Source: a virus
IMG/VR virus record: IMGVR_UViG_3300025879_000101
Location: 1 to 24,582 of that record
DNA: 24,582 nt
Direction: 5' to 3' (one strand)
A model generated the notes under the pieces. It was not told the DNA's origin. It saw only the letters and a list, made by a program, of their open reading frames with translations, and ran no database searches. Both the position numbers and the translations under genes were made by a program. Positions 1 through 24,582 of the stretch are shown here, piece after piece. Position 1 is the first letter of the stretch. The number at the start of each line of letters is the position of its first letter.

Positions 1-15
1 AATTTTAGAGGTTTT

Positions 16-1542
16 CTAGAAAGTACCACCATCAAGGACTGGAATTTCTGTTTCAAAATTAGTTTGTGTTAGTATATTCTCATATTGAACTTGATTATCG
101 GGCAGAGGAGTGCTTAATTGCCATTGAGTCGACTGCTCTCTCCATCGTAAAGATACGTTGACTGCGGTTCCTCTTTCTACTTCAATACCTGCGTTCTGAG
201 TAGGAGTACCTGTCTCGTCACCATTAAGAACAATGATATTGTCGCCAATAGATACGGTATTTGAATTAACTGTAGTAGTTGTACCTTGAACAGTTAAGTC
301 ACCATTGATTACAACAGTACCACCTATACCAGAAGTATCTCCTGTACCATCGTCTTGACCTGAGTGGAAAGACGGATCAAGTGTAAGAGTACCAGGACCG
401 TAAATAGTTGCAGAGCCTGTATCAGATGCATGATTTGGATAGCCTATGTATAAGTCACCGATGTATATATCATTGTTAGTCTGATTACCGCGATCTGTAA
501 CACTGTCAAGAGTATCATCTTCTGCAGGTAGATTAATAGTTGAAGTGTTAACTCCAGTAACATGACCTGTTGAGTCAGTAGTTACACTATCAATAACAGT
601 AAAGTTTCCACCATCTGAAGGATTTGCAGAGCTAGTAGTGTTTGTACGAGTAGTTAAATCATGTGCAACTGTTACTGTATTGTTAGCGCCTACCGTAGTA
701 GTAATCTTTAAACCGCCAGCAATATCAAGAGTTTCTTGATTATCTACTTGCTGATCTGTACCACCATCTGCAGTAAGAGTAATAAAGTTGCCTACTTGAC
801 CAGATGCAGTAACGTGACCTCGAGCATCTACTGTGTAAGTAGGAACTTGAGTAGTGCTTCCATAAGATCCTGCTGTTACGCCTGAATCATCGTGCGTAAT
901 AGTTAAGGTGTCAGCAGAAGTAAAGTTTGTAGTTAAATCCACACCCGCTGTGATTGTGAGAGTATCATTTAAAAGGTCTACAGCGTTTACAGTGCCATCT
1001 TCGTCCGCTACGTTTAAAATTGTTGCTACGCTAGCTGTACCCGCATTTGTTAAGCGACCTTGTTGGTCGACTGTAAATGTAGGAATTTCAGTAGAAGAGC
1101 CGTATGTTCCTGGAGTAACTGCTGTATCGTCTAAGTCAATACCTACAGTGATGCCTGTACCAACTTTCGCGATCTTGGTAGTAATACCAGTTTCGCCATT
1201 AAAGTCAATATCATCGTCAGGTACGTTAAATGCTACGCCCGCTCCTGAGTCTGCTGTTAATGTAACTGGTGCAATACTAGTGTTGATTTCCCACGTACCA
1301 TTGCTGTAAGTAGAGGTTCCTGTTACGTCACCTACAAGCTCAATACTACCGCCGGTAACTAAGTCATCTACTACGTCTACGTAGTATTTTCCGCCGATAA
1401 CATCAATGTCACCAGAAGTACCTCCTGGTCGGCCTATAAATAATTTACCGCCATTTAAGGTAGAATAGGCTAATTCGCCTTGATTTAATGAAGTAGGTAC
1501 CGCTGTACTGGTACTACGTTTTATCTTAATAATTTGAGACAT
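16..1542 (-). CDS. Fibre-like protein with tropism-determinant-like N-terminus
   Basis: 508 residues. The N-terminal 40 residues (IKIKRSTSTAVPTSLNQGEL, then AYS and KLFIGR) resemble the small beta domain at the start of phage tropism-determinant and collar fibre proteins. The middle has three diverged copies of a unit with GxYGSxTxxPTxTVDxxGxxT (about 140-175, 220-255, 300-340). The C-terminal part, about 414-478, holds DLTVQGTTTTVNSNTVSIGD and [19 protein letters not shown], a module also found in the long fibre. It ends PVLDGGTF. A GTTGGAG ribosome site precedes the ATG. It is probably a second fibre or a fibre adaptor; its operon may continue beyond the window, as no terminator is seen in the last 15 bases. 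Confidence 0.75.
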   Translation of the reverse strand: MSQIIKIKRSTSTAVPTSLNQGELAYSTLNGGKLFIGRPGGTSGDIDVIGGKYYVDVVDDLVTGGSIELVGDVTGTSTYSNGTWEINTSIAPVTLTADSGAGVAFNVPDDDIDFNGETGITTKIAKVGTGITVGIDLDDTAVTPGTYGSSTEIPTFTVDQQGRLTNAGTASVATILNVADEDGTVNAVDLLNDTLTITAGVDLTTNFTSADTLTITHDDSGVTAGSYGSTTQVPTYTVDARGHVTASGQVGNFITLTADGGTDQQVDNQETLDIAGGLKITTTVGANNTVTVAHDLTTRTNTTSSANPSDGGNFTVIDSVTTDSTGHVTGVNTSTINLPAEDDTLDSVTDRGNQTNNDIYIGDLYIGYPNHASDTGSATIYGPGTLTLDPSFHSGQDDGTGDTSGIGGTVVINGDLTVQGTTTTVNSNTVSIGDNIIVLNGDETGTPTQNAGIEVERGTAVNVSLRWREQSTQWQLSTPLPDNQVQYENILTQTNFETEIPVLDGGTF

Positions 1543-1561
1543 TCTATGTCACTCCAACGAG

Positions 1562-1954
1562 CTAAAAAGCTCCCGCGTCTAATGTGTCTGAGTCAGGCGA
1601 CTCGTTTCCTACCATTATAGGAACCCAAGTCAGGCCGGTGCCAGAGACTTGTCTATAGACGTAAAATTGATCTGTATCTGTGTTATACCACGTATCTCCT
1701 TCCTCGATATTTGATCCAGTGGGAGTTGAAGATGACCGAAAATCTTGATCTGCAAGTTGTTCTATTGCGGTCTGTAAAGTGTTTCCTGTTACTGTGCCAT
1801 AAGGCGTAACAGTTATAGCATTAGCCGAAATAGTAGGAACAGATAAAGCTGCCTCTACTGTAGTAACTTCCGGTACTATATCAATTATTATATTTTCTTC
1901 CTCTACGGTAACTTCCGTAGAATTAGTAACAATTTCTATGCTTGTATCTGCCAT
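1562..1954 (-). CDS. Small fibre-associated protein of unknown function
   Basis: 130 residues, acidic. The first 45 residues are Val/Ile/Glu/Thr-rich strands. Then comes TPYGTVTGNTLQTAIEQLADQ, a short helix pattern seen in phage fibre proteins, and NIEEGDTWYNTDTDQFYVYR with WVPIMVGN, a small beta unit also common in fibres. It ends SDTLDAGAF, resembling the LDGGTF end of the next gene's product. No catalytic motif is visible. It overlaps both neighbours' transcription closely (TAATG at its start, 19 bases before the next gene), so it probably works with them in the adhesion apparatus. Confidence 0.7.
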   Translation of the reverse strand: MADTSIEIVTNSTEVTVEEENIIIDIVPEVTTVEAALSVPTISANAITVTPYGTVTGNTLQTAIEQLADQDFRSSSTPTGSNIEEGDTWYNTDTDQFYVYRQVSGTGLTWVPIMVGNESPDSDTLDAGAF

Positions 1955-2295
1955 TATCTTGTCACTTCTGCGTTAATAGTTATTTCACCTTTCAATAAAC
2001 GTTTAACTATTACGTCATTGGCTGTAAATAGCTCTAAGTCATAAAAGTACCTACCAGGAGCCATCTCAGATGATACCCCATTTGGTAGTTCCATTTTGAG
2101 TTTGCCCTCTGTTACAGGATCTAGTACAGTACAAGTAAAACTAGCAGCTAAAGCGGAGTCTGTAATCTTTGCACGAATATGAGACCTAGCAGAGTAACCT
2201 GTTAAGTCCTTTATTGTTTCACCTTCTGTGATAGTAAGATCTACTGCAAAGTCTGAACCTTGGTCGATCACTAAGTTGTATGTTGCTGCTGTCAT
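1954..2295 (-). CDS. Ig-like / BppU-N-like small tail protein
   Basis: 113 residues. The pattern YNLVIDQGSDFAVDLTI, DLTGYSARSHIRAKI, GKLKMELPNG and APGRYFYDLEL followed by RLLKGEITINAEVTR is that of a small all-beta domain common near phage baseplates and tail tips, similar to the N-terminal domain of the lactococcal BppU protein. The likely role is an adaptor or decoration that helps attach fibres. It has an AGGAG ribosome site, is the first gene of the unit driven by the promoter at 2315-2343, and ends in a TAATG overlap with the next gene. The fold is recognised by pattern only. Confidence 0.65.
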   Translation of the reverse strand: MTAATYNLVIDQGSDFAVDLTITEGETIKDLTGYSARSHIRAKITDSALAASFTCTVLDPVTEGKLKMELPNGVSSEMAPGRYFYDLELFTANDVIVKRLLKGEITINAEVTR

Positions 2296-2314
2296 TTGAA
2301 TCTCCTATTGTCAA

Positions 2315-2343
2315 ATTATATCAATATGCACCTTCGAGTGCAA
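2315..2343 (-). promoter_or_regulatory. Sigma70-type promoter for the accessory tail genes (cassette A)
   Basis: Minus strand -35 TTGCAC (2338-2343), 17-base spacer and perfect -10 TATAAT (2315-2320). Transcription would start near 2308, just ahead of the AGGAG ribosome site, giving a leader of about 13 bases. An inverted repeat, TGCAC / GTGCA at 2327-2342, overlaps the -35 and the spacer and could be an operator. Confidence 0.82.
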
Positions 2344-2360
2344 GAATTATTTTTAAGAGG

Positions 2361-2388
2361 TAAGAAAACCCTGCACTAAGCAAGGTTT
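2361..2388 (-). terminator. Intrinsic terminator at the fibre stop codon (cassette A)
   Basis: Minus strand arms AAACCTTGC and GCAGGGTTT pair over nine positions with one G-U pair; the five-base loop contains the fibre TAG stop. A TTTTCTT run follows. Because the stop codon sits in the loop, a terminating ribosome would cover the hairpin and may influence read-through. Confidence 0.85.
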
Positions 2389-5300
2389 CCTATTTTAACT
2401 CGTAATACCCCACCAGAAAATACCTTTATAGTTCCCCCATCAAACTCTGTACGATCATCTCCAGATCCATCTGATATTTCAAGAGTGCCTTCAGATTCGT
2501 CAAAGAAAATGTGTTTTCCGCCAGAGTCTCCGATCATTACATCTCCGTCTTGATTAATTACAGCACCTTTTCCCGATATAGTAGTACCGCTAATATCAGG
2601 GGCTGTGCCTCCTGTAGGGTAAACTTGAATTTTTCTAGCTATAACACTCTCAGCGTCGAGAACGTCTGTATCTACTACGTTAAAGGTACCTATATCTGCC
2701 GTAATTGTGTCAAAGTTTGCGCTATGGTTTTTCAGTTTAAGATTGGTACCATCCATCTCTAAGCCGTCATTGCCGCTTACTGTTATACCCCCTTTTGTAG
2801 TAGAAGAAGCAGTGGGAAGGCTATAACTAGTACTTTGTACATTTGCTGAAAGGACTCCGTTTGTAATAGTAAGTCTGTCTCCTACTTTAATACCCCCTAA
2901 AGTATTAGTGGTAGCAGTAGGTAAACTATAGTTATTCGCGCTTGTAGCAATTCCATCTAACTTAGTTTTATCTGTAGAAGACATAAGACCATCTACACCC
3001 GTAGTAGCATTGTTATACGTAGTATTTGCGTCATCTCTCCAAGCAGGGTTACCACTTGCATCGGTCTTCCAGACTTTATTAGCTTGGCTAGCCCCTGAAG
3101 CTACATATCCTTCTGAAGTGCTAGAGTTGGCTTTCCATGTATTTGCGTCATCTCTCCAAGCAGGGTCACCACTTGCATCGGTCTTCCAGACTTTATTAGC
3201 TACAGCCCCGGGAGCTGATACGTACCCCGCTACGGTTTTTGTGTTTGCATTCCAGGTATTAGTGTCAGTGGCGGCAATGGTTAATTTACTATCACTATTT
3301 CTAGTAACAGTCACGTTAGTTCCACCCGCGATCTCTATATCGTCAGTACTCCCAGTAGAACCGTTTAATCTTATTTTTGTAGTATCAGCAGGAATCGAGG
3401 TTGTATAAGTTGTGTTGGTATCATCATTTGCGTCATCTCTCCAAGCAGGAACACCATTTGCATCTGTTTTCCATACTTTATTGGCTTGTCCAGATCCCGA
3501 CGCTACATACCCTTCAGAAGTACTAGAGTTAGCTTTCCATGTATTTGTATCCTGAAAAGTAGTTCTAACAACAGTGTCTTTATTTGTGAACGTAGGTTCA
3601 GTAGAGTATTCTTCTACAGACCAGTTATCTCCCCAAGTAGCTACGGCGCCACTAGCGCTATAACCAGCGTATAGATTCTTAGCCACAAGCTGTAGATAGC
3701 TAGTAGTTTCTCCGCTTAGTATAAAGACCGTGTTTCCATCAGTGTCTCTGGCTACTTCTATAGTAGGATTTACGTTTGGATTAGTTGTTGTATACCTAAA
3801 ACCGCTAAAACCTCCGTTAGTTTCTGGATTCCAGTAACCATAAATATGAAGCTCTGCGCCTTCCGTGTTTGTATTATAAGCGTTTTGATAAATTAAATCA
3901 AAACCTGCCATGCTATAACTATCCTGAGGTACTTTTGTACGAATTACTACATAAGCAGGTGCTCCACTATTATCTGAATAAGTAGTAAGAATTTTATCCC
4001 AAGTATGAAAATCATGATCTCCATCATCTTGAGCATAGTTTTTATACGGATTTATCTTAAATTCTGTACCGGTAAGACTCAGCCCACTTCCTGCCGTGTA
4101 TGTTGTATCAGTAAAAACTGCATTAGCCGGTACAGCAGTTTTAACGTTATCAAAAGCCCAGTTAGAACTGATAGATGTGGTAGTAGCTCCATCTTCTGGA
4201 GTATCATGTATAGCTCTTTGTGTATTAGTATCAGTAGAAGAAATAGTTATAGTATTTCCGGTTTGAGTTACTGTAGTAGCTCCAGACCCCGCTACTGTGA
4301 TAGTACCAGAAGCCTCTGATCCATCAATACCCACACTTGTTACTGTATCCGTATCTGTAAAAACAGCATTAGCAGGTACAGCAGTTTTAACGTTATCAAA
4401 AGCCCAGTTAGAACTGATAGATGTGGTAGTAGCTCCATCTTCTGGAGTATCATGTATAGCTCTTTGTGTATTTGACCAAGGAACATTAACATACATCTTA
4501 CCTTCTGAACTTAATTCTACAGGGTAATTTTTGCCATCTTCTGCAAACCCTGTCTTAACTAAACCTAAAACGCTTGAAGTTGCTTGTGCGTATGTAGTAT
4601 TTGTAGAGGAGATAGTAAGTTTAGTGGCACTTGTACGAGTAACAGAAGTAGCCCCGCTTCCTGCAATCTCTACGTCATCATTTGTACTATTAGAGCCTGT
4701 TAGTCTTATTTTTGTAGTACTTGCAGGAACAGTTAGATCGTATGTAGTATTTGTATCTACGTAAGAAGTTAAGTATCTATTATCAAGATCTACTGTAGCC
4801 CCTGCACGACCAGGGCCAGTTAAAGTAAGTATTCCGTTATCTGTATCAAAACTTGCGGCATTAATGTAGTCTACTGAGTTATCAATAGTAGGCTTATTTG
4901 TAATGTTATCCCAATCTAAGCTACCATCAAAAGTAGTTGCGGTCACTGTTCCGTCTACTTGTAAAGCACTTGTACCATTATCTACATCAGTGCCAATTAG
5001 TACATTTCCTGCGTATTCTGCTAAACGTATAGTTCCATCATCATCTACTTCAATACTTGGTATACCAGATACGTCATTTACGGAAAATATAGTACCTGTT
5101 AAAGTATCTGATATTGAAAAAAGCTGCCCTGCAGATCCACTAAACGATAGTGTACCTCCGTCTAACATAGTTGCTGTAATTTCTGAAGCTTGATCAGGCG
5201 AAACAAAGTCTATTTCAGGAACTGTAATAGTACCTGTAAAAGTGTCTCCAGATACATTTGCTTTTCCTGGAATAGAGATAGCATTATAAGTTCCTGAAAC

Positions 5301-8219
5301 ATCTCCTCCAAAAACTGTATCAGTACTTAAATAGTAAGAACTAGACTGTCCTCCTAAAGTAGACGCATCAACTCCTGTAAGATCATTGTTAAAAATACTT
5401 AATTTTATCTCACTAATTGCTTTTCGTTTTTGAGAAGAGCTATCTAGAATTACCAATTCATCTGTTGATACAGCTTCTTCTGTCATATCTGTAAGCTCAG
5501 ATAGGTCTACTCTTATTTCTTCGTTAACAATATCTATAAGAGTTCCAGCACTGTAGGTCGTATCGGTAGAAGATAGTACCCCATCTGATATACTTAGGTT
5601 AGTCCCTACTTTAATACCTCCTAAAGTATTAGGAGATGCTGCAGGTAACGTGTAAGCTTGAGAGTCCGCAGAAAGAACTCCGTCTTCTATCGTTAGATTA
5701 GAGCCTACTTTGATACCACCTAAAACGTCAGCAGTTGCTGCAGATAAAGTATAGTTGTTTGCGTTTGTATCAATTCCATTTAACTTAGTTTTATCGGTAG
5801 AGGACATAAGACCTGCTGCAGTAATAGTAGCATTGCTGTAGGTAGTGTCTGTATCATCTCTCCAAGCAGGAACACCACTCGCATTAGTCTTCCAGACTTG
5901 ATTTGCTGTAGAGCTTGTAGGAGCTGCTACGTACCCTGCTACGTCTACAGCATTTGCATTCCAAGTATTATTATCTGTGGACGAGATAGTTATAGCACCA
6001 CCGTCTTGAGTTATTGTAGTAGCCCCAGAACCTCCTAAAGTAATAGTACCCGTAGACTCTGAGCCAGAAACTCCAACACTTGTTACTGTATTATCATCTG
6101 TCCAAGGAACATTAACATACATTTGACCGTTACTTAACTCTACTGGATAGTTTTTACCATTTTCAGTGTAGCCTATTTTTACAAGGCCTAGTGTACTACT
6201 AGTAGCTGTGCTGTAAGTAGTATTTGTACCTGTAATAGTAACTTTCTTACTTGTATCGTTATAAGCTACAGAAACTGCGCCACTTCCTTCAAATTTTACA
6301 GTATTTCCAGAAGATACTGTCCCCGTTGTGGTTCCGTCAGATACTGTCCAGCTTTGATATTTATCGTAGTCAGAGCCTAAAGGGAGATTATGGTACCCAG
6401 ATCCGTCATTAGTAAACATCCATCTACTATTAGACTCATTCCAAAGTAAAGATACATTGGACTCTGTAGAGCCTCGTTCTACTTCAATACCAGCACTTTC
6501 TGTAGGTTCCGCTCCGGTAAAGTTACTATTTAAAACTATAGTATTGTCTGCTATGTTTACTTCTTCTGTATTGATTGTAGTGGTACTGCCAGATACAGTA
6601 AGATTTCCACTAATAGTCATATTATTTACGGTAAGGTTTTTAGCAGTAGTATTTCCTCTGCCAAGAACAGTATCAATTGTATCAGACTCTGATTGTAGGT
6701 ATCTTCCGTCTAGATCTACAGTTAGGTCTGAAAGCTCTCCAGTTCTGCCTAGTGTAAGGACCCCTCCGTCCGTACTAAAAGAAACAGAATCTACATAATC
6801 ATTTGTGTCTGTTGCAGTTACGGTAATAGTTTGACCGCTAATAGTTCCTGTTAGATTTGTGGAAAGGTTTACAGATGTAACTGCTACTGGTACGGCTTCA
6901 GTTTCTCCGTCTGGGATAGCAGTGAACGTAGTACCGTCTTGTTGAAAAGTAATACCTGCAATTGCATCAATGTTTGAAGAAGCATCAATAGTTACGCCAG
7001 AAAGACTAAGATTAGTACCATCCCATAAGATATGAGCAGATGCGTCTCCGAATACAAACTTTCCGTCTGTAAGATCAATAAAGGCACCAGATTCGTCGCC
7101 CTCTGGAGCAGAGTCAGCATCAGGAATAGCATTAGCTCCAGAGTTCTGCATAGTACCTGCTGTAATTGTACCTAGATTAGCAGAGATAGCGGAAAGGCTC
7201 GTAGCGGTTATATCACCTGCATCTACGTCTCCTCGAAGAGTTAAAGTGCCTTCTGATTGATCCCAGAATATATATCTATCATTTAAAAAATCACCAATAT
7301 AAACGTCACCATCTTGTTTAATGTCTACCCCTGCACCAGATAGTACAGGATCTCCTGTTACAGGATCTTCGGTAATAGTAGGAGCAGAACCTGTTTCTGG
7401 ATATACTTGAATTTCTCGTGCTATAACAGCTTCTGCGTTAAGGGTATCAGTATCAAGAACTCCAAACTCACCTATATCTGCTACTAGAGTTCCGAAGTTA
7501 CCTACCTCTGCATTAATTTGATTAGCCGTAATAGTGTTGGCGGCTATATGCTCTGCGGTAATTGTGCCTGCTGTAATATCATCTGCGTTTAAGTCTCCTC
7601 GAAAGGTCATCGTACCTTCTGACTGGTCCCAGAACATATACTTGTCTGCTGAAAAATCTCCAATGTATACGTCACCGTCAGCTTTTAAATCAATACCAGA
7701 GCCTGTTAATACAGGATCTCCTGTTACAGGATCTTCTGTAATTGTAGGAGCAGTGCCATCTTCTGGATATATTTGTACTTCCCGAGCTATAACACTATCA
7801 GCGTCTAGCAACCCCGTGTCGATTTCGCCAAATATACCAATATCTGCTACTAATTTTCCGAAGTTACCTTCTTCTGCGTTAATTTTATCTGCTGTGATCG
7901 TGCCATCGACAATTAAATCACCACTAATTACTTCTTCTTGGTTTGACCAAGTAGTTCCGCTATATATCCATACGGATTGCGAAGTAGGAGAAGACTCTGT
8001 ACCTGTATAAAACCAGGCTTGATCATCTGCGACTGGATCGGTAGGTTGTACACCAGTACCGTTTGTCCACGCAGAGGAGGCTTCTGTGCTGTTTGTAGGT
8101 AGCGCGGTTACTCCGATACTCCAACGGCCGGGACCGCGAGCACCGTCCTCTCCTGGAGTTCCGTTTTCTCCGTCGAGTATATCTGTTAAGGTTGCTTGTC
8201 CTATTGCTGTTCTGCTCAT
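2376..8219 (-). CDS. Long modular tail fibre protein
   Basis: 1947 residues, strongly Ser/Thr/Asn/Gly/Asp-rich, beta-rich and repetitive; probably a trimeric fibre attached to the tip. Order: collagen-like Gly-X-Y triplets at residues 17-31; two tandem 122-residue modules (about 110-340) with [23 protein letters not shown] and DGDVYIGDF; a module with [20 protein letters not shown] and AGIEVERGS (about 540-610); many copies of short fibre modules such as [18 protein letters not shown] and [15 protein letters not shown]; an aromatic, non-repeated domain at about 1387-1558; and a third copy of the first module at the C-terminus (about 1830-1925). I see no intramolecular chaperone such as a peptidase S74 domain. 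It has its own promoter and terminators on both sides. Host binding is inferred from position and composition. Confidence 0.88.
3023..3205 (-). repeat. Pair of short direct repeats in the fibre gene
   Basis: A stretch of about 60 bases beginning near 3023 recurs with period 117 (39 codons) near 3140 with very few changes. It encodes the [11 protein letters not shown] and PAWRDDAN unit. Diverged copies occur near 3430 and 5853, so the unit has been copied at least four times. Confidence 0.85.
4111..4472 (-). repeat. Pair of 116-base direct repeats in the fibre gene
   Basis: Bases 4111-4226 and 4357-4472 are nearly identical, with period 246 (82 codons). Both encode [20 protein letters not shown] and the following [15 protein letters not shown]. 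Only a few substitutions are visible, such as at the two ends of the unit, which points to recent duplication or gene conversion. Confidence 0.9.
7345..7736 (-). repeat. Tandem 366-base module repeat in the fibre gene
   Basis: The N-terminal modules repeat with period 366 bases (122 codons). An identical 26-base block starts at 7345 and 7711 and encodes [11 protein letters not shown]; the rest of the module is conserved at protein level. A third, more diverged copy lies at about 2400-2720, at the other end of the gene. Confidence 0.8.
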
Positions 8220-8243
8220 TTTTATTCCTGATGTATAGCTTGT

Positions 8244-8260
8244 GCGATAAAAGAAATCGC
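8244..8260 (-). promoter_or_regulatory. Small leader hairpin before the fibre gene
   Basis: Arms GCGAT and ATCGC with a seven-base loop, inside the predicted fibre leader and upstream of the CAGGA ribosome site. It may protect the 5' end or affect translation; it has no U-run and I do not call it a terminator. Confidence 0.35.
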
Positions 8261-8290
8261 TAAGAAGGGTGTTTGTTCAACTATACAAAG

Positions 8291-8319
8291 ATTATACCTT
8301 CAAAATAAATAATATGCAA
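8291..8319 (-). promoter_or_regulatory. Sigma70-type promoter for the long fibre gene (cassette B)
   Basis: Minus strand -35 TTGCAT (8314-8319), 17-base spacer and perfect -10 TATAAT (8291-8296), lying between the J terminator and the fibre gene. The box TTCTTACCTCCCC lies just upstream at 8331-8343. Transcription would start near 8284 and leave a leader of about 65 bases. Confidence 0.85.
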
Positions 8320-8341
8320 GAAATTTTTTTGGGGAGGTAAG

Positions 8342-8369
8342 AATAAAAGGCCCTTTATTTGGGCCTTTT
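8342..8369 (-). terminator. Intrinsic terminator after J-like gene (cassette B)
   Basis: Minus strand arms AAAAGGCCC and GGGCCTTTT form a perfect nine-pair stem with a seven-base loop, followed by ATTC and the shared TTCTTAC box. The hairpin begins four bases past the J-like stop codon. Its A-rich and T-rich sides would let it act in both directions, but no plus-strand gene is present. Confidence 0.92.
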
Positions 8370-8373
8370 GTCT

Positions 8374-11300
8374 TTATACTACTGTTGCTTCACAAGTGAT
8401 TAGGTTGGAGCTACCATCATCTATATCCTCATGTCCGACTATGATACTTGAAAAGCTAGAGCCTACGGCATTTATAGTTCCATTAGACATGTCTACTCTA
8501 TTATCTGTATCGAGCTTTATAGTTATTCCATCTCGTTTCCAGTGATAAGTTACTCCAGAGGTAACTAAATTATCTCCGTCATACACTACAGCGGAAAGTG
8601 TTTTTTCGTCTCCAGAGCCGTTTTTAAAAGTAAAGCCTGCAATGCTTGACTCAATGCTTACAGATATAGCATTTAACGACTTATCTACAGAAGTGTAAGC
8701 TTTAAACGTATCTTCGGTAGAAACATAAAGCTCTGCCACTATACTATCTTCTATGTAGTCAGGCTCGAATGACAGCTTAGATATAGAAGAATCTACAATA
8801 GTACTATTAAAAGTCCTGTCTATTAATAATTCTGTATCACTTTCTATATAAACTATCTTGGCTACTACAGACCCCATCTTTATCAAGGAACCTACGGAGA
8901 ATTCTGAAGTAAATACAGTAGATACGCCTGTAACTCTGGTTTTCTGAACAGACACACTACCTGTAGCTGAAATAAAATCGTTATTGTTTAAATTATTTTT
9001 CCAATAATTAACGTTTAAAGCAGTATCCTTTATGTAAGTACAAGGGATTAAAGACTGTTCTGATCTATCAAAAACAATAGAATAAGTACCTGAAGCGAGA
9101 CTCGATATATCTAAAGAGGCTATCTCTCCTCTGTATACATTTACAGGATTAGCTATAGTTGCTAAAGAAGGACTAGCATATGCAAAACCTAAGATATTAT
9201 TTGCTAACTCTATAGTTGTACCAGCGCTCCCACCGATAGGTAAACCTCCTGCACCTCTAGGAACATTTAAAGCAAACTTATCTTCTACAGTAAACTTAGT
9301 AAATACAGATCCAGATTTATTACCAGTAGGCCCTACAGTGCTTACTCCCACAGAGTAGCTACCATCAGAAACACCTTCAAACACATATTTTGTAATGCTA
9401 GAAGAAAGTCTTAAAGGGCTTTCATAGCCAGAAATTGTATGGTAAACTAAAATTTCCGCTACTTCATTAGAGATATTATCTTGCTCTGGAAGATCCCACA
9501 TTAGTATAAACTCATTACCGCCCTTATTATAGTCAGCATCCATATGAATGTATAAGTTTTCAACCTTAGGAGGCTCAGCACTAAAAGGTATTTTAGGATA
9601 TACAGTATCAGGGGTTACCAAACTAAACTCTTTTGTTATATCATCAAATTTGGTTGAGTAGTACTCTACTGCTGTAATACTAAACTGCGACTTACTATCT
9701 TCAGTTATAGCTAGTATTCTATACTCTTTGGAAGAGCTTAATGCCGTTCCTTCTACAGTCTTTTCTACTATTGTCCAAATAGCTCCTGCTTTTGGTGCAG
9801 AAGATAGTGCATCAAAAGTTAAAGCACTTACATTAGATCCCGTAGGATTTGTAATAGATACTTTTTCTACTTTTACAGGTCTATCTGCCTGCTCACCTTC
9901 GTTAGGAGAAGATAAATCTTCTAAGATTATATTTAGCTCATACTGATTGCCCTCTTGTAAGTAAACAGGGCTATCAATAGTCATAGAAGTTGTGGTAGGT
10001 TGTGCAGAACTACTGACTCTACCACTAAATCGTACATTATATTCTCCAGAGTCTTGAACGTTTATAATGTCCCCAGGCATTAAAAAGGCAGAATCTAAAG
10101 ACGTTTTAAACGATACAATTTCTGTCTGATTTATAGAAGTCCAAAGTTTCCATCTACCGTAACGTATAGCTTGGCCTTCAGAAGTACAGCCAAAAGCTAC
10201 AGCTTGTTCAGATATTAACTTACCTGTTTTTACAATATTTTCTTTGTCTTCTACTATGATGTTTCTTTGAGCGTAATTTAACTCAGGATCGTTCCAAGTT
10301 ACAATTACTTGGTTAGCTCTAGTCTTACTTCCTGTACTTTCATAAGAGAACTCGCCTTTAATAACATTTGATTTTGAGAAGTTGTATATAGGATCACTTC
10401 TCATATCTGCCACCGCTTTTAACTCTCCTTCGGTCCAGTACATAATACCAATAAAGATAGTTGCAAAGTCTTTTAAAACCTTGTAGGCGTCCGCAGCTTT
10501 GGTTAAGTAAATATTTGCAGTAAATCGAGGCTCTAAACCACCTTTTCCATCAGGCACAAGTTCATCACAGTATTTTGCTATTCTGTATAGAGCATACTTA
10601 TCTACATCGTCTACTGAGATCCAATCACCGAGACCATATCTATTGTTAGATATTATGTCATAAAATACCCAGGCAGGGTTATTAGTATAGACTCTTTCTT
10701 CTCTAAACTGCCCCGTAGTCCATAATCCATTGTATAAATCTGAAGGATCCTGAGATCCTGCTAATTCTCTAGGGGTGTAATTATCAGGTACTTTTACCTT
10801 TAGACCTCTAACGTGATAAGTTCTTTTAGGTAAGTTAGGAAACTCTTTTGCAGAGAAAGTTAGGTGTGCATACGAAGTTAGAGGATAGTTTAAAGGCTCT
10901 TTAATTACAGCGTTAACACCAGAAATAATAGAAGTAGCGTATATGTCGCTATGCTCTTTAGTCGTTCCATCTTCAAAAATAGCGTCTCCATCGTGTCTTG
11001 TAATTCTTTCAAATTTTACAGCAAAATCTGTAAAAGGCTTAAAAGGCTCTAAGTTTATTACTTCTTCAAAGACAACGGGAGAGGTAGTCTGTCCATAGTG
11101 GTCTCTGGACTCTGTAAGTACTATCTCTGACTCCTCTAAACCTCTAATAATTTTTAAGGTAATTTTATAGCTAGCTCTTGCTATATTTTCATTACCATTT
11201 TCCCGGTTTCTGTTAAGTAAACTTCCATATTTTATAGTTAAACGAGCTTCATCTGCTTCAGAAGCTTGCTCTGCAGATAAGCCAAAACCACTTGAAGAAG

Positions 11301-12297
11301 ATCCCTGTATAAAAGGAGATGCTGCAGCGACACCTTGAGGATCTTCCGAGTTTGCGTCTATAAATTCTAAAGCTAGTGTTTGAAAGCTATTATTTGGTAT
11401 CTGTATGGAATTAACACCTATGCCAGTTGCTTCAATAGGTGGTTGATATAAAGTACCAGTGCGAAACTGTGCTGTACTGTGTTCATACTTATCTGCAAGC
11501 TCGAAAAAGTTTCTAGTATCTAAAGGCTGACGTGCTCTGGTTTTATAAAGTTGAGAAACTGTTACTTTAAAAGTTCCAGACTTAGGCGCATTTGTTAAAA
11601 ATCTAATTTCTTTTGCTGCAGGATCATCTTTTTCTACTACAGCACCCCACTCTATAATAACTGTATTATAGTGTATGTTTAAAGTTAAAGTTTGATTTTG
11701 AGGTATATCAAGTAAGGCTACATTAGAGAGGTTATCAGGGATAAATCTAAAATATCCATCAGCTTCTCCAGTATCCCCAGCTTCTATAATGTACCCTTGA
11801 AGTGTAACTAAATCACCATCTCTAGAGTAGCTTAGCGTAGCATTGGGGTAATTAAATGCAGTATCTTCTGAAGCTACTACCATTTGAGAAGTAGGAGAAG
11901 TTACGTCTAAATTGTTCAAGTAAATACTATTACCAGTGCCGGCATCCTCACCTCCATAATTACCTTTAGACACAGAAAACTCCCACACGTCTAAAAGAAG
12001 TGCGATTCTTCGTACTCCCGTATCTAGGTAATCAATATACTGAGGTGTATCGCTAGTGGCATTCACACTTCCAGCCACTGTTGTAAAGTTTAATTCAGTC
12101 GCTATACTGCTACCTTGTCCAGTAGCTAACATGAATCGGTCATCGTTTAAATATATAGAAGAACCTCCCTCAACTAAACCCTCTATAGGGCCTTCTGAGA
12201 TAAGATCTGATATACAGATAATCTGTTCTTTGGTAATTCCGCTGGTTTTTGCAAGAGTAGACTCTCCTGCTATTTTTCTATCTCTACTTGTTATCAT
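8374..12297 (-). CDS. Tail tip host-specificity protein J-like
   Basis: 1307 residues (lambda gpJ is 1132). The central tip protein, forming a trimeric hub that contacts the host receptor. The N-terminal ISDLISEGPIEGLVEG (about 29-44) with SSIYLNDD, and the central NPAWVFYDIISNNRYGLGDW (about 537-556), are diagnostic of the J family. An Fn3-like domain lies at about 912-1009. After it come a region with RVTGVSTVFTSEFSVGSLIK (about 1110-1160) and an Ig-like C-terminal domain (about 1232-1307, with YHWKRDG and LITCEATVV). The C-terminal parts are the likely receptor-contacting or fibre-docking regions. It begins two bases after the I-like stop and has only a weak ribosome site, so coupling is probable. 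A strong terminator follows. Confidence 0.95.
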   Translation of the reverse strand: MITSRDRKIAGESTLAKTSGITKEQIICISDLISEGPIEGLVEGGSSIYLNDDRFMLATGQGSSIATELNFTTVAGSVNATSDTPQYIDYLDTGVRRIALLLDVWEFSVSKGNYGGEDAGTGNSIYLNNLDVTSPTSQMVVASEDTAFNYPNATLSYSRDGDLVTLQGYIIEAGDTGEADGYFRFIPDNLSNVALLDIPQNQTLTLNIHYNTVIIEWGAVVEKDDPAAKEIRFLTNAPKSGTFKVTVSQLYKTRARQPLDTRNFFELADKYEHSTAQFRTGTLYQPPIEATGIGVNSIQIPNNSFQTLALEFIDANSEDPQGVAAASPFIQGSSSSGFGLSAEQASEADEARLTIKYGSLLNRNRENGNENIARASYKITLKIIRGLEESEIVLTESRDHYGQTTSPVVFEEVINLEPFKPFTDFAVKFERITRHDGDAIFEDGTTKEHSDIYATSIISGVNAVIKEPLNYPLTSYAHLTFSAKEFPNLPKRTYHVRGLKVKVPDNYTPRELAGSQDPSDLYNGLWTTGQFREERVYTNNPAWVFYDIISNNRYGLGDWISVDDVDKYALYRIAKYCDELVPDGKGGLEPRFTANIYLTKAADAYKVLKDFATIFIGIMYWTEGELKAVADMRSDPIYNFSKSNVIKGEFSYESTGSKTRANQVIVTWNDPELNYAQRNIIVEDKENIVKTGKLISEQAVAFGCTSEGQAIRYGRWKLWTSINQTEIVSFKTSLDSAFLMPGDIINVQDSGEYNVRFSGRVSSSAQPTTTSMTIDSPVYLQEGNQYELNIILEDLSSPNEGEQADRPVKVEKVSITNPTGSNVSALTFDALSSAPKAGAIWTIVEKTVEGTALSSSKEYRILAITEDSKSQFSITAVEYYSTKFDDITKEFSLVTPDTVYPKIPFSAEPPKVENLYIHMDADYNKGGNEFILMWDLPEQDNISNEVAEILVYHTISGYESPLRLSSSITKYVFEGVSDGSYSVGVSTVGPTGNKSGSVFTKFTVEDKFALNVPRGAGGLPIGGSAGTTIELANNILGFAYASPSLATIANPVNVYRGEIASLDISSLASGTYSIVFDRSEQSLIPCTYIKDTALNVNYWKNNLNNNDFISATGSVSVQKTRVTGVSTVFTSEFSVGSLIKMGSVVAKIVYIESDTELLIDRTFNSTIVDSSISKLSFEPDYIEDSIVAELYVSTEDTFKAYTSVDKSLNAISVSIESSIAGFTFKNGSGDEKTLSAVVYDGDNLVTSGVTYHWKRDGITIKLDTDNRVDMSNGTINAVGSSFSSIIVGHEDIDDGSSNLITCEATVV

Positions 12298-12299
12298 AA

Positions 12300-12986
12300 T
12301 TATTCTCTTACTACCGTCACAGTGCCTGTGTGTCCATCGCCTCTATCTCCTGATACATTATTTCCTCCAGAGCCGTAGTTATTCGCTACATGGCTACGTC
12401 TAGAAGATATTACCCCAAAGTTTATAGGTTTTCCTGGGACTTTTAATTCTCCGTATAAAATAGGAACAGGATCCCCTTCTACAGAGTTTTGATTACTGCC
12501 ATCAAAAAGATATGAAGCAGGCTCATCCGAGTCCGTAGAAGGGTCTGGAGCCATTAATTGTTGAATACCTGTCAAAGCTAAATTAATACCTATAGACGCT
12601 GCAATCTGTCCTGGAATAGTTAAAGATCCTGCCTCTATTAAAAAGCCGCTTGCTCCTTGAGCGCCTGGTATCATAAAAGATGCTGCTATAAGAAGTGCTG
12701 CAAATAATTTACTTTCACCACTTTTTGAACCTGCGGGTACTGCGGAAATTAAAATATCTCCATCGTCTAAAGGAAGTATAAGGTCTTCTTCTGAGTTCAG
12801 AGATTTATTAGCTACCTGAAAAGAAAAACTTATGTTTTTTCTCTCACATTCTACTAAGTAATGTTTTACGTCTTCAAAATTAGCTTGAAGTACTCTAAAA
12901 ACTTCAGAAATAGAAGAAACATTCATATCAAATACCTTTCCGTATTTGAATGCTATCTCTCCTTCTAAGTAAACTTTACGCATCAT
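12300..12986 (-). CDS. Tail assembly protein I-like
   Basis: 228 residues. The N-terminal 80 residues (VYLEGEIAFKYG ... LPLDDGDILISAVPAGSKSG) look like the ubiquitin-like domain of the lambda tail assembly I family. A hydrophobic glycine- and alanine-rich stretch follows (about 94-145). Then comes the conserved SYLFDGSNQNSVEGDPVPIL and YGELKVPG, the usual motif of this family before its C-terminus. In lambda, I is needed to load or assemble J at the tip and is not found in the virion. The start overlaps the K-like gene by 11 bases. A second Met follows the first; I keep the first because CAGGA lies nearer to it. Confidence 0.9.
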   Translation of the reverse strand: MMRKVYLEGEIAFKYGKVFDMNVSSISEVFRVLQANFEDVKHYLVECERKNISFSFQVANKSLNSEEDLILPLDDGDILISAVPAGSKSGESKLFAALLIAASFMIPGAQGASGFLIEAGSLTIPGQIAASIGINLALTGIQQLMAPDPSTDSDEPASYLFDGSNQNSVEGDPVPILYGELKVPGKPINFGVISSRRSHVANNYGSGGNNVSGDRGDGHTGTVTVVRE

Positions 12987-13680
12987 ATCTGTAAATTCCT
13001 GTTAAATATTTTATCCAAAAGGGATAAAGGTTTTCTTTGCATGAAAGCCTGTTTTGTGCGTGGTGAAAAAATATGTCATTATTCACATAAACCCCGCAAT
13101 GATTTGGTACACCAGAATCTACAGAAAACACTAATAGATCATTGGGTTGTACATCGGTTACTTTATAAAATTTCCAAGAATTTAAGTACTCTTCTGAGAA
13201 GTAGTCCAATCCTTTTTTCCACCAGTCGTCCTCATACGGGTCTCTTGGAGGTAACTCTATACCTATTTCTTTATACCAGTCCTTGGATGCTTCAAAACAG
13301 TCTTTTGTACCAAAAGAGTAAGTACGTCCGTATAACTCAGTTTGATTATATCTAGGAGTTACTACTTCTAAATCCATACCTGGGTAACTAAATATGTAAT
13401 AAGGTATTCCTAGAGCATTGCAGTTATCTATATCTGTCTGAGAAGGAGTACTAGGTGCATCTGGATGGCTGTGTACTATACCTACAATATCTGCTATTTT
13501 CTTTATATTAAAGTACTCAGTAGAGTCCAGTACAAAGTCCTCTTCCGAAGGAGCTATATTAGTACAAGGGTACCATTGTAACTTGCCTTTTACTATACCT
13601 AGGACGCCACAGCCCTCTCTAGGGTACTCGCTTTCGAAATGGGCTTGTATTTCTGTTAAATAGTTAATTAAACTTTTCAC
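12976..13680 (-). CDS. Tail tip assembly protein K-like: JAMM peptidase plus NlpC/P60 domain
   Basis: 234 residues with the two-domain build of lambda gpK. The N-terminal part is a JAMM/Mov34 metallopeptidase-like domain: E22 in REGCGVLGIV, and the zinc motif H70-x-H72 ... S80 ... D83 in VHSHPDAPSTPSQTDID. The C-terminal part is an NlpC/P60-like cysteine peptidase: C128 in TKDCFEASKDWY, H194 in PNHCGVYV, and a further H206/H207. All expected catalytic residues appear present. Such proteins may process tip components or cut peptidoglycan during entry. The start is GTG, not ATG, with CAGG and a more distant GGAGG upstream, and it overlaps the end of the L-like gene by 17 bases. Confidence 0.92.
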   Translation of the reverse strand: MKSLINYLTEIQAHFESEYPREGCGVLGIVKGKLQWYPCTNIAPSEEDFVLDSTEYFNIKKIADIVGIVHSHPDAPSTPSQTDIDNCNALGIPYYIFSYPGMDLEVVTPRYNQTELYGRTYSFGTKDCFEASKDWYKEIGIELPPRDPYEDDWWKKGLDYFSEEYLNSWKFYKVTDVQPNDLLVFSVDSGVPNHCGVYVNNDIFFHHAQNRLSCKENLYPFWIKYLTGIYRYDA

Positions 13681-14752
13681 TACCTGGAAAGCCTCCGAAA
13701 GGTAAAGTTTTTGACGTGTCTTTTGAAGCCGATGGAATGCCTTCCGGAGTTATACGAGCTTGAAACCTACTCTTACAGCCACTAAGCTCTTTACTGCATA
13801 GATCTATTCTTATCCAATAAGCAGGCGCATCTCCAGGAACTTTTGTATTAGTGTTAATTAAACATCTCCAGGCTTTGTTATCGTGTACAACAACATCGTC
13901 TTTAGAATAGCTAGTGCCCTGAGAGAAATTTGTACTTACTATTAGCTCTTTCCAGAATGTAGATGTAACAGGATCTGTACCCAAGTTATCTACAACTTCA
14001 CTTCTATAGTATTTTCCGTTAAAAGTAATAACACTGTCTATATTATACGAAACTTCTGCATCGTACGCAGAAGTAAGCGAAGTTACTAGAGATAGAGAAA
14101 CGATAGGTCTATCAAAAGTGTCGAAGAAAAGAGTATACACGGTATCACCTACTAAGTAAGTGTTATCTATTTTCCAAATACAACCGCCTTTAGTATGTCT
14201 TTCGTAGCCTTGGTACATCCAAGAGCAGTATTTACCTACAGTTATTCTTTTAGGTAGCTTTACTCCTTCTACATCGTAAGGAGATGTAAGTTCAAAACTG
14301 ACCCCGATACTGTTTTTAGACGAAATTCTGTCTACATAAAAAGATGCTCTAGGGAACTCGAAAGGGTTTAAAGATTCTGATCCAGAGTCTAAATACTTTT
14401 CAAACGTTTTAATTCTAGTTAGTCTTTTACCTATTAAAGACTCAAACGAAAAGTTATAATCATTTAATAGATCTTTTAAAATGTTAGTAACATTTGCTAT
14501 AGTAAGAGTAGGTCTTCCACTAGCATTATCCGAAGAGACATCTACTCCATCTAAAAATACAGGCATAGGTTGATAAAGATTTCCCTTGAAAGATACCTCT
14601 TCTAAGCTACCGTCTAACCCAGCATGGAACCGTAAAATACCATCATCTTCAGAATCTAAAGACGTGTTTAAGTCTAACTCAAAAAGCTCTATAATAGGGC
14701 TTTCAATAAAACTTACTCTCAAATCATCTGTAAGAATCTTATTTTGGCTCAT
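13664..14752 (-). CDS. Minor tail protein L-like with inserted carbohydrate-binding-like repeats
   Basis: 362 residues, about 130 longer than lambda gpL (232). The N-terminal half (IIELFELDL, PTLTIANVTNILKDLL, RASFYVDRISSKNS, FELTSPYDVEG) and the end (LPFGGFPGSEKF) match the L family, which forms a tail tip part and in lambda holds an iron-sulphur cluster through four cysteines. Candidate ligands here are C176, C191, C319 and C326, the last pair in CSKELSGCKSRF. Between the pairs lies extra sequence, about residues 195-315, with two tandem units (about 229-270 and 277-316) of the pattern Y-x-x-x-D-x-V-x-x-x-x-x-x-(Y/W)-(R/Y), N-x-x-x-x-P, W that recalls CBM5/12 chitin-binding modules. The metal site and sugar binding are inferences. 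Confidence 0.85.
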   Translation of the reverse strand: MSQNKILTDDLRVSFIESPIIELFELDLNTSLDSEDDGILRFHAGLDGSLEEVSFKGNLYQPMPVFLDGVDVSSDNASGRPTLTIANVTNILKDLLNDYNFSFESLIGKRLTRIKTFEKYLDSGSESLNPFEFPRASFYVDRISSKNSIGVSFELTSPYDVEGVKLPKRITVGKYCSWMYQGYERHTKGGCIWKIDNTYLVGDTVYTLFFDTFDRPIVSLSLVTSLTSAYDAEVSYNIDSVITFNGKYYRSEVVDNLGTDPVTSTFWKELIVSTNFSQGTSYSKDDVVVHDNKAWRCLINTNTKVPGDAPAYWIRIDLCSKELSGCKSRFQARITPEGIPSASKDTSKTLPFGGFPGSEKFN

Positions 14753-15123
14753 GCTTCGTATACTCTTCTAAATTTTGCTGTTAAACTAAAGTAGTTTTCA
14801 TAGTTATGTACAGTGTTAAAGTTCTCACATACTACCTGCACAGTTACTTCTCCGCCAGATAAGTTACTATCTAAATACGTATACGGAAAACTACCTACGC
14901 CTTTTTTATCATTTAGAAATAAACGTATATTATCTATCTCTTCTTTTGCTCTTGTATTAAAAGACAGAGAATACTCCTCTTTTAAAGAGTTTATTCCGTC
15001 TGCTATTCTTTGCTCATACCCGTCACCAAACTTAGCGGTTAATACTTTATGACTCGAGCTTACTGTATGATTTTTATCGGGTATTGCAGTACTACCATCT
15101 AGTAGTGTAAATCCTATGCTCAT
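14749..15123 (-). CDS. Minor tail protein M-like
   Basis: 124 residues, close to lambda gpM (109). Predicted structural part of the tail tip, next to the tube end. The motif AKFGDGYEQRIADGIN near residues 30-45 is the signature of the phage minor tail M family, followed by the typical ITRTEEEA-like helix replaced here by TRAKEEIDNIRLFLND and the C-terminal YFSLTAKFRRVYEA. The start has GGAG seven bases upstream and overlaps the tape measure stop. Its TGA overlaps the next ATG as ATGA. Confidence 0.9.
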   Translation of the reverse strand: MSIGFTLLDGSTAIPDKNHTVSSSHKVLTAKFGDGYEQRIADGINSLKEEYSLSFNTRAKEEIDNIRLFLNDKKGVGSFPYTYLDSNLSGGEVTVQVVCENFNTVHNYENYFSLTAKFRRVYEA

Positions 15124-18100
15124 TATGTTGCTCCATATGGATTCAGGATACCACCTGATCTTTTCTGATTTTGTAATTCTTTTTGTACAGCGGCTGCTAT
15201 TGCTTTTCCTAAGCCTTCTCCACCTTCTCCAGACTCGACGTTTGAATTTCCGTTGCCATCTACTTGAACACTAACGTTTATATTGTTTACTTGTCCAGCA
15301 CTGTTTTTCATTTCAACAGGTATTGATTTTCCGTTTGGAAGAGGTACAACAGCTTCTGTTCCGTGCAATTCTACAGGGTATCCGGCTTGAGGACCTGAAG
15401 CAATGCCACCTACAGCATATCCAGGTATTTTACCCGATGAATTAAGAACTCCCCCGTATCTTACATGGTAAGGTCCACCAACATTCCCGAGTGCGTCAAT
15501 TTCTGGACCACCTGCAAAAACATCAGAAGTTGCTCCTGCAGAAAATAAAGAACCTATAATTTGTGCAGCTATCTTATTTGCTACAATTTTAGACATTGAT
15601 TGTAAGATGCTTGAAGCCATATCACTGAAAGCTTCAGAAACACTTTTAGTATCTGTTATAATATTATTAAAAGCATCTCCAAGCCCTGTCTCAAAAGACT
15701 TAGCCGCAGTATTTGCTAGTTGTGTAATAGTCTGCAAGTTCTTTTCTGAAATGTCTAGTTCAACATTTGCACTCTGTATAGCTTTACTTGCAGCCATAAA
15801 AGCTGCTTCTATAGCTGTGCCTTGAGTAGTAAAGGCAGTGGTAGATGCAGTGTTTATACCATCAAATAAAGCGCCTTGCTCGTCTGTCAACCCATCTTCT
15901 CTAGTAGTTTTAACATTTCTTTTTCTATTTAAAACAGCAAGCTCTAAAGCTAGTCTCTTTTGAGCTAAAGTAAATTGTGATTTTTCTAGATTTAACTTAG
16001 CTATAGCAATTGTTTTATCTGCGTTCGCTTGCTGCATTTTTAAGTCGTTAATCTTTCTTTCGGCAAATATACGATCTTTTTCCCCTAATTCTGCACTATT
16101 AAAGACATAAGTACCTACAGTACTATTTACACGTCTTTGTTGCATTTTTTCTGTAGCGGCTAGTGTTATTGCTTGTTGCTTAAATTTGTTTAACTGTTTT
16201 TGAAGATTAGCTTCTTTCTGTGCTACAGAAAATTGTTGTTTCTTCAAATTTAGAATAGTTTGGTCTTTGTCTAACTGGTCCTTATTGTGCTTATTCTGGA
16301 TGTTAAGTATATCTAGCTCAAGATTAAGCTGATCTTTTGTAAGGCCGTATTTTGCAAGGGCAGTATCATACTCAGACTGAGCAGCTCGTTGAGCCTTTGT
16401 TGCATTACTTAGCTTAGCCATATCCGAACCTGCACTTGCTGCTTCTAAAGCACCATTAGCAGCTAAAAGTTTGTTTTTTGCCTTTAGTAAAGGATTCTCG
16501 GCTATCTGTATTTGTAGGTTTTTATTATTTATCTTATCTAATGTTGTGTACTCAAGTACTTGATTCCGTGCAAAGTCATTTTTATTTTTTAGAATTGCTT
16601 TTTCATTTGCAAGATATTGATCCGATAACTGATTAAGAATAGCTTGCATACGTACAATATTAGTAAGCTCAGTTCTAGTTTTCTTCTGTTCCGCCGTTAG
16701 ATTTTGAGCCCGCTCTACGGCTTTATCGTACTGTTCTCTAGTGTTACGCATAGCTGTTGCTGTAAGTGCAACTTCTCTGGTTACCGATTTCCATTGAGAG
16801 CCAATCCCTGGACCAAAGTCCCTCTCAGTAGTTGTTACTGATTCGGTCCCTTTTTCTAATCTAGTCTTTAGTCTCTTAATCTCTGCATCTAGTCTTTTTT
16901 GCTCGTCACTATTTGCCCTTTCCATCTCATTAACGAGTCTAACACCTTCAACTCGTGCTAGTTGTAGGTTTCTGCGTACATCTTCAAAAGGAGATTTTGC
17001 GGCAGTACCTGCTATCTTATCCAAACCATCTTTTACGTCTGATAAACCACGAGAAAATGCTTTTACGGACGCGGCAGCTCTTCGTGCATTCGCATCAAAG
17101 TTAAACAACTCTTTCAAGTCTATTTCTTTAGTGTCTTGAAATCTCTTTAATACTGGAAGTAAGTTTTTATCTAGTTTAGCTACTAACCCTAGTGTTTCTT
17201 CGAAGGCTTTTTCCTGTGTAGATAGAGTTTTTTCGTCAATTAAACCTTCAGACGCTAATGTTCTGAAGTGTAGTATTTTTTCTGCTAATTGAGGTAAAGA
17301 TGCAGAGCTAGCGGCTTGCCCTATCTGAGAAACTATCTCTTTTAAGGTTAAAGAAACAGAGCTGCGTACTGAACCCATTCTCTCTAGCTCTTCATTTAAA
17401 GTAGCTGTTTTCTCTGAAAAACTAGAAATTGCATCAGCAGCTTTCTGAGCCTCTGCTGATATTGGGTTAAAAAATCTATAAACTTCCTTGCCTAAACTAA
17501 AAAGCATAGTACCTATAGATACAATGAGTCCTATAGTACCAAAGAAAGAAAAAGCTTTGTTCAATCCTTTTGAGATTGCTCCAAATACAGTTGCAGTAGC
17601 AGCTTGCAGAGATGCAAAAGCTAGCTTAGTCTTGGCAACGTATTTCTTTACTCGTAAGTCCATTTTACCGTATGTGTTACTATGTGCTACCTCTAAAGTT
17701 TTAAGGTATTTTTTACGGTCTTGTAAGGCTTTGTTGAAAGTAGCTACCTCGCTTCTAGTAAGGCCTTTTAACTTACCACTAACTACTTTTCCATGCTTAT
17801 CATAGCGAGTTTCAATGTTTTGAAACATTGCTTCAGCGGCTCTCATTCCTGCTTTTGACTTATCATTAATATCACCTAGAATAAAATCAAAACCTTTCTT
17901 TCCACCGGTGGTTCCTGTAATGCCTTTAGTAGCTGCTAGAGCTTGAGCAGCACTTGAGGACTTTTGAGCAGCGCCTTGTTGTATAGTTAAGGATGCTTGA
18001 GCTTGTTTTGCAGTCTTTTTAAGTTCCAGTCTATACGAAGCCATTCTTTTGACTTGTCTTTTTAAGTTTTCGTCTGCAGACTGTCCCCATGCTCCAAAGT

Positions 18101-19016
18101 CAGGTATTAGAGACTTCACTATGATAGCAGACAAAGCCCCTAGTAGAACAATAAAAGACTCTGTATTTCTAGTAAGAAATTTAAATACAGGTGCCATTGT
18201 TTCTGTGGCAAATTTTTGTACATTTATAAATAGTTTATCAAAACTAACTAAGAACTGATTTAAAGCATTAGTACCAGAGCTTGACATAAGTTTCTCAAGC
18301 TTTCCATACTTTTCCTCGGCCTGTCCTAAGACTTCATTAGCAACGGCTTGGCTGCGTTCGAAAGCATTTAAGTCGTTTACATTTTTGCCTATAGCCTTAG
18401 CGTATTTTTCTGTTGCGCTTTTTAGTCTTAGTATTATACCAAGTTCATCTAGGAGTTCTGGCTCTGCTTTTGTGATACCACGTACCAAACGATTGAAAGA
18501 ATCTGTGAGATCTCTACCAAGAGCTGCAGATGCGTTTTTTGCTGCGGAACCTATTCTTTCTAGCTGAGAGGAGCTTAACCCCGCTGCGGTACCTATAGCT
18601 GCTGCTTGTGCGGCTTCTCTATAATTTATCTGTGCGCCGGTGGCTTCTTGAATACTATTTGTTATCGATTTGTATGCAACACCCGTTACAGAACCTAAAG
18701 CTTCTTGGCCTTTTATTAATTTAGATACATCCGCGGCATTACGTAAGAATTGAAAAGCTGCAGATACAGCGAACACCTGAGCGGCGATTTGTGCATAAAT
18801 ACCTGCAATACCGCCACCGCCTTGTGCCATTTTAGAAAAAGCTTTAGTTCCATTAGAAGTAGCTTGAGAAGCTCCTTTCATTTTACGGTCAAAGTTCTGG
18901 GTTTCATTACCTAGATCGTTTAAACTTTTAGCAGCTTGTTTACTTCTTCTAGTAGTTTCTTTTAAAGAACCTTTATCATCAACTACTACATCTACATTTA
19001 TCTTATTGTTAGCCAT
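15123..19016 (-). CDS. Tail tape measure protein (gpH-like)
   Basis: 1297 residues; sets tail length and is ejected with the DNA. At the usual 1.5 angstrom per residue this suggests a tail of roughly 195 nm. Visible parts: a basic, polar N-terminus; a hydrophobic segment at about residues 68-91 after four glycines; further hydrophobic segments near 286-304 and 486-505; long Lys/Glu/Gln-rich coiled-coil helices at about 690-1020; and a glycine-rich beta C-terminus containing YAVGGIASGPQAGYPVELHG followed by TEAVVPLPNGKSIPVEM, which is characteristic of lambda-type tape measures. It starts in a TAATG overlap with the chaperone stop with AAGG nearby and ends in a TAATG overlap with the M-like gene. 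Confidence 0.95.
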   Translation of the reverse strand: MANNKINVDVVVDDKGSLKETTRRSKQAAKSLNDLGNETQNFDRKMKGASQATSNGTKAFSKMAQGGGGIAGIYAQIAAQVFAVSAAFQFLRNAADVSKLIKGQEALGSVTGVAYKSITNSIQEATGAQINYREAAQAAAIGTAAGLSSSQLERIGSAAKNASAALGRDLTDSFNRLVRGITKAEPELLDELGIILRLKSATEKYAKAIGKNVNDLNAFERSQAVANEVLGQAEEKYGKLEKLMSSSGTNALNQFLVSFDKLFINVQKFATETMAPVFKFLTRNTESFIVLLGALSAIIVKSLIPDFGAWGQSADENLKRQVKRMASYRLELKKTAKQAQASLTIQQGAAQKSSSAAQALAATKGITGTTGGKKGFDFILGDINDKSKAGMRAAEAMFQNIETRYDKHGKVVSGKLKGLTRSEVATFNKALQDRKKYLKTLEVAHSNTYGKMDLRVKKYVAKTKLAFASLQAATATVFGAISKGLNKAFSFFGTIGLIVSIGTMLFSLGKEVYRFFNPISAEAQKAADAISSFSEKTATLNEELERMGSVRSSVSLTLKEIVSQIGQAASSASLPQLAEKILHFRTLASEGLIDEKTLSTQEKAFEETLGLVAKLDKNLLPVLKRFQDTKEIDLKELFNFDANARRAAASVKAFSRGLSDVKDGLDKIAGTAAKSPFEDVRRNLQLARVEGVRLVNEMERANSDEQKRLDAEIKRLKTRLEKGTESVTTTERDFGPGIGSQWKSVTREVALTATAMRNTREQYDKAVERAQNLTAEQKKTRTELTNIVRMQAILNQLSDQYLANEKAILKNKNDFARNQVLEYTTLDKINNKNLQIQIAENPLLKAKNKLLAANGALEAASAGSDMAKLSNATKAQRAAQSEYDTALAKYGLTKDQLNLELDILNIQNKHNKDQLDKDQTILNLKKQQFSVAQKEANLQKQLNKFKQQAITLAATEKMQQRRVNSTVGTYVFNSAELGEKDRIFAERKINDLKMQQANADKTIAIAKLNLEKSQFTLAQKRLALELAVLNRKRNVKTTREDGLTDEQGALFDGINTASTTAFTTQGTAIEAAFMAASKAIQSANVELDISEKNLQTITQLANTAAKSFETGLGDAFNNIITDTKSVSEAFSDMASSILQSMSKIVANKIAAQIIGSLFSAGATSDVFAGGPEIDALGNVGGPYHVRYGGVLNSSGKIPGYAVGGIASGPQAGYPVELHGTEAVVPLPNGKSIPVEMKNSAGQVNNINVSVQVDGNGNSNVESGEGGEGLGKAIAAAVQKELQNQKRSGGILNPYGAT

Positions 19017-19842
19017 TAGCCTTTCACATTATGGGTAAAATTATTACCGCTTGCATTCTGCCTTCTTTCATCTGCTTTTCTTCGCTTTTCGGCTTCTTCT
19101 GCTCTGTATCCCATAAGGATCTTTTCATACATTTTCGCAAAGTAGTAAACTACTTTAGGTTCTCCAACTTCATATAGTTTCATTAAGTAGCCTGCGTCAG
19201 ACCAATTTTTTCCTAAGTAAAACCCGGAGGTCCCGTCCCAAACGTCCGATAGATTATCAAATATAAAAAATGCCACTTGAACTTGCTCCGGAAAATCAGA
19301 GGGGTTAAGTGGCATTTTATCAGGGTCAGGTTCTTGGTTAAGCTGTTCACATATTTTTAAGTACTTATCTACAGAAATTTCTTGATTTTGGCGAACATAC
19401 CTAGTTAGCTTACTCTGAAGCTCTGCTACTTGCGACCAGTAAAATTTTCTAAATCACCTACGGTGTCAGTAACCCACGTATCAAATATATTAGAGTTTTT
19501 CATTAGTAGTTCTGCGTTTTCCTGTGAAAACGGTAACTCGTCTTTGGGATCTAGACTTGATATATCTACTAAAAGAAATTCTTCTAGATACGCATAAGTT
19601 AAGCCTTTCCAGCCTTTAATAACGCTATTGCAGTACTCTGCTAAAAACTTTTCTTCATCTAACTTTTCTTCTGGTTGATGAGTTTTCTTGTTGAATTTAG
19701 TGCTAACACAGCGCTTTCGTAACTTTATTAGTTCTTCTCGACCTAAGTAAGTTAGCTGCACACTAAATCCTGGGTATCCATCAAAATCAATATCCACAGT
19801 TTTACTGGGTGTAATCAGGCTTGATAGTGAAATGTTATCCAT
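19016..19842 (-). CDS. Tail assembly chaperone GT fusion made by -1 frameshift
   Basis: Predicted 275-residue fusion: 134 residues of the G frame, then 141 residues in the -1 frame after base 19441. The T part begins YWSQVAELQSKLTRYVRQNQ and includes the stretch MPLNPSDFPEQVQV, whose ATG at 19315 has no good ribosome site, so separate translation is unlikely. In lambda the GT form is made as a minor product, binds the tape measure through G and tube subunits through T, and is absent from the finished virion. The T part ends basic (RAEEAEKRRKADERRQN) and its stop overlaps the tape measure ATG as TAATG, coupling the two. Confidence 0.85.
19426..19842 (-). CDS. Tail assembly chaperone, gpG-like (zero-frame product)
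   Basis: 138-residue protein encoded between the tube and tape measure genes, the standard place for the tail assembly chaperone that binds the tape measure and recruits tube subunits. The sequence is acidic and helical towards the end (YAYLEEFLLVDISSLDP, ENAELLMKNSNIFDTWV), as is common in this family. The ATG follows an AAGGA site with eight bases of spacing. Translation ends at TAG only five codons after a slippery heptamer, allowing a minority of ribosomes to make the longer GT form. Family identity comes mainly from position and the frameshift. Confidence 0.85.
   Translation of the reverse strand: MDNISLSSLITPSKTVDIDFDGYPGFSVQLTYLGREELIKLRKRCVSTKFNKKTHQPEEKLDEEKFLAEYCNSVIKGWKGLTYAYLEEFLLVDISSLDPKDELPFSQENAELLMKNSNIFDTWVTDTVGDLENFTGRK
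19441..19447 (-). promoter_or_regulatory. Slippery heptamer for -1 programmed frameshift
   Basis: Minus strand A AAT TTT in the zero frame fits the X XXY YYZ rule (AAA then TTT, then T). After a one-base backward slip the reading frame is open for 141 sense codons through to the stop at 19016. An SD-like AGGTG lies seven bases upstream and a small AGCTT/AAGCT hairpin lies about 18 bases downstream; both kinds of element can stimulate slippage in bacteria, though these are weak examples. Confidence 0.85.
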
Positions 19843-19887
19843 GTTTTTGTTCCTTTTTCTTTTGGTTAGTATTTTTTATATACGATA

Positions 19888-19916
19888 ATTATATTAGAGG
19901 GGAGGTTAGAAGTCAA
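19888..19916 (-). promoter_or_regulatory. Sigma70-type promoter for chaperone-tape-measure-tip operon (cassette C)
   Basis: Minus strand -35 TTGACT (19911-19916), exactly 17 bases of spacer, and a perfect -10 TATAAT (19888-19893). Start of transcription would fall near 19881, giving a leader of about 40 bases before the chaperone ATG with an AAGGA ribosome site. It sits directly after a terminator, so it can restart expression of the next block. The spacer holds a second copy of a box, TTCTAACCTCCCC, also found in cassette B. Confidence 0.85.
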
Positions 19917-19934
19917 GGACTATTTTTGAAAGGA

Positions 19935-19965
19935 GTAAGAAAAAAGGGACCGAAGCCCCCTTTTT
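19935..19965 (-). terminator. Intrinsic terminator after tail tube gene (cassette C)
   Basis: On the minus strand, arms AAAAAGGGGGC and GTCCCTTTTTT form an 11-pair stem with two G-U pairs and a UUCG tetraloop, followed by a T run that leads into the TTCTTAC box at 19935-19941. Read on the plus strand the two wobbles become A-C mismatches, so the hairpin is built for leftward transcription. Confidence 0.93.
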
Positions 19966-19970
19966 AGGTA

Positions 19971-21044
19971 TTAAGCACCTGTGTAGGCAATAGTTGCTTC
20001 ATCAGTGCCACTAATTGTGCTCGGAAGAGCGTGGAAGTTAGCCTCTAGTGAGATAACATCTTCAATTGAGTGTGTTGGTACTTCTAAGTGAGCAGTAGGC
20101 ATTGCTACTACCATATTTGGAGTACTACCACCACCAATGTTAAAGGTTAGTGAATGACTATTTGTAACTGTATTTCGATCTTCGATTAAGTTCTCAAAAA
20201 GGTCTGCACTAGAGTTATCTGCTGTATTTAAGTAACAAGTAAAGTTGCCTGAAATAGAGCGAGTCCCTGTAACATGACCTAAAGGTTGGTTAACAGTACA
20301 TAAAGTCTCTGGGGTTAGGAAAGTAATATTATTAGTAAAAGTGATATTACCGCCAGTCAAAGTAAGACCATAAGTAGTTCCGCCAGTGCCATTCTCTACC
20401 AGAGATAAAGAGGTTAAACGATTACGGATGAAGTTAGAAGTGCTATCAACACTACGAGCAATAGCTCCCGATGCGTCAAAGGCGACTTCTTCTGAGATAA
20501 CCTTACCAAAACCAGACCAGTTAATAGTTGCAATACCATCAATATCAAATTCAATACTTGCTTCGTTTGCAACACAATCAGCAATTTTATAAATTGTTAG
20601 ATCCGATGCGGCATTGAAGTTATCATCTGCATGGCCACAAGCTCCCATAACAAAAAATAAATCAAATGTACCTAATACAGTCTTATTTGAGTCATCAAAG
20701 TCGAAAGTAGTGGTATTAGTAGCAACAGTTACACCATTAGCCCAAGCACTACCATCGTACGAGTTTGCAGCAACAAAGTTTGCCCACAAAGCTTCTTCAA
20801 CTACAGTACCTGCATTTGGTCTTGCGTATGACGAAAAAGACCACTCTGCAGGAGCAAAAGAGTCATTAAACATTTGACGAGCACGACGAGAGTTGCCATC
20901 TACATCTGCCATTTCGTTTAGTGTGATTTCTGAAGCATTGGTAGCTTGTGAAAAAGAATACCCATCAAGTACTGGGATTTCCCAAACATTGTTGCCTTGC
21001 TTCAAGAATACTTTAGTATTTCTACTAAATTGTAAATTTGCCAT
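19971..21044 (-). CDS. Major tail tube protein
   Basis: 357 residues. Predicted to stack as hexameric rings forming the non-contractile tail tube, the role of lambda gpV. The start MANLQFSRNTKVFLKQGNNVWEIPVLDGYSFSQ and the later EITLNEMADVDG are typical of siphovirus tube proteins. The protein is rich in beta strand, Ser, Thr and Asn with few charges, as tube proteins are. It is longer than lambda gpV (246 residues), so there may be an added surface domain; I cannot delimit it. The ATG has a strong AGGAG site. A UUCG-loop terminator follows the gene, so the tube message is separated from the chaperone genes. Confidence 0.85.
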   Translation of the reverse strand: MANLQFSRNTKVFLKQGNNVWEIPVLDGYSFSQATNASEITLNEMADVDGNSRRARQMFNDSFAPAEWSFSSYARPNAGTVVEEALWANFVAANSYDGSAWANGVTVATNTTTFDFDDSNKTVLGTFDLFFVMGACGHADDNFNAASDLTIYKIADCVANEASIEFDIDGIATINWSGFGKVISEEVAFDASGAIARSVDSTSNFIRNRLTSLSLVENGTGGTTYGLTLTGGNITFTNNITFLTPETLCTVNQPLGHVTGTRSISGNFTCYLNTADNSSADLFENLIEDRNTVTNSHSLTFNIGGGSTPNMVVAMPTAHLEVPTHSIEDVISLEANFHALPSTISGTDEATIAYTGA

Positions 21045-21107
21045 AGTTTTCTCCTATGTATATCTTGAAAAGACTTGATCGTGAACATTTGTTCGTGTCA
21101 GTCGTTT
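21045..21107. other. 63-base gap before the tail tube gene
   Basis: It holds the tube ribosome site (AGGAG on the minus strand) and an imperfect inverted repeat built on GAACA / TGTTC at about 21081-21096. There is no U-run after the repeat, so I do not call a terminator. Nothing else is evident. Confidence 0.5.
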
Positions 21108-21560
21108 CTAATAGCGAACCTCTATAGTCATTTCACCGACGCCAAAAGGTTCAAGTACACCTTCGTCAGTGTCTATACTGACTATAGTGATTTGTTGAGT
21201 GTATTGAGTGTTTCCTGTACGATCAGTATAAGCTAATCTGGAGTTTTCCTCTAATACTGTTTCTACGTCTTCCATTAATTTTTCTAGAGCTACTACTGCA
21301 TCTTCTTCGTTAACGTAGCAACGTAGTGTTACATTAAGAAAACGGTCTTTATAACCACCTCCTTGGTATTGTCTAGCCTCTGAGCCTGCATTTAAGTGTA
21401 CCGCAGGAAACTCTTCTACTTCATCCCAGAACTTAAGCCTAGGGCTAACCTGTTGAAACAAGTTAGTTAAGAACTGATTAGTTCCATCAATTTTCTTTAG
21501 TTCTTCTACAAGAGCTTCTATAATAGCTAGTCGTCTTGTAGTGTAATTTCTTTCTGCCAT
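21108..21560 (-). CDS. Tail terminator protein (gpU-like)
   Basis: 150-residue protein predicted to cap the tail tube at the head end and stop its growth. Its size, its place just before the tube gene, the pattern of an N-terminal helix (RRLAIIEALVEELKKI), a central strand with FPAVHLNAG, a helix (DAVVALEKLMEDVETVLEE) and the ending GVGEMTIEVRY all match tail terminator proteins of siphoviruses. It has a strong AGGAG ribosome site six bases before the ATG, which overlaps the previous stop by one base. Assignment rests on pattern and synteny. Confidence 0.75.
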   Translation of the reverse strand: MAERNYTTRRLAIIEALVEELKKIDGTNQFLTNLFQQVSPRLKFWDEVEEFPAVHLNAGSEARQYQGGGYKDRFLNVTLRCYVNEEDAVVALEKLMEDVETVLEENSRLAYTDRTGNTQYTQQITIVSIDTDEGVLEPFGVGEMTIEVRY

Positions 21561-22885
21561 TATACTCTCCTAGTGTAAAATCTTCCGATTGCAAACTCTA
21601 CTGCTATTTCTCGCATAGTGCGATCAATTAGTTTTCTTGGGTCTCTTTCTACGCTTCCCATTGCATAACCAGGCTCAAAAGTCTGGTAGGGATTCTTTTG
21701 GTATGTGTAACCAAAACTAGGGAATCCTTGAGGTGTTAACACAGCATCTACTACATTAACACTTGATGCAAATCTGCCTGTTCTATAGTTAAGTGCAGGA
21801 CTTTTCATATTTTTTGCTAGCTTAGAAGGCAATTTAGCATTAAAAGCTTGAATCATCGCTAAAGGTGCAGAGGAAGCTCCCGCCCCAAATCTAACTTTTC
21901 TAGGTGTTTTTCCGCCTTGAGATACTCTGGCCTTTCCTACCTTTTGTTTTTTACCTTTGTTTGTAGTTTTATGGTTTGTTTTCAGACTTACCTTTTTATC
22001 TTTAGAAGTTACTTTTATAAACTCCTTACTATCAAACTTATCCAAAGTTACTTTGGTTATTTTCTGTTTAAGAGTCGAAGAACCTTTCTCATTAACAAGA
22101 TTTTTAGCATAGTCATTTGCAAAGTCTCTAAAAGCTTTTTTAACAGCTTTTTCAAACTTAGCATCTTTACCTATATTCTCTTTTCCCAACTGAAACGCAA
22201 CAGAAGATACATAATCATCTTTTAACTTTCCGTCTTGAGTAACTATTTGAGTATGGGATACAAACAGTTTATCAATCTCTATTCGTATATTTTTAGGTAT
22301 CTCGGCTTTTTTAGCAAAGGCTCCAAAAGATTCTCTTAACTCGTCTTTATAATCTAAAGGTATAGAAGTCATTGCATTAGAGATCTCTACTTGAGAAACT
22401 GCGGAACCTTTCATACCATGACCTTTATGGACATTTTTAGATAATTCTTTTTTCTGATTATCCGTTAATAAACCATTAGAGGTAAAATAAGTCAACATAG
22501 TGTTTTTAACAGCGTTAATAGAATAATTAAAACTTGTTACTATAAACATATTTTTACCTAAAACAAAACTATCTGGTAGTCCCATTCTATTTTCTTTTAT
22601 AACCATAACTATATCAACTAGTCTATGGGCGTTCTTGTCGCTACTTGCAAATCGTTTAGCAAGTCTTGCAGCATGTTCTCGAGCTTTTTTTATCGCTGCT
22701 GCTAAGTGATAATCACTTATCTCAACTTGATTGTTAAAGGTATCGTTTATGGCTTTCTTTAGTTCTTTTGGGCCGGGTATTATAAGCAACTGTCCTCGTT
22801 GTTTTTCTACACTCCTTCTCATTTCTACTTCAAGCTTATCTAAGAGTTTATTAGAAAAATTTGCTTTAAAGTTAGATACTGCCAT
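21560..22885 (-). CDS. Tail completion / neck protein, Z-like by position (enlarged)
   Basis: 441 residues, lying where lambda has gene Z and HK97 has gp10, between connector and tail terminator. The likely role is joining head and tail. The C-terminal part (about residues 360-441, with ALNYRTGRFASSV, GYTYQKNPYQTFEPGY and DPRKLIDRTMRE) resembles virion neck proteins of other tailed phages. The N-terminal part is helical and basic, with AAAIKKAREHAARLAKRF near residues 60-80. Residues about 290-335 form a lysine-rich linker. The protein is more than twice the length of lambda gpZ, so the first 250 residues are extra and unassigned. Both ends use TAATG overlaps with the neighbouring genes and its own ribosome site is weak, suggesting translational coupling. 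Confidence 0.6.
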   Translation of the reverse strand: MAVSNFKANFSNKLLDKLEVEMRRSVEKQRGQLLIIPGPKELKKAINDTFNNQVEISDYHLAAAIKKAREHAARLAKRFASSDKNAHRLVDIVMVIKENRMGLPDSFVLGKNMFIVTSFNYSINAVKNTMLTYFTSNGLLTDNQKKELSKNVHKGHGMKGSAVSQVEISNAMTSIPLDYKDELRESFGAFAKKAEIPKNIRIEIDKLFVSHTQIVTQDGKLKDDYVSSVAFQLGKENIGKDAKFEKAVKKAFRDFANDYAKNLVNEKGSSTLKQKITKVTLDKFDSKEFIKVTSKDKKVSLKTNHKTTNKGKKQKVGKARVSQGGKTPRKVRFGAGASSAPLAMIQAFNAKLPSKLAKNMKSPALNYRTGRFASSVNVVDAVLTPQGFPSFGYTYQKNPYQTFEPGYAMGSVERDPRKLIDRTMREIAVEFAIGRFYTRRV

Positions 22886-23466
22886 TAGAAGTTCTTATAA
22901 AGATCCAACACACGTTTAATATGATCAGGGAAAGCTACATTATTACGCTGTGTTGTACTTGATTGATTCTGAACAGTCGCACCTTGTAAAGTTCTACGTT
23001 CTTTATGCTCGTCTTTTAAGTAGTAAGTAACTAGGTCATATACCGCTAGCTTTAAGTCTTCGGGGCAGCTTTCGTACCCTGCATTATATGTTACTTTTAC
23101 AGAACCTGGACCTGTTTTCCAGTTTTTATAGCTAGATCCATTTACTCTTACAATACTATCTGTAAGTTTATCTACATAGTAGTCTGAAGTGCTTAAAGTA
23201 GTATAAGGAGCACTGAAATTATCTCTTTCTTCTACAGATACTATATTAAGTAAAGGACTTTCTGTTAATTGAACTATGCTAGTAGGCCAATCTATAGAGA
23301 TCTCTTCTACTTTTTCTGTTTCATAGTAGTCTATGATTGAATTTCCGCAATAAGTTTTTACTAATTGGCTCACTGATGTAATAATATAATCAAGACGCAC
23401 ATCTTCTTTAGGAGAAGTAATGCCTTCCTGTTCTTTGTATTCTTCTAATGTAATTAATTCTGACAT
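22885..23466 (-). CDS. Head-tail connector (HK97 gp6-like)
   Basis: Predicted 193-residue adaptor that sits between portal and tail at the head vertex. The N-terminal helical part (ITLEEYKEQEGI, then DVRLDYIITSVSQLVKTYCG) and the later YYVDKLTDSIVRVN and VKVTYNAGYESCPEDLKLAVYDLV are hallmarks of the gp6-like connector family, which is mostly helical with a short beta insertion. Its position directly after the capsid gene fits. It starts at an ATG preceded by a modest TAGG and ends by a TAATG overlap with the next gene, so the two are probably translated together. Confidence 0.85.
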   Translation of the reverse strand: MSELITLEEYKEQEGITSPKEDVRLDYIITSVSQLVKTYCGNSIIDYYETEKVEEISIDWPTSIVQLTESPLLNIVSVEERDNFSAPYTTLSTSDYYVDKLTDSIVRVNGSSYKNWKTGPGSVKVTYNAGYESCPEDLKLAVYDLVTYYLKDEHKERRTLQGATVQNQSSTTQRNNVAFPDHIKRVLDLYKNF

Positions 23467-23483
23467 ATTATAAACCTATTAGT

Positions 23484-23513
23484 AAAAACTCAGGGGGCGG
23501 ACCCCCTGGGTTT
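23484..23513 (-). terminator. Intrinsic terminator after the capsid gene
   Basis: On the minus strand the arms AAACCCAGGGGG and CCCCCTGAGTTT pair over 12 positions with one G-U wobble. They are closed by the tetraloop TCCG, a member of the stable UNCG class, and followed by a run of five T. It lies 19 bases past the capsid stop codon and just before the connector gene. It probably lets some transcripts through, because no convincing promoter separates it from the next gene. Confidence 0.85.
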
Positions 23514-23532
23514 AAGTTACTCTATCTTATGC

Positions 23533-24582
23533 TTATGCGTAAGAAATCTTAACAGCTGATTCTGCAGCGTCAACTAAACGGTTGAAGCCTAAAGACTGAG
23601 TAGCAACGATAACACGACGTTGTGCCATTACTTCATAGTCTTGCTCAACAGTTACACCACGTAGACGTGGAATAGCGAAATTACGCTTGTTGACAACAAA
23701 AGCTGCTACAGTACCTGATGCAGGTGCTGCTAATTCTTCAGACACTACAACTGGTACGCCAAATACTGCGCCGATTGTACCTGTAATACGTACAGCCATA
23801 TCAGAACCTACTTCGTCGATAGTCTGGAATTCAGCATCGTCTAATAAGTCGTAGTAACCTTGATGAGATACGATATAGACTAACTCGTCAGTCATTAAGC
23901 CATATTTGCCCATTGCTTGACGTGCAGTTAATAACGCACCAGCAGTTAATTTAGTGCTAGTAGTTGCTAAATCAGTACCAGCAGTTGAAAGACCTGCTAA
24001 GCCAGAAATAGTGTCACCATTACCTAGTAAGATAGCTGACTCTACTGCTCGTGCGTGTGCACGTGCAACGCCTTCTACTAACATAGGCATAAGGTTGATT
24101 AGTACTTCTTCATCAATATGGTTATCCATAAAAGTACTAGAGATTAAGCGGTGAGCTGTTAAAGTCACTTGCTTAGGCTTATAACCACCAGTACCACCAC
24201 GGTTTTCTAAGTTACCGCCTGTAGCTGCGCCAGATTGCCATGCGGCTACGCCTGCATCTGGTTGAATTGGTAGAATAGTAGAAGCACCATTTACAGTGAT
24301 TTCACGGAATAAAGAAGCTACTTTCAACTCACGTTGAATTTCTTTTTCGATTAAAGAAGAAACTTCTTGGTCAATATCTGCAGCAGAAGTAGCATAGCTG
24401 ATGCCTGCTTTTTCTTGTAGATTTTGAGCAAACTCAGTGTTCATACCTTTTTGAGTCATAACACCTAATAAGTGTGCTTTTAGGAACTCTTGGCCCCATG
24501 CAGATACGTCAGATTTCTCTGCACGATCAGCGAATACTTTTTTGCTATCACGCATTTTTTCGATTTCCTGTGCTTTTTCAGC
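23533..24582 (-). CDS. Major capsid protein, HK97 fold (5' end outside window)
   Basis: Builds the icosahedral head shell. The visible 349 residues read like the HK97-type phage capsid family: a charged helical N-terminal part, a central section with SSLIEKEIQRELKVASLFRE followed by GASTILPI, and a C-terminal domain with GVPVVVSEE and a final stretch resembling capsid A-domain strands. An in-frame ATG occurs at 24555, but the reading frame stays open to the window edge and the nine codons before it encode AEKAQEIEK. That looks like coiled coil of the N-terminal delta/scaffold domain that HK97-like phages remove with a protease. I therefore treat the gene as cut by the window; the alternative start at 24555 has only a distant AGGA. 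It is followed by a strong hairpin terminator, consistent with higher expression than the genes after it. Family assignment is by pattern recognition and gene order. Confidence 0.9.
   Translation of the reverse strand, partial: AEKAQEIEKMRDSKKVFADRAEKSDVSAWGQEFLKAHLLGVMTQKGMNTEFAQNLQEKAGISYATSAADIDQEVSSLIEKEIQRELKVASLFREITVNGASTILPIQPDAGVAAWQSGAATGGNLENRGGTGGYKPKQVTLTAHRLISSTFMDNHIDEEVLINLMPMLVEGVARAHARAVESAILLGNGDTISGLAGLSTAGTDLATTSTKLTAGALLTARQAMGKYGLMTDELVYIVSHQGYYDLLDDAEFQTIDEVGSDMAVRITGTIGAVFGVPVVVSEELAAPASGTVAAFVVNKRNFAIPRLRGVTVEQDYEVMAQRRVIVATQSLGFNRLVDAAESAVKISYA

Follow-up and report, generated by a model that had tools for sequence, protein, structure and literature searches.

Putative terminator–promoter junctions and a late-associated ACC box in the late region of an uncultured marine T5-like phage

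The late region of the phage described here is probably (at a probability of about 0.8) divided by terminator–promoter punctuation of the T5 type, with the late class of promoter set by the sequence around the promoter core. The window, meaning the whole stretch of DNA that was analysed, is a virus record of 24,582 bases (IMG/VR record IMGVR_UViG_3300025879_000101), a 24.6 kb fragment that holds late genes only, all of them on the minus strand. Comparison of promoter sequences in its relatives shows two consistent differences between the early and the late class, one in the base that follows the −10 hexamer and one in an ACC box at about −52.

The phage and its relatives

Judged by its sequence, the source of the window is an uncultured marine T5-like (Demerecviridae-like) phage and not a lambda-like one. 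Its capsid (MCP) and tube proteins are about 33% identical to those of T5-group phages (Escherichia, Salmonella, Vibrio), and a DNA-level search of the phage collection returned no near relative of the window. In the relatives, T5.156, terL, portal, protease, MCP, tube, chaperones and pb2 follow one another in T5 order. The long ones hold the T5 early genes in one block and the T5 late genes in another; in four of them (G001, G002, G004 and G005) an early block with ligA, ligB, D5, D6, primase, polymerase and D10–D15 lies on its own strand. The group is large, the portal scan and the D6 scan each giving at least 600 matches.

A lambda-like M-L-K-I-J tail-tip module is found at 8374–15123 of the window, inside an otherwise T5-like late region. 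The same tip (M, L, K, I, J) is present in G001, G004, G009, G010 and G011, and in the sister contigs G003, G006 and G007 its place is taken by a T5-like pb3 tip. Two contigs with relatives of the D6 helicase (L361 and L362) were binned with marine Halieaceae and Porticoccaceae MAGs; they are the only contigs with a D6 relative that were found binned with marine gammaproteobacterial MAGs, and give a weak hint that the hosts are marine gammaproteobacteria.

Three cassettes in the window

The first-pass annotation had described three matching cassettes, here called A, B and C, and direct reading together with folding bore this out. All of them lie on the minus strand, with their parts ordered as hairpin, TTCTTAC, A-run, TTG-type −35, 17 bases and TATAAT, and the spacer between the −35 and TATAAT is exactly 17 bases in each.

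Cassette C follows the gene for the major tail tube protein (19971..21044, minus strand; phrog_3575, 1.3e-51), whose T5-group counterparts are about 33% identical. Its predicted terminator hairpin, directly 3′ of this gene (19940..19965, minus strand), comprises 11 pairs and a T-tail (−12.3 kcal/mol). TTCTTAC (19941–19935) is followed after 18 nt by the −35, TTGACT (19916–19911), and after a further 17 nt by TATAAT (19893–19888). The putative late promoter (19888..19927, minus strand) comprises AAAAATA, TTGACT, 17 bp, TATAAT and a T discriminator, and has orthologous promoters in relatives; its late box, ACTCC (19932..19936, minus strand), has C at −17 from TTG.

Cassette B lies 3′ of the tail-tip gene J. 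Its hairpin (8345..8369, minus strand) has 9 pairs (−15.8 kcal/mol), TTCTTAC (8343–8337) stands 17 nt before TTGCAT (8319–8314), and TATAAT (8296–8291) follows 17 nt later. The putative promoter (8291..8330, minus strand), with A7, TTGCAT, 17 bp, TATAAT and a C discriminator, is identical in sequence in contig L083, which is 100% identical in J. The late box, ACCTC (8334..8338, minus strand), again places C at −17 from TTG.

Cassette A has the weakest hairpin of the three (2368..2386, minus strand; 7–8 pairs, −9.7 kcal/mol, short T-tail), which overlaps the stop codon of the fibre gene. TTCTTAC (2366–2360) is followed by 16 nt, TTGCAC (2343–2338), 17 nt and TATAAT (2320–2315). The putative promoter (2315..2355, minus strand; AAAAATAATTC, TTGCAC, 17 bp, TATAAT, discriminator T) lies directly 5′ of the ribosome-binding site of the gene at 1954–2295, and the late box, ACCTC (2357..2361, minus strand), covers −18 to −14 from TTG, with C at −17. 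The features of a Rho-independent terminator, a GC-containing hairpin and a T-run, are clear in C and B and weak in A.

Cassettes B and A (2315–8369) bracket exactly the 1947-residue large tail fibre gene (2376..8219, minus strand), which has similar stretches in G003 and G009. Both have an unusual −35, TTGCA, as though the fibre gene were transcribed as a unit of its own. At these two junctions, cassettes of such form occur in the window only, except that B is also present in L083.

Promoters A and B fall below the threshold of a generic sigma-70 scan because their −35 is TTGCA-, a weak one by E. coli standards, although TTGCT is what the promoters of T5 itself have. The scan gave 55 matches in the window against 52.8 in shuffles, that is, no excess, and TTCTTAC is likewise not enriched in the window (11 found, 6.75 expected). 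The case therefore rests on the comparison with relatives.

Early and late members of one promoter family

The relatives contain promoters with the features of T5-type sigma-70 promoters: an A-run at about −43, a TTG −35, 17 bp, TATAAT and many copies per genome. The family consensus is AAAAATA(A/G)TTCTTGAC(A/T)-N17-TATAAT, also given as AAAAATA-RTTCTTGAC-N17-TATAAT. In a first set of loci from relatives, the pattern of A-run, TTG, 17–19 bases and a TATAAT-like word was found 186 times on the coding strand, compared with 25 times on the other strand and 19 times in shuffled sequence. A promoter model gave 109 sites in eleven long contigs (551 kb) and 4 in reversed controls, a 27-fold excess, and new contigs yielded 376 coding-strand and 16 opposite-strand sites. 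The family is genome-wide and serves both early and late genes, recurring at the T5.156, terL/T5.153, tube and post-fibre junctions. At junction A the promoter is conserved in more than 40 relatives, mostly without a terminator there. Sequence comparison supports both this conservation and the proposal that the late region is partitioned by terminators and strong promoters of host type.

The promoters of T5 itself are built alike, as in AAAAATTCATTTGCT then GTATAATATATTCATAAATT. The consensus of the T5-like phage AKFV33 is TTGCTw, a 17–18 bp spacer and TATAATA, with AAAAATT at −43 (PMC3326045). The A-run at −43, the TTG −35, the fixed 17 bp and the genome-wide repetition are common to these promoters and to the window family, which differs from AKFV33 in its mostly TTGAC −35, its AAAAATA run and a separate late version with ACC and a T discriminator.

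When 107 sites were divided into early and late by the gene block that they serve, so that the classes denote gene content and not timing, T followed TATAAT in 30 of 40 late and 3 of 67 early sites (p = 1e-14). At this place most early sites show TATAATATA. The same bias was found in a hold-out of unused contigs (19/35 late, 3/103 early; p = 4e-11), with late sites taken from portal neighbourhoods, early sites from D6 neighbourhoods, and sites more than 80% identical to earlier ones removed. The early promoters of T5 carry ATATT in the discriminator, and it is mainly there that its early and late promoters differ (PMC7472727); the literature searched offered no other published map of the late promoters of T5. 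The marine relatives resemble T5 in that early promoters have ATA(T) after the −10 and late ones do not. However, in the relatives this difference is accompanied by an upstream ACC element.

This element was detected as a C at −17 from TTG, present in 30 of 40 late and 14 of 67 early sites (p = 5e-8, the smallest value among 196 column-base tests). The word around it is ACC, starting at −19 or −18 from TTG (about −52/−53), in 23 of 39 late and 4 of 65 early sites (p about 4e-9). In the hold-out, among sites with a 17-bp spacer, the counts were 23 of 35 and 10 of 88 (p about 4e-9), and within-contig permutation reached the observed late count in 0 of 20,000 trials. ACC starting at exactly −19/−18 was counted 46 times in 75 late promoters and 14 times in 170 early ones, figures which, like the p-values, overstate independence because orthologous junctions are related by descent, an effect that the hold-out, the within-contig permutation and the varied junctions reduce but do not remove. 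ACC is absent from about a third of late promoters.

What the box does can be read in two ways. It could be an activator or repressor site, of host or phage, whose link with timing is only loose, or a feature of DNA shape next to the A-run, and not a late switch; this has somewhat less than an even chance of being right. Such a loose link agrees with the occurrence of the box in 14 of 153 early promoters and with its absence from the T5 late promoter P-G25, and a position fixed to the promoter is expected under either reading, whereas the strong late bias within the same contigs (the permutation above) argues against it. Alternatively, and more tentatively, the ACC box may be a candidate binding site for a phage-coded factor, D5 or another, which together with the discriminator would switch the host RNA polymerase from early to late promoters. 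As annotated in AY543070, D5 is needed for T5 late transcription, and G001, G002, G004 and G005 contain relatives of it, although the comparisons made here tie the ACC box to the promoter class and not to D5. In the contigs that were searched with tblastn (1e-6), no relative of gpT5.026 was detected, which divergence or incomplete contigs may explain.

Two further patterns were observed. A-N-(C/G)-T, 10–13 bases after TTG, is enriched in late spacers (A..T in 18/35 late and 18/88 early sites of the hold-out); as a part of the late signal it was set aside, having no link to ACC (21/46 with the box, 13/28 without). Moreover, the early promoters of G002 (L172–L173) share long spacer and leader words, such as CTCAATATTCGCTATAAT then ATATTTATAAACAATGG, which suggests recent copying or the site of a shared early regulator.

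Terminators, the tube junction and the course of late transcription

A hairpin lies directly 3′ of the tube gene in all 37 resolved non-redundant relatives. It precedes a promoter in 14 of them, as in the window, follows the promoter within the leader of the next gene in 13, and stands without a promoter in the remaining 10. With the hairpin in all 37 and the promoter variable, the hairpin is the constant part around which the promoter is placed. A terminator-like hairpin was found upstream of 10 of 40 late and 3 of 67 early promoters, almost all at the tube junction. As a general scheme, three equal cassettes are not supported, the terminator–promoter pair being common in relatives only at that junction.

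In the 13 relatives with the promoter before the hairpin (L011, L012, L013, L017, L019, L022, L040, L042, L053, L054, L055, L067 and L073), the terminator-like stem lies about 20–45 nt into the predicted transcript, usually with a T-rich tail, and could be an attenuator or an antitermination site. The promoters of these 13 have no ACC box and mostly an A discriminator. In L020, L029, L036, L047, L058, L074, L077, L078 and others, the tube gene is followed by a hairpin that lacks a promoter and has a short T-run at most, immediately ahead of the chaperone gene's ribosome-binding site.

The terminator–promoter arrangement is of a known kind, since a T5 terminator and late promoter have the same order of parts. 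In AY543070 a terminator is annotated at 92087–92113, with P-G25 (GAGGACTTTATGTCCTCCTTTTCTTTATGGAAAAATAAAAATTTCTTGATA-N17-TATAAT) directly after it. This T5 region (92013–92113) resembles the cassettes in its hairpin, T-tail, AAAAATA, TTG −35, 17 bp, TATAAT, short leader and late tail gene. It differs from cassette C in lying after the tape-measure gene pb2 and not after the tube gene, and from the cassettes in having no ACC box and an ATTG discriminator. Here too, as at P-G25, a late promoter is immediately preceded by an intrinsic terminator, as judged by predicted hairpins. A further likeness is seen in Vibrio phage Ceto (NC_042094, ~25302), where a hairpin and then TTGACT-N16-TATAAT, with a T discriminator, lie between late tail genes; there, however, the pair follows the tape-measure gene, the spacer is 16 bp and the A-run is weaker.

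The lambda late region is transcribed from PR′ with Q antitermination. The window shares with it the M-L-K-I-J gene order of the tail tip, but lambda has one late promoter and the window has several internal ones; several promoters per late block are also found in the relatives, unlike the single late promoter of a lambda Q-type operon. The earlier contrast with a lambda-like late message is not supported, the phage being T5-like with a lambda-like tail-tip module, and T5 late genes being already known to have strong sigma-70 promoters, one of them directly behind a terminator. It is unlikely that late expression is mainly one long antiterminated message with the internal promoters as minor boosters. 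In the 10 of 37 relatives whose tube gene is followed by a hairpin without a promoter, read-through must feed the downstream genes, which favours such a message, but promoters of the family recur at the T5.156, terL/T5.153, tube and post-fibre junctions, and no antitermination gene or site was noticed in the course of the comparison.

It had also been proposed that TTCTTAC itself may serve as a protein site or, where the terminator ends, as an RNA element. This is very improbable, even though the word occurs at nearly the same place in all three cassettes. In relatives, TTCTTAC was found in 0 of 75 late promoters, and at the tube junction they show TTCTTTC, TTATTAC, TTCGTAC or TATTTAC in its place. 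What is conserved is the ACC that overlaps it and keeps a fixed distance to the −35; on the sequence evidence, TTCTTAC is the end of the terminator tail joined to the left edge of the late (ACC) box. Furthermore, ACC occurs without an upstream terminator at the junction of gene 1954–2295 and at the terL/T5.153 junction, both of which usually have none. At the first of these junctions ACC keeps a fixed distance to the −35, whereas its distance to the upstream stop codon ranges from 17 to 24. These findings speak against an RNA element placed at the end of the terminator. Finally, chance matches in AT-rich intergenic DNA, with which the lack of TTCTTAC enrichment and the sigma-70 scan equal to shuffles (55 and 52.8) would agree, can be rejected given the promoters conserved at orthologous junctions, the 27-fold excess over the reversed control (109 and 4) and the coding-strand bias (186 and 25; 376 and 16).

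Under T5-type punctuation, the hairpin would end or thin the upstream message. After the tube gene, this would let the tube mRNA exceed the chaperone and tape-measure mRNA. Tails require the tube protein in many copies, a need that a tube-specific 3′ end lowering downstream transcription would fit. A T5-type promoter for the host RNA polymerase, packed against the terminator, would then restart transcription, with the A-run presumably acting as a proximal UP element beside the TTG −35, 17 bp and TATAAT. The late class would be kept by T in place of A-T-A after the −10, together with the ACC box, some 52 bp before the start, as the putative site of a phage-coded or phage-modified factor next to the A-run.

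How T5 turns early genes off and late genes on, when both classes have strong sigma-70 promoters, has been stated to be unknown (PMC7472727). The punctuation of the late region is of a known kind; what is new is the late-specific ACC box, a lead on the T5 early-to-late switch that can be tested. Together, the box and the base after the −10 make a compact target, open to direct tests with a laboratory phage. If the proposal is true, the temporal switch in a large marine branch of the T5 group would have its missing DNA signal in the ACC box.
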